NCBI RefSeq assembly: GCF_000003815.2
Contig: NC_049994.1
Location: forward strand, 1,136,701-1,200,700
Direction: 5' to 3'
Source of the DNA: Branchiostoma floridae
Taxonomy: Eukaryota > Chordata > Leptocardii > Amphioxiformes > Branchiostomatidae
DNA length: 64,000 nucleotides
Shown here: piece by piece, positions 1-64,000 of the stretch
Layout of the letters: every line of letters starts with the position of its first letter
Numbering within the stretch: position 1 is the first letter of the stretch
The notes under the pieces: model-generated
Seen by the model: the letters and a program-made list of their open reading frames with translations, nothing else
Databases searched by the model: none
What the model was told of the DNA's origin: nothing
Translations under genes and position numbers: made by a program

Positions 1-2060
1 TGGACAGTTGTTTCTTGTTCCGTTGTAACGACAGTGGTCTCTGATGCTGTTGTCATGATTTCGGTAACCTCTGCTGCTGTTGATGATTCCTTTGTTGGAC
101 TATTAGTTGACTCAGCAACAGTCTGTAGAACTGTTGGCTCCTGACCTATGGTAAAGATTTTGATCTCCGATACATCTGTCACAATGTTGGTTGTCTCTGT
201 TGTTGGTGGTTCTGTTGTAGGTCTGTCTTTCGACTTTGTCGCAGTCTGTAGAACAGCTGTTTCTTGTTCTGTTGCAAAGGTGGTGCTATGTAAAGCTGTT
301 GTTTCGAGCGAAGATATATCTGTTGTTGTTGTTAGTTTTGTTGTTAAACTATCCCCAGACTCGGTAGTAGTCTGTAGAACAGTACTTCCCTGTTGACTTG
401 TAACGACAGTGGTTCCTGATGTTGTTGTCATGATGTCGGTTACCTCTATAGTTGGAGGCTCTGATGTAGGCCTGTCTGAAGAGTCTGTAGTCGACTGTAG
501 AACAGTTGTCTCTTGTTCCGTTGTAACAACCGTGGTCTCTGATGCTGTTTTCGTAATGTTGGTTACCTCCATCGTTGGCTGCCTTGTTGTTGGTCTGTCT
601 GACTCTGCAAACGTCTGTTGAATTGTTGATTCCTGTTCGGTTGTAACGACTGTGGCCTCTGATGCTGTAGATTGTAGAGAAATTGTCTCTCGAGCTGTGG
701 TATCTGCGGTTGTTCCTGCTACCGTTGTCATAATGTCGGTTACCTCCATTGTTGACTGTTTTGTTAAGGGGCTGTCTGAAGAATCTGCAGTAGTCTGAAG
801 GGCAGTTGTTTCTTGTTCTGTTAAAAGGATGGTGGTCTCTGATGCTGTTGTCATGATGTCGGTTACCTCTATTGTTGGCGGTTCTGGCGGTCGGTCTGTC
901 GACATGACAGAAGTCAGTAGAACAGTTGTTTCTTTTTCTGTTGAGAAGGTGGTGCTCTCTAAAGCTGTTGTCTCGATGTCAGTTTCCTCTGTTGTTGAAC
1001 CAGCGCTAGATTCTACAGAAGTTTGTAGAACAGTTGTTCCCATTTGCGTTGTAACGGAAGTGGTTCCTGGTGCTGCTGTCATGATGCTAGTTATATCTAT
1101 TGTTGGCAGTTCTGTTGTTGGTCTGTCTGTAGACTCAGGGGTTGTCTGCAGAACAGCTGTTTCTTGTTCTGTTGTAACAACAGTGGTCCCTGATGCTGCT
1201 GTCGCAATGCCGACTGCCTCTATTGATGGTTGCGTTGTTATTGGACTGTCTGTAGACTCTGCAGTAGTCTCTACAACAGTTGAGTCCTGTTCTTTTGTAA
1301 CGACTGTGGTCTCTGATGTTGTTGTCATGATTTCGGTAGCCTCTGTTGTAGGCCGTTCTGTTGTTGGACTGTCTATGGTGGACTGTAGGGAAGTTGTATC
1401 TCGAGCTGTGGTATCGTCGGTTGTTCCTGGTACCGTTGTTATAATGTCGGTAATTACCTCCATTGTTGTCTGTTTTGTTAAGATACTGTCTGAAGAATCT
1501 GCAGTAGTCTGTAGACTAGTTGTTCCGGTTGTAACCACTGTGGTCTCTGATGCTGCTGTTATGATGTCGGTTACCCGTATTGTAGGCCGTTCTGCTGTTG
1601 GATTCTCTGTTACCTCTATAGTGGACTGTAGAACAGTCGTTTCTTGGTCTGTTGTACCTGGTACCGTTGTCACGATGTCGGTTACTGCCATTGTTGACTG
1701 TCTTGTTAAGAGACTGTCTGTATACTCTGCAACACTCTGTAGAACAGTCATTTCGGTACACTCTTCAGTAGTCTGTATATCAGTAATATCTTGTTCTGTA
1801 GTAGTCCCTGTTACTGTTCTCATAATGTCGGTTACCTCTGCTGGCGATTCCATTGTTTTACTGTTGATGGTCTCTGTAGTAGGTTGTAGAACAGTTGTTT
1901 CTCGTCTTGTTGCACTGATGACAGAGGTTGCTGTTAGACTCACTTCGGCACCACTTCCCATTTTGGCTGACGTTTTAGTAGATTCAGTTGTTGAACTTCC
2001 CCCTAGACATGTCGTTGTCCCTATTTCTGAAGGTTCAGATATAGTTACCACAAGTAAGGC
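1..2060 (-). CDS. Thr/Ser-rich mucin-like repeat exon (partial, runs off left edge)
   Basis: Read on the minus strand, one frame (codon first bases at positions equal to 2 mod 3) stays in register from 2060 to the edge, about 686 codons. It is made of roughly 16 degenerate units of about 40 residues, rich in Thr, Ser, Glu and Val, with recurring blocks such as IEVTDIMTTASETTVVTTEQ and TVLQTTTDS. I sampled the frame at 56, 431, 854, 1082 and 1328 and found it consistent. The exon begins after a poly-C tract and TTACCTTAG (acceptor at 2061-2063, phase 0); a weaker acceptor ending at 2027 would give phase 1, which matches the exons upstream. Such Thr/Ser repeats are typical of O-glycosylated extracellular stalks. 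It is probably the 3' part of the gene whose signal-peptide and TSP1 exons lie at 25.3 and 20.4 kb. No transmembrane segment or end is visible because the gene leaves the window. Confidence 0.72.
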
Positions 2061-2429
2061 CTAAGGTAAGGGGGGGGGGGGGGCTGTAGGTACAGACAAG
2101 CGGACGGCGTGCCGTGATACAGTTTGAACAAGCTTAAAATTATGAAAATCTTTACTTAAACTATCCACATACCAACAATCATGACAATCCCTGAACCATT
2201 TCTAGAGGGGACCAAAACCTTCACAGCTTACTTTCCCTTCTAAGACCTACATGTATCTACCACTAAAAATCACGACCAAAGCATGTCCAGAACTCAAATA
2301 CCAAAATAAAAAATCTACTTCACTGCCATATCACGACGCTAGGGTAATATAATTCAGAACCACCTAGGCGTTCTCCAATCTTGCCGTCAGAAATCGCCCT
2401 TACAATCTAGAGTTCGGCGACCTCATGCC

Positions 2430-3300
2430 TCCATGAAATATTTTGAGCTTTTGTAAATTTTATGCAAATGACTTGCACATTTGCATGATTAATAAATGGT
2501 GATGTTCATAATTGACAAACATACACATGTCCCATGTATGTAATTTCCGTCATTAATTATTAAGCGGTTTTGCAAATTTTGCACATATTATGCAAATCAG
2601 CTCCTTGCAAATTTGACATCTGCTTATGTTCCACCTATCATAGTTTACATATGTTACATTTATTGAAGCCCAGTCATTGTAAACAATGTAAATATACAAT
2701 TTCACATTGATTGTGCAAATTAAGCTCCTATTTGCCCCACTTTGTCATGACTCTGAAATCTATCTACCACCCAAATGACCATATCATGTCCGGGGCAAGA
2801 GATACATTGAAAAAACTGATATGGGAGATTATTCTCATTAATTATGCAAATGTCTCCTATTTTGTATAATTAGTATTTCATTTGTACAACATTGTCTAAG
2901 GTACCTACATACCAAAAATCATGAAAATCCGTTGTTTCCTTCTTGAGTTATCCTCTTCACAAGGTTTTGACAAAAAATGCCCCTGCTGTCCCAAAACTAG
3001 CCACTAGGGAGCCCAAACTTATGTCACTTCTTTCTGAGCACACGAGCTATCTAACACTCAATAGTCGTGACCATAGCTTGTTTAGAACACGAGATAGCAA
3101 ATCCGAGCGTTGCGCTGCAGTACCAAGAAAAGCCGCTAGGGGGCCCAAAATCTAATCATTTTCAGCTTTTATCACACCCTAACAAGACACCAAGTATGAA
3201 ACCAATCCACCCAGTCGTTCTTGAGTTATTTTGTTGACACACAGACACACAAACGCTAGCAAAAATATAACATCTCCATGAAATTTCATGGAAGTAACAA
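2430..3300 (+). repeat. Dispersed CTCCATG/CATGGAG repeat, copy 1
   Basis: AT-rich left part with many TATGCAAAT / TTTGCATAAT segments, then GCAGTTCC..CTAGGGGGCCC-like blocks, a microsatellite-like ACACAGACACAC stretch, and a terminal CATCTCCATGAAATTTCATG palindrome. The same order of blocks recurs at 4205, 43480, 53280, 56995 and 57600 (plus) and 40790, 44676 and 52135 (minus). Confidence 0.7.
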
Positions 3301-4204
3301 GCGGCTCAGTCAGTACAAAACCTCCGTTTCAAGGAGACAATGGCAGTATAATATATTCCCTCGGTAGCAAGAATATATATTTATAGGCAATCTAAACAGG
3401 ACCTGCAGGTATTGCGCAGATGGCCAATGCTCCTCGGAACGTCACTCGCTCGTGCCCCACAACGAACTCTTCCAGCACGCTTCGACACTTCCACGGAGAA
3501 AATTACCATTTCTCCCTCCATAATCCACCCTTCCACACTGAAGGCTTCTTTCCTAGACCTACATCATTATGTATGTAACGAGCTTTTTCTGATTGCTTCC
3601 CTGATGCGCACAGCCTTAAACTTTTCAAGTTAAATGTGAACAAACATCTGACATCACAATATTGTACAGTAACCCCAAATATTCCAGTGGCTCTATGAGC
3701 CTTGTTTTAAGATTTGTTTGTTTGTTTGTTTGTTTGTTTGAACCTTTGTTTATGGTGAAACTGAGGTAAATAGCAAATATTTCAAAGCCTAGCTCCTGGT
3801 AACAGTCTCATGCCATTCCGTAAAGTACTTTTGCAACAAAAATATCGGAAGCTAGAGAAAGCAGTTGTGAATTTCTGTAAGTAGTACCTTACATAGTATT
3901 GTAAGGAAAAGAATAAGACGACGGTAGATTGCACAATGTATATAGAACTTAAAGCGGGAAGAGAAAAACAAATTATTTCAGTGACATATTTTGGCTACCC
4001 ACTCCAAAATGCAATTTCTTTACAATTCTACCCCCACCATGCAACAATAAACTATTTCAAAACACCTCTATGCTAAAAAAAAGACCCTAGCAAGTTGCTC
4101 CTCTCCCATCTCTAGTGGGAAACCAACATTCGGGTCTTTTGGCTATAGCATGATGAAGCAGGAACCCGAAAGATACATTGTTGGGCAAAACAATAACAAC
4201 AAGA
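3301..4204. other. Non-coding stretch without recognised gene
   Basis: Contains a (GTTT)n microsatellite at about 3715-3740 and otherwise unremarkable AT-rich sequence. No exon with coding character was found on either strand. Confidence 0.6.
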
Positions 4205-4990
4205 GTTCGTAGACCTCATATCTCCATGAAATAGTGTAATTAATATGTAAATGACTTCCACATTTGCATAATCTATGCTTAGTTATGTACATCTGTAAAT
4301 AACCTACGCTGGTTACTATGTTGATGGTCCAAGCATTTACCACATCAATGAATTATGGCACTTATGCATTAATTATGCAAATTAAGGAATTATTTGCATA
4401 ATTGGTATCTGATAATGTTCCACCTGCCAAAACTACATATATTGCATGTATCTGAGTTCTATAAATAAAAAACACTGCAAATACAGATTTTTCTCATTAA
4501 ATATGCAAATTAAGTGCCAGTTTGCATAATTTGCACTTCATGATGTGCATCTCTGTCTAAGCTACCTACATACCAAATATCATGTAAATTTTTCATCCCC
4601 TTCTTCAGTTATCGTCCTTAGAAGATTTTGACAAAAATGCCCCTGCAGTTTCAGAGCAACCTGCTAGTGGGGCCAAATATACACCAGATATCCCTTATGT
4701 CACAAACTATCTGCCATCCAAAAATCAAGACCATAGCACATCCAGTTCAAAAGATCCAAAAGATGAATTTCTGCTGCAGTACCAAGGTCACATACCAGGG
4801 GGCCCAAAATTGACCTTGACCTTTGTCTTCCCAACACCTATCCACAAACCAAACATCATTTTAATCCATCAAGAGGTTCTTGAGTTATGCTCACTACAAA
4901 AATCCGGACACACAGACACACAGACACACACACAGACACACACACAGACACACTCAAAACTATATCTCCACTTTTCATGGAGATGAATGG
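4205..4990 (+). repeat. Dispersed CTCCATG/CATGGAG repeat, copy 2
   Basis: Starts with CATATCTCCATGAAATAG and ends with TATATCTCCACTTTTCATGG after an ACAGACACACACAC run. The internal blocks GTACCAAGGTCACATACCAG and GGGGGCCCAAAATTGACC match the other copies. Confidence 0.75.
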
Positions 4991-5207
4991 AGATAATAAA
5001 AAAAAACGACACACAAAAAAGGATTTTAAACGGATGCATCACAAAAATATGATTGAAAAATATCTATTAATCAAGGCACCCAAACTTTTAGTTTATTTGG
5101 ATTTGATATCATGTCATACAAGCCCAAATCATACATGTTGGTCTGAAAATAGCCAAAAATCATCCCAAAAGTCATTTTGAAGTGGCGTTTGCCAAACGCA
5201 CAAATGT

Positions 5208-5268
5208 CGCCATGTAGCCATATGTTCTAGGCAACCCTGTACCAAAATTTTAGGTCGTTTGGTTTCAA
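5208..5268. repeat. 61-bp direct repeat, left copy, flanking YR retrotransposon
   Basis: Begins CGCCATGTAGCCATATG and ends GTCGTTTGGTTTCAA. The same 61 bp recur without an obvious mismatch at 8977-9037 on the other side of the element. Tyrosine-recombinase elements normally make no target duplication, so this long flank repeat is unexpected. Confidence 0.85.
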
Positions 5269-5271
5269 CCG

Positions 5272-5327
5272 GTCTCCCATGTAAAGCAGTCCGAGAGGAC
5301 GTAGATCGCAGAGTTAACTTTTATGCA
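5272..5327 (+). repeat. Split direct repeat A1 of YR element
   Basis: 56 bp starting GTCTCCCATGTAAAGCAGTC, repeated exactly at 8889-8944. Confidence 0.85.
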
Positions 5328-5356
5328 ACTTTTTGTGCAAGTTTACGCGATTCGAC

Positions 5357-6376
5357 ATGCCAAAACGGGCCAAAAAATGTCCCGGGTGCGGGCAAGACAA
5401 CTCCCTTCACCCCAACGGCAGAGGTAACAAGCAGTGTAAGGGGATCAGCCAGCCTGTCCACTCTGACACGGAGTCTGTAGAGACCACGCCGCCGGCGGGC
5501 GGCAAGGTCAAAGCCACCGCAGATCTGGAGAGGCGAAAAGCCGAGTTACAAGAGCAGCTTACGCAAGCCCGTTTGGAGAAGGAAGTCGCCGAGTTGGAGG
5601 AAGAGCTCCAGAAGGCACGCTGCAGCACAGAACCCGCCAAAGAGACCGATCCTACTCTTCCAAAGCCGACGGAGCTGCACAAGACAGACCCCGCGCACAC
5701 GAGTTTGTTGGGCCCCGGCGATATCACGTTACAGCAGTTACGTGACAACAGTCCTCTGCAGGCGCAGGTGACCGCAAAGTATCCAGATCTTATCGGCTCT
5801 CGGAAGAAGACAGAAGGCAAGACCCTCTCCCCTGAGGCTTTCGTGTACAGTTTCGAGTCAGCAGAACCGAAAAAGTATGACGAGCTCACGATGGAGGAGT
5901 TTTTAGTTGGAAGCATGGGCTTGTTACAAACAGCCGTCGCCTCCATGCCACAGTGGGAATTGGCGGGAAGGCTGTCTATCCTCCAATGCGCCTGTACGAA
6001 GTTGGCTAGATACAAGTGGCAAGTCGTGAGGAGCTTTCACGCAGCAGCGTTGCGGGAGGCGTTACGAAAACCGGGCTCCTGGTCGGCGGACTGGACCGAC
6101 TTAAAAGAGATGTACTTTGATGCGGACCCAACACGTCTCAAGCCTTCTAGTGAAGCGACCAGTCAGGCACCCGCCGAAAAACCAAAGGCGCCTAAGTTTT
6201 GCTGGGCCTTCAACGAGAATGACTGCAGCGTCTCGTCCTGCGGGTTTGAGCATGCCTGTTCCTTCTGCTGGAAAAGACTGAACAGAAAATACAAGCATTC
6301 TGAGACCGATTGTGAAAGGAAGAAGACAGATGCAAAGCGGTCTACCGGCGCCCAAGCCGCCGGGAGCACGGCCTGA
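5357..6376 (+). CDS. Gag-like protein of YR retrotransposon, coiled coil plus zinc fingers
   Basis: About 339 residues from the ATG at 5357 (an in-frame ATG at 5333 would add eight). The N-terminus MPKRAKKCPGCGQDN has a CxxC pair and basic residues. Residues about 50-90 are a Glu/Lys/Leu-rich coiled coil (ERRKAELQEQLTQ, KEVAELEEELQKA). A helical, unrecognised region follows. The C-terminus has a C-x7-C-x4-C-x3-H cluster followed by CSFC and a later H and C, so one CCCH-type finger and possibly a second metal site. This arrangement fits a nucleic-acid-binding ORF1/Gag of DIRS-type elements, a role inferred from position upstream of the recombinase. The frame is intact, unlike the downstream frames. 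Confidence 0.7.
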   Translation: MPKRAKKCPGCGQDNSLHPNGRGNKQCKGISQPVHSDTESVETTPPAGGKVKATADLERRKAELQEQLTQARLEKEVAELEEELQKARCSTEPAKETDPTLPKPTELHKTDPAHTSLLGPGDITLQQLRDNSPLQAQVTAKYPDLIGSRKKTEGKTLSPEAFVYSFESAEPKKYDELTMEEFLVGSMGLLQTAVASMPQWELAGRLSILQCACTKLARYKWQVVRSFHAAALREALRKPGSWSADWTDLKEMYFDADPTRLKPSSEATSQAPAEKPKAPKFCWAFNENDCSVSSCGFEHACSFCWKRLNRKYKHSETDCERKKTDAKRSTGAQAAGSTA

Positions 6377-6442
6377 CAAACTCCCGGACAAGCAAGCGCG
6401 GGAATCGGTAGCGTCACCGATTCAGTAGACGCGCAACAAACT

Positions 6443-7041
6443 GTGAGTAGTGTCTTTGTTGGTGCCGATATCTTTGCCTCCCGAGAGGTTTCTGTTCCTG
6501 TTAGTTTTCGGGTTTCGCATAAAACCCGCGGTATTCATGTTGACGACCTTCCTCCGACGGAAGGCAGTGCAATGTTGCACATTCAGGATGGTACGAGTTC
6601 ATGTGACTTTGCTTCTCGTGACGATGACAGGGGTGAGGAGATGGACTCAACTGCTGCGACAAAAGCAGGTGCTGTTTTGCACAATAGGGACAGTATGTCT
6701 GAACTTGGTATCGATGGTAGTTTGCCGGCTTCGCAGAAAAACCGGAGTGATTATGTTATGTAGACTTATTTGCTTCAATAGAAGACGGTGCAGCCTTCCA
6801 CCTTCCGGAAGGTACAAGTACATGTGCCTTCAACTCTCGTGATGATAATTATGGGGGAGGCTTCAGTGAAGTTTACTTTGACCTGCCCACTTCTACTGGC
6901 AGCACTCAGGCGCCGCACTTTCCGGACAGTGGTTCATGGCCTTCGACATTCGGCGATCGTGGGTCGTATATCTCGGAGATCGGGTTACAAGATTTCCACA
7001 GAAGCAGCAATGTCAGCAGTTTCAAGACTGACATCGTAGTC
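6443..7041 (+). pseudogene. Degenerate linker between Gag-like frame and recombinase
   Basis: Two overlapping reading frames, 6443-6763 and then the frame of the recombinase from about 6750, need a frame change to join. Both contain related modules: DIFAS..EGSAMLHIQDGTSSC then SRDDDRG in the first, and DLFASIEDGAAFHLPEGTSTC then SRDDNYG in the second, so the segment carries an internal duplication. Just before the recombinase it reads KTDIVVMCDNEAAVTVLNSG, which resembles the end of the RNase H domain that precedes the recombinase in DIRS-type elements (CDNxA followed by NSG). The rest of RT and RNase H is missing. Confidence 0.55.
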
Positions 7042-8066
7042 ATGTGTGACAATGAAGCCGCTGTAACGGTGTTGAACTCCGGTCTACAGTCGCCCTTGCA
7101 GCTGCTGGACTCCGAGGTTGACCAGGCCAAGAAGTCAGCCTTCGCAGCAGGCACCTACAGCGATTTCCGAACCCAGTGGAGAGCGTTCCTGTTATTCTGC
7201 GAGTTTTTCGGACTTCCTGCAATTCCTACAGACGCTAAGACACTCACCAGGTTCGCGCAGTTCCTATCCCGCTCGCTGAAGAGCCCGAACAGTGTCCAGC
7301 TTTATGTTCATGGAGCGCGAACGCTGCAGCGCTTCCACGGCTTTGAGCCCCCACCAGCAGGCGGCTTCGAGCTAAAACTAGTCATTAATTCCATCCGCAG
7401 GTCCTCCTCTCATGTGCCGCAACAAAAGCTCCCAATCACTCCAGCCATCTTGCTACGCATCCGGGAAGAGTTGGACTTGACGAGACCTCTGCACGCGACG
7501 CTGTGGGCCGCCTTCTGTGTAGCGTTTTTCTCCTTACTCCGTAAGTCCAATCTGGTTCCAAAATCGCAGTCCTCCTTCGACCCAGCCAAACATCTGACAC
7601 GCCGGGCCATCCAAGTCTCCGTGGACTGTGTAGTGCTTCGTGTCACGTGGTCTAAGACCATACAATTCCGGCAAAAGGTGCTGCTACTTCCTCTACCAGA
7701 GCTGACGGGACATCCTCTGTACCCGAAACACGCGTACCTTCACATGTGTAACATGATCCGGGCCCCCCTCGATGCACCTGCCTTTCTTGTACCCAGCACC
7801 GGCGGACACATGACACCCTAGTCAAACATCTGAAGACGCTCCTCTACGCGGTAGGCTTACCTCCAAGCAGCTATTCCGGCCACAGCTTCCGGCGTGGCGG
7901 TGCGACCTACGCTTGGCATTGCGGGGCGGACCCGCAAGTGCTGAAGCTGCTGGGTGACTGGTCTTCGGACGCTTTCCAGGCTTACCTCGACTGCACCTTC
8001 GACCAGAGATATGAGTTCGCGCAGCTGCTCGCCGGCAAAATAAAGAGTGGTATCCTAGCTATATAG
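7042..8066 (+). pseudogene. Tyrosine recombinase of DIRS/Ngaro-like element, one frameshift
   Basis: A core-binding region (AGTYSDFRTQWRAFLLFCEF, then LTRFAQFLSRSLKSPNSVQL) is followed by a catalytic domain. Box I has FFSLLRKSNL with the first catalytic Arg; box II has GHSFRRGGATYAW with the HxxR pair; the C-terminus has GDWSSDAFQAYL with the Tyr nucleophile. All recognisable catalytic residues are present. The first frame ends at a TAG at 7819-7821; a shift of one base near 7815 continues LVKHLKTLL and runs to the stop at 8064-8066. The enzyme would integrate circular DNA copies of the element by strand exchange. The frame break makes this copy inactive unless it is a sequencing error. Confidence 0.8.
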
Positions 8067-8712
8067 ACACTTAGTTCTCTACACACTCCACTCTACCGCA
8101 GACTCTCGATAGCTCTACTCACAGAATTAGTCTGTGCGGTACCATTGTATAGTCATGTTCAGCCCAGCACGGCTCATGTACCTTATTGTGAGTGAGATTA
8201 TCCGCAATTGTACGCAAGCCTAGGCAGCCGTTGTGCCATTATATGGACGTTACTGGTTCAAGTATAGGTTTAGGCGATTCTAGTTCACCCTTTCAGCCCG
8301 CAGCAGCATTGTGTTTTGTTCAGCTGCAGTCGAACCTCAGTGCACATGCCACGTCTTGCCTATGTAGCTACAGTTGGGCACGTCAACTTGTTAATGATAT
8401 ACGTAGATTACGTCCCAGTTAGGGTCATATCGGCTTCCCGATGTCAGGTTCAGCCTGAGTTATAATTGTTCATGTTCGGCCTGAATTGCTTACACGATGT
8501 CAAGCCTAGCCGGGTTATTAATGTTCAGTTTAGAAAGAATCGTTTACATGCATTAGAAGCGCTGTAGACAGTGCTATGATCTTGGTTAGTGTGCGTGGCC
8601 AGTGGTTTTGTATCACGTCACTGCATTGTTCCTTAGCTACTCAGTTCTGCACCCACTCAGCACGTTCACTGCACTCTCCCCTCCCCGGCAATTCCCTGCG
8701 GGCTTGGTCCTG

Positions 8713-8729
8713 GTGGTTGGTCATTCTCC
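8713..8729 (+). repeat. Split direct repeat B1 of YR element
   Basis: GTGGTTGGTCATTCTCC, found again at 8961-8977. Confidence 0.7.
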
Positions 8730-8888
8730 TGAACATTAAAAGTTACATTGATTCCAAGCCCACACAGGTGTTATTGCCTTCCTGAGCGAGAGTGCAGTTA
8801 ATTGTGTTGATTTAGGCGGAAAGCGTAAATGAAATAATTTACTGCGCATGAGCCATGACCTATGCCCTCGGGCTCACGTGATTCTCCT

Positions 8889-8977
8889 GTCTCCCATGTA
8901 AAGCAGTCCGAGAGGACGTAGATCGCAGAGTTAACTTTTATGCACCCCCCCACCCACCTCGTGGTTGGTCATTCTCC
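8889..8977 (+). repeat. A2 and B2 repeats at right end of YR element
   Basis: A2 is 8889-8944, identical to A1. It is followed by a C-rich spacer and B2 (8961-8977). B2 abuts the right 61-bp flank repeat, so the element probably ends at 8976-8977. Confidence 0.75.
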
Positions 8978-9037
8978 GCCATGTAGCCATATGTTCTAGG
9001 CAACCCTGTACCAAAATTTTAGGTCGTTTGGTTTCAA
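8977..9037. repeat. 61-bp direct repeat, right copy
   Basis: Matches 5208-5268. Sequence beyond it (TGTCAGGTTAATAC) is unrelated to what precedes the left copy. Confidence 0.85.
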
Positions 9038-10238
9038 TGTCAGGTTAATACTATATCTAAAACCATCATTGAATAGAAAATAGCCGAATTGAATCATTTA
9101 TCACCAGGTGTATTTTGCCAGCCAGTAGGTACCCAAATCATGAGTAATGAGGCTGTTTAACGTGGTAAAATTAACGAAATATTTGGAAGAGAGTAGGGTA
9201 AATCAGGAAAAACGTCACATCTCCCTGCCATACCCCTGATATGGGGTGAAATTTCCCAACCATTCCTATGGTAAAGGGTGTCAAATAAAACAGCCGCAGT
9301 TTTATAAGAATTTGAAATCTAATCCATACAAAATACCATGAAAATGTATTCTTGAGTTGGCTTCTGGAAACGTTGGTCAGAAACTGAACATTGAAACCTA
9401 CACAGAAATGACCTCCGTCATACTGAGAACAACATGTGTGTACATTTAGTTTTCAGAATATCATTCGGGGGAAGTTTGTTTTGTACTTTTGAATATCTGA
9501 TTGGACTAGAAACCATAGACAGTCAGTGTAAGTTTTTAGGTGATATTTGTTCGACTTTCACTCACTCACTTTGAAAAAAATGGCTTGAAGGATAACGCGG
9601 CAGGTTTAGGTTATTTTCGACCGTCGTAGGTCAGATATTCCGAAACTACTCCACTCCGCGGGTTAATACCAATCTGCATACGAAGGGAGTCAGAAAGTGA
9701 TGCTAGTGGATTTATAACGAGCTCGTTTCATCGAATGATGACACAGAGGTAACATATCCTCTTCAACTTGAAGTATCTCAATTTCTTGTTCAAATTTTTA
9801 TGAGCGAGTTGCATTCAAGATGAACACACCATTGGAAGTCCGTTGAAGTAAAGAGCATTTCAAGAGAGACTTGAGGGTGTGGTCATCTTAGAATCAACCG
9901 AGTCGCTGACAACAGTCTGAATACCAAATTGAGATATTCAGGTCTCAATGAGATATGTGCCTTTACCTTTGTACCAGATTTCAACTCATTCGATGAAAAT
10001 TAAGCTTTTACGAAAACACCTGCATTACTATCTGACTTCCTCGTGCTTGGAGGTTACCGTCATGTCATAACTTCCGCGGATAAGATAATTATAGTTGTAT
10101 CCATGTTGCAGTGATCCAGGAATGCGGAAATTTGTACTTCATCACAAAGGCCTGTGTTTATCCGGCTCATGAATAAAGAGGAAACTCCACAGGCGGCTCT
10201 GTTTGGAGTCGTGTTCCTTTCACGACAAAGTAAGCACG
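9038..10238. other. Non-coding stretch, nothing recognised
   Basis: No convincing exon, RNA gene or repeat boundary seen on either strand. Confidence 0.5.
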
Positions 10239-10248
10239 AACCAATGAC

Positions 10249-10392
10249 TAATCTCCAAGCAGAGACTACGGTAGCATAAGATAATGTCGAAAGCTGTCAG
10301 AGGATAGAAGCCGGCGTTTGTTGCATGGCAAATGTACACCTCTTGGCCAGCTTAGTACTATCTTATGCCATCGCAGGATCTGCTTGGAGATC
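10249..10392. mobile_element. Short inverted-repeat element with CTCCAAGCAGA termini
   Basis: 144 bp with terminal inverted repeats ATCTCCAAGCAGA / TCTGCTTGGAGAT and a second inverted block AGCATAAGATA / TATCTTATGCC. It is flanked by the direct repeat AACCAATGAC at 10239-10248 and 10393-10402, read as a target-site duplication. Confidence 0.8.
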
Positions 10393-10402
10393 AACCAATG
10401 AC

Positions 10403-11971
10403 CAGTGTGTAGGGTGGCGACAAGTGGCCTACGGATTTGTAGATACTTTGAACATTGCTCAATGTTTCGCGATGTTTCAACTTCACGTGTGTTTTTTCGT
10501 CAGTTCCGCCAAAACCTGTCGTTTCAGGGTTGGAAGAGGTGTGAGCGACATGTGAGTCGATGCGTGCCAGCTGTGTGAGGGCGGAGTTTAGGGATGAATG
10601 ACATGCGCAGGTATGACATTAAGGCAGTGTCAGTTGGGACGTGGTCCGACCGGTTTTCTGGGTGTGTCGGGAATAAGAAAAGTCACGGCTGGACTGTCAC
10701 TGAATGTTTCATGTCTGGAGACTCTCGGTGAAGACAGTGTGAAAAGGAAAATGAGAAGAAGAAAGAGTTGGGTCTTCAAAATTTGACATTAACAAATTCC
10801 AATTTTTCCAGAAGACAAAGAACATCAAGGGAACCCAGCGTTATCACATAATATAGATGTTTAAGGTTACAGATTTGGTGAACATAACACGGATTTTTGC
10901 TAGTTTCACGGAGGAAAACAGCCTTCCTGAATGTGTTTTATATCATTCCAAGCAAAACGAGGAGAGGTCAACGAGAAAATACATAAGTTGATTAAATCGT
11001 TTAAGCTAATAAGGCGAAGGCTCAGAACCAGCTCTATAGGACCAAGCAAACTACGTATCAAAACAAAATGTTTACCAGTCCAATCTTAAACAGAATCATC
11101 TTATCCTTCATTGGAAGGGTGGAGCACGGAAAGGCATCCACCAGTATTGATGACACCCATGCTAATGTTAAACAGACTCCATACAGCAGTCCTGACTTAA
11201 TTACTTTGCTGTGTCGACATTGTGTATGTTGTGTATATTCTAGCTTATTTGTATATACGTACAAACAGCGAGGACATATTCGCCGTAGGTCAATGTCACC
11301 AACCACCGACAATGATCAAAGACAGATTTTCCGTACCAACACAGCTGAGCTTTGTACGACACACGCTCGACTATCACAAGAACGCCCTCAGTTTGCAATG
11401 GTACGACAATTGTACGACATATGTGTCCGTGCCCTAACGTAACATATATAGTACTGGTACATATTCTGCGGAGGGGGTGTACACATTGTAGTTCAAGTAC
11501 AGGAAAGTGTAGGGTATGTCAATGTTGCTTTATCATTAGAATCAGTATCTCTAACTGCATTAAGTCATGATGCTCAGACAATGGGGCTTTGTAAGTGATT
11601 TGAAGGGAAGTGAAACCTTTTTTTACTATATACGATACCATACGCGTATACCTTTACTGGGGGCATGAAAGTTTAAGTTGCGCAATTTAAAAAAAAAGTT
11701 TTGTGCTTGGGCATGTTGGGAGGCAACTTCACATAAAATGAAGTGCCTTATACTTTTGTATCACCGCAAAGCTTTTTTTTTCTACATGGGCTAAAAGCCA
11801 AAGCGAGAAATAGCAGCTCGTGCGAGAGCGAACACTGCGGAAAATATCACAACCACATTCAAATCAATCATTGAATGTAACCGCCTCCTCACCCCCTTCA
11901 TTTTGGTCAGGCATAACAAGCTGACTAACGTAACTAAGCTGTCGGATTCCTAAAATGCAAACAAAACTCAC
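10403..11971. other. Non-coding stretch, no supported gene
   Basis: Only short frames without family signal. A degenerate CxxC/HxxxxH pattern near 11.25 kb is judged accidental. Confidence 0.45.
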
Positions 11972-12092
11972 CTAAAGCTATACGATGTTGTGAGACAAGA
12001 AAGCCCAGTAGAACCAGGCAGCAGACTGGCCATTTTCCGCCGACTTGTCCATGAGTCTGTAGAAACATGTGTCCTGTCTGTGGGTCCCCCAT
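11972..12092 (-). CDS. Candidate alternative first exon encoding a signal peptide
   Basis: The minus frame from ATG 12092 (or ATG 12068) ends with GGKWPVCCLVLLGFLVSQHR, a hydrophobic core typical of a secretory signal peptide. It closes with a good donor (TTTAG|GTGAGT, exon end 11972) in phase 1. Signal-peptide exons of extracellular proteins commonly end in phase 1. It lies on the same strand as, and between, the TSP1 exon and the mucin-like exon, so it could be an alternative start for that gene or belong to a separate small gene. Evidence is limited to hydrophobicity, donor and phase. Confidence 0.42.
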
Positions 12093-12209
12093 TCTGATTA
12101 TCCTTCCACAGGAAAAGTTCAAGGCAGTTGTAGCGTCTCCGCCTTGTTGGTGGTCACTTGTGTCGCAGTCGGTAATAAAGGCACTATGGACGTCACCGCT
12201 CACTGTCAC

Positions 12210-14067
12210 CTTCTGACGTGAAAGTTTCTACCTGTCCAGGTGTAATATTGATGGCTGTGCGCCCGGTCAGGACACTGTTCCTAACCACACCTGTCCGCGA
12301 CAGAGTTAGGGTACGGAGGGACCACACCCAGCACACTGTCCTGTATCGGTACGGTCTGCTGAGGACTCGCGTGGGACGCACAGATCTATGGGTAATGTGA
12401 GCAAAATGTCACCGACCTGTGGAGTCATGTGTAGATCCCTCTTTTGTCGCCTTAGGGCAGAGACAAGTGGTGGGGAGGGCGGATAGGAGGGCGCTCTGAT
12501 CGTCTCAGCTATACGGAAACCCGGTAAAGCCGTCTTTTATCGCAATAAGATAAATCCATAAACCATTATTTCGGCAGAGCTCCTTAATTGGCATTGTTTG
12601 AACCTGCTTCTATTGACTCACAAACTGAATAGAGGTTTTCCTAACGTTGCATACTCTTCTCACCTGTCATGAGACGTCACGAGACGATAGGATGATACAC
12701 ACAGACACTGATAATTCTAAGCACACGTGTTAGTAAACTGCGAAAAGAATATTCTTTGGTCTATTTTGCTATGGACTTCATAATCGGCATCACTGCATTG
12801 TAGATTCTATTATAATCCAAGTATGATTTGGTAGGACAAATGGGAGTTTCTGAAGATGACGTTACATTATTGAGGATGGTACATGCACCTGTAGGCAGGA
12901 TAAACTGGAAATGCTGGGTTACTGAGTGTAGGAGGTTACCCCAAGAGCGAGTGAATGGAACTGCTGGGCCGATTGTTTAAATACTTTTAAAGATGACTCA
13001 AGAAGGGGTCTGGTAGATGTAGGTAGCTTAGTGATGATTATGATAATAAAATACAAATGATGCAAAACCCACTTCAGAAAAGAAACAAAATGTAAATTTT
13101 ATCTCAATTTTGTGTTGATACAATTCTGCTCTTCGGCTCCTAGTCGTGGACCACGAGTGCTTCACAAGCCAGGAAAAGAACGAAACCTATACCGAGATGA
13201 CACATGGAACCTTGGGAGAATATACAACGAACAAACATGGTGCCTTCCTCCCAGATATACAGAAGCCAAGCGTCGTCGTCGTCATAACGAACCAGCAGAA
13301 AAAAAAAAAACTTCTCCGATGGACACTTGATGCTAAACTATGAAATGTTTTGAAATTAACCGTGCTTGGCAGAATTTATGCCTTATTTAGATGATATCTA
13401 GATTCGCTTTTGTATATTACCTAACTGCGAAATACCGAAAGTATGAAATCCCTGGTTTTTGCGAGGGTCGGTTGTTTACCGGAAACACCCTTTTTCCTAG
13501 ACCTAATTAGATCATAGGACCAACCTGCCCCCCTCCCAGACTCAACTCATGACCGGTTTGATTTATGTGAGGATATTAATGGATAACAGCGTGTGGAAAC
13601 TGACCCATATATCTATGTGTAACGTAATTTACATCCATGTTATTCATGTGCTTGATAGACCTTCTTATGCTCTTCTTACTCTCCAAGCAGAGCAGAGGTT
13701 GAGTCGCGGAGATATAGTAGTAGTCGGAAAAATTACTCGGGCGCTCCTCTTATGGTCATTATGGGTGACTGCGTTCTTCAACCCGCTATAGAGCACTACA
13801 GCCAAAAGTCTCACTAAACCGAGATAAATGTGAATGACTGAAAAGACTTGTCTGTCAGCATTCATGCGCTTAGCATGCCATGTACCTTCAGGCTCGTGCT
13901 AATAAAACAAAAAGCTTTTCTGTTTTTGCAACGTTCCAACAACTCAAAGTGCACTTGAAGGAAGTCTATTGTACAAGCCAACAAGGCCGGCCCAACCTTG
14001 TGTCATCGTGTCTGGTGTCATGTTGTCGTCAGGGGAAGTAGAGAAGAAAAAGGCATAGGGTGTCATT
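12210..14067. other. Non-coding stretch with one half of a CTCCAAGCAGA element
   Basis: CTCTCCAAGCAGAGCAGAGG at about 13680 followed by GATATAGTAGTAGTCGG matches the left arm of the 44081 element, without a right arm. No exon recognised. Confidence 0.5.
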
Positions 14068-14437
14068 TTAAGGCCACACTAATTCTATTTGTTGTTTTGT
14101 CGGATTTCCCGACCCCATTTTTTCCGATTTAAAAAAAAAAAAAACTTTTCAAATTGATGGCCACAATTCGTATAGACAAAATGCCTCTCCTTTCTCAAAT
14201 TAACTATGGGCCTCAAATTCCAGTAGCTGTACATGCCTATTTTGGAGGTACATTTATCATTTTTCTTCAAACTTTGAACTCTAGTTCCAGGGATAATAAT
14301 TTTGAAATTTTATTATCTCTGTTGTGTAACTTGAGTAAGCCCCATGATCTCTCATACCCCCGACTTTTTGCAAAATTTTTTTTTTTCGCCGACCCAATTT
14401 AATCCGAGAAACAACAAATAGAATTGGTGTGGCCTAA
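14068..14437. mobile_element. Inverted-repeat element with AAGGCCACACTAATTC ends
   Basis: 370 bp bounded by TTAAGGCCACACTAATTCTA (continuing TTTGTTGTTT) and its near-exact reverse complement ending at 14437. The arms are about 28 bp. The interior is AT-rich and non-coding. Confidence 0.8.
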
Positions 14438-17400
14438 GGACAATGTTTTCTGAACTAAACATGTCCTGTCTATGGAGGGGAGGGGGGGTGGTTACAGACC
14501 CGCATAATCCCTGCCACAAGCTATGGCCGCGGTCCACTGGTCTGATCTGGGTTCCACCCATCTACAACAAAGGCTACAAATCCTTCCAGGGTTCGGGGAA
14601 GGGGTTACACTAAAGGACACCTGCATCGGAAAGACATTGAAATAAGGAGGGGGGGGGCTGAGAAGAAAGTATGGTGTAGAGGAATTCGAAGTTTCACACA
14701 TTCCTCCACAACCAATCCCAGTTTGTCTGCAGTGATCTACGTTACTCCGGAAGGCGTACGTCGGTGTTGCGGAAGACCTTATGCCCTGTTGGACAGGACG
14801 GGGACACTACGTCACAAGTGGCTGGTCATGGTGATGTGAATTAGAAGCACCTGGTGGACATGCCAACTTGTTATTTGCCAACAAACACAAATCTACAATG
14901 TGTCAATCGGTCACCTTTTTTCATCATGGCAACAGACATAAACAACATGGCAATATCTTTCAAAGTCTTTACTTTCTTCGTGTCACGGATAGAAAGTTTT
15001 TTTTTAAATATCTGCACAATATAGTTCGGATCCTAATCAGCTTCATTATTTCTACTAACTTCCTACAGGATCAGAAAAACGCTATGTTTGTAGAAATGAC
15101 AAGTATCTACAAAGATAACCCTCCCACAACACACTTTTGACTTGAAAAGAATCCCTTAAACGCTAAACCAAGTAGGGAACCTCGTGTATTTACAAAGGAG
15201 ATGTTCTAACATTCCACCATGCTACTGCACTCGGTTTGGCATTGCCCATGTACGGACTTCACATCGGTGCCCACAGCCGCGTGTAACACCCGCAAAGGTC
15301 AACTACCCGACCTTCTACCCGCCCTGCCTTAAACATAAATAAAGTAAACATGCCACTTGGGATTACAGTACAGTTCAGGAAAAAAGTACAAAATTTTAAA
15401 CGTGCATCGTCCATGACGATATATGTAAAGAGTGAAAAATTATGCCTCTTTTAGAATTTGTCTACATTTTTGCTCTTCTTTGAACTTCAGATGAACCGAA
15501 AATTTGTAACCTTGTATCTTTTTATAACAGTCAACAAAGCGTTTTGTTTGTTGTTGCTGTCCATAATGAGAAGATAGCATCAACCACACGGGGACTCAGG
15601 GTCTTTCCTCGGGCGCTGATTATTCCATGTTGATGCGTCTGTTACCCATGACCACACCAGATAGAGGGTCGTAGCTAGAATAAGGCCTAAGACAAGTTTT
15701 GAAATTGATGTGTCTCGTGTAGCCAACTATTGGTCCATTGTTCGTCATCATAACTATACATGAAATATAGCATATAACATTACGGACCTAATGTTGTGAA
15801 TATTATTGGCATTGGGGCATTTCTCTCGATCTCTGGATACTAACATATTTTTAGAGTGTGCAAAGGAATGTGTTCAATTCATGTTCACTGCTTAGAATGT
15901 TGGTTAGTGTTGATCTGCGGGCTCAGGGTAACCACTTCGGGTGGCAACGGAACAAGACATCCTGTCCCCGACGCCAGTGCGTGAGTTCACTAGAACAGTG
16001 ACGTGCTTGTTCTAGCGGCTGGATGTATTAGCCGGATGAAGTGTACTAAATCCCTGTGTGCACAAGAAGAGGGGCTCAGGCCTCTCGGGGACACGCCCAG
16101 GTTTTGCACGACAGCGGCTAGTTCATAGTTCAGAGCCCCACCTGACTAGAATGCATCTGATAGAGATTTACAACGACGAAAGAATTTCTTTACGACCATT
16201 GCACGACCATTGCGACTTGTTGGCGCCTGTTAGCGAATGTCCGCCGCAAACAGGCACGGAGATACCCGCTTTAGCAAACAATATCTGTCCTTGACAATAT
16301 TAAGATAAGCAATACTCGAGCTATGCGGCATGATACCATCTCACCGTCTGCGATATAAGAAAAGAATAACCTATGCTTTAGGCTGATGTCACATTTCCAC
16401 AAAGGGGCCCGGCCGGGCAGCATTGGGGAACAAACAAACGATATGAAAGACTACAAGGAGACAAAATGTACCAGGAATCATTCAACACCATGCCTTGTGC
16501 ATATTCATCGGCATAAACTTGAATTTGTCGTTTCCGCAAACAGCTCGGCTACATGTGATGTAGGCCTTGGAGAACTAGAGGACCAGACTGAAGCAGCATT
16601 CCTTTCTATCGAAATATCACAAATTACCCTTGTTTTCAGCTTTTGTTGAAAAAGAAAAAAAAAATCCCCCCCAAGAAAATCTTGCTGGTCGGTTGGTGAG
16701 GTGTAAAAGTCGACATGTTGAACTTGATTGAGCATCATAACTGCATAATGTGACGTCACGGAACCTTAAGTGCTGATAGTAGAAAATGTAGGTATGTCCC
16801 ATCTTTGTTGTGTGTTGGAAATATTAGAATATGTGTGGTGATGTGTTTCAGGTGCCTGACCTTGCTGTGTACTTACGTAACTGTCAAACCACCAAATGTA
16901 CTGTACAGTGAGATTATACCCGTACTGATAGGTACAATGAGAGGTTACCCGTACTGGTAGTTAATGTGTTACTCAATTCCAGTAAACGGGTTCGCACTTC
17001 CTGAAGTTACAGTCCGCCATATAACGTTACGTCCAATCCGGCTGCAAGTAACGTAACAGTTACATTGTTTAACTGTACACATTACTATTGACATAGCCGA
17101 CCATGCCCCCATCCACTAGCCACCCAGTTTGACGGTAGGTCGGGAGCAGTCTGACAAGTTTTAGACCCCGCCTTGTTTATCTTTCAGTGTAAAGGTCTGT
17201 AAACAATGTCTTAAGCATTTCCTGAATTACTTACTCTCGAATGGGTCCCTAATGAATTCTAACCAATGCCCAACCATCCCGACCTCTAGCCGCGGACTGC
17301 ATACTCCCTCCTGACTGTTTCCCAACCGATTGTCACTAATCAGTTTATCATGATTAACCCATACTTTTATGTAGTAAACATCGTCGAGAGAAAAAATCGG

Positions 17401-17931
17401 GTTCACAGACAGCTATCTTCAACACACTATTATGGCTCAACAAAATGTAGGCTGACCTGGTAGAGGCTGACCTCCCCCAAGGGAGATTAAGAGTACTAGT
17501 GACCCCCTGCTTGGGGATTAAGCGAGGCCGGCTCCCAAGCTATCATGATTTCAACAACTCATGGACTTCCACCTGCTGCAGTATGACGGCGCTTTTGTTA
17601 ACAACCCAACAATGTGCTGACTGGAACATACATAGTATAAAGGACGCTATGTTTGCAGCCCGATCAGACGTTGTGACTGATAGCTACAATACTGAACTAA
17701 CACTATACCGGAAAAATTTGTTTTACACAATTATGAAAGTTGCGATACCGCCATTCATGCAAACCCTTTATACGACAATTTTTCTGATCTCAAAAATCCA
17801 CTCACATTTTACAGTTCATTTGGTGGAATGTATACGGGACAATGAATTAATTTCCCTATATATCAACTAATATGTCAATATGTATTAACCACATTGAGAA
17901 GAAGTGTAAGCTTTGACTTAGGATTACATAC
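14438..17931. other. Non-coding stretch, no supported gene
   Basis: No exon with splice sites and coding character identified; several short frames overlap each other without family signal. Confidence 0.4.
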
Positions 17932-17958
17932 CTGGTGTTGAGGTCGGCGTTGTTGCAC
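17932..17958 (-). CDS. 27-nt Thr/Pro-rich micro-exon
   Basis: On the minus strand the run TTCTTTTCCTTACAG precedes 27 nt that encode GATTPTSTP, followed by donor GTATGT. It enters and leaves in phase 1, the same phase as the signal-peptide and TSP1 exons upstream, so it splices in frame. The Thr/Pro content fits a linker leading into the mucin-like region. The strong pyrimidine tract and donor support it, but 27 nt is little coding evidence. Confidence 0.5.
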
Positions 17959-17997
17959 CTGTAAGGAAAAGAAAGCCTGTTAAACAATATGCTTGAA

Positions 17998-18000
<3 letters not shown>

Positions 18001-18048
<48 letters not shown>

Positions 18049-18217
18049 CGACAGAAAAAAATATATATACGACAGAAACGAGTGTGCAGAATATAACCAT
18101 TACCGCTACGTATTCTATGCCATTTACCAGCGGCCAACCAAAAGTCTTGAGTCGGCAGGTTTGCAGTTTGCAAGGGTCAGTTGTGTAAAGACACTACTTT
18201 TCCCTAGGCCTAATGGG

Positions 18218-18251
<34 letters not shown>

Positions 18252-18268
18252 TCACACACACACACACA
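18001..18268. repeat. AT and CA microsatellites next to an assembly gap
   Basis: (TA)n at about 18001-18048 and (CA)n at about 18220-18268, which ends in N. Open frames across them are repeat artefacts. Confidence 0.95.
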
Positions 18269-18620
18269 NNNNNNNNNNNNNNNNNNNNNNNNNNNNNNNN
18301 NNNNNNNNNNNNNNNNNNNNNNNNNNNNNNNNNNNNNNNNNNNNNNNNNNNNNNNNNNNNNNNNNNNNNNNNNNNNNNNNNNNNNNNNNNNNNNNNNNNN
18401 NNNNNNNNNNNNNNNNNNNNNNNNNNNNNNNNNNNNNNNNNNNNNNNNNNNNNNNNNNNNNNNNNNNNNNNNNNNNNNNNNNNNNNNNNNNNNNNNNNNN
18501 NNNNNNNNNNNNNNNNNNNNNNNNNNNNNNNNNNNNNNNNNNNNNNNNNNNNNNNNNNNNNNNNNNNNNNNNNNNNNNNNNNNNNNNNNNNNNNNNNNNN
18601 NNNNNNNNNNNNNNNNNNNN
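18269..18620. other. Assembly gap (352 N)
   Basis: Run of N between a CA repeat and a poly-C run. Confidence 1.
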
Positions 18621-18707
18621 ACCACCCCCCCCCCCCCCCCCCTTTTAGAGGGTTATCACTCGGGAAGGGGTTGGTCACCACCTTTTTTTCTTTCCCAGCA
18701 TTTGCAT

Positions 18708-19645
18708 GTTTGTTTGTTTGTTTGTTTGTTTATTCAGTTTGCACATACAAAATGATAATAGATTGGAGGTGCAGGAGGAGGGAAAAACACAGTCATATGT
18801 TATAGTAATACAAAAAAGAAAATGTGTGATCAATGAAATCAAATGATAATAGCAATATGAATTAAGATAGGATGAATATTTCTATAAGGGGCTAGGGTGG
18901 TTTATGAGATATGTTTTCAGGGCACTTTTAAATGTAAGGAGGGAAGAAGTGTTTTTGATATTTGTAGGAAGACTGTTCCAGATTGTGGCACATCTATATT
19001 TTACGGTGGACTGCGCTAATGATGTTCGAAAGAGAGGGATATGGAGTAGATTTCTTTGCCTGATATGATAATTGTGTATATGTGAATTAGGGTTTAGGAA
19101 AGTTTTAAACATATCGGGGAGATTGTTAGAAAGACAGTTAAACGTGAATATACTAATTTGCAGCTTATTTATATCAAACACATTCAATATTTTCAATTTT
19201 AGAAATAAAGGGGCTGTATGTGAGAGAAAATCAGAGGCGGTGGCCATTCGTGTGATTTTTTTTTTGTAGAGTTGTAAGTGGGTGAAGTGTTGTATGGCAC
19301 GCACATCCCCAAACTATATTGCAATAAGTCAAGTACGGGTATATAAGGCTGTTGTAAATATTTGAAAGGGTCTTTAGAGGAATATTGTGTTTGATTTTCC
19401 CAATAACACCAATTGTTTTAGCAACTTTTTTACTTACGGCGGAGAGATGGGCTTTCCAATTTAGTTTTTCATCTATAATTACTCCCAAAAATTTAGTTTG
19501 TTTCTCCTGCTTTATAGGAACATTCTGTGGGAAAATTTTGGCCTTATTAATATCATAGCTTTTATTCTTGCTACAGAAAATGAGAAAATTTGTTTTTTAG
19601 TATTTATTGGCTTCAAACCATGTAGCTACTTTGCGCAATTCTTGG
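18708..19645 (-). mobile_element. 5'-truncated non-LTR retrotransposon, C-terminal RT fragment
   Basis: The minus strand encodes the tail of a reverse transcriptase ORF2: ELRKVATWF and TNFLIF (palm end), then LGVIIDEKLNW, LIYPYLTYCNIVWG, and near the end CATIWNSLPTNIKNTSSLL then FKSALKTYL. These blocks are characteristic of CR1/Jockey-like LINE ORF2 ends. A stop interrupts the frame near 19597 and an A-run near 19260 causes a frameshift, so it is dead. The 3' end (left side) is an (AAACA)n-type tail at 18708-18735, as expected for a LINE 3' terminus. The clade is not certain. Confidence 0.82.
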
Positions 19646-20359
19646 TTTCGTTATGGTGAAATTTGAATGAATATTATTCAATTCATCCAATTATCCAAAA
19701 TGGGGGAGGCATTTTGCATAATCAAAGAGAGTTTTCTATCATAGCATTTTTTTCAAAGTATCTATTGTCCAGAACATGATATGGTCTTGACATTTGGTTG
19801 GCAGATATCTTTCCACACCAGAACAAGGAGGAACGGATTTGCATAATCCATGCAAAAATGGCAAAACAGGTTGATGATAGATGATGGGAATTTTGTAAGT
19901 GCAAATGGTAGGCGCCATCAGGCATGGACTTTGTCAAAAACACTTCCTCTTCCTTGCCCGTAATAACTCGTATTGACGTCACATTTAACCAAACTGAGTC
20001 AGCTCGTATTACATGTAACGTTACCTATGCCTGCGAGGAGTAGGGGTGGGGTCGTGGGAGAGGAATTCGGCACAGACGAACTTCTTGAACATAATAGAAA
20101 AATTGCTAACATAACGTTACATTCATATTCCTTTCAAAACATCAGCATGCCGATGAGAATCTCAGCGTCCAATGTGTTATGTTTGAACAGTGAATAAACT
20201 ACATAAACAGGAAATCCTCGTTTCAGCGAGATTCTCGAGCCACCCTAAACGGTGGTTTTCAAATGAAGAACAGTAATTCATGCTGACAGAGGAGACCGTT
20301 ACTTTTGTATATTTGCTTATCATGCTAATATTTTTCAACCATGTTACTGAAAGCCTCAC

Positions 20360-20548
20360 CTGGACATGGGTTTGTGTTGCACGTCTCGAAATCTGTGTCA
20401 ACCCCGTCACCGTCGTCATCACCAACACAGTTGTCGCCGCCGTGTTGGGGAGGGGGGTTGTCGCACAGCCTCGTTCTCAGCCGTATTCCTCCACCACAGG
20501 TAACGTTACACGCGCTGAACCCGCTCCATGGACCCCATTCACCGTCAA
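20360..20548 (-). CDS. Thrombospondin type 1 (TSP1) domain exon
   Basis: A single 189-nt exon, phase 1 in and phase 1 out, encodes one complete TSP1 repeat. It starts [20 protein letters not shown], continues with the Arg ladder RLRTRLC, and has six cysteines in the usual order ending CNTNPCP. The donor is CCAG|GTGAGG and the acceptor TTATCTGAG. TSP1 repeats are extracellular modules stabilised by stacked Trp/Arg side chains and three disulfides. Unusual is an acidic insert [11 protein letters not shown] between the fourth and fifth cysteines, reminiscent of calcium-binding type 3 repeats. Phase and strand link it to the signal-peptide exon at 25.3 kb and the Thr-rich exons to the left. Confidence 0.88.
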
Positions 20549-20794
20549 CTCAGATAATAGTGGATTACCAATTACCATTTGATGATTTGAACAGCATAGG
20601 CTAGTATACGTCGATGTAGGTTAGACATTACAGACATAAATGATGTTTAACCATAATATGGTAGTGTCAATAAGTCAATAACTATAACTCAAACCCCGGT
20701 TAAGCCCGTTACTCATAGGTTGGCGCCTGTAAACATCCTACATGAAATACAACTAGCAAGTTGTCCCTCCTGATTTTTGAGACGTCATGTCAGA

Positions 20795-20830
20795 CTCTCC
20801 AAGCAGAGATTGGATAGGGAGGCGGTGACC
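20795..20830. repeat. Half copy of CTCCAAGCAGA element
   Basis: CTCTCCAAGCAGAGATTGG matches the terminal repeat of the elements at 10249, 44081 and 52234; no partner arm nearby. Confidence 0.5.
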
Positions 20831-21492
20831 CTCGTACATCTTACAGGTGCTCTAGTGGATTTTGTGTCGAGGCGGTACCAGTGCTACAAAACCACTCTTC
20901 TGCACACTCACGACATTCCTTTATGACTTGCTCTTGATTTTCTCAGTAAATTTGTTTATTCATCCAATGTTAGGAATTTTCCATTTGTCAGACGAAGTTA
21001 GATCACTTACGTTGTAATATATCAGCCTATGTTGTAGTTCTGCAATGTGGTGTTCATTAGGGTAAAGTTATAGCACAAATTAGGGGGGGGGGGGCAAGCG
21101 GCTACGTGCTATGTCACTGCATCACAAGGCCTATATAACGTTAGTACTCAAATTTGGTCAAAAGATACAAACATCGGAGGTTCCACTGCAGCGCAAAGAA
21201 AGCCGCTAGGTGGCCCAAAATCTAATCGTTTGGGGGTCTATTAAGTTAACATACCAAATATCAAGACAGTCCATCCTGCCCTTCTCATGTTATCGTGTTG
21301 ACACACAGACAGACAAAAACAAACATGAAAGTTGCCAAACACAACCTTCCTCGCAATAGTAACAAGTGTGCAACTGATACATGGTGAATTGAAAGTGAAA
21401 TTATTGGGAAACCTTTAAAGTCGTCAGGCGATAATAACACCAATCTGTAGGAGGTGGAGTGGAGCTTTCCACGATTTCTTTAATATAATTAT

Positions 21493-21890
21493 ATTTCAGC
21501 CATGCCATAGGTATGGTGAAATATATTGTATTCGTAATGTTTCTTTCTCCTGTCAAATCTTCAGAACACGGTATCTCCGTTGTTCCTCAACCGAATGACT
21601 TGAAATTTGGCACAAGGGTAGAGTGGGTTAATACCCTCGGACTTTTTTTCATTTTTCCCATATCTGTCTCTTAAATGATTTTATTAAGGTTTTTGGGTCA
21701 TCTTAAGACCAAAACTGTATATTTGGGCCCCCTGTACCCTGGTATTATAACCGAATGAGCTGAAATTTGGTGTAGATAGGCATTAGATAGTTGGTAAAAT
21801 GATCCAAGTAAAAGTTTTGACATAAACTACTTTAAAATGATTAATTTTGGCACTTTTCTGATGGGAAATTTGTTTTCTTTTGGCCTCCTG
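21493..21890 (+). repeat. Dispersed repeat shared with 30733-31020
   Basis: TTTCTCCTGTCAAATCTTC, then ATCTCCG, GAAATTTGGCACAAGGGTAG and GTAGAGTGGG occur in the same order at 30.73-31.0 kb, diverged. Confidence 0.65.
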
Positions 21891-22010
21891 ACGTGACCTT
21901 CCGTGACCCCGCACGGAGCCCACACCTGTGCGCGAAGAGGGCGAAGGCTAATTAATATTCATAAGCGGAGCCTCACGATTCCGTATATACTGCAGTGTTC
22001 CCGCCAGAAT
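21840..22010 (+). promoter_or_regulatory. Promoter-like module, copy 1
   Basis: Ordered elements TTTTGGCACTTTTCTGATGG, TGACGTGACC, CTAATTAATATTCATAAGCG and CCGTATATACTGCAG (TATA-like). A related module lies at 22325. Downstream sequence shows no recognised gene, so promoter function is inference. Confidence 0.35.
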
Positions 22011-22324
22011 TTTTTACAGCGTCGGCACACGGGGCCCGGGGTCCACCGAAGAACGCCGAAGGCCCCGGCCCGGCAGGGTCCAGGGGCAGAGCCCCGTTGG
22101 GGAACTCTTGCACTTTGGGCTATTCAGAAGGCTTATTGTATCAGTTTTTAGGGGCATTTCTGTGATGCGATGGTATATTTTCCCTGCGCTGTTAGCTCCG
22201 TACGTTTTTAGAAGGTTCCGTTTATCACAGAACTGCTGTTGTTTCAGAAATCTCACGGACTTATGCTTACAAACACGTAAATTGCTAACTTGCAACCAGC
22301 GCTTTACTATATAACGTTACAGTA

Positions 22325-22505
22325 AATTTCAGCACTTTTCTGAGGGAAAATTCGTTTTCTTTCGGCCTTTTGCCGTGACGTCACCCCGCAGAGCTCCGCA
22401 CGTGCAAGTTAAATGAATTTAACGAGCCAGCCAATCAGCGAAAAGGAAGACGAAGTCTAATTAATATTCAATAGCGGGGCCTTCTAACCCCGTGTATATA
22501 GAAAC
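22325..22505 (+). promoter_or_regulatory. Promoter-like module, copy 2
   Basis: TTTCAGCACTTTTCTGAGGG, CGTGACGTCACC (CRE-like), CCAATCAGCG (CCAAT box), CTAATTAATATTCAATAGCG and CGTGTATATAGAAAC (TATA-like) occur in the same order as copy 1. The TATA-like motif is followed by no recognised coding exon. Confidence 0.4.
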
Positions 22506-22589
22506 ACGTGCATATCTTGACAACACAGCGGACGAATGTCACCTTACGCCCGGTTTTATATACATGTAACGTTATATAATTACAAAATA

Positions 22590-22760
22590 GTTTTTTTTGC
22601 GAGGATTTGGAGTTAACGACAAGGTCATTTGGACGGTAGCAGAAGGTACGCGTTCCTTGAACGTCAGAGTACATGTCTTTGTCGATGAATTTGCCAACAT
22701 TCCGCGTAGCAATATCAATCATTTTCGGCAGATTTGACTTTGGCAGGGTAAGTTGAGACA
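22590..22760. repeat. Repeat segment shared with 35905-36070
   Basis: TTTGCGAGGATTTGGAG to GATTTGACTTTGGCAGGGT is recognisably duplicated at 35.9 kb, continuing after the nested element there. The minus-strand frame starting SQLTLPKSNL is partly conserved in both, but no family is recognised. Confidence 0.7.
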
Positions 22761-23200
22761 ATCGAGGAAATGTTACTTGGCGGAAATCGCGGGAAAATTG
22801 GCCAGTTTAGATTTGATAAGTAAGTTTAACAATGGCGAGAATGATCATTTCCTCATCAATATTTATCGTTAGAATGTTTTGAACTGTAAATCTAAACAAG
22901 TGTGTTTGTTACCTGTGCAATGTTTATATGAATAAACATACATTTTGCCAGCACGATGTTGCAGCAACATGATAACTTTATGTCTGTATTATGCCACTTT
23001 TATTGTTGAAGGCGCGTAAGCAAATGAACAAGCATGACAAAAGAAATGTTATGATACTATTTATTCGGTAACATTCACTTTTATTCACGATTCTAATTTG
23101 CAATGCCTGCAAACTCCGATCGGAATCACCCGGACCTTGTACGATTTAAAATTCATTTAACGTGAAATTGGAATTTATGACGAATCCGACACGTTAGTTC

Positions 23201-23229
23201 AAGGAGCTTTTATCAGATAAAAGCTCCTT
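23201..23229. repeat. Perfect 14-bp-arm palindrome
   Basis: AAGGAGCTTTTATC, one A, then GATAAAAGCTCCTT. The right arm sequence recurs at about 36180 inside the hAT-like element. Confidence 0.85.
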
Positions 23230-23299
23230 GGTTAGTTCAGATTCTTTTCTCAGTAGTCACGCTTCCTATTTTCATAGTTTAAAAACTATCGACAAAAGA

Positions 23300-25300
23300 A
23301 GCGTTAAAGAATGTTTTTCTCCTGGTGCGAACTGTAAACACACGTCACCCACCACTCGTCTCCGATGTGACGAAGCCATTCGCGCCATTTTTATTGGATT
23401 TTAGACGGACTCGACAGTCGAGCCGTCCACCGCGGCCTTGGCATCGTTTCCTCGCGATCGGTGTCAGCCCTGACTGCACCGCTGCCCCTTGTCGTTGTCC
23501 CTCAACTTAGTTGTAGTAGAAGCAATAGTTTCCGCGTCGTCCACTTGTTGACAGGTCGACGCCTTAGCGAGATACTTGTGTATGTTATCCAGTCCCAAAC
23601 ATCGCAGTTTCTCGGTTTATTTTCGCAAAGTTTCGTGCCTCTTCTTGATTGACGTTATGTTACCGCCTTTGTTGGAGCCGCTGCTGGCTGTGATTGGTCG
23701 CAAGTTAATTCGATTTTTCGCATAAAGGGGCACGCCCTGTCTAATCGGTATATCTAAAGACTGCAGCCAAGGCTGTTGTCATGGTAACGACACGTATAAC
23801 AACATTTCCCACATGCGAATCGGGTTGGGCACGTCTTGTAAAATTAGCGTAGCGGATCCGCTGCAAGTATAAACTTCGACCCCTATATGTTGTTTTTGGT
23901 ATGTTTTTGTCGACACATCTTGGCTTCCGGGTATCGCTCCGAGGACGCAAACACTGAAGCACCCCGGGCAGCTTGACCGATAATGTCATCGCTACGGGCT
24001 TTCGAAATTCATTAGGATATTGTGAGATTTTAGGTCCTACAATTTTCTTGCAAATCAGATATGTTAGACCAGATGGTACATTTTTACTTCCTGTATACTG
24101 TATAGGTGTAGTTCCCGGGGAAAATTTTGTTTGTAAATACGGCGTCGTTGAAAATAGTCTCTTAACTATACGTTTCAATGGGGGCGAGAAACTGGGGTGT
24201 GCCCCTAAATGTTCCATTTTCGAGCAGGGGTTATTTGAGACAGTTAAATGTTGTATGGGAAAAGCTATGGCTGAAATATGCTGTATTTGCTCCTAAGCAA
24301 ATGTCGGCCTTTCTAGTTGACAACTTCTTTTGTTGACAAGGGAATATCATATTCAGCATCCCTCCCGTTAAACACGCAACGACTGAAACTGGCTAATTCA
24401 AATGCTGACTAAAGAAAGAAATTTTAACTGATTTAGAAAACCAATGGTACTCTCCTCCGTTTTTATGTCTGGAGACGTTTTTGTCAATCTATGACCCTTA
24501 CTCCAGAGGGACGATAGCTTTCAGCGTTTAGTAATCATGCAGTAGGAAGGTAGCAGCCATGCGATACACCTACTCACCTTCCCTCTAACAACATTAGCGA
24601 CTTTTCAATGCTTCCTTCTGCTTCTCAACCCCGTTGAATTAGACAAGGCGCAAGCAACAATGTCAGCAATTGTTTGGTGTTATTACGGGGATTGAGTGTT
24701 GACTTTCCAGTCGTTTGGCGCTTTCATCTCTCCATAGCTTACCACAACAACTTGACATCGAGCAGTGCAAGGAAGTAGAAATTCATTCCATTCAAGGCCT
24801 CCGCAGGCGATTATATCAGCTAACCGTGCTGCCTTAAACGGCAGTATGGCGGACTGACACCTGTATTTCCACTTACAAGAATGTGTACGTTTTAATCTCA
24901 GCTCTACTATAAATCTGTGTACGTACCGAAACGCGCTCGTCACTGCGAAACTATCTTTGACATGCTGACATTATAGGTGCGGCCTTTTAGCGTTTCCTCA
25001 ATTCAATGTTCCACTTCGATGCCTTAAGACCGAGCATTTGATTATAGAGCTTCCAGTACGGTCTTTGCTTCATGAGGGAGGTAGGAAGCAAGTATAGTTA
25101 GCAAAACGAACTGTCTGGGACCCGATAAAAACTGTCCTGTGTTCCGTGTCTGTAAAGTCGCATACGGGGCCACCTGTTACTGTTGCTCGCAGGCGGTGTT
25201 GTTACAGTTCTAAACTTGTTGTATCAAACCACTGTATCTCCGTCGCCATCAACTCTATTTGGACTTCACAGGCAGTGAGAAATATACAGTTAAAGTTTGA
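23300..25300. other. Non-coding stretch, no supported exon
   Basis: Short frames only; an ACTTGTTGACAAC-like segment near 24320 belongs to the dispersed repeat seen at 30.97 kb. Confidence 0.4.
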
Positions 25301-25305
25301 CTCAC

Positions 25306-25438
25306 CTGCCGTCATACCCGTGTTTGCATCAATTCCTCGCAACAAGAGCGCCAATGTCAAAGTCGGAACAAGTAGTGAATGTATCCATGTGTTCACACAT
25401 CTGTACTTCCTCCTGGGCTGTCCTGTACTGTATCCCAT
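25306..25438 (-). CDS. First coding exon with signal peptide of TSP1/Thr-rich protein
   Basis: From ATG 25438 the minus strand encodes MGYSTGQPRRKYRCVNTW and then the hydrophobic segment IHSLLVPTLTLALLLRG, a plausible signal peptide. The exon ends at 25306 with GACGGCAG|GTGAGTC in phase 1, which joins in frame to the phase-1 TSP1 exon at 20548. An in-frame ATG at 25498 could lengthen the N-terminus by 20 residues. The protein would enter the secretory pathway. The assignment rests on hydrophobicity, donor quality, strand and phase; intermediate exons may exist. Confidence 0.6.
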
Positions 25439-25439
25439 C

Positions 25440-27574
25440 TCACGTCCTCGAGGAGTCAACGTGAAAAATATCTGGTGTCTAACCCACACACACGCCAAGA
25501 AACTCTGTAGACGTATCCTCTACTGCCGCTGTCTCCAAAGCTGGCTTACATCTGTGCGTTAAGCTGGAGTACAAGACATGCCCGTTAAGACAGGTGCAGG
25601 TAGTGAGCCAGCGGACACCGCTACTCTTGTTTGGGCGTGGTGTCGTCTGGCACGTTTGACAGTCGCCCCCGCTTATCTGTAAGACCGCTCAACAGTTCGA
25701 TCCCTGTACCCGATATTCTTACACACCACTGCCCAAACAACCACGCCAGGGTCGGCACACTAGTTCCCTGTGTACAGGTGAACTTCACGCTAAACCAAAC
25801 ATCACGTCATGTTTGCACTCTACTGTTTGCCGCTATTACAACGCTTCTGTAAATATAACGTGTTTCAGTGAGCTGAATAATCTCAACAGATCCTATAACA
25901 AATAACAGAATTTGCTTTGAATTGTTAGTGTTTGGTTTTCATTCGAGTGATCTAATACATAGCAACGACACAAACTGAAATTTACATAATCCTGTGTATT
26001 GTGAAAGGGCTGAATCTGGGGCATGCCGTGGTGCAGGACTCAACACTGAATAGACGAGTGACTTCCCTTAGGCCGAACATAATGAAGGGGTCAATGGTGG
26101 CGCACGCTCCGTCAGCCTAGATTATGACTTGTTTTTCTATCATGTTTAGAATATTACTATGACGATGCTAGTTACATTTATGAAAAATGGAGCGTTTGCC
26201 TGCCTAATTGTGTCTGTTTGTTTGTTTGTTGACCACCAAGACAACTCAAGAGAGGCTGAAGGGATTGGTTTCATATGTAGTATGTACACTGTACAGTGTA
26301 AAAAGGTTGTGAAAAAAAAAAAAAGGATTCGTCTTGAAATGATGAAATGTTGAACCCTGACGGCTTTCCTGGGTACTGCAGTGGAACAAGAGGAAGATAG
26401 TGGTATTTCCTGTCAATATGGTCTATTTTTCTTGCTCAGGAGTGCTAATGAGTCTTTGAGTTAGTTTTAGTCACAAGGAACGTCCTGCCAATAGCGTAAA
26501 ATTTATATTTTTTTAAACATTAACATTATGTCAATAGTGAAAAATCAAAATCCTCATTAACAAGAAAATCCTGTCAATGGTGCATATAAACTGTTATTGC
26601 CTGCTATTGGTGCATATAAACTATTATTTTCTATTGACAGCATGCTGAAGTCTTCATGTATACAGGAACATCCTATGGATAGAGCAAACAATTCTTATTA
26701 GCATCCTATCAATAGCCTTGGCTAAAACATTGCAACAAGAATTTTAATTGATGAGGCATCATACAAAGATGTGTGAAAATGAGTTATACATTAGTTTTTA
26801 GGTGCCCATAGGATGTAATCCATTGAATTAAACCAGTATAGCCTGAGCCTTTGCCTGACTAAAATCGCACTCCTAGCGGCCGGCCCTACAATTGCCGCCG
26901 CCCCCGGGAGGGGGCCATTAACCCCAGCCAGCGAGAGATGTGTAAACACAGGCTAGCCTGAGCCCCAAGCCTTACATGACCTGTCTCAGACAGACCAGGC
27001 TTACCCAGAACAAAGCACATGATCCAGGGTTGGGCCGACATGCGGTAAGTGGCCAACACTCCGGTCGGGGCTGAACATGGACATCTAACACCTGTAACTA
27101 AAAATATGGCAAACGTACCAAAAAGTGAACGCACTTTTCTGGTTAAGTGTGAGTGGGTGAGTGAGTGAGTGTGCGTGCGTACGTTCGTGCGTGCTTGCAT
27201 GCGCGTGTGTGTGAGAGTGAGTGAGAGAGAGGGGGGAGAGTGTGAGAGTGGGGCATGAAATGTATGATATAATGTTGACAAGTTTATTTGTAAAATCATG
27301 CCCGAAGGCTAATTGCGTTATCGCTATATTGTTCGTGAAGCGTCGTTGTACTAGTACAGAAATTGTGGACTTTGATCAACTATACTGTCACACAGGTCGG
27401 GACTATATTTGTGCACCATTATATCAATCTAAGCGTGTCAAAGTTCGGCATGGGTAGCCAAACGTACACGTAACGGCATGTGACGAAACTTGAACATGTT
27501 CACAACATTGGTTACCGACATCTTCTTTAAGTGCTAAAAAATCACTGTGTACTGTGGACTGAGTACTGACTCCG
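25440..27574. other. Intergenic stretch between divergent first exons
   Basis: Contains small tandem GGTGCATATAAACT units near 26580-26630 and a GT/GAGT-rich simple repeat at about 27150-27250. No exon recognised. It may hold promoters for the minus TSP1 gene and the plus SLC49A4-like exon. Confidence 0.45.
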
Positions 27575-27926
27575 ATGGACGCAGTAGGTCGTGACAGGCG
27601 GACTTCTTCCGCAACGGAGTATGATCCAATTCTGAACCGGATCAGGGCGGCTTCGTACACCGGGGTTACAAGCAACAACCATTCTGTGAACACCAAGACT
27701 TCGTCCGGACAATGGCGAGTGTACAGGCGGAGATGGTACATCCTCCTTTTATTCTCACTGGTGTGTTTTGACCAGTCGGTGGTGTTGAACACATGGGCAC
27801 CGATCTCGGACTCAGCCAAGCTGGTGTTCGGTTGGACTGATGGAGATATCTCCCTTCTCAGCAACTGGGGCAGCATAACGTTCGTCAGCCTGGCCTTGGT
27901 GGGTCCATGGGTCATTCAGACGCTAG
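27575..27926 (+). CDS. Isolated SLC49A4-like first exon (plus strand)
   Basis: Encodes an N-terminal cytosolic segment, then RRRWYILLLFSLVCFDQSVV, LNTWAPISDSAKLVFGWTDG and a second hydrophobic segment. It ends in phase 1 at CGCTAG|GTAAAC. The TM1-loop-TM2 pattern, especially WxPISDSAKLV and a following W(T)DGDISLLSNWG, matches the two minus-strand first exons at 40.2 and 41.4 kb and SLC49A4/DIRC2 proteins generally. The phase is the same as theirs, yet no matching exon 2 was found downstream on this strand up to 31 kb, and the neighbouring SLC49A4 gene runs the other way. It may be a duplicated, inverted fragment, or the start of a gene whose rest lies in the gap at 28902-29001 or beyond. Confidence 0.75.
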
Positions 27927-28901
27927 GTAAACACACTTTACGCTTTTAAGCCAAGGGCACAACCCGCCGTGCGTGCAATTTGTCCGTACGTTTTTTTTGG
28001 GGAGGCCACGTCCGCCACGTATTTCTGAAAACGTTCAGACTGTACAGGGCAGGCGCGTCGCCGGTACTGGCACGTACGGTACGGGGGGCGAATCCGCAGG
28101 CCGATGGCACACAAAGTTTTGCCTGCACGTAAAGTTCTACGGCGTGTCTGCGTACTCCAAAATCCGTCGAATTCCATACGAGTTCGTAAGGAGGAGGTAT
28201 TTACCATTTACGGATCCCAAACGATTGCCCACGTTTTGGCACGTAGACAGCACGTATTTGCACGTACAGTTGTGCCCTTAGCTTTACACGGTAATAGGAG
28301 TTTAGAGACCTCACACCACAGTGAGATATCTGATTTTTCAATAAATTTATGATGAGCATAATCTATTCTTTACCAGAAATCAATATTAGCATTGATTATG
28401 CAAAAGAGTTCTATATTTACATAACATATACACAGTGACGTTCACATCTCAAGTAGGAAATTCCCATCATTTACCAAAAAGAAATTGTGGCATTTTCGTA
28501 TAAATTATGCTCCGATTTGCATAATGTGTATCTGCTACTATTGGACCTGCCGTAAAATACACACGTGTCACGTAAGTCCTTATTCACAAAATTTACATTC
28601 AGAGACAGCAAGTGAATGTTATGGATGACAAATATGCACATTGATGTTAGCCTGTTTTTGAAAGAAAAACAGCAGAATTTCATCGTAAAATACTATCAGA
28701 ATGCATTTTGTAAAATTCCCATTGAAAATGTATTCGACCGCATTATTTCGTCTAAAAGCTGCCATATAGGCTCCAAAATGTATTTTCAGGGCGATTTGCG
28801 ATTATACACGTCCTTTACAAGTAAGAATCAGAAAAGAACCGGAAATGACCCATTTTGCTTGTAAACGCTTCTTTTAACCTCCCTCGAAAACCAAGAGTGG
28901 A

Positions 28902-29001
28902 NNNNNNNNNNNNNNNNNNNNNNNNNNNNNNNNNNNNNNNNNNNNNNNNNNNNNNNNNNNNNNNNNNNNNNNNNNNNNNNNNNNNNNNNNNNNNNNNNNN
29001 N
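28902..29001. other. Assembly gap (100 N, probably unknown size)
   Basis: Exactly 100 N, the usual placeholder for a join of unknown length. Confidence 1.
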
Positions 29002-31109
29002 TAGAGATATGAATTATTACACAAACAAAATTTCATTTAGATCAGACAACTGGAAGTGGGTCAGGACCATTACTTATTGCACGCCCCTCGTACATGTACA
29101 TAGTACACATTTGTATACATTGTCACAGTATTATAATAATGAAATGTTTGAGGTACTGAAGACAAATGAATACTCATCACAAGACACATTTTTTAAATTC
29201 TCATTCATTTCTTTTTCATACAACGTACTGTATAACACCATGGTAGATCAGCGACAGTTGATCACGCCATCACTGTCAAAGGTGGACTGTTTGTAGCACT
29301 CATGCTGAGTAACCAGTGAGTGGTTTTCGAATTTGACAGCTATAGAAATTACAATGACATGTCAATACTCAATAAACCTTTTATTCTATAAAAATTCAGA
29401 ATTTTCTTTTCATAACAATTTGCCCACAACAATCCTATTCTCAAGAGATGAAGTAGTAAAATATACCATCCTGTACAGGTGTCAACTTCTGATTTCTATC
29501 TCCACATTGGATCAGTATCTCAGGACATGACATTCATGGCAGTCTGACACTGATTCCAAACTTCTCCATAAGATAATGGCTTGTTCTTATTGAAATGTGC
29601 AAATTGTCTTCACGACCTGATTTGATTCAAATTAAAAGGCAACATCATTGATTTCTTCATTTTTCCACAATACTTATCACAAAATGCAATTAGCATTGGT
29701 TGATGGTTTGGAAGAAATTATTGCCACGGGTGGGATTCCACCTCTGAAAGCAGCTGTTACCTGAGAGGCCACAAAAATGTAACATTATTCAGTTCCAATC
29801 TAGCCTCAAATCAAATTTCTGGCTTTCTGACAGAACAATATTAAAGGAGTATTTGAAAACCATCTCACTGATGAAAAAAATATGGTAATGACTGTAGTAA
29901 TGTATACGTTATTGCTGTTTGATGCTTTCATTGTTGTTTTCTTGACTTGATGTAAGAAAGCTGCCAAGTTTCTGTCTGTTCACACATCCTTATACTCCTA
30001 GAAGAAGTGCAGACCCAAATTGAAACTCATTATGAAGAAAAAAAAGCCAAAATTACCTTTCAGTTATCAGGAACGTATGCTACATGTATGCTTGCCTACA
30101 AATGAATGGGTCAAAGACAAAATAGCCTGTCATTTTTTCAGCCACACTTAATGGATATACTTTCCTCCAAAATAAGTTAGGTTTGCCTGACAAAAAGCTG
30201 ATCTATTTTGTAAACCTAAAATTACTCATTTGCACATTTCACTGAGAACAACTAGAATAAAATAGGACGAACATTTCATGTACAAATGTGCATGTTCATC
30301 CACTTTGTGTAGGCATGAAGATGGTGATCTTAAAACCATTTTGAATCTCCATCCAGCTATATATCAGCAAATATTAGTTTCTTGGACATGTTTCCTCCTT
30401 TATCATAAACCATCTATAAAATGGCAAGATGAGGTCAATATTGCACAATTTTCAAACATTGTGAAACACATTGTGAAACTCAGTTTCACCTTAACGTTGA
30501 ATAGTACATGTATGACAATCACAGCATGTAAACAATAAACATCAAGTAAAGAATTTAAAATGCCATCATTAAAACGATACAATAGATTTTGTTTTTAAAG
30601 TAGCAGCAAGGAACACCATATGTGCTGTCAGGATAACAAGACATTCTTAAAACAAAGGACCTGAGAAACTGCAGCACTAGTAACTTTGGTGTAATAATAC
30701 TAAATGTAAATTAATACTTTTTCTCATTTTTAAATTTCACCCATACCACAGATATGGAAGAAATGAATTGTCTTTCCTGGTGTATCTTCTTTTTCTTCTC
30801 CTGTCAAATCTTTGAATCGATTTATCTCCGCAATTTCTAGACTAAATGACATGGAATTAGCACAAGGGTAGAGTGGGCTGGACTTTTTTCTCCATTTTTG
30901 TGATATGTGCCTTTAAATGGTTTTATGAGATTTAAATGATTCTATTGAGATTTTTTGGCCATTCTTAGATGGGTGAAATGTGCTGTATTAGCTTGCAACT
31001 GTTGCCTGTCTAGTTATCGTTGACTCATCAACAGATCAGTAGGACTGCTTAAGTTCATCATTTTTCCAGAGTATTTTCACTTTTTTTATCATTCAGCAAC
31101 ACCAGGTAT
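29002..31109. other. AT-rich non-coding stretch, 3' flank of SLC49A4-like gene
   Basis: No exon recognised. 30733-31020 is a diverged copy of the repeat at 21493. TACATGTA-type palindromes are frequent from here to about 40 kb. Confidence 0.5.
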
Positions 31110-34100
31110 TTAACCTTTTCCATCTTCACTAATGCTGCCATCATTGATAAGATGTTGAGTCTCATCATTCCCTTCTGAGCCGGCTCCTGTGTCCAGATGG
31201 AGACGTCTGTAGTTCTCCCTGAAGACACAGAGGAGTGGTACGGAGCATGCCACACCTCCAAGAGCTGCCCAGTTCATCCACGTGACACCTGCAGACACAA
31301 GGAACAGATCAACAGGTCATACATATACATTTTGTACAATGTATGTCATGTCATGTACATTTGTATATCAGAAGACTGGGCACACATTTGGTGGGTTTCT
31401 CTCTTTGTATTGTTACTGACTTCTCGACTTCCAAATTATATTGGATGATCTTTATGAACATGTGGGCTAAATGTAGTAGTTATAACAATATTACCATTGT
31501 ACATGAAAGACTACAGTAAAATACCATTACTGGTAAAGTTACATGTAGTGTTGTCAGTCCACAGTTAGACATACAAACACATAAAGCTATACTGCCATTA
31601 AATATACATGTATTGTTTGCAAAGCCATTAAACATACATGTATAAGGCTATGCTACCAATATACAGTATACAGTATAGTATAGATTGAATAAATGCGGCT
31701 CATAAATAGTAATTGAAGTTGTTTGGCTGTGAGTTTGTTATTCATGGCTCTTTCCCCGTGGTCGAGGATGTGAGGGAAGTTCTGGATGGTCTGCAGGCCC
31801 TCATGTGGCTGAGCAGTCCTATCTTCGAAAGACACACTCTGATGCACTGCTGGCATGTGAACTGGGCCGAGGACACGGTCTGGTCATCAGCTGCCTCCTT
31901 TCTCCTCTTCCTTCTATCTTCAGCATGATCGTGTCGCTATTTCTCAAGGACCTCTGCGGCCCGCCGTGTCAAAGTTTGTTAAAAGATAATTTAAAAGCTA
32001 TAGTACCCAAACCCTCTTAGTCTTATAACACATATCTTCCCCTTGTTCAAACAAGGCTCGGACATGTTGTAAGGGATTGCTATCGTCTTTCGGAAGGGAC
32101 CTAAAACGGGGTTCCCGACCTAAAATGGAACTACCTTGTTCCTATCTGGCCTGACGAACTCTAAGAGTTCTCTATGATAATACTTAGTGCATACCAACTT
32201 TTTGTTGTACAATGTTGTCTGAAGATGTCATCACATCATTTTCTATACAAATGCCTTTTACTACCAGTAGACAAGTAGCCAAAGGAAATTGTTTCAAAAA
32301 ACTTCACTTACCAACTTTGGGAAGAAGAGGAACCAGGAGGAAGATGAGAGCAAAGAGGTTGTTTCCCCAGGTCATCACTCCTGCACTGACAGCCTCTTCA
32401 ATAGGGTATGTGGTCTCCATCACCAGCTCCAGGAACAGGGGAATACTCGCGTTCACACTCACCATGGTCAGGATGAAGGAGATGTACAGACTCACTGGGA
32501 AACACAAGCACAGTAAGCTCACCATTACACAGGACACAAGTACATTTCTACATGTACCACTACGAGGGGTGTTCACACTCACCATGGTCAGGATGAAGGA
32601 CATGTACAGACTCACTGGGAAACACAAGCACAGTAAGCTCACCATTACACAGGACACAAGTACATTTCTACACGTACGACTACGAGGTACGACTACAAGG
32701 CACCCAGAGCAATTCTTTTCGTCTTTTTAATTTCAATTTTCAAGTCATTTTTGCACACAGTAAGGTTAAATAACACTATCTCATTGCATATCGACCTTCA
32801 TTGAACAAAGATGAGACGTTGTTGGGTGGTGAGAAGTCATTGAAAATCTGAGCGCTGCACGTGCCATTATTTCAAATTTCAAACGCCCGCGAACATGACC
32901 AATGAATCCCAAACGCTTCCAGAGATATTGTCACTTGTTCAAATAAGGTTTCGATTTGTGAATGGGCAAATCAGATTCAATTCGCTCTGCGACCTCATGC
33001 CTTCAAAAATCACAGAAAATTACTGACGGGAAACCGTTAGTGGCTTGACCCTGACCCTTGATTTATTGAGGGACATAATAAATCAAAGGTTTCTGTTTGC
33101 GGCATGTTTGCGCGTCCTTTTAAATGCTGAAAGTACGAAAAAATTATACAAATGTGCTAGCACGTTGAAGTAAATGTCAATATCGCACCGATTGTCTCAT
33201 CCAGAATATTTTCAATTTCAATGCTCTAAAAATTGCTCTGGGTGCCTTTAACAAATTATTAGCCTCACCAAGAAATAAGGTGCAAGGCTCAAATTTCGCG
33301 GTACAATCATTAGTATGCAGTCTTTTATCAATATCCTCTAAATTCCAAATCATTGTGGTCATTACTTAGCAGACTCCTTTTGAAATTCAGTAGGCAAGTG
33401 GCAAGAAAACCAAGGATGAACTGTGATCATAGCTGTGTGGGTTGTGTTGCCCATGCCATGGTGCCTATGACACATACATGTACCTTTTCCAAGGTCAAAA
33501 TATTCACCAGGTGGCATGTCAGGGGAATTGAACCCAGGACCTATGGGATCTGGGCTAAACACCTTAACTGTTTCACCAAGACAACACCACTCCATTATAC
33601 TAAGGCCTAGGAAAAAAATGTTGTGTTTCCTGTTTCAGTCCTGAAAAAATTAGGGTCGGTAGGTAGGGATTATCTTTTTATTTGTTGTAATTTTTTTAGG
33701 CTAGCCTAAACTCTACAGATACATGTTACAATACAGTTGAACAAAGTAAACTGAAATACATGAGGACACTCGTCTTTCAATGTCAAACTTTGTGCATATA
33801 AAAAGATACATTTTATCCTTTATTAGATGGGACAAGCAGTGTTTTTACTTCAATAGGAAGCAGGCAGAATAAAAATGCTAAGTAGAAGCTATGTGACTCC
33901 ACTACTAAAAAAAGTCTAGGGTCGGCAGGTTTTTCTAGGGTAGGTAGGGAAACAGAAAGCACTTTTTCCTAGGCCTAACAGGCAACACCACACAATGCAA
34001 CAGGCATTTCACTGTAATACCAGAAGAATATGCCTCTCTATAGTGCTAATACCCCCCTCACATTAGGTGAAAATCGATCGGACGACGAGTCTGCGAGCTC

Positions 34101-37100
34101 TAAATTACGAAGAGGCATGATCCTGCTGCCATCGATGAAATGGCAGAGTTCCACCTTCCCGTCAGGGTCATGCCTCCTCGTAATTCAGAGCTCGCAGACT
34201 CGTCGTCCGATCGATTTTCGCCTAATGTGAGGGGGGTATAAGGACAAGTCTAGACATGTACCTTGAGTAAGAGGTAAGGCACCAAACAGCATGATGGTGA
34301 ACCATGTCAGCGACCCTGTGGCACAGCACATCATCACGACTATGATCAACCTCAGGTGGCCAGCAAAGTAGTCTGCAAACCTAGGGATGGAATCAATCAT
34401 TGGTGGATCAGCACCATAATCAGTACCTGTATCAGGAATAGAATGATTCCATACCCCAGACAACAAAATGTCAACATTGGACAAACATGCAGCCAGTCTG
34501 TCATTGGTTGAATTTTTAACTTATCTGGATAGTTTGATGAAGATATGACACATTCATAACTGGCTATTGTCACTTGTATATCTACTATGTTTATACCATG
34601 TACATGTACTTGTAATTAGCCCTTGCAAATAAACTTCTTTTTTATTAAACAGCCAGTGACACAGATTAATTTTAAAACCCTGTTCTGGTCAGCACTCGTG
34701 TCAGATCTGAAAATGTCCTACAAAATTTCAAGTCTAATACATTTTGTAGTTAAGGTAATGCTGTTATGTTTACCTGCCAAGAAGCAGCCCCACTCCACAT
34801 CCTGCTATGTTGCCATAGAAGCCAAGCCAGCCTGCATCAATCTGAAATATTAAAAAAGTTGCTTCACTCCTTTAGAAATGCTGAATCAATTATACTAGAT
34901 CCACATCTAATGATCTTAAGCCTCCGAATATAATTCATGATGCAAAAATCAAAATGGTTTGATTCAACTTGACAAATATACAAGCTAACAGGTAAATTCA
35001 ATGGTTTGCATTATGTGTTCATGATGCAAACTTGCACGGAACTTGCACCGGTTCAGATTGAGGTTACTGTGAATCAGTACAACTTTGTACATGTATTTTT
35101 GTTTCAGATTCTTAGTCTTCACTGAATTGCTGTCTTGTTGAAACCTCATTCCTTTATGGCCTTGGAAAGGTCTTTGAACACATCCTGTTTCTGATACATG
35201 CCATGAAGTTTCCTCAGGATGTTTTGATCCCCCCCAATAGATATCAAGACTGCCTTTACCTCAGTCAACCAGTAAAAACTCAAGCTTGTGGCCACAACAG
35301 GATTTTACCATTCAAAACCTTCTCACTTCCTGCATCATTTTGCAAACTACTGTATGACCCATGTACTCAGATGTACATGTACAATGTGTGACAACAATGT
35401 ATGGTGTCATAACTACCAAGGCAAGCAGATTAACGTCACTTCTGTGTTCATGATGACATTTATCCTAAGTGGTTTTACTCAAACCATACCCAACAGCAGG
35501 CTTGAAACAAACCTGCTAGAATCCGTTTGGAGCATTCATGTAGTACTACACAAATTAATTTGGCTTGGCTTGACAAAACAAATTAAACCGTTTTGATTCT
35601 TGCATCATGAATGGGGCCTCAGACAGACTTCTGGGATCTGATGTCGGCACATGCATGTTCTTATAACTACCGTTAAACCTTTGTTAGCGGCCACCTTTGC
35701 ATAGCGACCACCTGGCCATTGTGGTCACTTTATGTCGGTCCCTTGGATTTTTCCCATTGGCCTAAGCATTAAGAAATAGTCTATAGCGGCCACCTGTCCA
35801 ATGCGGCCACACAATTTCCATACGTCCCGTAGATACAGAAACACTGCCTGTTGCAACCATACAGCGACTGTATGTCACCCTGCGCTGCGGGTTTAAAATT
35901 GTAGTTTGCGAGGATTTGGAGGATTCTTGACGTGGTCATTTTGGCTATAGCAGAAGTTACGCCTGCCTTGAACGTTAGAGTGCAAGTCTTTTTTGGCGAA
36001 TTTACCAACATTCCGCTTGGCAATATATCAATAATTTTTGATAGATTTGACTTTGGCAGGGTCAGTTGACTTCTGACCAGGGCTCTAGCCAGCGTCCGTT
36101 TTTCCGTCAATTGATGGAAATTTGCTGCGTGTGACGGAAAAATTTTAAAACCAATCCGTCAACTTTGACGGACAAAAATCTGATAAAAGCTCCTTGGTGA
36201 AAGCTACAGGCGGCTTGGAGACGCTGTCCATGGCCGTAAAAGCCACACACTGTTTGTTTTGCTATTGTTATGACTGTTGACAATGTGTGTCGGTGCCCTT
36301 TCGCATACGATAATCTCATTAAAACCCGTTTTTCAAGGTCTCAGTTCAGTCTCTCTAACTCCTGGAATAGTGTTTTCGCGACAATGGGAATTGGCTGACG
36401 GCAAAAAATGTCGAGCTGGCTAGAGCCCTGATTCTGACACTGTTACTTGGTGAGAAAGATTAGTGAGTACTGAAAACATGTGTAGCTAACTTGTTGCTTG
36501 TGGTCAATTGATCAACATTTTCTCTATAGTGGCCACATTTCCCTAGTCCCTTGAGTGGCTGCTATAGACAGGTTTTTGACTGGAGTTTATTTTGTGTACC
36601 TGTGAGATCCCGTGTGGAGACAGGATAACATCCAAGACTGCTGTCCACCCTCCGATCACTCCTCCAGGTACACAGTACGCCAGGCACACCAGCCAGAACT
36701 GGCCATGTCTGGAGAAAACACACCATGGAAATATTCATAATGGTCTATCAACCCTAACCCTAACCCTAACCCTAACCCACACCTCCAGGTACACAGTAGG
36801 CCAGGCACACCAGCCAGAACTGGCCATGTCTGGGGAAAACACACCATGGAGATATTCATAAATGGTCTATCAACCCTAACCCTAACCCTAACCCTAACCC
36901 TAACCCTAACCCTAACCCTAACCCTAACCCTAACCCACACCTCCAGGTACACAGTAGGCCAGGCACACCAGCCAGAACTGGCCATGTCTGGGGAAAACAC
37001 ACCATGGAAATATTCATAATGGTCTATCAACCCTAACCCTAACCCTAACCCTAACCCTAACCCTAACCCTAACCCTAACCCTAACCCTAACCCACACCTC

Positions 37101-40100
37101 CAGGTACACAGTAGGCCAGGCACACCAGCCAGAACTGGCCATGTCTGGAGAAAACACACCATGGAGATATTCATAATGGTCTAGTAGCCTGGAGTCCAGC
37201 TCCTATAGGCTCGACTCCAGGCTACTATCAAGGCAAGCAGGAAAGGCAGGCTTCACACCCTTACCCATAGTGTCTTTCACTCCTTATAGATGTCAAACAT
37301 TGCTGTGATTAGGAGGTATTGCATAGCTGCATTGTGAACACACACCCCACACACATATGCAAGAGTGAAATGGACAAAAAAAAGAGATTCTAACAGCCAT
37401 GTATGTGCAATAAATTAGCACAATTCCATTGAAGACTTTTCAAAAAGGTTTTCTTCAAGAACAAATACATGTACATGAGTGGAGCTTCTCTCACCTGAAG
37501 AGTTTTTTAAGTCCTGTTCGAAAGTCCAGCCGATCCATGGCAGCAGACAGGCTGGGTGGGGTGGGGGGCTTGGACGGGAAGTATATTAATATGGCCAAGA
37601 ACACTGCAGTACAATAGCCACATTCTGTAGAGTAAAGAAAAAGGTACATGTGTATACAAAAGGTGACATGTATATAAAAGAATGGTTGCATGTCCGTCAA
37701 ATATTTACATTATTATGTTTTTATTTTGTATCTCTCAAGGGACTACGGACCAGTCTATGCTAGCTCTAAATTGCTACATCATTCAGTGCATAACACAAGT
37801 TATCATATTTATTATTTGATCTTATTTGTAAAAATTTCTATGGTTTGGGGGAAAACTAAATGGTAGATGATTTTAGAAATAAGTTTTGTCTGTTTGCCTC
37901 ATTGACCTCATTTTAGATCTATCATAGCTGCCGCATGAGAAAGGTCTATAAAAGGACAACTTACCAACATACATCAGCCTCATGATCTGCCCTGATATGT
38001 CCTCCACTACAGCTGGAAACACAAACATGGATAGATTAGCACCAGTGCTGGGCAGCACACTTTGCTCTGGTAAAGGACAGACATTAGGTCAATTACATAC
38101 ATCATTAAAAAAATCATCTTCAAATTGCAATTATATTTAAGATAAACAGTCGGCTCTTCCCTGCAGCTTGTGTTTATTCTGTACCTGCAATTTCTATATA
38201 ACCTCCATGAAAAATTTAGTGTTTTGGGTGTTAGATGTGTGTGTCTACGTGTTAACATAGATTTGTAGTTAGCACTATCTTTTAAGAACCCCTGGACGGA
38301 TTTGTTGGATGAAGGATTTACAGTTTTATATAAAACTCTTCCTTTTTTGGAAATGCATGAATGCTATCCATATGATCAAATCAACATGGCCTTAATATAA
38401 AGACTTGTAGAATGTCAGAGATTACTTTGGTTGTAGTGCAGTGTGCTGTTGGGCATGAGATGTGGCTGGGAGACAAACAGTGGTCCTATCAGGTATCCCA
38501 CCGATGTTCCCACGTAGTTGAATATGGAGCTGATGGCAGTAGCAGTGGTACGCTGGTTTGGAGGGAACCATGTGGAGGAGATGAGAGGGGGGGCAGCCAT
38601 GAGCATGATGCCTGCTACCCCATTCAGGAACTGCCCAGCATTGATCAATCTGCAAAAATAAACAAGGTTTTTGTCATTTTTACGAATTGTAAGAAATTTA
38701 GAATTTATGAGTTTAAAACATTTTCAATGTAAAACAATGATTTAGCAAACTAATTTGATGAATTAATTCTTGTCTGGTCTAATTTTTCTGAAAATGACCC
38801 CCAAAATTCTCTACATCTCATATTCAGGAAATTTTCACCAATGAATTACTTTGACCTTCTAAAAATCATTTCCTGCATTTTGAGGGGGGAATGACGTATT
38901 GTCGCGCACTGGTGCATGCCCCTACTCTTTTTGGAAAGGTGTGGTGGGTTCTTTAACATGCGTGGGGTGTGGCTCTCACCAAACGCGGGACCTCCATTTT
39001 ACGTTCTATCTAAGGGACAGCCCTAACCGAGGCTAGGTATCATTTTCATCTGAGTGAAGTGGGGAAAGTCGTATAAAGTACCTTTCCCAAGGGCACAAGA
39101 TTGGTGACATGTCAGGATTCAAACTCAACTCCCACATGCTGCCGCCATAACAGTATGCATAACAGTACCCTACCGTCAGACGTCAAGAAGTTACATTTCA
39201 TTTTCTAGATAAGGTACAAATGGTAAAATGTTTTACTATATTCAATGAGGTTTCTGCCACTACAGTCTATAAAAAGTAGACTTACATAGTAGCTATGCCC
39301 GCTGATGCAGGAATACATCTCAGTCCTGTTCCCACTGCGATGAGCAAGGCTGTCAACACCACAGAGAAGCGTAGTCCTGGAACAATATTGACAACAATAA
39401 AGACACACTTAATACTACTGCTGTTATAACTTTCCAAAGAAACAAACAAGTTTGATTACAAAAGGAAGTTACAACAGAAAAACAAAAGACCACATAATTG
39501 CTTAGCTTCTATCTCACTGACTTGAGGTACTCTTGAGGTACGTTGGAGTTTGTTCACTTGTGGCATCTTTATACTTTTTTAGCCAATTTTCCCTTGCACC
39601 GACACTAACGTGAGGCACTGTGGTCATTGGAAATTGCAATGTTGCCATTGAATTGAAAATCAAAATAAAATTACTAATGAATAAATGATCTAGAGATTTG
39701 TACTGATAAAGGGATGTTCATGTACATGTATGATACGTTTTGTACTTGGAACAACTTAATTTTTTAGGTAACATATCACGAAATATACTTCTAAACCTTG
39801 GCTCTTGAAAAATGTGGTCGTTAAATTAATTGATAGAGACCTTTGTTATACACTGCTATATGTATATTAAGTATATTCTGCTCAGGGGTATATTCTGGTT
39901 AGTCAGTAAGGCATACATGTCTGTGTATATTTTGGTTTGTTGCACCACTGCTCACTAAAATTATAAAATCGCCTACCAGGGCTCGAAATTCATTTTTGGA
40001 AATTATGAAACAAGTACTATGACAGACATTTTATCATCTTTCTAACACATAGATGTAAAGCAATATGGTATTTACTAGTATACTGACATCTTTAAATACA

Positions 40101-41712
40101 TAAGCCTATGAAAATATTTGTCTGCACCAATGCACCCAGAGAAAAAAAAATTGGGTGCACAGCTCCAATTTTGGGTGCACCTGGGTGCACATTAACACCC
40201 AGTATATTGAGCCCTGCCTACTAACCTTTGACCACCAATATCCACATAGCCACTACAGTGAAGGCCACATATGTAATATTGTCCCAATTCTCTAACAGTG
40301 CAATATCAGTGTCTTTCCAAGCGAACACCAGCTTGGCGGAGACTGAGACTGGACCCCAGGAGTTCCACACCGCTCCCTGTGCGATCCCCAGCAGTGAGAA
40401 GACTGCTAGAACATACCATCTCCGTCCGTACAACACCACACTACGGTCTGGAGCTGACACATTGTCCATAGTGGCAGATTGAACTAATAAATAGTCGTTT
40501 AAATCTATGGTTAAACCAACACAAAGACAAACATGCTGACTGACAGACACCCAGGTGTGGCATGCCTGTTATACAGATACAGACATACTGTAGCTGACAC
40601 CAGTGTTAGTTACCCTAGCTAGCTAGCATGGCCACTCGCTACAATACCAACAACAATACCTCTGCTCTCAGGTATAAAGTGACCTTTGTACTTGGTTAAT
40701 ATTTGCTCAATAAGCTGTAAGTTGTACTGGACTTTTGACTGCACAAAATACATTGCATGCAACAATTTTCTTACCTTCATAAGATGTACAAATTATGCAT
40801 TTCCATGATTAATAAGAATATTCTATCATAGCAGTATTTTTCAGTGTATTTCTTGTCCCAGACATGACATGGTCTTGACACTTGGTCAGGCAGATTAGTC
40901 CACATCAGGACAAGGTGGGGCAGGTTTGAGTCCCCTACTAATGTTTACCTTTGGAACTGCAGGGGCAGTTTTGTCAAAACATTCAGAATAGGATAACTGA
41001 AGAAAGGAATGACATGCAGGTAGCTTTGGCAAAGATGTACACAATGTAATGCACATTATGCAAATGAGGACCACATTTGCATAATTAATGATAAAATTAT
41101 TATCAATATCATCATAATCATTATCACTATCATTTTGTCTTCATTATGATACTATTCCAATATCTTTCATAACTGAACGTCAATTATAAAAATGTGACAA
41201 ATGTCATACATGACTGCAGCTGGTGGAACATAAACAGATAACGTTACCAAAAATTCAAGTAAGGAGGTAAAATGTACAAAAAATGTCAAGTAACTTTAGG
41301 CAAGGGAATATTGGTTTGGGGCAGTTGGTTTTTAATGTAAATGTCCTTGCCTGGAAGGATCAGTGTACTTTGAAAACCTGTCCAACCCTGGGCAGTACTC
41401 ACTGTCAGCATTGATGTACATCAGTCCTGGTGCAAAGAGGATGAAGGCTATACAGCCCCAGTTTGCTAACATGGCGATCTTCCCATCTGTCCACCCGTAC
41501 ACCAGCCTAGCGGAGTCTGAGATGGGCCCCCAACAGTTCCACACCGCGCCCTGGGCGATACCCAGCAGACAGAAGGTTCCCACGATCCACCAGCGCCGAT
41601 GGTACGCAACAATCTGGGGGGGACTGGGAGCTGTGGAAGGCAGGACTGTTGTTGTTGGCAGGACTGCATCTTGTTCTGAGTCTGGAGAAGTTGGTACTGC
41701 ATACTGAGTCAT
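31110..41712 (-). CDS. SLC49A4-like: SLC49A4 (DIRC2)-like MFS transporter, complete
   Basis: Exons (minus): 1a 41403-41712, 2 39286-39376, 3 38426-38649, 4 37965-38066, 5 37495-37624, 6 36600-36708, 7 34774-34841, 8 34262-34380, 9 32312-32494, 10 31110-31288. All junctions are GT-AG and in frame; with exon 1a the protein is 504 residues (482 with alternative exon 1b), close to the roughly 480 of the family. Hallmarks: RRWWIVGTFCLLGIAQGAVW and WGPISDSA (TM1-2), GTGLRCIP (exon 2), NGVAGIMLMAAPP then STWFPPNQRTTATAI (exon 3), YFPSKPPTPPSL (exon 5), FADYFAGHLRL then TWFTIMLFG (exon 8), PLFLELVMETTYPI (exon 9), and a short acidic C-terminal tail. In vertebrates SLC49A4 is a lysosomal-membrane transporter, reported as a proton-driven pyridoxine exporter; that substrate is not shown here. 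Introns 5 and 9 contain partial exon duplications. Confidence 0.93.
32450..32690 (-). repeat. Tandem duplication of acceptor and 5' part of exon 9
   Basis: A 120-bp unit at 32450-32569 recurs from 32570 to about 32676 with few changes. Each copy includes the acceptor TGTTTCCCAG and the start of exon 9 through CATCCTGACCATGGTGAGTG. Only the left copy is connected to the rest of exon 9. Confidence 0.85.
33365..33600 (-). mobile_element. tRNA-like SINE copy
   Basis: On the minus strand TTGGTGAAACAGTTAAGG (A-box-like) and GGTTCAATTCC (B-box-like) are followed by TTGACCTTGGAAAAGGTAC, the same body as the copies at 38940 and 48186. Confidence 0.6.
33601..33978. mobile_element. Inverted-repeat element with AGGCCTAGGAAAAA ends
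   Basis: Begins TAAGGCCTAGGAAAAAAATG and ends CACTTTTTCCTAGGCCTAA. It also has an internal repeated phrase AGGGTCGG(T/C)AGGT. Solitary ends resembling CTTTTTCCTAG(G/A)CCTAA are at about 13495 and 18200. It lies in intron 8 of the SLC49A4-like gene. Confidence 0.75.
34049..34239. mobile_element. 191-bp long-arm inverted-repeat element
   Basis: Arms of about 75 bp: ATACCCCCCTCACATTAGG, GAAAATCGATCGGACGACGA and GTCTGCGAGCTCT are mirrored on the right, ending GTGAGGGGGGTAT. It sits about 20 bp inside intron 8 from the exon 8 donor. The arms are nearly identical, which suggests recent insertion. Confidence 0.85.
35672..36588. mobile_element. TATAGCGGCCACC inverted-repeat element with nested insertions
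   Basis: Left side AAACCTTTGTTAGCGGCCACC-like, with TATAGCGGCCACC again near 35783; right side GAGTGGCTGCTATAGACAGG followed by TTTTTGACT in inverted orientation. Between them lie a segment related to 22590-22760 and, inside that, a hAT-like element at 36078-36430. Confidence 0.55.
36078..36430. mobile_element. hAT-like non-autonomous element
   Basis: 353 bp with ends CAGGGCTCTAGCCAGC and GCTGGCTAGAGCCCTG. Flanks are CTTCTGAC (36070-36077) and ATTCTGAC (36431-36438), an 8-bp duplication with one mismatch, the length expected for hAT transposition. It interrupts the repeat shared with 22.6 kb, whose continuation GTTACTTGG resumes afterwards. Confidence 0.85.
36660..37183. repeat. Interstitial TTAGGG arrays alternating with partial exon 6 copies
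   Basis: Telomeric (CCCTAA)n runs at 36752-36778, 36873-36936 and 37030-37093 separate four copies of an approximately 92-bp block (36660-36751, 36779-36872, 36937-37029, 37094-37183). Each block holds, on the minus strand, intron end GTTTTC(C/T)CCAG and the first 47 or so nt of SLC49A4-like exon 6 (ACATGGCCAGTTCTGGCTGG onward). Only the leftmost block continues into the full exon; the others read into GTGTGGGTTAGGG. Confidence 0.95.
37183..37226. repeat. Hairpin with 14-bp perfect arms
   Basis: AGTAGCCTGGAGTC and GACTCCAGGCTACT separated by 16 bp, directly adjoining the telomeric array. Confidence 0.85.
38940..39185 (-). mobile_element. tRNA-like SINE copy
   Basis: Minus strand: GAGTTTGAATCCTGACATG (B-box-like), CTTGTGCCCTTGGGAAAGGT, then CGACTTTCCCCACTTCAC and AATGGAGGTCCCGCG. 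The same body is in the plus copy at 48186. It lies in intron 2 of the SLC49A4-like gene. Confidence 0.65.
39977..40216. mobile_element. hAT-like element abutting the exon 1b donor
   Basis: 240 bp with ends CAGGGCTCGAAAT and ATATTGAGCCCTG. Near-matching CCTACCA and CCTACTA at the two junctions look like a degenerate target duplication. The right end lies 9 bp beyond the exon 1b splice donor. Confidence 0.7.
40226..40469 (-). CDS. SLC49A4-like: Alternative first exon 1b of SLC49A4-like gene
   Basis: From ATG 40469 it encodes MDNVSAPDRSVVLYGRRWYV, then LAVFSLLGIAQGAVWNSWGP and two hydrophobic segments, ending GTC AAA G|GTTAGT in phase 1. It shares LLGIAQGAVWN exactly with exon 1a and aligns along its whole TM1-TM2 part, but its cytosolic N-terminus is much shorter. 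Both 1a and 1b can splice in frame to the exon 2 acceptor at 39376, so they look like mutually exclusive first exons with separate promoters. Alternatively, one is a relic of a tandem gene duplication. A short hAT-like element starts at the donor's intronic side. Confidence 0.85.
40790..41110 (-). repeat. Dispersed CTCCATG-family repeat, minus fragment
   Basis: GACATGGTCTTGACACTTGG, then CTGCAGGGGCAGTTTTGTCA and TGCAAATGAGG..TTTGCATAAT match reversed copy 1 and 2 blocks; the terminal palindrome is absent. Confidence 0.6.
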
Positions 41713-41789
41713 TCTGCAGAGAAATAACAAGGCAATCAGACTCAGAGAGATGGCAAACTTCACCTCTATGTCCTGAAACACATTATATA

Positions 41790-43233
41790 GGGTCTGCATG
41801 CTGTTTTCCGTAAGGCGTAGGCAGGCCTTTTTAATTTCCCGTAATTCGTAGGAAAGCTATTTTATTTTGCGTAATTTGTAGTGAGGATGGAAAATTTGGC
41901 ATAAAGAGTAGCCAGTGTATTTCACGTTAAGTGCAATCGAGCCAAAACATTTCACATAAAATGTAATCCAGCCTAAAAAGTACCCGTAAGTTGTAGCCTG
42001 GTCTCCCAAATTTCATAAGTCGAAGCGTAGTTTACCAGTAAATTTGGCCCCTCAAAACACGGGAAAATGCGTTTCAAGGGATAAAGATTTCAAAATTTTG
42101 CCGGACCTCCCTTGCTAATCCTTCGGTCATCGACATGGCAAAATATGTATCTGGGGCCTCGCACTCACCTTTTTTGCCGTCAATAGGAATGTTATTGGAG
42201 TTAGCTAGCTTAGTCTGGCATGCAAAATTTGCCCATAGAAATGCAGAAAATATCATTTTAGAGGGTCAATATTTTAAAATTTCAATGGTCCTCCTTTGTG
42301 CCCCCTCGCGCCTTTGATGCTCAAAAATGTCAAGCGTCAAAGGCGCGAGGGGTTGCAAAACATATTTTCAGCATTATGCTGAAAATATGTTTGGGATGTC
42401 ACTGTGTCAAACTCAAAGACCTGTTTTGCTAATACAAATATCATTAAAGTTTAGTCTACCAGTAAATTTTCCCATCAAAATGCAGGAAATATCATTTTAA
42501 AGAGGGTCAGGATTTCATTTGCCGGACCTCGCTTGCCACTCTTTTCCCCTTCAGTCATCGACACGGTGTCAGGCCGGGCCTTGCCCTCAAAAACCTTTTT
42601 TGCTAATAAAAATGCCATTGAAGTCTGCCAGCAAAATTTGCCCAACAAAAGGCAGGAAATATCATTTTAGAGGGTCAAGATTTCAAAATTCCCTTGCGAC
42701 GCTTTGAAATGCTGAAAATATGTTGGGAGATGTGACGTGTCAACCTCAAATAACACCTTTTTTGCTGATAGAAATGTCATTTAACTTAGCTTTACATAAT
42801 ATCCAGCAAATTAAAATTTTGCTTAGAAAAACTCAGGAAATGGCATTTCAGGGGGTCAGGACTTCAAAATTTTCCCGGACCCTCCGCTCCCCCTTGCAAC
42901 GCCTCACCCCTTCATCGCTCGACATGGCAAAAATAAATTGGGTGCATGCGCGCCGGTAGTGTCACCCTCAAAAGCTTACGCTGGGAATCTTTAATTAGGT
43001 ATGCCATTTAAGTCTTCCAGCGAAAATTTCCCTTCAAAATGCAGGAAATAGTGTTTTTAGAGAGTCAAAATTTCAATCTTCCCGGAGGAGCATGCCCCCG
43101 CCTCTGTCGAGTGTTGCCAACCTTCCAGAATTTAGCGTAAATTGTTGCCGGTCTTCGTGAATTTAACGTAAAGTGTTGTCGACCGTCCCGAATTTAGCGT
43201 AAAGCGTTGTCATGACCCCCCATGCAGACCCTC
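41790..43233. mobile_element. GGGTCTGCATG-ended element with satellite-like core
   Basis: Ends AGGGTCTGCATG (left) and CATGCAGACCCTC (right). The left subterminal region, CCGTAAGGCGTAGGCAG then CCCGTAATTCGTAGG, is the reverse complement of the right end of the small element at 43636. The core holds five or six degenerate units of roughly 110-170 bp around GCAGGAAATATCATTTTAGA and GGGTCA. Two strong internal hairpins lie at 42303-42350 and 42359-42391. Confidence 0.75.
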
Positions 43234-43479
43234 AGTATATGCAAGCCTGTGACAACATTACAATACATCTTCAGTGCTAATAGTTTTGCAGGGATCAAGA
43301 CTCAAACTTTTTGACTTAGGAGCACAGTGCTCCCAATCCCCCATCATTGGGCACAGCAGTTAGTAGAAAATCAATTAAGGTGCACCAACGTAAAAAATGG
43401 GAGGCAGTATTTCAATAGATTATAAACTAAAGTGTCCATACTCCGTCGTGTCCGTACCTCCTTAGTGTCCATACCCTCT

Positions 43480-44080
43480 CAAATGAAATCCTAATTTGCA
43501 TAAATTCCACTTCATTTTGTACATCTCTGTCTGCAAAGCTATTTTGTATACTAAATATTATGGAAATCCACCGTTCCTTTCTTTCAAAAAGTTATGATAC
43601 ACAATTTCTTCCTTACTCTCTCACAAGATAACTATGAGGGTCTGCATGGGGGGTCCCGACCGATTTACGCTGAATTCAGTAGAACCCCCTACGTATTACG
43701 CTAAATCAAGGTAGGCAATTACGCTAAATTTGGACGCCTCGCTACGAATTACGTACTATAACTAGATAAAATGGTTTTCCCTACGAGTTACGGGAAATAA
43801 AAAAGGCTGCCTACGCCTTACAGAAAAGAGCATGCAGACCCTCAACGATCAAGACCACAGCGCGTCCGGAGGTCAAAAGATACAAAAACCGTAAGTTCTG
43901 CTGCAGTACCAAGGTCAAATACCAGGGAACCAAAAATCAACCTTGACCTTCGTCTTCCCAGTGCCCATACATAGATTATAACGCAAATATCATAATTACC
44001 CTCATAATTACAATCCATCCTGCAGTTCTTAAGTTAATATGACCACAAAATATATCACGCGCGCACACACACTCACACAT
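43480..44080 (+). repeat. Dispersed CTCCATG-family repeat, interrupted copy
   Basis: Blocks GATCAAGACCACAGCGCGTC, CTGCAGTACCAAGGTCAAAT and CCTTGACCTTCGTCTTCCCA follow the family order. The copy is split by the 208-bp element at 43636-43843. Confidence 0.7.
43636..43843. mobile_element. Short GAGGGTCTGCATG inverted-repeat element
   Basis: 208 bp from GAGGGTCTGCATG to CATGCAGACCCTC. It has the terminal parts of the 1.44-kb element at 41790 but no satellite core, and is inserted in a dispersed repeat. Another right end (GCATGAAGACCCTC) is at about 53888. Confidence 0.85.
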
Positions 44081-44212
44081 ACTCTCCAAGCAGAGGTTGA
44101 ATCGCGCAGATATAGTAATAGTCACTAAGTAGTCTAAGAGATTAGCGCCCATGTAATTTTTCCGACTACAACTAACGTTATATATGCGCGACTCAACCTC
44201 TGCTTGGAGAGT
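44081..44212. mobile_element. Short inverted-repeat element with CTCCAAGCAGA termini
   Basis: 132 bp, ends ACTCTCCAAGCAGAGGTTGA and its mirror TCAACCTCTGCTTGGAGAGT. It is inserted in a CA-rich stretch, so the target duplication cannot be read. Confidence 0.85.
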
Positions 44213-44216
44213 AACT

Positions 44217-44237
44217 CACTCACACACACACACACAC

Positions 44238-44268
<31 letters not shown>
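44217..44268. repeat. CA microsatellite
   Basis: (CA)n with interruptions, leading into ATCTCCATTTTCACGGAGAT, the terminal palindrome of the dispersed repeat. Confidence 0.9.
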
Positions 44269-44675
44269 TCTCCATTTTCACGGAGATGCAATACATGTTC
44301 CTTGCTCCCTTGCAGAGGGTCAATTACTACCAGTACTTACGAAGTGACAACAAATTCTTACCTGCTCCGATAGCTGCCTGCTTGTCGCCCCCCTCCCACC
44401 CTGGGCCAGGCATAGCCCGAGAAATCGATTTCGTTGGCCTAAACTTTGCCCCGGCCCAGTTTCTGACGTTACAATTATATCGTTTAGATCACGGTTTCCA
44501 CTGTGGGACAAAAGAAAACAGAAACAACACGGAGACGGAATTGCACTCACTCCTACAGCACTTGAGTTGACCAAGTGTATTTACGTTCAACAGAGTTTGA
44601 CCAACTAAGGTCAATGACCCCCTCTAAAGGGCCGGCCGGTAACTGTCGGGACGGCCGCTAGGGGCGCGATTTATT

Positions 44676-45185
44676 ACCTCCATGAAAAATGGAGGTATAG
44701 TTTTTGGTGTGTCTCTCTGTGTGTGTGTGTGTGTGTGTCTGTCTGTCTGTGTGTCCGCATATTTGTGGTTAGCATAACTTTAGATTAGAACCTCTTGATG
44801 AATTGTAATGATATTTGATATGTGGGTAGGTGTTTGGAAGGCAAAGGTCAAGGTCGATTTTGGGCCCCCTGGTGTGTAATCTTGGTACTGCAGCTGAACT
44901 TCGATTTTTTGTATCTTTTGACCTGAACATGCTATAGTCTTGATTTTTTGGTGGCAGATAGCTTGTGATGTAAGGAGGAGGGTATAAAGGTTTGGGCCCC
45001 CTAGCGACTTGGAACTGCAGGGTCGATTTTGTCAAAATCTTCCAAGGAGCATAACGGAACATGGGAACGATGGATTTCCATAATATTTAGCATGTAGGTA
45101 TGTTTGGCAGAGATATACACAATGAAGTGCAAATTATGCAAATTTGGATTTAATTTACATACTTAATGAGGAAAATCTATATTTC
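44676..45185 (-). repeat. Dispersed CTCCATG-family repeat, full-looking minus copy
   Basis: Starts ATTACCTCCATGAAAAATGG (terminal palindrome), then a GTGTGTCTGTCTG run, TGGTTAGCATAAC, GAACCTCTTGATG and AAGGTCAAGGTCGATTTTGG in reversed family order. Confidence 0.8.
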
Positions 45186-45189
45186 CAGT

Positions 45190-46718
45190 ATTTTCCATTA
45201 TAGGACTGAAATACATGTACTAGTACTAGTTATTGTTAGTATTGGACAGGCAAACTAGACTAAACTAGACCCTGTTGACACAAGTTGATTTGACTATAGA
45301 GATGGCATCGTCTGGGAACCCCAAAACTGACGCAACTGTGGCAATAATAAAAAAAAAGAATGTTAGGCCCCGAAAAGTTGCCTTCATTATGAATCTAACA
45401 CGTTAGCGTTGAGTGATCAGGAAGATTAAGGTTGAACAACACACAGAATAATGTTATACCGAACACAATTAAAGATTCTTCGTTTTTATTTTCACATTGG
45501 AATTCTGAGAAGATAGCATCCGTTTCCCGATATTTCAAGTAACGGCATTGTGCTTATTTTAGAGCTGCTTGGTACGGTCATTACAATTGGTCGAAACTTT
45601 GTTGTTGTTGGAATTCGAAACATAATTTCGGGATAAAAATTGATGCCCACGCCGATGTCATCCATAACGTTATAACCAACCCAACATGACCATTCACGGT
45701 AGCTGTAAGAAAGGCGAATTATAGATTAAGCTGGGTTCAATGCACCTGGGTGTCCAGTGCAAGCAAGCGAAAAAAACAACAACATGTGTACGTAATATCC
45801 GATCACACTTTCAATAATACATACTAAGTTTTTTTAGTAAAAAAAGTTAGCAAAAGGTAGGATATTCTATCATAAACACACGAAGCCACAAAATGTAGTA
45901 TTGACATATGTTTAATGATACCAGCAGCCCCATCATAAGTCTTCTAAATGAGAATTGCGATTAGAATTGAAGATTAGCGGTAGAGATTCGCAAATCTTTA
46001 TAAGTTTAGCGTTACGTACTTACTTCTCTCCACTGTCATACTGCTCATTACTTAATCAGAATAACATTGTACATAACATTGTACATGTGGAGACTATCGT
46101 ACTTTTAAATGTTTAAAGCTATATGGCTTTCGTATGAATACATCAGAATAGCTTCAGTATTGAATAAACAACAAATCTTATGCGTCTAGTATATAACGGC
46201 AATATCTGGCATTTATACACATAGATCCATACATAATTCGACATTCCCACAGATTTCCACAATCTACGAATACTAGTGTGTGATAAATTACGTTATATAA
46301 AAATAAATGTTACATTAAACGTACAGGTAGCTTGCAAAACAGACGGCAGTGCATTAACCTTAGTACACGTGTACATACAGGGTTCCACTTATCTCCCATG
46401 CCTGATGATGCTATACAAATAAGGAACTAATATTACTCTTTTCAAAGCCCCATGCGTTCACCTATTGATGCATTTATATAATAATTACATAGCACTTTGT
46501 TATAAACGTTCCCCTAATCCAGTTGCAGAAATATTAACAAACTTCAGTTTTATTTGCCACAAATACGCAACAATAGTATGATATATCAAAGTTAACTTTG
46601 ACAAAATCTCGCTAGTGAATACGCATACTTTATAATTAGTGGGGATGCTGTGCAAAAGCGTGGTATAATATGCAAAAATAGTTCGTTGATCCCGACTTTT
46701 CGTTGATCCCGACTTTTT
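45190..46718. other. AT-rich 3' flank of the Kv channel gene
   Basis: No exon recognised. Just after the Kv stop, CGTTGATCCCGACTTTT is tandemly duplicated (46682-46716). Confidence 0.5.
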
Positions 46719-49698
46719 CTAGACCATCGACTCCCGGTCGGCGTCTTTCTTTTCTCCGCCCCATTTTGACCTGATGGAGTGAAGGGGGGACCGTCCCAGG
46801 CCACTGTCCACGTCACTCTGTCGGTCAGCCAAGGAGTGGATGTCGGACAGGGTCCCGATTTCCTCCGGCTCTTCCTTCACTTTCACCTCCTCCCCCTCGT
46901 CATCCTCGATAACCTGCTGGTTGTAAAACATCTCGAAGTTGGAGACAATGACGGGAACCGGAAGGGCAATGGACAGCAGACCGGATATGACGCACAGTGC
47001 ACCGATGAGCTTTCCGACCGTGGTCTGTGGAGAAACCAAATCATGTATTTAAAGTAAGGGTCACAGAGGGTAGAAACGATCACATGTGATGACTCCATGC
47101 TTTGCAAACAAAACATGAAGCAAAGGAAACATGTCTGGCAATTACAAATTTAGATGATTGTACATAACACCCTGTACAATCGTGCACAAAATATATCCAC
47201 AACAAGACTTCATACGAGATATGGATCCTTCTAACAAAAAGAGAACAATTGGCCAATGGAACCAATGATGGCCGTTAAACGTTCTCGAATGAATGAAAGA
47301 ATGACTAGTTTATTAGCGACAAAACATGTATATACATACCATTGCAGCCATGAAAGGCTGAATTGGGGTATGAGACATAGACATTTGTTAAAATATTTCA
47401 TTACAGTTCGTTCAAAATTGCTACAATAAAAAAAAACATTACAGGTCATTCAACATTGCTACAATAAAAGGTAATGTACTATGTCTGAATCTGGATGATC
47501 TGAATCTGAATAGCGTGGAATGGTTCTTAGACAAAATCCCCTGACAAAATCAGTCCGCGTAGTTGGTCTACAGAAAATACTGGAACACAGTAGTGCGTTG
47601 ATTTGGTACTGAGCTATACCAATGCGATGATGATTAGGAGGTAACGTACTGTTGGGTACATGTCGCCGTATCCCACCGTGACGATGGTGATGATGGCCCA
47701 CCAGAAGCCGTCAGGGATGGACTGGAACTTGGTGGCTGGGTCGCTGGCCTCCACGAAGTACATGATGGAGGAGAAGAGCACCACCACGATGGACAGGAAC
47801 ACCATCAACATGCCGATATCAGACAGGCTCCGCGCTAGGGTCTTGCCCAGGACCTGGGGTGGATGGTTATAGGTGTTAGAATCTGTGGGTCAAGCCACGC
47901 TGTGTCGTGATATGACTGCAGAGGAAATGGTTATATATTGCGTCATACATTTGTATAGATTATGATCTAGGATCTACTTTAGCTCAAGTTCACACTTGTA
48001 AGTTACATTCAAGGGTATATTCAAGTTCGTATGAGATGCGTGTTGATTTTATTTTGGCTTAGTAGTTTTTTCGGTCAGATTTCAAGGCTTAGAAAAACGG
48101 TGTGTCAAAGTAAAAATAATCCTTTTCCTCACAAATTTAACATAAGCCAAAATAATGTTAGTATGGAGCTCATACGGACTTGAAGCGTGAACGTGGCTCA
48201 GCGGATTAGATCACACTTGCACCAAAAGTGAGAAAAGCTTGTTCATTTGTGATACTTGCAACAGAGGTTATCAATAACAAGTTAACGTTATATTATGGAA
48301 TATGTAGGTTGCGTCGTTTTGCCCCGCTTGACCCCATTTTGGGGGCAATTTCAGAAAAAAAATGCAATATCAGGCCACAAATTGCGCTGCATTGCGTATA
48401 CCAGGCTTAACGTGACGCAGTCAAGTGATATACCTTACTGTCTTACAAGAAAAAGTCGCGTTTGTAAGCAAGTTGCTATGAAAATGGACAGCATGAAACA
48501 GTGTGACTTAGAATCTAGAGATCCTGAGTTCGATACCCGCCATGCCCCCGACGTTGTGCCCCTGGGAAAGGCACTTAATACGACCTTCCTCACTTCACCC
48601 AGGTGTAAAAATGGGTACCTGGCTTCGGTCGGGGAGGTAAAAAAGAAATACTACCTTTACCTTCTGTCTGTACTGTGTATGTGGCACTGTCAATATAAGT
48701 TATAAAACTTGAGTGCGGTGCCGCATTTTCCTCGTCTATCCAAAGCAAATAGAAAAAAAAACAATGTGAAATGTTCAGGGCGCCATGAGTCGGTGCCCGT
48801 CCCTGCCTTCTCACCTTGAAGCCCCGGTTGTACCTGGACAGTTTGAAGGTCCGCAGCACCCTCAGGACAAACAAGAAGCGCAGGTCGATGTCCTGGTCAT
48901 GCCCCGCTAAACCCGCGATCACTAACGTCACGTAGTACGGCAGGATGGACAGGAGATCCACCACGTTCAGGAGGCTATGGGGACGACAGGATATTATGGG
49001 TAACACATACCACACACGCACGGGTAACCTTTATCTACCTTCCAAGCAGAGGTTAGGCTCCAACTGTTTTTTAAACGTTTTTAGTCGTTTTTATCGGGCT
49101 TTCTATTTTGTCATTTTTCTTGAAGTACGCAGTTAGGTTTTGCTCATAAAAAACACAAACATTTCCTTGCAGTGGTATGTACCAAAGTGCTCTAAAATTT
49201 TCTCCTAGGAAAAAAAATATATCAGGCGCAATATAACTTGATGCTGTCATCCATATGGTCCAAAAATCATTTCTATAATTCTTTCATACCCAGCTTTCAA
49301 TATTCGGTAGAAATAGAGTTAGTGATCCATTAATGAGAAAACAATGGAAGACGTCAATGTAGCTAGAGACCATTGGAAAGCTTTGATAATCATGCTCTTG
49401 GGACGACGAGATCAAAACGCTCACCTATTGAACCATTTGACTGAATCATGAGAAAATTGTACTACATGTGTTGTTGGGTGGAATGTAGGTAGTACAGTAA
49501 GTTGCCAGCCAGAGTGGCGTAAAAACGACACGGATAATTAAACTAGCGTTAGTAAATCTGTACTGTCTTCTTTTGGTAGAATTCGTAACGCGTAAGTTAC
49601 ACGATTTGTGTATTAGCATATATATATATATATGCTCACACTCATACGCACACATACATACATACATACATACATACATACATACACACACACACATA

Positions 49699-49737
<39 letters not shown>

Positions 49738-50914
49738 ATACATACACAAACATAAACACACACACGCAAAAACATACACACACACACAAATATATACACA
49801 CACACGCACACAAACACACACACACAATCAGAATCAATGAGGTTTGATCAAAATAAACATCCAAGCTAGAATACGCTACAACAGGGTTACACTGCACCTT
49901 TTGAAGAAGACCCTTCTGTTCGGACAGGAGTAGAAGCGGAGGATGAGCTCGATAGTGAACCAGCAGATACAGACGGTCTCCAGGAGGAAGAACGGGTCGT
50001 CCTTGTACGGGTCCCCAGTCTCCATCTCTTCTTCTAGTCTGCCCTATTGTTAAAACACGCCTATATTTGGATGTTGTTCTAATTGTTGCCTTTGTAAAGC
50101 CTAGCGGCACTTGTTGTCTCATGTAGCAGGGATTTAAGTTAGGGTTTTATAGCCATTTCCCCTTAGCGTGTTGGAGGCATTTTGCAGACGTTGGTAACTT
50201 ACTTTGGCTGAACGGCCGCTCGAATCAAACTTGAAAACTTTTGGTATGAATGAGGTGAAAAATATTACCATATATCCATCAATATAGTGAAACATGGCAT
50301 ATGCATTCTTTTTATTTTTGCTATATCTTAGATAATAGATACAATCTTACCCAGGCCTGGTGTGGAGAGGAGGTGGAGTTTGTCCTGTCGTCAGTGGGTG
50401 TTGCAGGTTTGTGTTTGTCCTTGTGAAACACAGGGAGAGTCTCCAAACACAGCCCGATTATGGACACCAGAATGAACGTGATGGACACCACTGCGATGAA
50501 CGTGGCCGCCTTGGAACTGTTGGAATGCTCGAAGAGCAGCCAGATCGTCCTTTTTAACTTCTGACTTTCCGGCGGAAGGGGGTGTTGCTTTTTCGGCACG
50601 TACCCCTGTCCTCGCAAGTACTCTTCCATCACATCTTTACCGAGGTCGTAGAACTTGAGTTCCTCTATGAAAGTGTCCATGGGCACTTCTTCTGGCTTTT
50701 GGAGGGTGCCGCTGCTATGGTAGAAGTGGAAGACAGCCTCCGCAGTCGGCCTGTGTCGGTCGAGAAAGTATTCCCGTCGTACCGGGTCGTAGTACTTCGC
50801 TCGCCTCTTGGGACTGCCCAGGAGAGTGGCCGGATACTGGTCCAACTTGCAGCAACAGATCGCAAACTTCAACCCCGACACGTTGATCCTTAGGATATGC
50901 TTGTGCGAGGACAT
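46719..50914 (-). CDS. Shaker-type (Kv1-like) voltage-gated potassium channel, complete
   Basis: Exons (minus): 50351-50914, 49898-50043, 48815-48974, 47650-47853, 46719-47024; all GT-AG, phases 0, 2, 0, 0, giving 459 residues. T1 tetramerisation domain about 7-105 ([26 protein letters not shown]), without the zinc-site cysteines of Kv2-4. S1 about 136-158, an NST glycosylation site in the S1-S2 loop (179-181) as in Kv1. S2 has [13 protein letters not shown] including the gating-charge-transfer Phe. S4 [17 protein letters not shown] at 268-284 has Phe272 where the second gating Arg is expected. Filter TVGYGD 349-354, Tyr356 at the external TEA position, S6 PVPVIVSNF. The C-terminus ESMV is a class I PDZ ligand. 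The plasma-membrane tetramer would conduct delayed-rectifier K+ current. Vertebrate KCNA coding regions are intronless, unlike this one. Confidence 0.95.
48186..48645 (+). mobile_element. tRNA-derived SINE in Kv intron
   Basis: A-box-like GTGGCTCAGCGGATTAGA at 48192 and B-box-like GAGTTCGATACCCGCC at about 48527 are too far apart for a tRNA. The body TTGTGCCCCTGGGAAAGGCA, TTCCTCACTTCACCCAGGTG and GGGTACCTGGCTTCGG is shared with the SINE copies at 33365 and 38940. Confidence 0.65.
49615..49830. repeat. Compound TA / ACAT / CA microsatellite in Kv intron
   Basis: (TA)n, (CATA)n and (CA)n tracts in series between Kv exons 2 and 3. Long frames across it on both strands are repeat artefacts. Confidence 0.95.
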
Positions 50915-52134
50915 GTCTGCTTGCTATGGTTGTAGTCTGTTCTCGTTTCAAAAGAAGCCGGCAGGATGTCTGCGCAGAGTTTTGTTCAGACGTCGGTAGA
51001 CCAGGTCAGCGAGTGCATCTGACAACAATACTTGAGCAGCCCGAGGCTAACAATCCCTTCAATTGTGTGCATTGTTCACAGGCGCAAAGAACACAACCAC
51101 GTCCATCTCCAGGCTTCGCAAAAAGTCGCTTCTCTTCGACAAGGAAGATCCACCTTGTGATATCTCATGTTTTTTTTAACAGTTCAAGATAGAGTTGTAC
51201 ACCTAAACATGGTAACCCGTTGTTTTTGTACAACACAACACAACGTGGCTCGCACAGCAAAAGGGTACTATGCATGACCAGTTGAACGGGTTTGGGTGAT
51301 ACCACTGAAGTTAGACTGTGGGGGTTAGAAATACTGCTTACATGCCAATCATAAAGAAAAGATTGCTCTTGCTAACGCCATGCCACCTTTCTTTGAAAAG
51401 ACTCAAGTTATTCCCTGTAGACACTGAAGCAGACTACATGTCAGTAGAAAAGCAGCATACCACATGTGTAAAAGTTATTTTGTTTTTCTGGAGTGCAATT
51501 ATGCATGCTCGACATGTCTTGACAAACGAAAAAAAAAACGTTTGTGACAGCAGAGTAACCACTTACACAGCTGGCGTCTATTGTGACCCCGCAGCGCGAC
51601 GTTAGGACTAGAACATGGAACTTTTGGGTGGACAGATCAAAGATACAGGAGGAGGATAGTCCCCGGCTCTTAAAACAAATTAAAATAGGTGATATCTACA
51701 CAGGTGGTTAGAGCCCCACCTATGCAGGCTTCCCACATGGTTTCTCCCAGGTCACACATTAAGGGCGTTCCTAATTGTTCGAAAGTCAGTCTGTACCGCA
51801 GGGCAAACGTGCTCGACTCAGGGCTTTGTTTGTCTGGGCTGCTCTAGTTAAAAATATTGATTTATGTTGAGTGGAGCTCTCATCTGAATATCATTTTTTT
51901 ATAATATCGATCGATATGAAGCGGCAATGTGAAAGTAATTAGTATCACAGCTTTACTCTTTTTTTGGTTTTGTAGTTGGATTACAGCGAGAAACTATGGA
52001 TGGATTGTTATATTCATGGTCTTTTGTATGTGGTTATATCCTGACCATTAGAAAAATTATAACACCCCCCCCCCCCTCCAACTGCTAGTGAGTTACATTG
52101 GTACTGCAGCGGAACGGCTTATTTGAACATGAAA
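50915..52134. other. 5' flank of the Kv gene, no further gene seen
   Basis: The Kv start has G at -3 (CAGACATGT). No additional exon is supported. Confidence 0.4.
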
Positions 52135-52440
52135 ACGGGGGTGTAGTTTCGGAGTGTCTGTGTGTCGTGTGTTTCGCTTAACCCATATTTGTGGACAGCG
52201 TAACTTGCAAAGGTCTGAATTGGTTGTGATGATCTCCAAGCAGATTTCCCGCTGGTTTTAGACAGTATCAAAAGGACCAAAGTAGTACTAGTATCCAACG
52301 GCTATTTGGACATTTCTTTGGTCCTTGCAAGACATTAGGGATCTGCTTGGAGAAAGTGATGATAGTTGGTATGTGGGTAGATTTTGGGAAGACGAAGGTC
52401 AAGGTCAATTTTGTGTCTTTGTAATGGTTTGCATCTTTTA
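52135..52440 (-). repeat. Dispersed CTCCATG-family repeat, minus fragment, interrupted
   Basis: GTGTGTCGTGTG, ATATTTGTGGACAGC and GACGAAGGTCAAGGTCAATT match reversed family blocks. The copy is split at 52234 by a CTCCAAGCAGA element. Confidence 0.65.
52234..52355. mobile_element. CTCCAAGCAGA element with readable 8-bp target duplication
   Basis: 122 bp, CTCCAAGCAGAT to ATCTGCTTGGAG plus AAA. GTGATGAT flanks it at 52226-52233 and 52356-52363, and removing the insert restores the host repeat phrase TTGTGATGATAGTTGG. An inner inverted pair AAGGACCAAAG / CTTTGGTCCTT is present. Confidence 0.88.
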
Positions 52441-52882
52441 TCCTGGACAATATCTTTTTCTAATTTGTTGTCAGAATTAGCTTTTTACATCTCGGGAAGA
52501 ATAGGTCTAGGTTAGCCCACAGCTAACCCCAACCCCATCATCTTGCTCTGAAACCGAAATCGTGTTTTTAAATGGTGTGAAATAATGTTTGTTTCTCACA
52601 GGATAACTAAACAAATGACAAAGGAATTACGGACTTTCCTGATATTTGGCATGCGAGTAATGCTTAGATGTTTACACAATTGAATGCATCTGTCTGTAAT
52701 TGTTTAGGTTTAGTTTTCAAAAAAGAAGATACAAATCAAATACCATAAATACAAATGTTAGTGTTTCCATAATATATTACAGAATAATACATGTAACAAC
52801 TGCTGGGACATTACCTCTCTGCGGCCTTCCACGTGCGCTGGTGGTTATTGTCAGATCTCTGAGCCCCCGGGCTACCTGACGA

Positions 52883-53118
52883 AGCCTCCATAGCAGGCTC
52901 TCGGGAGCCTTTTTGTGGCTCATAATACACTTTTGATGGCCATTTATTTTTGTACTGGGTCGCTGATTGCCGACCTTCGATGATCTATAGATCTATCTAT
53001 ATGACAAACTATCTATATATCTATAATCCCAATCAGCGACCCAGTACAAAAAGAAATGGCCAGCAAAAGAGTATTATGAGCCAAAAAAAGGCCCAAGAGA
53101 GGCCCCTGCTATGGAGGC
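52883..53118. mobile_element. 236-bp near-complete palindrome (hairpin element)
   Basis: Outer arms GCCTCCATAGCAGG / CCTGCTATGGAGGC and inner arms TTTTTGTACTGGGTCGCTGA / TCAGCGACCCAGTACAAAAA, with the rest of the arms also pairing imperfectly. Flanks share ACCTGACG on both sides, a possible 8-bp target duplication. Confidence 0.85.
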
Positions 53119-53279
53119 TATACCTGACGTTTGTCTACGCGGGTCTACGCGTTACGAAAGGTTCTCCATAACGCGTTACGACAAGTTCAAGAAAAATAAA
53201 TAACGCGCTACGTGCACGTGGAGTTGAAACGACCAAAAACTCTTCACGAAATATATGACAGGTATTTGGATCCTATAGT

Positions 53280-53805
53280 GGAAAACACTACAAAGATAGA
53301 TTTCCCTCATTAAATATGCAAATTAAGTGCCATTTTGCATAATTTGCACTTGATGATGATGTACATCTCTGTCTAAGCTATCCACATACTAAATATCATA
53401 TAAATTTGTAGTTCCCTTGTTCTGTTATCCTCATTAGAAGATTTTGACAAAAAACTCCCCTGCAGTTCCAGACCAACCTGCTAGGGGCCCTAAACATATT
53501 CCTTACATCACAAGCTATCTGCCACCAAAAAGCAAGACAATAGTCAAATGATCCAGGTCAAATGATTTAAAAAATGGAATTTCTACTGCAGTACCAAGGT
53601 CACATACCAGGGGGCCTAAAATTGACCTTGACCTTCGTCTTCCTAACACCCACCCACATACCATTGTCATTATCATTGTAATCTTTTTAGAGGTTCTTGA
53701 GTTGTGCTGACCACAAATATCCGGAAACACAAACAAACAGACACACACAGAGTCACACAGACAGACAGACTACCAAATACTATATCTCCATTTTCATGGA
53801 AATAA
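53280..53805 (+). repeat. Dispersed CTCCATG-family repeat, plus copy
   Basis: TATGCAAATTAAGTGCCATT, then CTGCAGTACCAAGGTCACAT, CCAGGGGGCCTAAAATTGAC, ACAGACAGACAGAC and terminal TATATCTCCATTTTCATGG. Confidence 0.8.
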
Positions 53806-53905
53806 AAATGCACCACTTGACACTGAACCACAGCTGACTAGCTATGGTTAACGGTAAAAATAGCTATAGCTCGCTACGCTTAACGGAAATGGGCATGAAG
53901 ACCCT
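53806..53905. mobile_element. Right-end fragment of GGGTCTGCATG-type element
   Basis: GCTACGCTTAACGGAAATGG followed by GCATGAAGACCCTCAT resembles the right end of the 43636 element. Confidence 0.5.
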
Positions 53906-55287
53906 CATATAACACAATGCATTGATTTTGTAAATAAAGAATCATTTGCATGATTTATGATAAAACGTAAAGCATGGAATGCTGCCACAGAAACGGGCTT
54001 TAAATGCATACTGTGCCATACAATATTGCAGATGACCATCATATAGAATCGATCGTGAGTCTCATTTGCTTAATCAATGAGACAAGGAACAAGAGATCGG
54101 CTAAAGCTATAAATATTTCTCGGCGTATGAGGTCTCCGAAATCTGTCGTGTCTTTCTTGTGGTTATCAATTTAGATGATAAATAACTTTAGGCCATGGTA
54201 AAAACTAAAACATTTAAAACGTTTAGTCTTCCCAACAGTTTCCCGTGGAACAATAATGATACCTGTTTTGTTGGTTATTTGAAACGGGATAACTCTAGAA
54301 GGCACTTCTAGCTGTCGCCTTTGGTCTTTTCCATCAAAATATCGTCTGTGAGGTAGGTAGGACTTTGTAAAGAACAACCCTCTCTTTATACGACCTCTGA
54401 CGTAAGAATAGACTTGTGCACAATCTTATCTAATGTTGGTTATGTGTAAATTCCCATAGTCTATGTAATGTTGACACTCAAACATTAGTAATGCTGCCAT
54501 GAGGGCCTGTTTGCAAATAGACAAATTCTTAAAGCAATACATATATTTTCGTGATGAAATAAAACATAAATATGCAGACTATTTGACGCACACTGTCATT
54601 GGTCAAACCGTCGATTGACATGCTATCGTTGGTTTCTTGAAATGATTGATATACAGCGCAGGTGACTGTATACTTGATGTTATGTAAGACCCTATGTTAT
54701 GTAAGACCCTGGTTCAAGTTAATTTTCAACCCAGTCAACCCCATTTTTTGTTTCCCCGCCCCGCCTGACAGCTACATGGGGGCGTTTCTGTGCACTTTAG
54801 AGCCTGAACTTTGTTCACAGAGGTCACTAAAGTCAATACAATACAAGTGGTGGATGCATGTTCTTATTTTTGCTTCATTCTAACTCATGCGGATTTTTAT
54901 CAACCAATCATAATGCAATACATTTCTATAGTTCAGTTTATTTTGTCAATCTCTAAACAACGATTTCTCTCTCCTCTCAGTCATTGCTTTAATCAATGTG
55001 TTTTTATTACGTAAACAGTAAAGGTAAGATAAGGAACAATAAAGGCATATCAGGACATTTGGTTTGTCTAAATATTTGCAAGTGTCGATGTTTTGTTGGT
55101 CGACCTGACCCGACGTTCTTTCACTGAGATTGGTGCTGTGAACAGTAACGTTGTTATCACTACCTCCCGCCTTTGGCAGCCAGACATTTGAAAACGTCTT
55201 GACAATTGTACCGTGTTGTTCTGTGCGTTAACGTTGTGCAATTGTGTGTGCTACTGTATTTAGATCCGAAAAATCAAAACTTCCAAA
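53906..55287. other. Upstream region of the SLC22 gene
   Basis: No exon recognised; no clear TATA box before the start codon. The start context AAAATGG is favourable. Confidence 0.4.
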
Positions 55288-58200
55288 ATGGTCGACTTTG
55301 ATGAGTCCATGAAACATATAGGTTCGTACGGGAAGTTCCAGCGGATGACATACTATATGTGTCTGTTGGTCGGCATCACTACACCGTTCCACCAGCTCGG
55401 AAGTACCTTTCTCGACGCCGAGACAGACTTCCACTGTGCTGTCCCAGCGGTGGCGGAGGGAGGGCCGAGAGAGAACCACACCGACTGCGTCTTGAACTAT
55501 TCCTTACCGATAGAGCGAACGTCGTCTGGGACAGGTTGGCGGTACAGCGGCTGTACAAGGTAGGACAAGCTTAGAATTGCCTATTGACAGTTACAGTTGT
55601 TCCGGTGGTAGCAGCCGCACATTCTAGACTCCTATATCCAATTAGTTGGTAACTGGAAGACTCTGTCTCAAAACCAGGGAAGGGCATCTCGGTTGGGGTT
55701 GCATCCGCCTTTCGGAAGGGGCGTAAAATTTACTTGAAAAAGTAAGTGCCTCGAGCACGTTATAGTGGAAAGGCTAGCAGCCCCAGCCTCCAATTAAAGA
55801 CGTACCCTGCTACAGAAACAACAAGGGAACTTGCTGACCTATGTGCAACTAGGCGCTACAATGTGAACAACAACAACTGAAAATTCTGCATCTCTGGTGG
55901 ACAATGTTACAGATACGTGGTGACGTCCTACGAGCTGGGGAACCTGACGTGCCCGTACCCCGCCCACAACAGCACCGCAGATGACAGGCCCACACAGCCG
56001 TGCGATCAGGGCTACTGGTACGACACCAGGCAGTACAAGAGCAGCATCTTTACTGAGGTAACTCTTCTTGTCAGTGCACTGGATCTTTTTTATTCACAAC
56101 ACGCTACTTTAAAAGATTGATTCCAAACTATGTTTCATGCAGGGATACAGCGATATTTTATCGCATTATAACCAATGAAATAACTAGATGGTATTTTGGG
56201 ATAGAATAGAACACTCATAAACAAGACGAATATCTGGGAGTTGTTCAACAAGCTGTATGTATAATCGCTGAAAATCTGCTGCTGTTTAGATGCTTAGCAA
56301 AGGTCAGGAGTACAAAGTTCGTGCCCCTTGTCTTCATTGGTGAATCTTTTACAGAGTATGGCTATATATATAGACTTGTGTATTGGCAACAATATTGGTG
56401 GAATTTAAAAATGACTACACATCCATAAGCATTATTCATGTAAGAATCATCAATGAACATGCAGACCTATCTCTTGTCGGCACTCCAGTTCTGCAAAGAA
56501 CTTTTGTTGTGTTGCAGACCTTATGAAACACGTTTTGTTTCTGCCGTAGTCAACAGAGTAACGTTATAATTGATAAGGCCACAGCAAGTAAATTTTACGC
56601 ATGACATTCGTGCGCATTAAGTTTCTATTTTAGTTAAGATAATATTGCACGCCCCCGCAGTAGATTTGGAGTGGAGGATGTCATTCATAAACTTTAGTTG
56701 CTGTGGCCTACTGCTCGAGTGAAACTTTATCAATTGAAGCGCCTTTTCCCAAACTAGTTCAACTTGGTGTGCGACGACTACTGGTTAAACAGCCTGTCTC
56801 AGTCTATCTACATGTGTGGTGTTCTCATCGGAGCTATCGGCTTTGGACAACTGGCGGACTTGTACGTGTTTTAAAATCATTCTTCAAACTCACTTCAGAC
56901 ACTGATACAGGAATACAATGTAATAAATGCAATAAAAATAGAACTAGAAATAAGATGCAAATCGCCTACATATAACATATACATTTTTAAAGGTGAACAC
57001 TAGAGTATACAAGTAACGAAATTGCCCATGTAGTTCCAGAGCAAGTCACTAGGGGGCCCAAACATACATAATTTCTTCCTTACATCACAAGCTATCTGCC
57101 ACCACAAATTGGCATATCCAGGTCAAAAGATATTAAAAGAAATCGAAGTACTGCTGCAATATCAAGGTCACACACCAGGGGGCCCAAAATTGCCCCTGAC
57201 CTTAATATTTGCAACACCTACCTACATACCAAATATCATTACAATCCATTCAGAGGTTCTAGAGTTATGGTGACCACAAATAAACACACGCACACAGAGG
57301 CAGACACACCAAAAAATATATCCCCATTTTTCATGGAGGTAATGATGGCAGTATTGTCCCGTTCACGCTGTAGCATCGGCAGGAAGAAGACCATCTTCAT
57401 CAGCCTTTCCCTGATGATCGTTTTTGGTACGATTGTGGCGTTCGCCCCAAACTATACTGTCTTCGTCATCGCTCGGCTTCTTGTCGGGACAACAGTGTCG
57501 GGGATCTTCCTTTCTGCTTTTGTTATTGGTGAGTAAAAATGTATCATTTATTTATCCATACACATGTAATTCACAAAGCGTAAATAGAACAACAAAGAAC
57601 ACGTGCTGATGGAAGTGTCACATGTATTTGAGTCCTATAATGGAAAAACGCTATAAATATAGATTTTCCTCATGAAGTATGCAAATCTTAATTTGCGTAA
57701 TGTGCACTTATTCAATTTGTACATCTCTGCCAAAGATACCTGCATTCTAAATATCATGGAAATCCGTCGTTCCTACGATCCGTTATGCTCCTTGGACGAT
57801 TTTGACAAAATTGCCCCTGCAGTTCCAGAGCAAGCTGCTAGGGGGCCCACACACATACCACTTCTTCCTTACATAACAAGCTATCTAACACCAAACAATT
57901 ATCTTAGCATGTCCAGGTCAAAAGACACAAAGAATGCAAGTTCTCCCGTAGTACCAACGTCACATACTAGGGGGCCAAAAGTCGACCTTGACCTTTAAAT
58001 CTTCCCATCACCTACCCATACACCAAATATCACCGTAACCCATCAAGAGGTTCTTTAGTTATGCTGACTATAAAGTGTCAGTCCGGTGGTTTTTGCGATA
58101 ATGGGCAGTGTGTTTGATATCATGCATTTTGATAAAACATAATCTCTTTTATTTTCTGTGACTAGGGACGGAGCTAACAGGCCCAGACATGCGCACATGG

Positions 58201-61200
58201 ACGGCCACCCTCCCCCACGTTGCCTTCGCCACCGGTTACATGCTGTACGCCCTGATGGCGTGGGGCATCCGCAGCTGGCGGCCCCTACAGCTCACCATGA
58301 CCATTCCCACTGTGTTTCTACTCTTCAGCTGGCCGTAGGTGCTACTTCCTACCATCTTCACACCACACTGCATAACAAGAAATAACGACCATTCTTACAA
58401 CGAAAGGAAATACTGCTAGAAATTGCCATTTTTCTACACAGAGGAGAACCCGTGGCAGGGAACTCCGGCAGGCTCGCGGAGTTGTTTGACGCGGATTCAA
58501 ATCTACCTACGTACACTACGAATCTACGTAGAATTAAAATGACAAACAGTCGGATTTTCTGTAATGGTTCAGTTTTTTAAACGTAAACAGAATTGTAGGT
58601 TCCGTCGAGTGCTCGGTTTTTAGCTTTTTGTAAAATCTTAATCTACCATTCTCTGCAGACAATTTATGAAAAAAATTCCAGCGTTTTCCCTAATAATGCA
58701 GATATATGCTTATTTTCATATGTTTTATTCTATTTAATATCTAAGCTGAAATTTAAGCTGCCCATTGCAAATAACGCTAGTTGACCTTTATCTGTGGAGT
58801 AAACTATATTCGTTCTTTAAAGAAAACGGTATTTATGAATATCAAGTCGACGAACGCTGGTTTCAAACTACAATATTTAATGTTTTTGTGTATTGAAAAT
58901 GTTGCAATTTGAGGCCAACATTTGGCGACTTGATATCCATAAATGCTCCGGATATCAACGGATAGTCCCCCCGCGGATAAAGGTGAACTAGGGTTACAAA
59001 CTGAAGCTCTGCGTCCATCTCTTTTCCGACCCAGATTTCTGATTGAGTCCCCGCGGTGGCTGATCTCCGTGGACCGGCATGACGAGGCAGCCACCATTGT
59101 TAAAAGGATTGCCAAGTTCAACGGCGTGACCGTACCAGCACACGTGTTGAATGAGAGAAACGAGAAGAAAAAGGTAACGTGATCAAATGTGTCGTAATAT
59201 GTACCACTGTAGGATCTAAATAAGCTCCTTCACCATTAATAAATTCTGAGAACACATGTACAGAAACATGAATTGTGGATAGTTATGGAATCTGTATCTG
59301 TATCTCTCTCTCTGTCAGTCAGTCTATACAGACTATGACACTACGCAAAAAGAAACTAAGCGACAGAAGAGACTACAATGCAAAAGTGTATAATAGATTG
59401 AACTTTATTGCTCGACATTTGTACATGGTACAAAGTATGGCAACGACTGTTACATAAAGTACAAAATAGGTGTAGAGAATAAGACTTGATATCCTAATTA
59501 ACGTAACAAGAAGGGCTGACACATTAGTCTTTGATATAGTGTTACAATCGAGTTGGGCTATACATGAGTATCTGTATCTATATACCCGGTATAACCGCCC
59601 TTCGGCGTAACGCACCAACTGTCAACGGAAAGGCTCCTGAGGTATTAACAAATTACTTCTGGACATTGTGATGCAAATCTTGAAAATGGTCTAGACAGGA
59701 TCCATATACAAGTTAGGAGAATTCATGTCGCCGTACATGCGTACTCGGAATGGTGAACGAGGTTATAAGCACACACTCCTGACGTCACGTCTTCAAAAGT
59801 TACGTGACAGGCATCATTGTGTGAAAAGTTTAATTGGTGACTTGAAAGAAGACGTTAACGATCACGACTGAGCCCATCGTCTCCAATAAATAGAGTATAA
59901 TCTTTGAGTTGGATTTGCAGATTGATATAGGACTCAGACTGTTTCTGTAGTTTTATACTTTTTTTCTGTTTGTTCACAAGAACGATCGGAGGCACACTGC
60001 CATTGATCTCCTGCGCACGCGCAACTTGTTGATACGGAACCTCAACCTGTTCTACCAATGGTGAGTATTCGTTCGCAGATCTCCTGACGGGAAAAAGGTG
60101 CTCAAAAATTATGCCATGAAGTCGATACTGAATTGTCTCTAGTTTACACATTGAAATTCATTACACATTGAAATTCACCCTCGTGCACGACTTTGCGGCT
60201 GACAGTGTCAGAATTGAGGGCCCCTGTTACGTGGTACTAGTATTCTAACGTGATATACACACTGCTAAGTTCAATACCATGTCCAACAACGTTAACATAA
60301 TGGTAATTTGACGTGCACGGGCAATAGTTCCCTTTAGTACTCTTTTGGTGTTAATTGAAATCCTACTTAACACACAAAACTACATTGTAACGCATACATT
60401 TATGCTTGGACTGTGTTTTTGGATTTCTTATATTATCAAACTATTTGTTTGTCTTATAGCTTACCAAATATGCTATACAATCGTCGACAAGAATGTATGA
60501 GTTACAAAGATTTTGAGTCCATCGCTACTTTGTTTTGTCCCTTCTGCATGATTGATGCTTTGTGAATTAAAAACCGTGATGTCCTATGAATGTACATGTG
60601 AAGACATAGCCTTCTTTGTCAATGCAAAAAGCAACATTATCCAAATCTTGAATGTCAAATACGCAACCCATACACACTTGAACATACGAAACAGTATGAA
60701 CGGGCTGTAACTTTAGCAGGTTATTATATTGCACATCGTGTCCATCTTCCATCCCCTGTGTCCAGGTTCGTGACGTCCATGGTGTTCTATGGCCTGTCCC
60801 TCAACACGTCATCTCTGCCCGGTATAGACGACTATGTAGCTTTCTTCCTCGGAGGGTTTGTCGAAATTCCGGGACTCTTCAGTTCCTACTATTTACTTGA
60901 CATTCTCGGGCGGTAAGCAGCTACTAGTAGCTTCTTGTCTTCATTGTGAATGAAATATTCCTTGTTTTCTATGGAATATCCCCACACATTGAATGCTATC
61001 ACAGCCTCCTAATATTTTGATGTGGTTATTCTAAGCTTTACTTTACTTTATCCTTCCGCTTGTGCCTGGAGGGGCGTCGCGGGTAGATATAGACGTTTGT
61101 TATTCTAAACAAAGACAAATACTTCAACGTTAACGTTACGTTGATTTAGAGACAAACAACAAGGAAACAGACAAACGAATGGATAATTTCCAGTTTTGTT

Positions 61201-63554
61201 CCATAATTGCATTACAACATACCATAGCAAGTACAACTTACAAAGTACAAGCCCACGAAGCATTGACTTATTTTCAACAGATGTTTTATACCGCTCTATG
61301 CATTGCAGGCCGAAGTGTCAGTGCCTCTACATGACGGTAGGGGGCATTGCTTGCATCATCAGTCCATTCCTGGCACCACCTTATCTCCCAGAACGTAAGT
61401 GCTGGTTGCTATTGGTCTACATGCAAGTTTGCAAACTACAGCCAATATCATGTACATTAACTATTGGCTATATACTGGGCAATACATTTTTTCTGTATCC
61501 AACTAAGCTTTTGTCATATTCTGACGGCGTGATTGTATAAATAGTGTATCAGGAGAAATTTGACATATTGTACCAGTATCTCACTTATTTATCAAGAAAT
61601 TTACCACGAGTTTGCAGCGAAACCTGTTCACTCCAACAGGGTGACTCGCACCGAACGCTGAAGTTCCGTTATTTTGCATATTTACCGCAGACCTGGCGCC
61701 TTTGTCTATCGTACTGGCGATGTTGGGGAAGCTGTCCATCTCTGCCTGCTTCAACATCAGCTACATCATGTCTGCAGAGCTCAACCCAACCATTCTCAGG
61801 TAAGAAGACAGGATGACATTCAGTTGTACATGGCTTCTTCTACTGTAATTAATTGCTGGCACAAAAAACGGAAATCAAATTTTTGACTAAGTCTTTATCA
61901 GTGAATGACAGCTATGCAGATAGAACACACAACTCGGTAAGAAGTGGATCATAAGTCAAGTCTATGGCACCCCCGAATCACGTGGTCTGCATAATGTGAC
62001 GTCACAGAGACAGTGGCATGGATTGCTCTTTCCTTGCCAAAGACTGTAGTTGGTCAGTCGAAAATTCTGGGAAGGTAATTTTCTGTGTTGTTCAACCTTG
62101 ATGTAGAACGAATGTTAAGTTTTTGTTACAACAAACACTAAGAATTGTACCATATTCCACACAAAAGCAATGCATCCGTCCCGTAGCTGATTTTATTTAG
62201 CTATTTATACATGAATATCCATTATAGATGTTCAGGTTGGTAGCAATTTTACCAGATGCGTAAAATGTTATGGCCACTAGCCTGGTCAGGTATTTAAAAC
62301 AGTCCATTCAAAGATAGAAATATTAAAGGGTGACTCTTCTTCCGAAGCAGGTTTTATTTTTTTGAAGACAAAATTGTTATAAATACAAACATTACCCAAA
62401 CTCCCAGGAACGTGGCAGTGGGAGCCGGGTCCATGTGGGCACGTATCGGCGGTGTAGTCTCTCCGTTTGTCGTCTACTCCAAGCAGCTGTGGTTGCCTCT
62501 ACCTTTCGCTATCTTCGGCGGATGTGCCGTTCTTGCCGGGGTGGTCGCCTTGGCCTTGCCGGAGACTATGGGGGCTGACCTACCCGAGACTGTGGAGGAA
62601 GCTGAGAGCTTTGGAACGTAAGTTCGGTTCACTATCATGCTGATAAAGTCTGCTCAACAGTGCAGTAATTATCATCCCACTACCATTAATCATGGATTAA
62701 CTGCATAAAGACAATGAAAAAATAAAATTAAAGGAACTTCTTTATTGAAGCTCATCTTAGCCATTCAAGGCTAGAATCTTAGATGGGAGCAGCACCATGA
62801 ACAGTTGAGTTGTTCAGACTGATAAGGACGGTCAGCAAGTTTGTCGAAAAAGTTCAATCTCTGATGACTCCTTTTATTACCTTAATGGAAAATGTAGGTG
62901 TTGGTTTTGACGTTTCTCTGTGTTTATGTTTTCACATATTTGTGGCCAGCATAAGTGTAGAACCGTGAACTCTGGGCGGATTGTAGTGATAATTGGCATA
63001 AACATTGTAGATAGGCATTATCATGACAAAGGTCAGAAACTGATTTGAGCCTCCCCCAATGCGTGACCCTGGTTCTGAGTTTTTACCTGCATGAAAAAAA
63101 TACANNNNNNNNNNNNNNNNNNNNNNNNNNNNNNNNNNNNNNNNNNNNNNNNNNNNNNNNNNNNNNNNNNNNNNNNNNNNNNNNNNNNNNNNNNNNNNNN
63201 NNNNGAACCCGGATTGCATTCACGTTTGCTATGGGGATAGATGTTGTGAGCCATTGTGATTTAGCGCGCATTAGAAGTTTGCTGCAGTTTTGTGGTTCGT
63301 TAAAAAAAATATTCACACCCGTTTTTGACTGGAGTGGAGTGGTCCTAGTTGATCTGGTAACTGAATACTAGAGCAAGCCAGCTGGGGGCAGTTAGCTTGG
63401 TGTTTTTGTATCATTTGTCCTGGACTGCTATGGTCTTGATTTCTCTTGTTTCAGTAAGAGAAAGCCGCAGCCGGTTTATCTGTCCGACATCGAGAAGCAC
63501 GGCGAGGCCCATCAGAACAGAGCCTTCCAAGAGGAGGACGTCACAGCATTGTAG
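55288..63554 (+). CDS. SLC22-family organic ion transporter, complete
   Basis: Twelve exons: 55288-55559, 55913-56057, 56758-56861, 57374-57528, 58166-58334, 59035-59173, 59981-60060, 60766-60912, 61309-61394, 61691-61799, 62408-62617, 63455-63554. All junctions are GT-AG and in frame, giving 571 residues. TM1 about 20-42 is followed by the large glycosylated extracellular loop of this family (sites NHT, NYS, NLT, NST) with CTRYVVTSYELGN and TEFNLVCDDYW. The MFS signature after TM2 reads GQLADFIGRKK; then TELTGPDMR, FLIESPRWL, FYQWFVTSMVFYGLSLN, FVEIPGLFSSYYLLDILGR, AELNPTILR, WARIGGVVSPF and LALPETMGADLPETVEEAE. The C-terminus VTAL is a possible class I PDZ ligand. Family members move organic cations, anions or carnitine across the plasma membrane; the subgroup (OCT, OCTN, OAT) cannot be fixed by eye. 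Confidence 0.95.
55645..55870. repeat. SINE-related fragment in SLC22 intron 1
   Basis: GCCTTTCGGAAGGGGCGTAA and TAGCAGCCCCAGCCTCC. A related CTTTCGGAAGGGACCTAAAA is at about 32088. Confidence 0.4.
56995..57352 (+). repeat. Dispersed CTCCATG-family repeat reaching an SLC22 splice acceptor
   Basis: TAGTTCCAGAGCAAGTCACT to TCCCCATTTTTCATGGAGGT, continuing GATGGCAGTAT as in copy 1. It ends about 20 bp before the exon 4 acceptor at 57373. Confidence 0.8.
57600..58080 (+). repeat. Dispersed CTCCATG-family repeat in SLC22 intron 4
   Basis: Starts with TATAATGGAAAAACGCTATA, continues with CCTGCAGTTCCAGAGCAAGC and CATACTAGGGGGCC, and ends without the terminal palindrome. Confidence 0.75.
62885..63104 (-). 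repeat. Dispersed CTCCATG-family repeat fragment next to a gap
   Basis: TGTAGGTGTTGGTTTTGACG then ATATTTGTGGCCAGCATAA resembles the reversed family start; it runs into N at 63105. Confidence 0.5.
63105..63204. other. Assembly gap (100 N) in SLC22 intron 11
   Basis: Exactly 100 N, probably of unknown true length; the flanking exons 11 and 12 still join in frame. Confidence 1.
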
Positions 63555-63591
63555 TCAGGTGTCTAACTGTTGTTCCATATGGTTAACAGAC

Positions 63592-63597
63592 ATTAAA
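63592..63597 (+). terminator. Possible ATTAAA polyadenylation signal of the SLC22 gene
   Basis: ATTAAA lies 38 bp after the stop codon. A 3' UTR this short is plausible but unproven; AT-rich sequence follows. Confidence 0.35.
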
Positions 63598-63599
63598 CA

Positions 63600-64000
63600 T
63601 TGGTAGATTTTGCATTTTGGAAAGCGGTTGGATTTATAATTCATGATTATTGATTTAAATTAGTCCAAAGTAAAGAACTAGATATCAAATTGCACCTTTA
63701 GAATCGGAAGACGTTTTATTTTATTCAGCGTTTCCAAGTAACAAATATTGCATAAGATACTGGTAAGTAAAACACATTTATGGATAGCTTTTGTTATCTT
63801 ATTGTTATTTGTGCCTCTCGGATTCATTTACGTTTAAATCATCTATAGTATTCTTCGCTTCAACGTGGTAATTGTCACTAAGTCAAGGTGTACATTAAAA
63901 GTACATTAGGGGAAAACCCAAAATATCATAGGTTTTAATTTACAATATTTTTTTATGCGTTTCAACTATTCTATATTCATCTCAGACTATGTTCTAAACA
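63600..64000. other. AT-rich 3' flank, nothing recognised
   Basis: No exon or repeat boundary seen. Confidence 0.5.

Follow-up and report, generated by a model that had tools for sequence, protein, structure and literature searches.

In amphioxus, minisatellites that duplicate intron-exon boundaries have been published under the name mirages (PMC3087553), with examples in Adh3, the globin genes BflGb6 and BflGb9, troponin C and PGBD5. In the cited sections of that report, they are described as tandem duplications with few units (6 as compared to 3 units in two haplotypes), their origin is called unclear, and the tandem duplication of exon segments is proposed as a source of introns for the globin mirages. 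Short interstitial telomeric sequences, which are perfect TTAGGG arrays away from the chromosome ends, have been described at breaks in primates, rodents and the horse; according to the cited parts of that work, a few bases at the joins agree in register with the repeat, and the flanks are occasionally duplicated (PMC2246262). In the human data given in the cited sections of PMC7215372, 0 of 229 telomeric loci were located in exons, and the authors ask whether intronic telomeric repeats affect splicing.

We analyzed a window of Branchiostoma floridae DNA (the whole stretch of 64,000 nucleotides, to which all positions refer), in which an array at exon 6 of an SLC49-like gene resembles these systems. 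As in the amphioxus mirages, an intron-exon boundary is duplicated in tandem in a small number of units, the unit size is 157 bp (150-160 bp in BflGb6 and 157 bp in BflGb9), and, as in BflGb6, the acceptor and the exon start are included. The core, however, is telomeric TTAGGG, whereas no telomeric repeats are named for the published mirages in the cited sections (PMC3087553). With the mammalian insertions, the array shares short perfect TTAGGG stretches inside a chromosome and possibly a small in-register agreement at a join, but the duplicated flank covers about 90 nt, extends across the splice site and has been amplified, and pieces of exon border the repeats, in contrast to the human loci (PMC7215372). 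Where introns are gained from exon segments duplicated in tandem, extra exon pieces that may carry splice sites likewise arise, but the SLC49-like gene needs no new intron, since its ten joined exons keep the frame open. Mirages with a telomeric core bear both on the origin of mirages and on the effect of intronic telomeric repeats on splicing. The preliminary description of this DNA had missed that the anatomy was already named in amphioxus (PMC3087553), that a second mirage is present in the same gene, and that telomere-cored mirages are found at other loci in the same genome.

The Duplicated Exon 6 Boundary

The SLC49-like (MFS) transporter gene is located on the reverse strand (31110-40469). 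Joining its ten coding exons, with the true exon 6 and AG/GT at the junctions, gave a single open frame of 464 aa, for which MFS_1 was identified in Pfam (1.4e-17) and FLVCR1, which we take to be an SLC49 family member, was the top match in the PDB (9.4e-25). The gene had previously been labelled "SLC49A4-like". Exon 5 (37495-37624, reverse strand) ends with the donor CAG/GTGAGA, and the true exon 6 (36600-36708, reverse strand; 109 nt), which is the final block of four, with the donor CAG/GTACAC.

Four exon 6 blocks alternate with three telomeric stretches, spaced by 157, 158 and 121 bp along transcription, and this part of the preliminary description was borne out by the perfect stretches and the aligned blocks. 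The blocks had been described as four partial copies of exon 6; there are four, but three are partial decoys and the fourth belongs to the complete true exon. In the order of transcription on the reverse strand, the array consists of decoy S4 (37098-37144, with an intron-like part at 37145-37183), telomeric stretch T3 (37029-37093; 65 nt), decoy S3 (36941-36987; intron-like part 36988-37028), T2 (36872-36936; 65 nt), decoy S2 (36783-36829; intron-like part 36830-36871), T1 (36750-36778; 29 nt) and S1 (36709-36749), which is the end of intron 5 that belongs to the true exon 6. Each decoy carries about 40 nt from intron 5 with the acceptor, followed by exon 6 up to its nucleotide 47. The aligned parts of the four blocks are 96-98% identical. 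The reported identity of 47 nt with exon 6 extends to 52 nt if one mismatch at the far end is allowed, but at position 31 the three decoys have a base that is not found in the true exon. The blocks vary at several sites, S2 contains a private one-base insertion, and all four combinations were observed at two variable sites (S4 C-T, S3 T-C, S2 C-C, S1 T-T). Such combinations, together with the equal length of T2 and T3, are what exchange between blocks would give. Thus, tandem direct repeats were found in which the unit spans the exon-intron boundary in all four blocks, while the 464-aa frame stays open via S1, as in a mirage.

The stretches T1, T2 and T3 contain 4, 10 and 10 perfect TTAGGG units, respectively, with TTAGGG on the coding strand and the C-strand on the forward strand, and are located 1.17 Mb from the start of contig C16; the array is thereby an interstitial telomeric sequence, as defined by a position within a chromosome and at least four units that average less than one mismatch each. 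With at most one mismatch, TTAGGGTTAGGG had 21 matches in the whole window, all within the array, whereas shuffled sequence gave 0.25 matches on average and never more than 2. The telomeric stretches are strictly confined between the copies, with native intron and a hairpin before S4 and native exon after S1. At the exon-side join, the native GGAGGAGTG is followed by ATC, whereas the decoy GGAGGTGTG is followed by GGTTAGGG, with one base (G) in register with the repeat, and at the intron-side join TT is common to the blocks and the repeat; this microhomology of just 1-2 nt is near chance and comes from a single event. The 42-bp hairpin (37184-37225), which has TA on both sides and arms of 19 nt including the TA, is located at the outer edge of S4 and is lacking in the other three blocks. 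It was rejected as a transposon family, since its palindromic pattern matched this one site in the genome. A 172-aa frame (36656-37174) was also rejected as a gene, since it is open because TTAGGG reads LG/RV in two of the three frames.

The second mirage in the gene (32451-32687, reverse strand) consists of two units of 120 bp that include the acceptor of exon 9 (32312-32494, reverse strand) together with 44 nt from the start of this exon. It contains neither telomeric DNA nor any simple repeat, and its decoy reads ATG/GTGAGT.

Telomere-Cored Mirages in Other Genes

Seven other loci of the genome show this architecture as well. They include genes for an Rh transporter (L036), a dynein (L062), a fibrinogen-like protein (L048) and a phosducin (L086), as well as L034, L035 and L032. 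In total, 65 telomeric loci were fetched, of which 13 satellite loci were excluded prior to counting. Ten of these belong to a tandem family with units of about 171-187 bp (L033, L042, L044, L053, L056, L063 and L068) or match it (L052, L082 and L089), and three belong to a second family (L046 and L067) or match it (L088). Direct repeats at the telomeric stretch were identified in 9 of the 53 non-satellite loci, with the exon 6 array included, and a splice site was duplicated in 7 of these 9. When the exon 6 array was omitted, direct repeats flanked a perfect telomeric array at 5 of 52 non-satellite loci, whereas 164 control points yielded two such cases (p 0.0097 by Fisher's test). Two loci with direct repeats in which no exon was recognised (L061 and L090) count against the association with splice sites. 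The short repeated units at L073 were removed by the telomere mask, and L059 and L060 contain only short telomere-like tandem units. Coding potential was assessed by means of a small codon table derived from the window; some of the segments obtained in this way are low-complexity noise, and the exons for testing were chosen from them by eye.

TTAGGG was located on the coding strand in all eight telomeric mirages, as compared to 6 of 12 other genic loci; a candidate mirage with an unconfirmed exon and the C-strand on the coding side (L074) was left out of this count, which would be 8 of 9 if it were included. In six measured events, the exon part of the acceptor-side copies is 44-54 nt long, and in one event an additional copy reaches 60 nt. 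If the centring on splice sites and the strand bias hold genome-wide, either breaks linked to transcription or selection acting on splicing would be suggested. In L034 and L035, the telomeric DNA is confined between the copies as in the exon 6 array, while telomere-like DNA is also present outside the copies in L036, L048, L062 and L086 (4/8 telomeric mirages). In L034 and L086, the repeat is preceded by about 15 nt that are either degenerate or not telomeric. L048, L032 and L035 are donor-side mirages, and here the repeat is also found close behind the true donor. Other mirages have cores of (TTTG)n or (AAAT/AAAC)n, at L035 and L062, and some are coreless. A genome-wide search for GTAAGT at most 30 nt before (TTAGGG)3, in this orientation, gave 9 matches at 3 places, which are too few for testing.

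Origin of the Array

By a slight preponderance, we favour the view that the exon 6 array is a mirage with a telomeric core that arose by break repair at a splice site, with a gain of telomeric DNA, followed by amplification, and in which the decoys are passed over. A break near the exon 6 acceptor would have been repaired with a duplication of about 90 nt (about -39 to +52 from the splice site), and TTAGGG repeats, synthesized by telomerase or captured as a fragment, would have been included at the repair join to yield a block, a telomeric stretch and a block. Unequal exchange or slippage may then have amplified the unit of about 157 bp until four blocks alternated with three telomeric stretches, and the last acceptor would be used in the pre-mRNA while the decoys are skipped. 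Break repair with telomeric DNA and subsequent tandem amplification had already been suggested, and it is still the best account in that the stretches are found only between the copies, although the joins share just 1-2 nt with the repeat. The presence of this architecture at seven other loci also speaks for it, and the non-telomeric or degenerate bases ahead of the repeat in L034 and L086 speak against it. A foreign telomeric core marks the repair join, so that a comparison of alleles or species can tell the order of events.

Alternatively, the repeat may have come first, in that replication or transcription stalls at a G-rich, quadruplex-prone TTAGGG array, or at a different microsatellite, close to a splice site, and a template switch back of about 100 nt duplicates the boundary and the repeat. 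We consider this possible but doubtful. The (TTTG)n and (AAAT/AAAC)n cores speak for it, and the telomere-like DNA on the outer side of the copies at four loci fits a pre-existing repeat equally well; for L086, a small part of our confidence was shifted from break repair to this alternative. However, a tandem duplication of boundary and repeat would not confine the telomeric DNA between the copies, as seen in the exon 6 array, L034 and L035, and the exon 9 mirage lacks a simple repeat.

Returning to break repair, a broader and tentative proposal is that mirages with telomeric cores form a recurrent class in which the birth of mirages is recorded. In transcribed genes, breaks or nicks would occur in pairs around splice sites, at a distance of about 90 nt, and would then be filled in and joined; in some cases, telomerase would extend the non-template (coding) strand with TTAGGG. 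Such events would explain the centring on splice sites, the reach of 44-54 nt into the exon and the strand bias. Since other mirages have different cores or none, telomerase is not the general cause.

Splice Sites of the Decoys

Each telomere-cored mirage provides matched true and decoy splice sites beside UUAGGG. The possible donor GAG/GTGTGG noted in the preliminary description is present in the three decoys, but the true exon 6 reads GAGGAGTGA at that place. A single 47-nt pseudo-exon shifts the frame, as had been anticipated, and leads to an early stop, but the three together (141 nt) remain in frame; read-through of any decoy in the coding frame reaches a TAG in the first telomeric unit. 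The last acceptor is the only one that precedes the whole of exon 6 and is therefore needed for a working protein; since the 464-aa frame is open when the ten exons are joined, this acceptor would have to serve.

It is improbable, in our view, that the decoys are used as a regulated poison-exon or alternative-acceptor cassette in which the UUAGGG arrays, with the hnRNP A1 motif UAGGG, silence or gate them. By a simple scoring matrix, the decoy acceptors scored 3.4-3.9 as compared to 3.9 for the true acceptor, and the decoy donor scored 3.2, whereas the donor of the true exon 6 scored 0.34. UAGGG starts at +9 from every decoy donor, and the coding-strand bias of the telomeric mirages points in the same direction. 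In human cells, a hnRNP A1 site about 11 nt past the donor represses a pseudo-exon in MTRR, whereas a site at 70 nt in COL4A5 was without effect, according to the cited part of PMC4932749. However, inclusion of a single pseudo-exon would truncate the protein, and the authors of the globin study report, in the cited sections, that regular splicing is undisturbed in other mirages, on the basis of RT-PCR and Adh3 data (PMC3087553). Silencing by hnRNP A1 as a general rule is weakened by the three donor-side mirages in which the repeat closely trails the true donor.

Assembly and Satellites

Tandem arrays are prone to mis-assembly in polymorphic genomes, and the array could have been made by collapsed or stitched reads. 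One published mirage was wrongly assembled in a draft, as stated in the cited part of PMC3087553. We give this explanation very little weight and consider an artefact unlikely, since the blocks differ at several sites, including the private insertion in S2, the hairpin is confined to one block, seven other loci share the architecture and the coding frame is open; the exact number of units may nevertheless be wrong. That the array is part of a dispersed satellite or transposon family carrying TTAGGG is hardly credible, for although the satellite of about 171-187 bp contains TTAGGG at several places in the genome, the duplicated part of the array is local intron and exon, its telomere-masked unit matched neither satellite family in the library nor the other telomeric loci then compared, and the 601-bp array region matched only itself in a genome search that skipped common words. 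The "SAT" flag on the array is taken to arise from its unmasked telomeric part.

The telomere/exon 6 array

Joining the ten exons of a minus-strand gene (window positions 40469 to 31110) gives an open frame of 464 aa, and since the product contains an MFS_1 domain (1.4e-17) and has FLVCR1 as its best relative of solved structure (9.4e-25), the gene is, judged by its sequence, one for an SLC49-type transporter. The array of telomeric repeats and exon copies that a preliminary description had claimed for intron 5 (blocks, TTAGGG stretches and their coordinates in the window) was confirmed with small corrections. Between exon 5 (37624-37495, minus strand) and position 36600, where exon 6 ends, there are four blocks and three TTAGGG stretches. 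In the order of transcription, the native intron leads to a 42-bp hairpin and then to the decoy blocks S4, S3 and S2, which are followed by 65, 65 and 29 nt of TTAGGG, respectively, before the true exon 6 is reached. The decoys and the true copy have in common the acceptor, with roughly 40 nt of intron before it and 47 nt of exon after it; if one mismatch at its distal end is allowed, the exonic match extends to 52 nt. Position 31 is a further site at which the true exon departs from the decoys, and the alignment of S4 with the true copy spans -39 to +52 about the junction. Telomeric DNA is confined to the gaps between the blocks, and all 21 occurrences of TTAGGGTTAGGG in the window (at most one mismatch) are located in the array, as compared to 0.25 expected. 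The near-perfect hairpin (37184-37225), which borders the array on its outer side, has TA on each side, and this site is the single genomic match to its palindromic pattern.

At the start of the window, tandem 123-nt repeats (357-1374) fall partly within a 411-aa open frame (829-2064), which is probably a repetitive protein-coding exon.

Comparison with published mirages

A second duplication in the same gene, at 32451-32687, consists of two copies of a 120-bp unit (97% identity) with the acceptor and first 44 nt of exon 9; it has no telomeric DNA, and its decoy carries a strong donor-like ATG|GTGAGT. Its anatomy is that of the minisatellite-like duplications of intron-exon boundaries, or mirages, described in amphioxus globin genes (150-160 and 157 bp), Adh3, troponin C and PGBD5 (PMC3087553, PMC3902484). 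According to PMC3087553, one globin gene mirage has six units in one haplotype and three in the other, regular splicing seems undisturbed, as judged from Adh3 data and RT-PCR, and the mechanism of origin is unclear. No description of telomeric repeats in mirages was found among the titles and abstract openings of the open-licence papers that the searches brought up. The exon 6 array is a repeat of an established type that has a new core and recurs in the genome.

Telomeric repeat loci in the genome

A search of 513,431,437 bases in 431 contigs yielded 564 + 779 overlapping matches to (TTAGGG)4. Array ends were enumerated in three of the six phases, with 33 ends of the type TT|not A, 65 of GGG|not T and 171 of T|not T. 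We took 65 loci (16 from a first list, 25 completing the TT phase and 24 from the GGG phase), of which 13 were left out as members of two dispersed satellite families, so that 53 loci remained, including the exon 6 array. Direct repeats at the telomeric stretch, defined as at least 40 nt with 75% identity for 41 loci and by a slightly looser rule for the other 12, were identified at nine of the 53: the exon 6 array, L034, L035, L036, L048, L061, L062, L086 and L090. A stricter rule, under which a perfect array of four or more units must have a copy on each side, left six of the 53 loci (the exon 6 array, L034, L035, L048, L062 and L090, as opposed to L036, L061 and L086), compared to two of 164 control points, for which these loci and the window served as the source (p 0.003; 5/52 and p 0.0097 without the exon 6 array). 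An earlier version of the test with other cut-offs gave 3/85 and 9/139 for the controls.

A dispersed satellite of about 171-187 bp contains short TTAGGG runs (L033, L042, L044, L053, L056, L063, L068). Many of the T|not T ends cluster at a few places, for example at 15.34-15.60M on contig C9 and 11.58-13.35M on C12 among the 100 of 171 matches listed; we take these clusters for satellite, and that they might mark centromeres is a guess. An intrachromosomal telomeric cluster (L065:2473-3070; C16:14.99M) has six perfect runs of at least four units, the longest of 41 units. At L090:167-634, a segment of 132-141 bp without a recognised exon flanks the telomeric stretch on both sides (89% identity).

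Splice sites in the duplicated segments

The duplicated segment contains the splice site of a recognisable exon at seven of the nine loci, the exceptions being L061 and L090. Matches were obtained for a Rh transporter exon in L036 (PDB, 1.1e-15), a dynein exon in L062 (AAA_9, 2.8e-9; next exon, 3.6e-28), phosducin in L086 (1.9e-14 for the adjacent stretch) and a fibrinogen-like exon in L048 (PDB, 7.6e-5; another exon, Pfam, 1.2e-11), while L034 and L035 have weak domain matches only, so that the exons were called there from an open frame, splice signals and the copies. A further mirage from an earlier scan, L032, falls under the later length cut-off, and its exon had no Pfam match. With the exon 6 array excluded, six of eight segments contain a junction, for which p is about 2e-4 if 14% of random 90-nt segments do, a rate estimated from the SLC49-type gene itself, with the exon calls made partly by eye after viewing the sequences. 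The six acceptor-side events reach similar distances into the exon (52 nt in exon 6, 44 in exon 9, 54 in L036, 45 in L034, 47 in L086 and 48 in a second mirage of L062; mean 48.3, sd 3.9, on small numbers); another copy in the latter reaches 60 nt.

All eight telomeric mirages carry TTAGGG on the coding strand (the exon 6 array and L032, L034, L035, L036, L048, L062 and L086, with the strands of the typed exons verified for the latter seven). The bias was first noticed at six loci, and two later loci agreed. Among 12 comparison loci, chosen by a nearby exon-like stretch (Pfam E 0.0024 or better; L050, L055, L059 and L091 below Pfam's own cut-off) rather than by a proven intronic position, the strand is the same in six (L055, L059, L066, L078, L094, L095) and opposite in six (L037/L038, counted once via L037, L050, L054, L057, L069, L091), giving a two-sided Fisher p of 0.042 on small numbers. 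Outside these counts, L081 and L084, the latter without a Pfam match, look same-strand, and TTAGGG is on the opposite strand in a possible mirage, L074. The bias could reflect selection, or a mechanism in which a free end of the coding strand is extended.

Origin of the telomeric cores

The likeliest of the mechanisms weighed, narrowly probable in our judgement, is in outline the proposal of the preliminary description, break repair with telomeric DNA and then tandem amplification, which stands as unproven. Repair of a break with staggered ends would have left a duplication of about 90 nt with telomeric filler at the join, and the array would then have been amplified to four blocks. At the exon-side join, native GTG|ATC is replaced by GTG|GGTTAGGG in the decoys, and the intron-side join has TT in common with the repeat, an agreement of 1-2 nt that is close to chance expectation. 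In-register bases, additions and duplications are known at mammalian telomeric insertions (PMC2246262). Amplification would fit the equal length of the two 65-nt stretches and the variants among the four blocks, which show every one of the four possible combinations at two variable sites and an insertion that S2 alone carries.

A simple repeat near the splice site may instead have come first and provoked the duplication, which we consider rather unlikely; because L086 has telomeric DNA outside the copies as well, we gave this explanation slightly more weight, and break repair slightly less, than otherwise. Telomere-like DNA outside the copies is also present in L036, L048 and L062. A further mirage with a (TTTG)n core lies on the donor side near the telomeric mirage of L035 (L035:1-344), probably in the same gene, and one with an (AAAT/AAAC)n core lies on the acceptor side in the dynein gene (L062:5115-5501). 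Since cores may be of other kinds or, as at exon 9, missing, and telomere-like DNA at these four loci extends beyond the copies, simple repeats may have been added during repair or have triggered the event; the same observations argue against an origin by telomerase only.

Predicted effects on splicing

For the transporter frame to remain open, the last acceptor must be used in the predicted gene. Read-through from any decoy meets a TAG stop within the first telomeric unit, inclusion of a single 47-nt pseudo-exon would cut the protein short at 278 aa, two (94 nt) also shift the frame, and three (141 nt) keep it. With a simple splice matrix, the decoy acceptors score 3.4-3.9 versus 3.9 for the true acceptor, and the decoy donor 3.2 versus 0.34 for the true exon 6 donor; splicing into the decoys is therefore conceivable on paper. 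The sequence UUAGGG includes an hnRNP A1 motif, and UAGGG begins at +9 of each decoy donor in the array. The reversed orientation of TTAGGG would put CUAAC, which resembles the branch-point consensus, into the pre-mRNA. For the MTRR pseudo-exon, repression by an hnRNP A1 site lying about 11 nt past its donor is described (PMC4932749).
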